In this document: in pieces, positions 1-14,265 of the stretch
How the letters are laid out: each line of letters begins with the position of its first letter
How positions within the stretch are numbered: the stretch's first letter is position 1
Source: Endomicrobium sp.
GTDB taxonomy: Bacteria > Elusimicrobiota > Endomicrobiia > Endomicrobiales > Endomicrobiaceae
Reading direction: 5' to 3'
NCBI GenBank assembly: GCA_031283985.1
Contig: JAITAQ010000051.1
Span: 1 to 14,265 of the forward strand
Length of the DNA stretch: 14,265 nucleotides
Notes under the pieces: model-generated
Told to the model about the DNA's origin: nothing
The model's input: the letters and a program-made list of their open reading frames with translations, nothing else
Database searches by the model: none
Position numbers and translations under genes: made by a program

Positions 1-222
1 TTGTTTACTGCAGCGGCATTTTATGTGCCTCATCTTCCTCATTCAATATTTGATCAAGTTATGGCTTTACCTTACCACCTTTATATTATTTCAACGCAAA
101 TTCCAAACATGCCAAAAAACATTATATACGGTACAGCCCTTGTTTTGTTAATGATGGTTTTGACTATGAGCTGCATTGCTATTTTTGCAAGAATTTATTT
201 TAGGAAATGTAGAAAATGGTAG
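1..222 (+). CDS. pstA: Phosphate ABC transporter permease PstA, C-terminal end (5' truncated by window)
   Basis: The 73 visible residues match the carboxy end of PstA, the inner-membrane permease that with PstC carries phosphate imported by the PstSCAB transporter. The diagnostic stretch is residues 8-35, including HLPHSIFDQVMALPYHLYII, followed by one last hydrophobic helix at about residues 43-66 and a short basic tail ending in RKCRKW. The TTG at base 1 is not a believable start: the frame is open to the window edge and PstA is normally about 280 residues, so the gene starts upstream. It overlaps pstB by 7 bases, which supports translational coupling and the pstA-pstB order typical of pst operons. 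Confidence 0.9.
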   Translation: MFTAAAFYVPHLPHSIFDQVMALPYHLYIISTQIPNMPKNIIYGTALVLLMMVLTMSCIAIFARIYFRKCRKW

Positions 223-968
223 ATAAAATAAAGATAGAAAACTTAAATTGTTACTATAATAAAAAATGCGTTTTAGAAGCTTTAAATCTTAATGTTATTA
301 AAAATGAAATTTTAGGAGTTATAGGACCTGCTAACAGCGGCAAAACTACTTTTTTAAGAACGTTAAATAGAATGAATGATTTTGACATTACATATTCAAG
401 AAAAGGCAGTGTTTATCTTGACGGTGATAATATTTTTAACATAGATGCAGAGAATTTAAGAAGAAGAGTAGGTATGCTTTTTGCCATGCCGGTACCTCTC
501 CCTATGAGTATTTACGCCAACATAACTTATGCGCCGAAACGGTTGGGCATTGTTACAAAAAAAGTTGATTTAGATAATATGGTTGAAAGCGTTTTAAGGA
601 ATTCTTCCCTTTGGGATGAGGTAAAAGACAGGCTAGGCGCTTCGGCTATGAAGATGTCAGGAGGACAACAACAAAGGCTGTGTATTGCAAGGGTGCTTGC
701 AATAAATCCTGAAGTTATTTTATTTGACGAGCCTTGCTCGGGCCTTGATCCCATATCAACTGCAAAGGTTGAAGAGTTAATGGTAGAGCTTAAAAAAAAA
801 TATACTATAGTTCTTGTTACAAATAACGTTAAGCAAGCTTCTCGCATTAGTGACAGAACGGCGTTTTTCCTTATGGGTAAGCTTATAGAAGTTGATAAAA
901 CCGATAAACTTTTTGTTTCTCCGAGAGATAAAGAGACGGAAGATTATATTACTGGACGCTTTGGATAA
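216..968 (+). CDS. pstB: Phosphate ABC transporter ATP-binding protein PstB
   Basis: A 250-residue ABC ATPase of normal PstB length that powers phosphate import with PstA and PstC. Walker A is GPANSGKT (residues 37-44), the signature MSGGQ (147-151) and Walker B VILFDE (167-172). PstB family stretches include PLPMSIYANI near residue 97 and the closing RTAFFLMGKLIE. Two catalytic positions are unusual: the Q-loop glutamine is alanine (A90 in MLFAMP, usually VFQKP) and the switch histidine is asparagine (N203 in VTNN, usually VTHN). I believe a PstB subgroup shares these changes, but that is from memory. A TAGGAA site at 201-206 lies 9 bases before the ATG. lpxB follows after 4 bases, and no phoU is seen downstream. 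Confidence 0.93.
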   Translation: MVDKIKIENLNCYYNKKCVLEALNLNVIKNEILGVIGPANSGKTTFLRTLNRMNDFDITYSRKGSVYLDGDNIFNIDAENLRRRVGMLFAMPVPLPMSIYANITYAPKRLGIVTKKVDLDNMVESVLRNSSLWDEVKDRLGASAMKMSGGQQQRLCIARVLAINPEVILFDEPCSGLDPISTAKVEELMVELKKKYTIVLVTNNVKQASRISDRTAFFLMGKLIEVDKTDKLFVSPRDKETEDYITGRFG

Positions 969-972
969 TAAA

Positions 973-2064
973 ATGCCAAATTATAGAATTTTCATTTCAG
1001 CTGGAGATTTTTCTGGAGAAGTCCACGCTTCGGATCTTATAAAAGAAATAAAAAAAATAAATCCTTCATGTTTTGTTTCATCTGCTGGTGGCAGTAATCT
1101 TAAAGCCGTTTCAGATAGTTTTATTGAAGATATAGTAAATATAAACGCTTTTGGTTTTTTGCCGATAAAGCAAGCGCTTTATTTGAGGAAAGTTTTTAAA
1201 AAAATAAAAAAGCATTTTTTGGAGAATCGTCCTGATAAAGTTATTTTTGTAGATTATTACGGGTTTCATATACATGTTGCACGGCTTGCAAAGTTAATGG
1301 GAATTTCTGTTTTCTATTATATTAGTCCTCAGGTTTGGGCGTCCCGCAGTGGCAGAATAAAAAAACTATCCAAAGTTATAAAGAAAATGCTTGTTATTTT
1401 CCCATTTGAAGAAAAACTTTATAAAGATAACAATATTGATGTTATTTTTGTAGGAAATCCATTGATAGATAAAATCCCTCAAAAAACAGATTTTCAAAAA
1501 CATAATTTTAATATTTCAAACCCTCCAATTATAGGCTTGTTTCCAGGAAGTCGCCAAAGCGCCATAAAACGTCATATTCCTATACTGCTTGAAACTGCAA
1601 AAATATTAAAAAAGCAAATTAACGCTAAATTTGTAATGTTTTGCGTGTCAAATAAAATTAATTTTGCAATGCCTGAATATGTAACTTTTGATGGGTCTGG
1701 AAATTTTGAAAAAAGAGTTTCAGTTAATTTTGCTATTTCTCCTTCAGGCACGGTGTGTTTGGAAAACGCTTTGATGGGAATACCTATGGCTATAGTTTAC
1801 AAACTTTCGTATTTTAATTATTTTTTTATAAGGGCGCTGATTAAAGTAAAGTATATAGGAATAGTTAATATTTTATCAGAGAAAAGTGTTGTTCCAGAAT
1901 TTATACAATTTGATGCAACTCCTAAAAAAATAGCTCAGTCTGTGCTGGAACAGCTAAAACCGGAAAATTACTCGTCAAAAGTTCAAGAACTCCTTTCTTT
2001 TAGAAAGTCTTTAGGCTTTCCCGGAGTAAGTAAACGAGTTGCCGAAATCATTTTAAACAGCTAG
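973..2064 (+). CDS. lpxB: Lipid-A-disaccharide synthase LpxB
   Basis: This 363-residue GT19-family glycosyltransferase joins UDP-2,3-diacylglucosamine and lipid X (2,3-diacylglucosamine 1-phosphate) to form the lipid A disaccharide at the inner membrane. Family blocks appear in order: FVDYYGFHIHVARLA (DxPxFN-like), YYISPQVWASRSGRIKKL (YxSPxxWAW..R), FPFEEKLY, VGNPLID, LFPGSRQSAIKRH, and SPSGTVCLENALMGIPMAIV, then an isoleucine- and asparagine-rich block ending in VPEFIQ. I chose ATG 973, 4 bases after pstB stops. A TTG at 892 in the same frame would overlap pstB by 77 bases and add 27 unconserved residues. The N-terminal motif normally written GEASGD reads GDFSGE (residues 11-16). Its presence implies a lipid A outer membrane, unless later steps are lost. 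Confidence 0.92.
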   Translation: MPNYRIFISAGDFSGEVHASDLIKEIKKINPSCFVSSAGGSNLKAVSDSFIEDIVNINAFGFLPIKQALYLRKVFKKIKKHFLENRPDKVIFVDYYGFHIHVARLAKLMGISVFYYISPQVWASRSGRIKKLSKVIKKMLVIFPFEEKLYKDNNIDVIFVGNPLIDKIPQKTDFQKHNFNISNPPIIGLFPGSRQSAIKRHIPILLETAKILKKQINAKFVMFCVSNKINFAMPEYVTFDGSGNFEKRVSVNFAISPSGTVCLENALMGIPMAIVYKLSYFNYFFIRALIKVKYIGIVNILSEKSVVPEFIQFDATPKKIAQSVLEQLKPENYSSKVQELLSFRKSLGFPGVSKRVAEIILNS

Positions 2065-2152
2065 TGCGGACAAATAATTTTTAAAGTGAATAATTAGATA
2101 AAAAAGGATATGAGATAGGGATGCAGCAGATAATGGGAAAGAGTGCAAGAAG

Positions 2153-2181
2153 TTGACGGTGTATAAAAAGTTTTATAAAAT
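2153..2181 (+). promoter_or_regulatory. Sigma-70-like promoter for the lysA-dapF-dapA-dapB operon
   Basis: TTGACG (2153-2158) and TAAAAT (2176-2181) are separated by 17 bases; each matches the consensus in five of six positions. Transcription would start near 2188, giving a leader of about 40 bases before lysA that contains the strong site GGGAGG (2216-2221). The leader is too short for a lysine riboswitch. The rest of the 2065-2226 spacer shows no gene and no clear terminator for lpxB. Confidence 0.6.
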
Positions 2182-2226
2182 ATATAGTATAGGTTAGGTT
2201 GAGCGCATTGCCTCAGGGAGGATAAA

Positions 2227-3462
2227 ATGCTTAAGTTTAGGAATGATGATTTATATATTGAAAATGTAAAACTTTCCGATATAGCTAAAGAGTATGGAAC
2301 AAGTACATACGTATATTCAAAGCAACAGATAATAAGCAATTTTGAAAATTATAAAAAAGCTATGGTCTTAAGAGATGGGCTTATTTGTTTTGCTTGTAAG
2401 ACAAATTCTAGTGGAGCTATTTTGAAGATTCTTGCAGGTCTCGGGGCAGGAGCAGACACTACGTCGGGAGGCGAGATTTACAGATGTTTAAAAGCAGGCT
2501 TTAATCCGTCAAATATAGTTTACGCTGGCGTGGGCAAAACTGCTGAAGAAATTGAATACGCTTTAAAAAGTAAGATTTTTATGTTTAATGTTGAGTCTTT
2601 TGAAGAGCTTGACATTATAGATAAAATAGCTGGCAAAATGAAGAGAAAAGCAAACATTGCTTTTAGAATAAATCCTTATGTAAATCCAGATACACATTCT
2701 TACATAGCAACTGGTAAAAAAGGCACTAAGTTTGGCATACCTTATGAAGATGCTGTAAAAGCATATTTAACAGCAAAAAAAAAGAAAAATATAAGCGTTG
2801 TTGGCATACATTACCATATAGGCTCGCAAATTCTTGAGGTTGAGCCATTTGTTGTTGCTGCTAAAAAAATAAAGAAGATAGTTGATGAAGTTGAAATGAA
2901 TGGAATGTGGATTTCATATATAGACTGCGGTGGTGGTCTTGGTATTAAGTATGAGAAAGGTGAAAAAGTTCCTTCTCCAAAATGTCTTATATCTGAAATT
3001 TTTTCTGTTTTTGATAAAGATAAAAAGTTTATATTTGAGCCGGGCCGTTCAATAATTGGTAATGCAGGACATCTCTTGGCAAAAGTTTTGTATAGAAAAA
3101 TGTCAGGAGGAAAAAGCTTTCTTATAACCGATGTAGGAATGAACGATTTGATAAGACCTACTTTATACGACGCTTATCATGAAATAGTTCCTGTCAAAAA
3201 AACTCGCGTTAAAAAAGTTAGAAGCGACGTAGTTGGACCTATATGTGAAAGCGGAGACTTTATGGGCAAAGATAGAATGCTTCCAATAGTTGACCAAGGT
3301 GAATATTTGTTAGTGACTTGTGCAGGTGCTTACGGTGCTGCTATGTCTTCGGAATATAATTCCAGACCTCCGCTTGCCGAAGTATTAGTTGATGGTAAAC
3401 AGACAAAGCTGATAAGGAAAAGAGCAAGTTATAAAGATTTGGTGTTCAATGAAATTTTATAA
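2227..3462 (+). CDS. lysA: Diaminopimelate decarboxylase LysA
   Basis: A PLP enzyme of the alanine racemase-fold decarboxylase group that converts meso-diaminopimelate to L-lysine and CO2, the last step of bacterial lysine synthesis. It has 411 residues, usual for the family. PLP lysine is K58 in CFACKTN (usually YAVKAN). Other family sites are HIGSQ (197-201), the phosphate-binding GGGLG (235-239), EPGRS (271-275), the substrate-contact block CESGD (340-344) and the AGAYG tyrosine (Y369). The ATG is fixed by GGGAGG five bases upstream. It is first in an operon: dapF starts 12 bases after its stop. Placing lysA with dapF, dapA and dapB puts diaminopimelate supply for both peptidoglycan and lysine under one promoter. 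Confidence 0.97.
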   Translation: MLKFRNDDLYIENVKLSDIAKEYGTSTYVYSKQQIISNFENYKKAMVLRDGLICFACKTNSSGAILKILAGLGAGADTTSGGEIYRCLKAGFNPSNIVYAGVGKTAEEIEYALKSKIFMFNVESFEELDIIDKIAGKMKRKANIAFRINPYVNPDTHSYIATGKKGTKFGIPYEDAVKAYLTAKKKKNISVVGIHYHIGSQILEVEPFVVAAKKIKKIVDEVEMNGMWISYIDCGGGLGIKYEKGEKVPSPKCLISEIFSVFDKDKKFIFEPGRSIIGNAGHLLAKVLYRKMSGGKSFLITDVGMNDLIRPTLYDAYHEIVPVKKTRVKKVRSDVVGPICESGDFMGKDRMLPIVDQGEYLLVTCAGAYGAAMSSEYNSRPPLAEVLVDGKQTKLIRKRASYKDLVFNEIL

Positions 3463-3474
3463 ATGAGAGACATA

Positions 3475-4287
3475 ATGAAAATAAAATTTTCAAAACTTAC
3501 CGCTGCAGGCAATGACTTTGTATTGATAGATAATAGAGAAAATATAATTTCTGAAAAGGATTATCAAAATCTTGCAAAAAAATTGTGCGATAGAAAATAT
3601 TCAATAGGAGGCGATGGGCTGATTTTGTTGGAAAAGAGTTCATGTAAAGATTTTAAAATGAAATATTTTAATTCTGACGGTTCTCACGCTTCAATGTGTG
3701 GAAATGGTGGGAGATCGGTCGCCAAGTTTGCTTACGATTTAGGCGTGACAGATTCGCAAATGGTTTTTGAGACTGATGCGGGTGTTATAAATGCAGAGAT
3801 TTTGTCAGGCGACAGGGTTAAGCTTAATTTGTACGAGCCTAAAGATTTGAAAAGAAATATAAAAGTTGAGCTAAACGATAGAGAATTTGACGTTGATTTC
3901 ATCAATACGGGCGTTCCTCATACGGTAATATTTGTTGATGATATTAAGAAGATTGATGTTTTTAAATATGGAAGGGAAATAAGGTATCATAAAGCATTTG
4001 CTCCATCTGGTACAAATGCGAACTTTGTACAAGTTGCAAAAGACAATACTCTTTTTGTGCGTACCTATGAGAGGGGTGTTGAAGGTGAAACTTTGGCTTG
4101 CGGAACGGGTATAATTGCTTCGGGGGTCATTTCTGTACTAAAAGAATTTGCAAAGTCTCCGGTAAATGTTATTGCAAAAGGTGGGGACAAATTGTCGGTT
4201 TCTATGACAGTTGACAACGATAAAATAAACGACGTAGTTCTTGAAGGTCCGGCTGCTATTTCTTTCAAAGGTATAGTAAAATTTTAA
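3475..4287 (+). CDS. dapF: Diaminopimelate epimerase DapF
   Basis: A cofactor-free epimerase that interconverts LL- and meso-diaminopimelate in the cytoplasm. Both catalytic cysteines are present: C75 in MCGNGGRS and C209 in ACGTG. Other family blocks are AAGNDFVLID near the N terminus, TGVPHTVIFV in the middle and APSGTNANFVQV. From ATG 3475 it has 270 residues, normal for the family. An in-frame ATG at 3463, directly after the lysA stop, would add MRDI, but it has no ribosome binding site, while 3475 has GAGAG (3465-3469) five bases upstream and begins at the conserved MKIKFSKL. It sits between lysA and dapA and would finish the product made by DapL, encoded further downstream. Confidence 0.96.
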   Translation: MKIKFSKLTAAGNDFVLIDNRENIISEKDYQNLAKKLCDRKYSIGGDGLILLEKSSCKDFKMKYFNSDGSHASMCGNGGRSVAKFAYDLGVTDSQMVFETDAGVINAEILSGDRVKLNLYEPKDLKRNIKVELNDREFDVDFINTGVPHTVIFVDDIKKIDVFKYGREIRYHKAFAPSGTNANFVQVAKDNTLFVRTYERGVEGETLACGTGIIASGVISVLKEFAKSPVNVIAKGGDKLSVSMTVDNDKINDVVLEGPAAISFKGIVKF

Positions 4288-4310
4288 CTTAAATTCAGCT
4301 GATGTGGGTA

Positions 4311-4318
4311 GGGGGAGG
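4311..4318 (+). promoter_or_regulatory. Ribosome binding site that sets the dapA start
   Basis: The run GGGGGAGG lies four bases before ATG 4323. It decides for this start over the in-frame ATG at 4302, which would place the G-rich run inside the coding region. Confidence 0.75.
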
Positions 4319-4322
4319 ATTT

Positions 4323-5198
4323 ATGTTTTCTGGAGTTTACACAGCACTAATAACACCTTTCAAAAAAGGAAAAGTTGATTTTGATGCTTTAGATAAGCTG
4401 ATTCAGAACCAATATAAAGCCGGAGTAAATGGTATTGTTCCCTGTGGTACGACAGGTGAATCTCCTACTTTGTCGCGTGAAGAACACGAACAAATTATAG
4501 AGTTTTGTGTTAAGCAGGCAAAAGGCAAGATGAAGATTCTTGCTGGGACAGGTTCTAATTCTACAACTGAAGCCATACGGTTTACTCAATTTGCAAAAAA
4601 AGTCGGTTGTGATGGAGCTTTAATGGTTGCTCCGTATTACAACAAACCTACTCAGAAAGGCTTATATTTGCATTTCAAGAAAGTTGCGGATTTGGTTAAT
4701 ATTCCTATTGTTCTTTACAATATTATGGGTAGGGCTTCTGTAAATATAGAGCCTACAACCATAGCCAAACTTTGCAAAGATTGCAAAAATATCATCGGCG
4801 TAAAGGAAGCTTCTGGATCTTTGTCTCAAATAAGCGCACTAAAGGCTTTAGTACCAAATATTGAGCTTCTTTCAGGAGATGACGCTCTTATTCTCCCTAT
4901 TCTTTCAATAGGCGGTATAGGAGTAATTTCAGTTTTATCTAACCTTCTTCCTTTGGAACCGTTATCTCTTATAAGAGCTTTTGAAAAAGGAGATATTAAA
5001 GAAGCTAAAAAGATACATTATAAGCTTTTGCCTTTAGTTAATGCTTTGTTTATGGAAACAAATCCTATCCCTGTAAAAACTGCAGCGGCAATGCTCGGTA
5101 TTTGCAGTTCAGAAATAAGGCTTCCAATGTGTGAAATGGAAGAATCTAAGAAGTTAAAATTGAAAAAAGTTTTAAAATATTTTAAGTTGTTGAAATAA
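4323..5198 (+). CDS. dapA: 4-hydroxy-tetrahydrodipicolinate synthase DapA
   Basis: A class I aldolase-type TIM barrel that condenses pyruvate with aspartate semialdehyde, the first committed step to diaminopimelate. Schiff-base lysine is K161 in GVKEASG, the same number as in Escherichia coli; the pyruvate-site pair T43-T44 lies in CGTTGESPTL, and the relay tyrosine Y132 in VLYNIMGRAS. Length from ATG 4323 is 291 residues, as expected. The loop normally read YN(V/I)P(G/S)RT here has methionine in place of proline and alanine in place of threonine; the arginine (R137) that contacts the substrate is kept. dapF ends 35 bases upstream. dapB starts 11 bases downstream, with its in-frame alternative ATG overlapping this stop. 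Confidence 0.96.
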   Translation: MFSGVYTALITPFKKGKVDFDALDKLIQNQYKAGVNGIVPCGTTGESPTLSREEHEQIIEFCVKQAKGKMKILAGTGSNSTTEAIRFTQFAKKVGCDGALMVAPYYNKPTQKGLYLHFKKVADLVNIPIVLYNIMGRASVNIEPTTIAKLCKDCKNIIGVKEASGSLSQISALKALVPNIELLSGDDALILPILSIGGIGVISVLSNLLPLEPLSLIRAFEKGDIKEAKKIHYKLLPLVNALFMETNPIPVKTAAAMLGICSSEIRLPMCEMEESKKLKLKKVLKYFKLLK

Positions 5199-5199
5199 T

Positions 5200-5206
5200 G
5201 GGGGGG
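5200..5206 (+). promoter_or_regulatory. Seven-G ribosome binding site of dapB
   Basis: An uninterrupted run of seven G residues starts two bases after the dapA stop and ends three bases before ATG 5210. It is the only purine-rich site available for dapB. A homopolymer is unusual for this job and may be prone to slippage, which would change spacing rather than reading frame. Confidence 0.6.
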
Positions 5207-5209
5207 TAT

Positions 5210-5983
5210 ATGAAACTGGCGATTTGTGGAGCTGCTGGAAGAATGGGACAGTCTATAATCGCTATAGCTAAAAAGGATTCCGAGATTCAAATATCAGGAG
5301 CTTTGGAATTTGAAAGCAGCAAAGCTATAGGCACGGGATGTCCTATAATATCTTCCGTCATTGATTTGGAAAAAATTTTAAAAAGTACTGATGCATTGAT
5401 AGATTTTACAAATCCTGAGAGCACTTTAAAAAATTTGGACTTGGCTGTAAAACAAGAAGTACCTGTAGTTATCGGCACTACGGGCTTTTCTGAAGAGCAA
5501 AAAAAGAAAATCTACGAGGCTTCAAAAATTAGTCCTATAGTTTTTTCGCCAAATATGTCTGTAGGTGTGAATATTTTGTTTAAACTTGTTGAAGAGGTGG
5601 CAAAAAAAATTTCAGATTATGATATAGAAATAATTGAGTTGCATCATAATAAAAAGAAGGACTCTCCTTCGGGAACAGCTGCAAAACTTGCTGAGATTAC
5701 AGCATGTTCAATAGGCAAAGATATTAAAGACGTAGGCGTTTATGGCAGACATTCGGTTAATTCTGCAAGAAAAAAAGGTGAGATAGGCGTTCTTTCTGTA
5801 AGAGCAGGCGATATTGTTGGCGATCACACTGTTTACTTTGTAGGACCCGGCGAAAGAATAGAATTGACGCACAGGGCGCACTCCAGAGATACTTTTGCTG
5901 CAGGCGCAGTTAGGGCTGCAAAATGGGTTGCAGGTAAAAAATCTGGACTATACGATATGTTTGATGTGTTATCATTAAAATAA
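5210..5983 (+). CDS. dapB: 4-hydroxy-tetrahydrodipicolinate reductase DapB
   Basis: Reduces the DapA product to tetrahydrodipicolinate with NAD(P)H. The dinucleotide fold opens with GAAGRMG (residues 7-13); DFTNPEST and GTTGF follow; the family signature ELHHNKKKDSPSGTAAKL contains the expected catalytic pair H145 and K149. GRHSVNSARKKGEIG and the closing RAHSRDTFAAGAVRAA also match. From ATG 5210 it has 257 residues, close to the usual 240-275. An ATG at 5198 overlapping the dapA stop is in frame but would place the G run inside the gene and add MGGY before the conserved MKLAICG. It is the last gene of the lysA operon, with 203 bases before dapL. Confidence 0.96.
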   Translation: MKLAICGAAGRMGQSIIAIAKKDSEIQISGALEFESSKAIGTGCPIISSVIDLEKILKSTDALIDFTNPESTLKNLDLAVKQEVPVVIGTTGFSEEQKKKIYEASKISPIVFSPNMSVGVNILFKLVEEVAKKISDYDIEIIELHHNKKKDSPSGTAAKLAEITACSIGKDIKDVGVYGRHSVNSARKKGEIGVLSVRAGDIVGDHTVYFVGPGERIELTHRAHSRDTFAAGAVRAAKWVAGKKSGLYDMFDVLSLK

Positions 5984-5992
5984 ACACCGTTT

Positions 5993-6178
5993 TTAGTAAA
6001 CTTTGCTGTTGCGTATGCCTCGCAGGATCACAAAATACTTTAGCTTTAGATATTCAGTGTTATCTTTTGGTGGTATAGCAAGTGTGTCGTTTAAACGCAA
6101 AATACTGCATCCTTTAATGTCGTCATACACTAAGTTGCAAGAATATTTAGTCGTTAATTTTAATATAAATCTGGAGAA
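5993..6178 (-). other. Unassigned antisense open frame between dapB and dapL
   Basis: On the minus strand 61 sense codons run without a stop from 6178 to 5996, closed by TAA at 5995-5993, filling nearly all of the dapB-dapL spacer. There is no ATG; one TTG lies at 6100-6098. The peptide looks protein-like in its second half (LRLNDTLAIPPKDNTEYLKL), but I recognise no family. It may be the tail of a decayed gene, or chance in AT-rich DNA. Nothing else is evident in this spacer except the weak promoter candidate on the plus strand. Confidence 0.25.
6135..6164 (+). promoter_or_regulatory. Weak promoter candidate for dapL
   Basis: TTGCAA (6135-6140, four of six matches) and TTTAAT (6159-6164, five of six) are 18 bases apart. 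The predicted start near 6171 leaves a leader of only about 16 bases, and the GGAG at 6173-6176 would fall at its very beginning, so this is tentative. A separate promoter is plausible because 203 bases part dapL from dapB. Confidence 0.25.
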
Positions 6179-6186
6179 TTAGAGAA

Positions 6187-7353
6187 ATGGAAATTCGTTA
6201 CAATGAAAAATTAAAAAAATTGCCTCCTTATCTCTTTATTGAAATAGATAGAAAGAAAAAAGAAGCAATAGACAGAGGTGCAGACATAATATCTTTAGGA
6301 GTTGGTGATCCTGATATACCTACTCCTGAACATATAGTAAAATCTATGCAGGAGGCGGTTGCAAAGCCTTTTAATCATCAATACCCGTTTGGGACAGGTT
6401 TGCTTTCCTACAAGAAAGCTGTTATAGATTGGTACAAAAATAGATTTAACGTTGACTTGAATAGTGATGAAATTTGTGCTCTTATTGGTTCAAAAGAAGG
6501 TATAGGGCATATTCATTTAGGATTTATAAATCCAGGAGATACTGTTTTAATTCCAGAACCCGGTTACCCAGTATATAATACTGGAACAATTTTTACAGAT
6601 GGCATTCCGTACTTCATGCCTTTACTTGAAAAAAACGGTTTTTTGCCTGATTTAACCTCTATACCTCAAGATGTCGTCAAAAAAGCAAAATTGATTTTTA
6701 TAAATTATCCTAATAATCCTACGGCTGCTGTTGCTCCGAAAGAATTTTATATAAGGCTTATAGAATTTGCCAAAAAGAATAATATAATCGTAGCTGCAGA
6801 CGCCGCGTATTCTGAAATATACTATGATGAAAATGACAAGCCTTTAAGTTTCCTTGAGTTTTCAGGAGCAAAAGAAGTCGGTGTGGAATTTCATTCGCTT
6901 TCCAAAACCTACAATATGACAGGTTGGCGTATAGGGTGGGTGTGCGGAAATAAAGATATTGTTGCAGGTATTGCTAAAGTTAAGGATAATTACGATTCTG
7001 GAGTTTTTCAAGCTATTCAAGAAGCTGCTATTACGGCATTATCATCTTCCCAGAAATGTGTTGAGGATGCTAGAAAAATATATAAAGAACGCAGAGATGT
7101 TTTGGTTGAGGGTTTAAAAAAAATCGGTTGGGAAGTAAGTTTGCCCAAAGCTTCGTTTTATGTTTGGGCTAAGATTCCAAAAGGATACACTTCTTCTCAA
7201 GTAGTTTCAAAACTTCTTGAAGACGTATCCATTGTCTGCACTCCTGGTAACGGTATGGGAAAAAGTGGTGAGGGCTATGTGAGATTTGCTTTAACTGTAG
7301 GTGTCTCAAGAATTAAAGAAGCTTTGAAACGTATAAGCAAAATTAATTGGTAA
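6187..7353 (+). CDS. dapL: LL-diaminopimelate aminotransferase DapL
   Basis: A fold-type I PLP aminotransferase of 388 residues. SLGVGDPDIPTPEHI near residue 36, PEPGYPVYNTG near 123, NYPNNPTAAV at 173-182, the PLP lysine K240 in SLSKTYNMTGWRIGW and the carboxylate-binding R366 in GYVRFALT are the standard class I landmarks. The overall style is that of the DapL branch, which turns tetrahydrodipicolinate directly into LL-diaminopimelate using glutamate. Context supports this: dapA, dapB, dapF and lysA lie just upstream, and no dapD, dapC or dapE is seen. A broader aspartate or alanine aminotransferase role cannot be excluded from sequence alone. GGAG (6173-6176) lies ten bases before the ATG and AGAG is nearer. 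Downstream comes about 1 kb without an intact gene. Confidence 0.85.
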   Translation: MEIRYNEKLKKLPPYLFIEIDRKKKEAIDRGADIISLGVGDPDIPTPEHIVKSMQEAVAKPFNHQYPFGTGLLSYKKAVIDWYKNRFNVDLNSDEICALIGSKEGIGHIHLGFINPGDTVLIPEPGYPVYNTGTIFTDGIPYFMPLLEKNGFLPDLTSIPQDVVKKAKLIFINYPNNPTAAVAPKEFYIRLIEFAKKNNIIVAADAAYSEIYYDENDKPLSFLEFSGAKEVGVEFHSLSKTYNMTGWRIGWVCGNKDIVAGIAKVKDNYDSGVFQAIQEAAITALSSSQKCVEDARKIYKERRDVLVEGLKKIGWEVSLPKASFYVWAKIPKGYTSSQVVSKLLEDVSIVCTPGNGMGKSGEGYVRFALTVGVSRIKEALKRISKINW

Positions 7354-7408
7354 AATTCCATATATTTTCCAGTTGCAGATTTTTTAGGCATCAGAACAGT
7401 CAACACTA

Positions 7409-8125
7409 ACAGTTTCCAAGCAATCTAAATATAAAATTTCTATTTTCACCTGTCTGTTTCTCTTCTTGCATTTGTGTTAAAGTAAGTTGTAATTGTTGCC
7501 ATAAAGGAGGAACAAAATTTATTAGATGGAGATTTAGTATTTGTCTCTCTTAGAATCTATTGTATCCTGCTTTATTATTTCACCTGCATGTGTCTTGCTC
7601 GTTCTAAAGGATAAGCCTCTCTATTAATAATATTCCTAGTATGAACCATAAGTCTCATCATCATTGCCAACGAAAACGTCAATTTCACCGTACAGTTCCC
7701 TTGCAAGTGATCTTGCTCTATTTCGAACATTTTGTATCGATGTGATTGCTCTGTTTCTACCTATTATCTCTCTTATTCCGTCATGATCAATAAATGTTTG
7801 TAACAATATTGCTTGTTCTTACTCTACTGACTCTACTGGTATTTGCGTAAATGTTTACGGAAATACTATAGTATAATTGGGAATATAAGTCATTGGATCT
7901 TAAGTTTTCTGTACGCTTTCTCTTTGTTCGTATTCTGGGTATGACGTCATTAGACCATCCTACTGCTAATCTTTCAAATTGTCCTAGTCCATTTCTTAAA
8001 TCTTCTATAGCTCTTAGTATTTCTTGTTTCATATTTATTTATAGTTGTACCTCATTCTAACTCTTCTTTTGCATATTTGCATGTTCATGAAGAGTATCCT
8101 CTCCCACATGCGGTCCGGAAAGTGG
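7409..8125 (-). pseudogene. Decayed coding remnant of unknown family, frameshifted, with many in-frame TAA/TAG
   Basis: Most of the 7354-8342 gap holds a broken minus-strand gene, about 239 codons, followed by joining frames. Segment 1 (8125 to about 7950) includes INMKQEILRAIEDLRNGLGQ; segment 2 (about 7950 to 7639) includes MTSYPEYEQRESVQKT and RARSLARELYGEIDVFVGND; segment 3 (7640 to about 7515) includes INREAYPLERARHMQVK and ILRETNTKSPSNK; segment 4 (about 7516 to 7409, same frame as segment 1) includes FVPPLWQQLQLTLTQMQEEK. Internal stops on this path are TAG 8059-8057, TAA 8041-8039, 7902-7900, 7857-7855, 7821-7819, 7577-7575 and 7574-7572, and TAG 7559-7557; no TGA occurs. The longest standard-code stretch is 60 codons (7818-7639). 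I recognise no family. Strand and state suggest a foreign gene. The rest, 8126-8342, is AT-rich and shows no gene. Confidence 0.55.
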
Positions 8126-8342
8126 TCATGCACTGTGTATTCTGCTACCAATAAATAATAATGATAATTTCATAATTTTCCTTTACTTTTTCTAAGTATT
8201 ACTAACTTTGAATTTATAATATAATACGAAATTTTATTTTGTTAAAACTTTGTGAATTATAACTGGTTTTTCAAATTTTAAAAAAGTCAAATTCTATAAA
8301 AAATGCTAAAATATCAACTATGTATAATGTTTAGGAGAAATT

Positions 8343-8720
8343 ATGGAAAATAAAATGCTTATTTTTGATAAAGTTACATCAAGCTTGCTTGAAGCGATGC
8401 CGTATCAGTATGCAGGAAAAGATATAAATATTTGTATAGAAACTGAAGAATTCACCTGTCTTTGTCCTTGGACAGGTCTTCCTGATTTTGCATATACCGT
8501 TATCAATTATACCCCTGATAAAAATGTTGTAGAGCTTAAATCTCTAAAGATGTATTTACAAAGTTATAGAATGGTTGGTATGATTCATGAAAGCGTGGTA
8601 AATAGCATATTGGGAGATCTGGTTAAAGTTATTGAGCCTAAGAAGATGTCTATAGATATAGAGTTTTGTATAAGGGGGGGAATAATAACGACTGTAAGCG
8701 CTCAATATTTTAAAAAATAG
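8343..8720 (+). CDS. queF: preQ0 reductase QueF (NADPH-dependent 7-cyano-7-deazaguanine reductase)
   Basis: Reduces the nitrile of preQ0 to the amine preQ1 on the way to queuosine in tRNA anticodons. This is the short, single-domain form (125 residues; Bacillus QueF is about 165). The catalytic cysteine is C41 and the acid D48 in FTCLCPWTGLPDFA; the NADPH/substrate motif is ELKSLKMYL (E64 first), and H82-E83 lie in MIHES, all as expected for the tunnelling-fold family. AGGAG at 8333-8337 lies five bases before the ATG. murC begins 17 bases after the stop, so the gene probably leads the murC-ftsZ transcript. No preQ1 riboswitch-like sequence is seen upstream, and no other queuosine gene lies in the window. 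A six-G tract at 8675-8680 sits inside the gene. Confidence 0.92.
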   Translation: MENKMLIFDKVTSSLLEAMPYQYAGKDINICIETEEFTCLCPWTGLPDFAYTVINYTPDKNVVELKSLKMYLQSYRMVGMIHESVVNSILGDLVKVIEPKKMSIDIEFCIRGGIITTVSAQYFKK

Positions 8721-8737
8721 ACTTTTTGAGGAAAACA

Positions 8738-10090
8738 ATGTTTCGTGAGAACCAAAACATACATTTCGTTGGTATAGGCGGTTCAGGAATGTCAGGGATT
8801 GCCAAGGTTTTGATAAATTCGGGTCATAAAGTTTCAGGGTCAGATTTAAAGAAAACAGATGTTACCGAGCATTTAAAGTCAATCGGTGCGATAATTTTTA
8901 TAGGGCATAAAGCAGCTAATATAAAATATTCAGATGTTGTAGTAACGTCAACTGCTATAAGTAAAAATAATCCCGAAGTTGTTGCGGCATTAAAGAAAAA
9001 GATACCTGTTATTCCGCGTATAGAAATGCTTGCAGAGCTTGCGAGGTTAAAATATGCCATAACTATAGCAGGAGCGCACGGAAAAACTACCACAACTTCT
9101 CTTACTTCTCTTATTTTGGACGAGGGAGGTTTTGATCCAACCATAGTCATAGGTGGAAAACTTAAAAATCTTGGGACCAGCGCAAGACTTGGCAAAGGGG
9201 ATTTTATAGTTGCAGAAGCTGACGAATCTGACGGATCATTTTTAAAGCTTTCGCCAGTCATTACTGTTATAACAAACATAGATAATGACCATTTGGATTA
9301 CTATGGCAGTATGGAGAATCTTAAAGATGCATTTATAAAACACATAAACTCAGTGCCTTTTTATGGGGCTGCTGTAATTTGTTCGGACAATGAGATTATA
9401 AGAGAAATAACGCCAAAGATTACGAGAAAATATGTTACTTATGGATTTATTGGAAAGCCTGACATAAAAGCATCCAATATTAAAGTACAAAAAAAATGTA
9501 CAAGCTTTGACGTAATATATAAAAACAAAAAAATTGGAACCGTTTGTATTAAAATACCAGGAAGTCACAATATTTTAAACTCGCTTGCAGCTATAGGAGT
9601 AGGATTGTGGCTTAATATACCTTTTGGCTTGATAGCTGAAGCGATCAATAAGTTTAATGGCGTTGGCAGACGGCTAGAGATAAAGGGTGAAAAAAATGGA
9701 ATTATGGTGATAGATGATTATGGACACCACCCAACAGAAGTTGCGGCTACTATAAAAGCTGTGAAAGATTTTTGGTCAGAACGCAGGCTTGTCGTTTTGT
9801 TTCAGCCTCACAGATATACTAGAACTCAAAATTTATTTAAAGAATTTGGTAAAAGTTTCTCAGACGCTGACATTGTGAAAGTGTTAGATATTTACCCTGC
9901 AGGAGAGAAACATATAAAAGGCGTAAGTTCTGATTTAATACTTAAAAGTCTGAAGAGAAATAAAAGCAATGCTGAGCATTTCTCAGATTTGAAAACCTTT
10001 TTGTCAGTATTGTCCGAAGGTGATATAGTTTTAACTTTAGGCGCTGGAGACGTGTGGAAAAAAGGTGAAGAGTTGCTAAAGATTATCTAG
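8738..10090 (+). CDS. murC: UDP-N-acetylmuramate--L-alanine ligase MurC
   Basis: ATP-dependent ligase that adds the first amino acid, L-alanine, to UDP-MurNAc in the cytoplasm. The N-terminal nucleotide-binding motif is HFVGIGGSGMSGIA (residues 9-22); the ATP loop is AGAHGKTTTT (111-120); DESDGS (162-167) and NIDNDHLDYYG (180-190) follow; GSHNILNS and GVGRRLEIKG mark the central domain and DDYGHHPTEV (326-335) with QPHRYTRT the C-terminal domain. Length is 450 residues, within the normal range. Start ATG 8738 is preceded by GAGGA (8728-8732) with a five-base gap; an earlier TTG at 8726 lacks such a site and would add MRKT. murB follows after 12 bases. Upstream, the usual murG and ftsW neighbours are missing and queF is found instead. 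Confidence 0.97.
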   Translation: MFRENQNIHFVGIGGSGMSGIAKVLINSGHKVSGSDLKKTDVTEHLKSIGAIIFIGHKAANIKYSDVVVTSTAISKNNPEVVAALKKKIPVIPRIEMLAELARLKYAITIAGAHGKTTTTSLTSLILDEGGFDPTIVIGGKLKNLGTSARLGKGDFIVAEADESDGSFLKLSPVITVITNIDNDHLDYYGSMENLKDAFIKHINSVPFYGAAVICSDNEIIREITPKITRKYVTYGFIGKPDIKASNIKVQKKCTSFDVIYKNKKIGTVCIKIPGSHNILNSLAAIGVGLWLNIPFGLIAEAINKFNGVGRRLEIKGEKNGIMVIDDYGHHPTEVAATIKAVKDFWSERRLVVLFQPHRYTRTQNLFKEFGKSFSDADIVKVLDIYPAGEKHIKGVSSDLILKSLKRNKSNAEHFSDLKTFLSVLSEGDIVLTLGAGDVWKKGEELLKII

Positions 10091-10102
10091 GAACTTTAAG
10101 AA

Positions 10103-10987
10103 ATGGACAAAAATATTTTATCTAAATTGGCATCTTTAGGCTGTAACATTTTTAAGGAAGAAGTTCTTTCAAAGCATTGCTCTTTTAAAATAGGTGGTCC
10201 TGCAGATTATTTTATTGATATTCCAAATGAAGAAGCGTTATCTTTGTTCCTAAAAACCGTAGGCAACGATAGTTTTTATGTTTTAGGCGGTGGGACAAAC
10301 GTTCTGTTTTCTGATGATGGTTATAGGGGAATTATCATTTCTTTGACTGGTAAATTAAAAGAAATTGTTGTTAATGGAGAAGAAATTTTTTGTGGTGGCG
10401 GAGCATTGCTTTCAAATGTTTTAAATACGGCTCTTAAAAATAATTTAATAGGATTAGAATTTGTTTCAGGGATCCCAGGTTCTGTAGGAGGTGCTGTTTA
10501 TGGCAACGCTGGATTAAGAGATAAATGGATAGACTCTGTGATAAAGGAAGTAGTCGTTTATACAAGTTCTAAAAAAGTATGGCTGAAACGAAAACAAATT
10601 GTTTTTTCTTATAGGGAAAGCAGTCTTGAAAATAGCGTTATTTTAGATGTATGTTTTTCCTTGAAAAAGACTGCAGAAAATGATAGCTTAGCAACGGTGC
10701 TTGAAAGTGTGCAGAGACGTCTAAAAACCCAGCCTTTAAGTTTTCCAAATGCGGGAAGCATTTTTAAAAATACTAAAGGGTTTAGTGTTGGAAAACTTAT
10801 TGAAGAAACAGGACTTAAAGGTGTTCGCGTTGGTGGAGCTCAAATATCAGAAATCCATGGAAATTTTATAGTAAACATAGGAAGAGCGTCATCAAAGGAC
10901 GTTTTGTCTTTAATCAGTTTGATGGAAGAAAAAATATATAAACAGTTCAGTATAAAACTTGAAACGGAAATAAAGATAATAAAATGA
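10103..10987 (+). CDS. murB: UDP-N-acetylenolpyruvoylglucosamine reductase MurB
   Basis: FAD enzyme that reduces UDP-GlcNAc-enolpyruvate with NADPH to UDP-MurNAc, the step before MurC. FAD-binding blocks are LGGGTNVLFSDDGYRG (61-76) and GIPGSVGGAVYGNAG (123-137). The second half has SYRES (169-173), the catalytic serine S219 in PNAGSIFKN, and EIHGNFIVN (E250). At 294 residues it is the shorter, type II form common outside the enteric bacteria. AGGAA at 10089-10093 overlaps the murC stop, with nine bases to the ATG. The gene ends in an ATGA overlap with ddl, so the two are probably translationally coupled. Confidence 0.97.
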   Translation: MDKNILSKLASLGCNIFKEEVLSKHCSFKIGGPADYFIDIPNEEALSLFLKTVGNDSFYVLGGGTNVLFSDDGYRGIIISLTGKLKEIVVNGEEIFCGGGALLSNVLNTALKNNLIGLEFVSGIPGSVGGAVYGNAGLRDKWIDSVIKEVVVYTSSKKVWLKRKQIVFSYRESSLENSVILDVCFSLKKTAENDSLATVLESVQRRLKTQPLSFPNAGSIFKNTKGFSVGKLIEETGLKGVRVGGAQISEIHGNFIVNIGRASSKDVLSLISLMEEKIYKQFSIKLETEIKIIK

Positions 10988-11937
10988 ATAGCAGCGATAT
11001 TTTAACAAGATTAAAAAATAAAAAAATAGGCGTTTTGTATGGTGGACTATCTAGCGAAAGAGAAATTTCTATTAAGTCTGGCAAAGCTGTTTTGAACGCT
11101 CTAAAAAGGTTAAAATTTAAAGCAGTCGGTATAGATGCAACCAGAGATGTTGCGGAAAAAATAAAAAAAGCAAATATTGATATAGCTTATGTAATTCTGC
11201 ACGGACCAATGGGCGAAGATGGAACTATTCAAGGAATGCTTGAGATTATGGGTATCCCTTATACATGCAGTGGCGTTGTTGCAAGCGCACTTTCAATGGA
11301 TAAAGATATTTCAAAGAAGCTTTTTAGATGCAATGAAATTCCTACTCCTGACTGGACGGTTATAAAGCAATTTGAACCTTTTTCCGAGATAAAAAAATAT
11401 CCCGTTGTTGTAAAGCCCGTTTCTCAAGGATCTGCTCTGGGTTTGGCTATAGTAAAAAATGCTTCTCAGTTTGCAGTTGCCGCTAAAGAGGCTTTTAAGT
11501 ACGATAATGAAATAATGGTGGAAAATTTTGTTTCAGGAAAAGAGATTACAGTTGGCGTTTTAAATGGAAGGGCTTTGCCTGTTATAGAGATAGTTCCTAA
11601 GGGAGAATTTTACGACTTTAAATCTAAATATCAAAAAGGTGGATCTAGGCATATTATTCCTGCAAGGATAAGCAGCAGTGCTTATTCAAATGCTCAAAGT
11701 TATGCGGAAAAAATTTTTAAAAATTTCAAGTGTAAAACATTATGCCGTGTTGATATGATGGTTGATAATCGCGATAAAATTTGGGTTCTTGAAAATAATA
11801 CTATTCCGGGTATGACTGCGATGTCACTCCTGCCCGACGCAAGTAAAGCTATAGGTTATGACTTTAATAACTTGGTCCTAAAAATTGTGGAGAGCGCTTT
11901 ATATGACAACAAAAAGAAGGAAACGCTACGTTTATAA
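10984..11937 (+). CDS. ddl: D-alanine--D-alanine ligase
   Basis: ATP-grasp ligase making D-Ala-D-Ala for the peptidoglycan stem peptide. Landmarks are the substrate-binding glutamate E25 in GGLSSEREIS, HGPMGEDGTIQG (73-84), the ATP-grasp loop KPVSQGSALGL (144-154), YDFKSKY (210-216), and the metal ligands D257, E270 and N272, the last two in VLENNTIPGMTAMSLLP. Length of 317 residues is slightly more than DdlB of E. coli. The ATG overlaps the murB stop by four bases. The 3' end overlaps ftsQ by 35 bases, so the last dozen or so Ddl codons also encode the FtsQ start. The phenolic residue in YDFKSKY suggests the D-Ala-D-Ala rather than D-Ala-D-lactate type. Confidence 0.96.
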   Translation: MNSSDILTRLKNKKIGVLYGGLSSEREISIKSGKAVLNALKRLKFKAVGIDATRDVAEKIKKANIDIAYVILHGPMGEDGTIQGMLEIMGIPYTCSGVVASALSMDKDISKKLFRCNEIPTPDWTVIKQFEPFSEIKKYPVVVKPVSQGSALGLAIVKNASQFAVAAKEAFKYDNEIMVENFVSGKEITVGVLNGRALPVIEIVPKGEFYDFKSKYQKGGSRHIIPARISSSAYSNAQSYAEKIFKNFKCKTLCRVDMMVDNRDKIWVLENNTIPGMTAMSLLPDASKAIGYDFNNLVLKIVESALYDNKKKETLRL

Positions 11938-12721
11938 AGCAGTGTATACAAACAGCAGCTACTCCATAAATAAAAAAGTAAGAAAAATTTTAATTTTTTT
12001 CTTCTATCTGGTATTTTTTGTAGGAATTATTTACGGTTTATATTTTGGCATAAATGAACTGCTTAGCATAGCTTATAAATCCAATAAAATTATTATAAAG
12101 GATATAAATATAGTTGGGGCTAAAAATATTACAAAGGCTGAAATAAAGGAGCTTCTTCCTTTTAAAATTGGTGATAATCTTTTAAAAGTGAAATTATCTG
12201 AAACAGAGTCTGAGATAAAAAAATTAAAGCCAGAGTTGAAAAATATTGTCATTAGCAGACGTTGGCAAAAAATTAACATCAAACTTTATGAAAGGACACC
12301 TGAGGCTTTTGTAATACAAAATGATGAAATTCGTGGAATAGATTTTGACGATAAGCCATTTCCTCTGCGTGGTTTTATGAGCGAGATGAAAATTCCTAAG
12401 ATTGTCTATAAAAATGATGAAGAAAGGAAGCGGCTCTTGGATTTTATAAAGAGATTTAAAGTTGTTTGCGCCAGATTTTTAGATAATATTTTAGAAATGA
12501 GAATAAATAATACAGATGATATTATTTTTGTCGCTGCAAACAACATGACAATTATTTGGGGACAAGAAATGCCCGAGCATTTGTCCAATAAATTTAAAAA
12601 TTTCCAAAAAGTTTACGAGGACGCAATCTCTAGATATAGACAAATAGAGTATATAAATATGAATCTTTATTCTTCCGGCAGAATTATTGTAAAACCTGTC
12701 ACTGGAATATTAGTGGAATAA
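11903..12721 (+). CDS. ftsQ: Cell division protein FtsQ (POTRA domain)
   Basis: A bitopic inner-membrane protein of the divisome, by family linking FtsB and FtsL to the septal synthase. Of 272 residues, 1-28 form a basic cytoplasmic tail, about 29-50 one membrane helix (ILIFFFYLVFFVGIIYG), and 63-131 a POTRA domain starting IIIKDINIVGAKNITKAEI and ending near IKLYERTPEAFV; a beta-rich periplasmic domain follows. Start choice: ATG 11903 has GGAGAG (11889-11894) eight bases upstream; TTG 11885 in frame has none. It begins inside ddl and is followed by 48 bases before ftsA. FtsQ proteins diverge fast, so the call rests on topology, POTRA pattern and position between ddl and ftsA. Confidence 0.9.
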   Translation: MTTKRRKRYVYKAVYTNSSYSINKKVRKILIFFFYLVFFVGIIYGLYFGINELLSIAYKSNKIIIKDINIVGAKNITKAEIKELLPFKIGDNLLKVKLSETESEIKKLKPELKNIVISRRWQKINIKLYERTPEAFVIQNDEIRGIDFDDKPFPLRGFMSEMKIPKIVYKNDEERKRLLDFIKRFKVVCARFLDNILEMRINNTDDIIFVAANNMTIIWGQEMPEHLSNKFKNFQKVYEDAISRYRQIEYINMNLYSSGRIIVKPVTGILVE

Positions 12722-12769
12722 ATTCAACTTTAAGGTATAAACATAATTATTTGTTGGTAGAGGATAAAA

Positions 12770-14011
12770 ATGTCTAAAAAAAATCTTGTGGCAGGTCTTG
12801 ATATTGGCAGTAATCAAGTTTGTTGTGTTGCTGGCGTTTGCGATGAGGAAACAAGGATTTCAAAAATTCTTAGCGCGGTTTCAATGCAGTGCGATGGAAT
12901 TAAAGCTGGAGCTGTTATTAACATACAGGAAGCGGCTCTTGCAATAGGCAAAACTTTTGAAGAGATTGAGAAAGTTGCCGGTGGTCATATAGGCAAGGTT
13001 ATTGTTGCTTTGAGAGGCAATTTTATCCATTCCAGAAATTCCAAAGGTGTAGCAAACATCAACTATTCCAATAGGGAAGTTACGGAAGAAACCGTAGAGA
13101 ACGCTTTGGAAAGCTCAAGAAAACAGATAAGAATGGATCCAGATCAAGAAATATTGCAGATAGTTCCGCGCGAATATATACTAAATCAGCAAAAAGGAAT
13201 ACAAAATCCTATTGGAATGGAAGGGACCTATATAGAAGTTGATGTGCATGCTTTTATAGCCTCAAGCAGCAATATAGGGAATATAAACAAAGCGATGGCA
13301 TCTGTAGATGTAAATTGTGATGATAGGATTTACGGATATTTGGCTGCCAGCGATATTCTGATTACCAAAGAAGAAAAGGAATTAAGCTGTCTTGTCATTG
13401 ATTTTGGTGGTCTTACCATAGGACTTGTTCATTATGTTGATGGAATAATAAGGCATACAGATGAAGTTCTTGATGGCTCTGACTATATAACAAGAGATAT
13501 AGGGCATAGATTGAGAGCTGCTTACTCTCTTTCAAAAGAAATTAAAGAAAAATATGGTGCAGCGTTTATTTATACTGATTTTATTAATGAAGAATTTGAA
13601 TACAGAGCCGCAGATGGCAGGAATATAAAAAAGTGTAATAGGCATGAGCTTGTAAATGCTATAATAACGCCCCGGGTAGATAGAATTTTATATAAAATAA
13701 AAGAATTGATGGAAAAAAATAATTATGGAGATGAATTTCTTTCTGGAGGAATAATTCTTACGGGAGGTGGCAGCAGTCTTCCCGGTCTTGCTGAGGCTTT
13801 TGAAAAAGTGTTTAACTGCTCAGTCAGGATTGGAAGTCCAAATTTAGACAAAGTTGTAGGTCGCGATGAAATATTATTAAATCCGTCTTATAATACAGCG
13901 ATAGGAGCAGTCGCTTCAAGTCTTTCAAATTCAATGTTCTATTCGGAAAAGAAGTCTTCAAAGATTGGAGTAGTGTCTAAAATATCAAAATGGTTTGAGG
14001 AAGTTTTCTAA
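12770..14011 (+). CDS. ftsA: Cell division protein FtsA
   Basis: Actin-like ATPase that tethers FtsZ to the membrane and recruits later division proteins. It has 413 residues. Phosphate-1 loop: GLDIGSNQVCCV (9-20). The FtsA-specific 1C domain spans roughly 85-170 (EILQIVPREYILNQ inside it). Phosphate-2: DFGGLTIGL (211-219), where many FtsA proteins read DIGGGTTDI. The block usually GGxxIT reads DGSDYIT. Adenosine motif: ILTGGGSSLPGL (329-340). The tail SKISKWFEEVF is the amphipathic membrane-targeting helix, intact. AGAGG (12759-12763) lies six bases before the ATG. ftsZ starts at the base after the stop. The altered phosphate-2 and GG blocks may affect nucleotide handling. Confidence 0.95.
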   Translation: MSKKNLVAGLDIGSNQVCCVAGVCDEETRISKILSAVSMQCDGIKAGAVINIQEAALAIGKTFEEIEKVAGGHIGKVIVALRGNFIHSRNSKGVANINYSNREVTEETVENALESSRKQIRMDPDQEILQIVPREYILNQQKGIQNPIGMEGTYIEVDVHAFIASSSNIGNINKAMASVDVNCDDRIYGYLAASDILITKEEKELSCLVIDFGGLTIGLVHYVDGIIRHTDEVLDGSDYITRDIGHRLRAAYSLSKEIKEKYGAAFIYTDFINEEFEYRAADGRNIKKCNRHELVNAIITPRVDRILYKIKELMEKNNYGDEFLSGGIILTGGGSSLPGLAEAFEKVFNCSVRIGSPNLDKVVGRDEILLNPSYNTAIGAVASSLSNSMFYSEKKSSKIGVVSKISKWFEEVF

Positions 14012-14265
14012 ATGAGTATAAAACTAGTGTTGTCTTCAAAGGATATGAATACGGGACAGCCTGCTGTAATAAAGATAATGGGCGTTGGCGGTGGCGGTTG
14101 CAATGCTGTTAATAGAATGATTGCTGCTAATGTCGGCAATGTGGAATTTGTTGCTATAAATACTGATGCGCAAACATTGCTTAAATCGTCTGCTCCGGAT
14201 ATTTTGCAGATAGGCGAAAAAATAACAAAAGGTCTTGGTGTAGGAGGAAATCCTGAAGTTGGCAA
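14012..14265 (+). CDS. ftsZ: Cell division protein FtsZ, N-terminal part (cut by window end)
   Basis: The first 84 codons of the tubulin-like GTPase that forms the division ring. After an extension of about 18 residues come [19 protein letters not shown] (19-37), the first nucleotide-binding loop; [11 protein letters not shown] (46-56); and [15 protein letters not shown] (70-84), all typical. The tubulin signature GGGTGTG would lie beyond the window end. The ATG follows the ftsA stop directly, with GAGGAA (13997-14002) nine bases upstream, inside ftsA. A later in-frame ATG at residue 12 is possible but has no good binding site. The order ddl-ftsQ-ftsA-ftsZ is the classical end of the division and cell wall cluster. 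Confidence 0.97.

What the first reader, a model, noticed from the sequence alone, without database searches (positions are those of the whole stretch)
7409..8125. Minus-strand relic whose in-frame stops are all TAA/TAG at glutamine-like positions
Joining four segments in two frameshifted frames plus a return to the first gives a continuous, protein-like product of about 239 codons. Along it are six TAA and two TAG codons and no TGA. Each fits a glutamine in its surroundings, e.g. SVQKT-x-DPMTY, VESVE-x-EQAILL, MQVK-x-x-SRIQ-x-ILRE, and the protein already has many CAA/CAG. Hypothesis A: an ordinary foreign gene decayed by C-to-T change (CAA to TAA, CAG to TAG) plus small indels, as expected in an AT-biased endosymbiont. 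Hypothesis B: the source genome reads TAA/TAG as glutamine (known in ciliates, hexamitid diplomonads and some oxymonads; TAG alone in some phages), which would mean transfer from a protist or virus. The frameshifts show that it is dead now in either case. A is simpler; B would be the more striking result.
Basis: partly seen in the sequence, partly recalled or inferred. Interest (0 to 1): 0.72.

Follow-up and report, generated by a model that had tools for sequence, protein, structure and literature searches.

The report
Dead gene for lysine-free secreted protein
The stretch is the wreck of an ordinary-code gene in a bacterium that lives inside termite-gut protists, not a trace of a recoded genome; the surprise is that the readable copy in a sister species encodes an export-type protein almost without lysine, one of several such genes there.

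Summary
A real minus-strand pseudogene lies between an aminotransferase gene and queF, reaching further than reported (about 8173-7409). A sister species, 'Candidatus Endomicrobiellum devescovinae' (G026), has a readable homologue at the same site that uses CAA/CAG for Gln. In the homologue's frame the relic has four stops, facing Val (a TGA), Pro, Glu and Gln. Decayed copies in two more congeners, and one well-supported clade of the four holders, point to one gain, then decay. Recoding (B) is rejected; hypothesis A is right in outline.

Unexpected: the homologue is an export-type protein with no lysine outside its start, in a genome at about 9% lysine, though AAA/AAG are common in its other two frames. 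G026 has four more small ORFs with a similar signal peptide and lysine-poor, E/Q/R-rich mature parts; descent from a common ancestor with the window gene is not shown. No known family matched. Most likely function, inferred only: export towards the flagellate host, lysine excluded to escape ubiquitin.

The parts
7409..8173 (-). pseudogene of a signal-peptide-bearing, lysine-free protein; reads from an ATG at 8173 towards 7409
   Evidence: alignment with the readable homologue in G026
8056..8173 (-). 5' part of the relic: decayed signal peptide and start of the mature part; a large deletion relative to G026 follows
   Evidence: alignment; a weak tblastn match of P0002 (16 residues, E 0.07)
7675..8037 (-). 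best-preserved block (85% DNA identity to G026), holding the in-frame stops that face Pro and Glu
7416..7610 (-). 3' blocks of the relic with a second large deletion near 7512-7518; holds the single Gln-to-TAA at 7552
6187..7353 (+). intact aminotransferase gene (dapL-like by its place among dap genes; name recalled, not family-scanned) upstream of the site
   Evidence: 95% identical to G026 at protein level
8343..8720 (+). queF-like gene (PF14489) downstream of the site

Best explanation
It is a pseudogene in the bacterium's own standard code. A gene was gained between the aminotransferase gene and queF in the common ancestor of four Endomicrobiellum species. It is still open, apart from one in-frame TAA, in 'Ca. 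Endomicrobiellum devescovinae', and has decayed in the window species and two others by large deletions, small indels and point changes. Shown: same site, shared clade, frame and stop analysis, near-absence of lysine in the readable copy. Inferred: the living protein is exported by the Sec route (hydrophobic N-terminus ending in C-x-A), reaches the flagellate host that surrounds the symbiont, and is kept free of lysine so that the host's ubiquitin system cannot mark it. I give this function about 0.35; the pseudogene reading about 0.96. The confidence below is for the pseudogene reading with a standard code and a single gain.
For: DNA match at the same site in G026, 85% in the core; ORFs P0002 (138 aa) and P0001 (286 aa) in one frame; the relic found by protein search in three pieces of the window; record named Ca. 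Endomicrobiellum devescovinae, JAIRYK010000021.1. dS of the relic against G026, 0.20-0.24, equals that of five intact neighbour genes (0.16-0.26), so it split with them; dN/dS 0.51-0.64 against 0.12-0.26. Window-branch changes show no deficit at codon positions 1 and 2 (22:14:13). Collinear relics in G015 and G011. The four holders form one clade at 100/100 in a 21-row tree. Lysine: 0 of 286 and 1 of 138 residues against 8-11% in five neighbours; of 296 sampled ORFs of at least 100 aa the three lowest are these two and one further ORF of the same design. In-frame AAA/AAG 0 of 405 codons after the signal peptide against 71 of 806 in the other two frames (summed from the rows).
Against: The G026 copy itself carries an in-frame TAA at codon 139 (CAA in G015's relic, TAA in a poor alignment of G011), and its few polarised changes (8:7:4 by codon position) show no sign of constraint, so it may be dying too, or be two genes. 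Nothing shows that the protein is made, leaves the bacterium or meets ubiquitin. The predicted structure is uninformative (mean pLDDT 42).
Confidence: 0.9

Rival explanations
1. The source genome reads TAA/TAG as glutamine and the relic came from a protist or virus.
Against: 0 of 8 stops face Gln in the homologue and 6 of 8 are off its frame; the homologue uses CAA/CAG; the relic has a TGA in the homologue's frame; relics in G015 and G011 have TGA as well as TAA stops, with 2 of 11 (G015) and 3 of 10 or 4 of 11 (two G011 contig ends) facing Gln; no match of the pieces searched in phage, plasmid or viral collections.
Confidence: 0.01
2. The lysine-free composition has another cause: a foreign source with arginine instead of lysine, avoidance of lysine modification or of a lysine-specific protease, or a surface or periplasmic role unrelated to the host's ubiquitin.
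For: No experiment supports host delivery; arginine is raised in P0001 (11.2%); clear relatives of the other ORFs of this design were found only in G026 and G023.
Against: Lysine shortage is unlikely: the window holds lysA-, dapA-, dapB- and dapF-like genes (named by eye, recalled) and neighbours have 8-11% lysine. Third-position GC is near that of neighbours (0.21-0.25 against 0.25-0.29), and AAA/AAG are common out of frame.
Confidence: 0.4
3. In the ancestor these were two adjacent genes (a small exported protein and a cytoplasmic one), not one gene interrupted by TAA.
For: P0001 has its own ATG six codons after the TAA; G011 aligns a TAA there (weak).
Against: Both parts share one frame and both are free of lysine and rich in E and Q; G015 has CAA at the site. 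The window is deleted there.
Confidence: 0.3
4. A phage, plasmid or other mobile-element gene left at an insertion hotspot.
For: The same intergenic site carries different cargo in congeners: a nucleotidyltransferase/HEPN-type pair in G033 (a similar pair by eye in G025) and a SocA/Panacea protein in G005.
Against: No family above cut-off in PHROGs and no hit in phages, plasmids or viral contigs (plasmids with P0001 only). Repeat ends and integrases were not searched for.
Confidence: 0.15

Closest known systems
Pseudogenes of Endomicrobium/Endomicrobiellum endosymbionts (10 to 37 annotated per genome in PMC8809381; passages seen)
   Same: decayed gene in an eroding genome of a flagellate endosymbiont
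   Different: this one comes from an orphan, lineage-restricted gene
Lysine deserts (PMC10665810, passages seen; PMC10169902, search listing only)
   Same: long stretch without lysine, thought to prevent ubiquitylation
   Different: in the passages seen, bacterial cases are discussed for taxa with pupylation; here it is an export-type protein of a protist endosymbiont with about 9% lysine elsewhere
Lysine-depleted bacterial AB-type toxins (one sentence in PMC10665810 seen; two reviews in the listing)
   Same: lysine depletion, possibly to avoid ubiquitin-dependent degradation in a eukaryotic cytosol
   Different: no sequence or family match (Pfam, NCBIfam, PDB); no toxin activity or delivery domain seen; the host is a gut flagellate

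Membership tests
Recoded (TAR=Gln) gene | in-frame TAA/TAG where relatives have Gln | tested here: not met
   0 of 8 reader stops; 1 of 4 stops in the homologue's frame
Recoded (TAR=Gln) gene | homologue with many in-frame TAR codons | tested here: not met
   one internal TAA in about 430 codons, 36 CAA/CAG; the TAA does face CAA in G015
Pseudogene of a vertically held Endomicrobiellum gene | same site, same divergence as neighbours, broken frame, readable relative | tested here: met
Lysine desert | at least 150 residues without lysine (one of the definitions in PMC10665810, passage) | tested here: met
   P0001, 0 of 286
Lysine desert | function in avoiding ubiquitin or Pup | not testable with these tools
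   no assay; Pup genes not searched
Small signal-peptide family (xQCWA type) of G026/G023 | sequence similarity of the N-terminus | tested here: inconclusive
   profile A2 found four loci in G026, two of them its own rows, but not this gene at E 0.1; BLASTP of the P0002 N-terminus to the C23 protein E 0.8
Small signal-peptide family (xQCWA type) of G026/G023 | hydrophobic N-terminus ending C/S-x-A and lysine-poor, E/Q/R-rich mature part | tested here: met
Phage protein | match to PHROGs or phage records | tested here: not met
   best PHROG E 0.026 (P0002, unknown function); no phage record

The most novel reading that the evidence does not exclude
Some endosymbionts of termite-gut flagellates carry a fast-turning-over set of exported proteins with a similar signal peptide and highly diverse mature parts from which lysine has been removed, so that they survive in the host cytosol; the window relic is the remains of one of them. 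Gain, lysine exclusion and loss could then be followed species by species.
Probability: 0.35. Interest if true: 0.75.

Novelty: new variant of a known kind. Interest (0 to 1): 0.5.

Why it matters
It closes a tempting recoding claim with a direct homologue test. It also points to a small set of export-type, lysine-free proteins in a protist endosymbiont. If they act in the host cytosol, they would be candidate symbiont effectors recognisable by composition alone, in organisms that are hard to culture or manipulate.

Tried and rejected
Family searches of the relic pieces gave only sub-threshold hits (PhoQ_Sensor E 0.036; DUF4218 E 0.0046, under its cut-off; PHROGs E 0.09 and 0.18); of the homologue, nothing above a cut-off; PDB none (P0001 only). 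One weak phylum hit (G281, E 0.003) lies in a mutase-like gene region (by eye) and was dropped as chance. The MAFFT pair alignment misplaced blocks around the deletions and was replaced by an affine alignment. Structure prediction of P0001 was uninformative (pLDDT 42), so no fold search was made. The missing RF-1 family in G000 was considered as a sign of recoding and dropped: the assembly is 65% complete and the other 39 genomes searched have it. Dropped weak profile hits: three outside the genus (E 0.006-0.009) and three inside (E 0.05-0.07). Low-lysine ORFs in the G038 and G049 samples looked hydrophobic, repeat-like or like frame shadows (by eye); the G038 ones do not appear in the stricter screen and none of G049 passes it. 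Of 20 stretches fetched, 13 were not analysed, because the two flanking genes lie on different contigs. The tree used 21 of the 30 aminotransferase loci fetched. A literature search for Gln-recoding in termite protists (listing only) was not followed.

Full report
What is there. The window (G000:C74) carries a block of plus-strand genes that, named by eye from their sequences (recalled), are phosphate-transport, lysine-pathway and cell-wall/division genes. Between the aminotransferase gene (6187-7353) and a queF-like gene (8343-8720; PF14489) lie 989 bases. No tRNA, no Rfam family at gathering score and no similar phage DNA was found.

A readable homologue. A DNA search of 99 genomes (G000 included) found strong matches in three others, G026 (E 6e-113), G015 (4e-40) and G011 (5e-21); the other 29 genomes counted as matching have only short matches at E 1e-4 to 0.01. 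In G026 the same gap, between the same two genes, holds two ORFs in one frame on the minus strand, separated by one TAA: P0002 (138 aa, hydrophobic N-terminus) and P0001 (286 aa). A protein search of 41 genomes of the genus (G000 included) with P0001 found only G026 and three pieces of the window relic; P0002 found only G026. The GTDB scan named the record: 'Candidatus Endomicrobiellum devescovinae' Gsp477_bin38, JAIRYK010000021.1. That the window belongs to the same genus is the tool's kinship label; its own name is not given.

The stops. 806 of 922 aligned bases are identical. In the homologue's frame, 219 codons align without a gap inside: 143 are identical, 18 synonymous and 58 different (stops included); four window codons are stops: TGA facing Val, TAA facing Pro, TAA facing Glu, TAA facing Gln. 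Of 15 aligned Gln codons of G026, nine are CAA and one is CAG in the window, one is TAA and four are other sense codons. The TGA (8128) lies between small indels, so its column is less certain, although all four stops have no gap within six columns. So 'all stops at glutamine-like positions' is wrong.

Age and decay. dS between window and G026 is 0.20 (0.24 for codons away from gaps), against 0.16-0.26 in dapB, the aminotransferase, queF, murC and murB, so the relic diverged with its neighbours and was not brought in separately; dN/dS is 0.51-0.64 against 0.12-0.26. Collinear relics occupy the gap in G015 (alignment score 691 against at most 105 in five shuffles) and G011 (306 and 358 against at most 84; two contig ends that probably show one place). 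Their stops in the homologue's frame: G015 11 stops (nine TAA, two TGA), 2 facing Gln; G011 contig C33 10 stops, 3 facing Gln (3 of its 5 TAA); G011 contig C28 11 stops, 4 facing Gln, one of them a TGA (the G011 alignment is poor at codon level). The holders G000, G026, G015 and G011 form one clade, support 100/100, in a tree of 21 aminotransferase genes; G013 and G005, which have other content in the gap, are the next branch. So: one gain, then loss in at least three of four. The G026 copy may also be failing: its TAA at codon 139 faces CAA in G015, and the 19 changes polarised to its branch show no codon-position bias (small numbers, outgroup errors likely).

Code. Intact genes of the window end with TAA, TAG or TGA. 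The RF-1 family is found in 39 of 40 genus genomes searched; the exception is G000, whose assembly is 65% complete. Nothing supports recoding.

What the gene encoded. No library or collection had a clear relative: Pfam, PHROGs, NCBIfam, phages, plasmids (P0001 only), viral contigs, PDB (P0001 only), 340 genomes of the phylum apart from one chance-like hit (P0001). The composition is striking. P0001 has no lysine in 286 residues and 11% arginine; P0002 has one lysine, at residue 2; five neighbours have 8-11% lysine and 2-3% arginine. In 331 kb of G026 stretches, 296 ORFs of at least 100 aa average 9.4% lysine; the three lowest are P0001, P0002 and one further ORF. That ORF (G026:C23:120048-120572, 174 aa) has the same design: hydrophobic start ending in QCWA, then an E/Q/R-rich part without lysine. 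Searches with it and with a profile of three N-termini found three more loci in G026 (C4:23862, C4:63215, C3:2650) and two in G023 (C77, whose frame is split; C127, not inspected), and only weak hits beyond the genus among 340 genomes of the phylum; the C23 protein has no relative in viral contigs and no Pfam family. The window gene's own N-terminus is not found by that profile at E 0.1, so common descent with these ORFs is not shown; the shared design is.

Is lysine avoided at the protein level? After the signal peptides, AAA/AAG occur in 3 of 791 codons in frame and 153 of 1570 codons in the two other frames of the five G026 loci (Fisher p 2.5e-24). Five control genes show similar rates in all frames. 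One locus (C23) was chosen for its lack of lysine and is biased; the finding's own locus (0 of 405 in frame, 71 of 806 off frame) and the three loci found by similarity (3 of 231, 37 of 456) were not. The relics have more lysine codons in the homologue's frame than G026 has (window 6 against 1 in 219 codons; G015 29 against 1 in 275), as expected if the exclusion lapsed with decay, but misaligned AT-rich sequence would give the same. A screen for signal-peptide-like, hydrophilic ORFs with at most 1.5% lysine and at least 18% E+Q+R passed 4 of 44 in G026 (2 of these 4 lie in loci added because they had been found by similarity), 0 of 27 in G038, 0 of 45 in G049 (another genus), 0 of 32 in G013 and 0 of 7 in G000 (crude signal-peptide rule). 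So among the congeners sampled the design was seen only in G026, which limits any claim about the genus.

Reading. For an exported protein of a symbiont that lives in a eukaryotic cell, exclusion of lysine is most simply explained by work where ubiquitin is, in the flagellate. Lysine deserts as protection from ubiquitin, and lysine depletion of AB-type toxins, are described (PMC10665810, passages seen). The 2024 genome study of Endomicrobiellum (PMC11257099: abstract and sections 14 and 15 read; word search) has no occurrence of 'pseudogen', 'orphan' or 'devescovinae' in its main text as held. A search for 'lysine desert' found 9 papers, 8 listed, none with a symbiont in its title; one for lysine-free effectors in intracellular bacteria listed one unrelated paper; a third listed 12 of 18 papers, among them reviews of AB toxins. 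Export, host contact and ubiquitin escape are inference.

Noticed in passing
G026:C23:120048-120572 (L104:48-572), G026:C4:23862 (L163), G026:C4:63215 (L165), G026:C3:2650 (L166), G023:C77:441-979 (L156): Small ORFs with a similar signal peptide (xQCWA-like) and lysine-poor, E/Q/R-rich, otherwise diverse mature parts; the G023 copy, near a transporter gene very like the one beside the G026 C23 copy, is split into two ORFs.
   Followed up: partly
gap between aminotransferase and queF in congeners: L074 (G005), L077 (G025), L078 (G033): The same intergenic site holds a nucleotidyltransferase/HEPN-type pair in G033 (a similar pair by eye in G025) and a SocA/Panacea protein in G005, so it is a variable site.
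   Followed up: partly
window 8343-8720; G015:C22:7125-7446; G011:C28:12278-12544: queF is found without internal stops in 21 of 41 genus genomes, broken in G015 and G011, and not found in 18; many of these assemblies are incomplete.
   Followed up: no
window 7354-7367: A hairpin-like inverted repeat after the aminotransferase gene in G026 (gap positions 44-92), perhaps a terminator, is missing in the window, where the gap is deleted at that place.
   Followed up: no
L009:5803-6663: P0001 holds an internal repeat (RAITAIQN-type) about 100 residues apart, 79% alike in DNA over 70 aligned bases.
   Followed up: no
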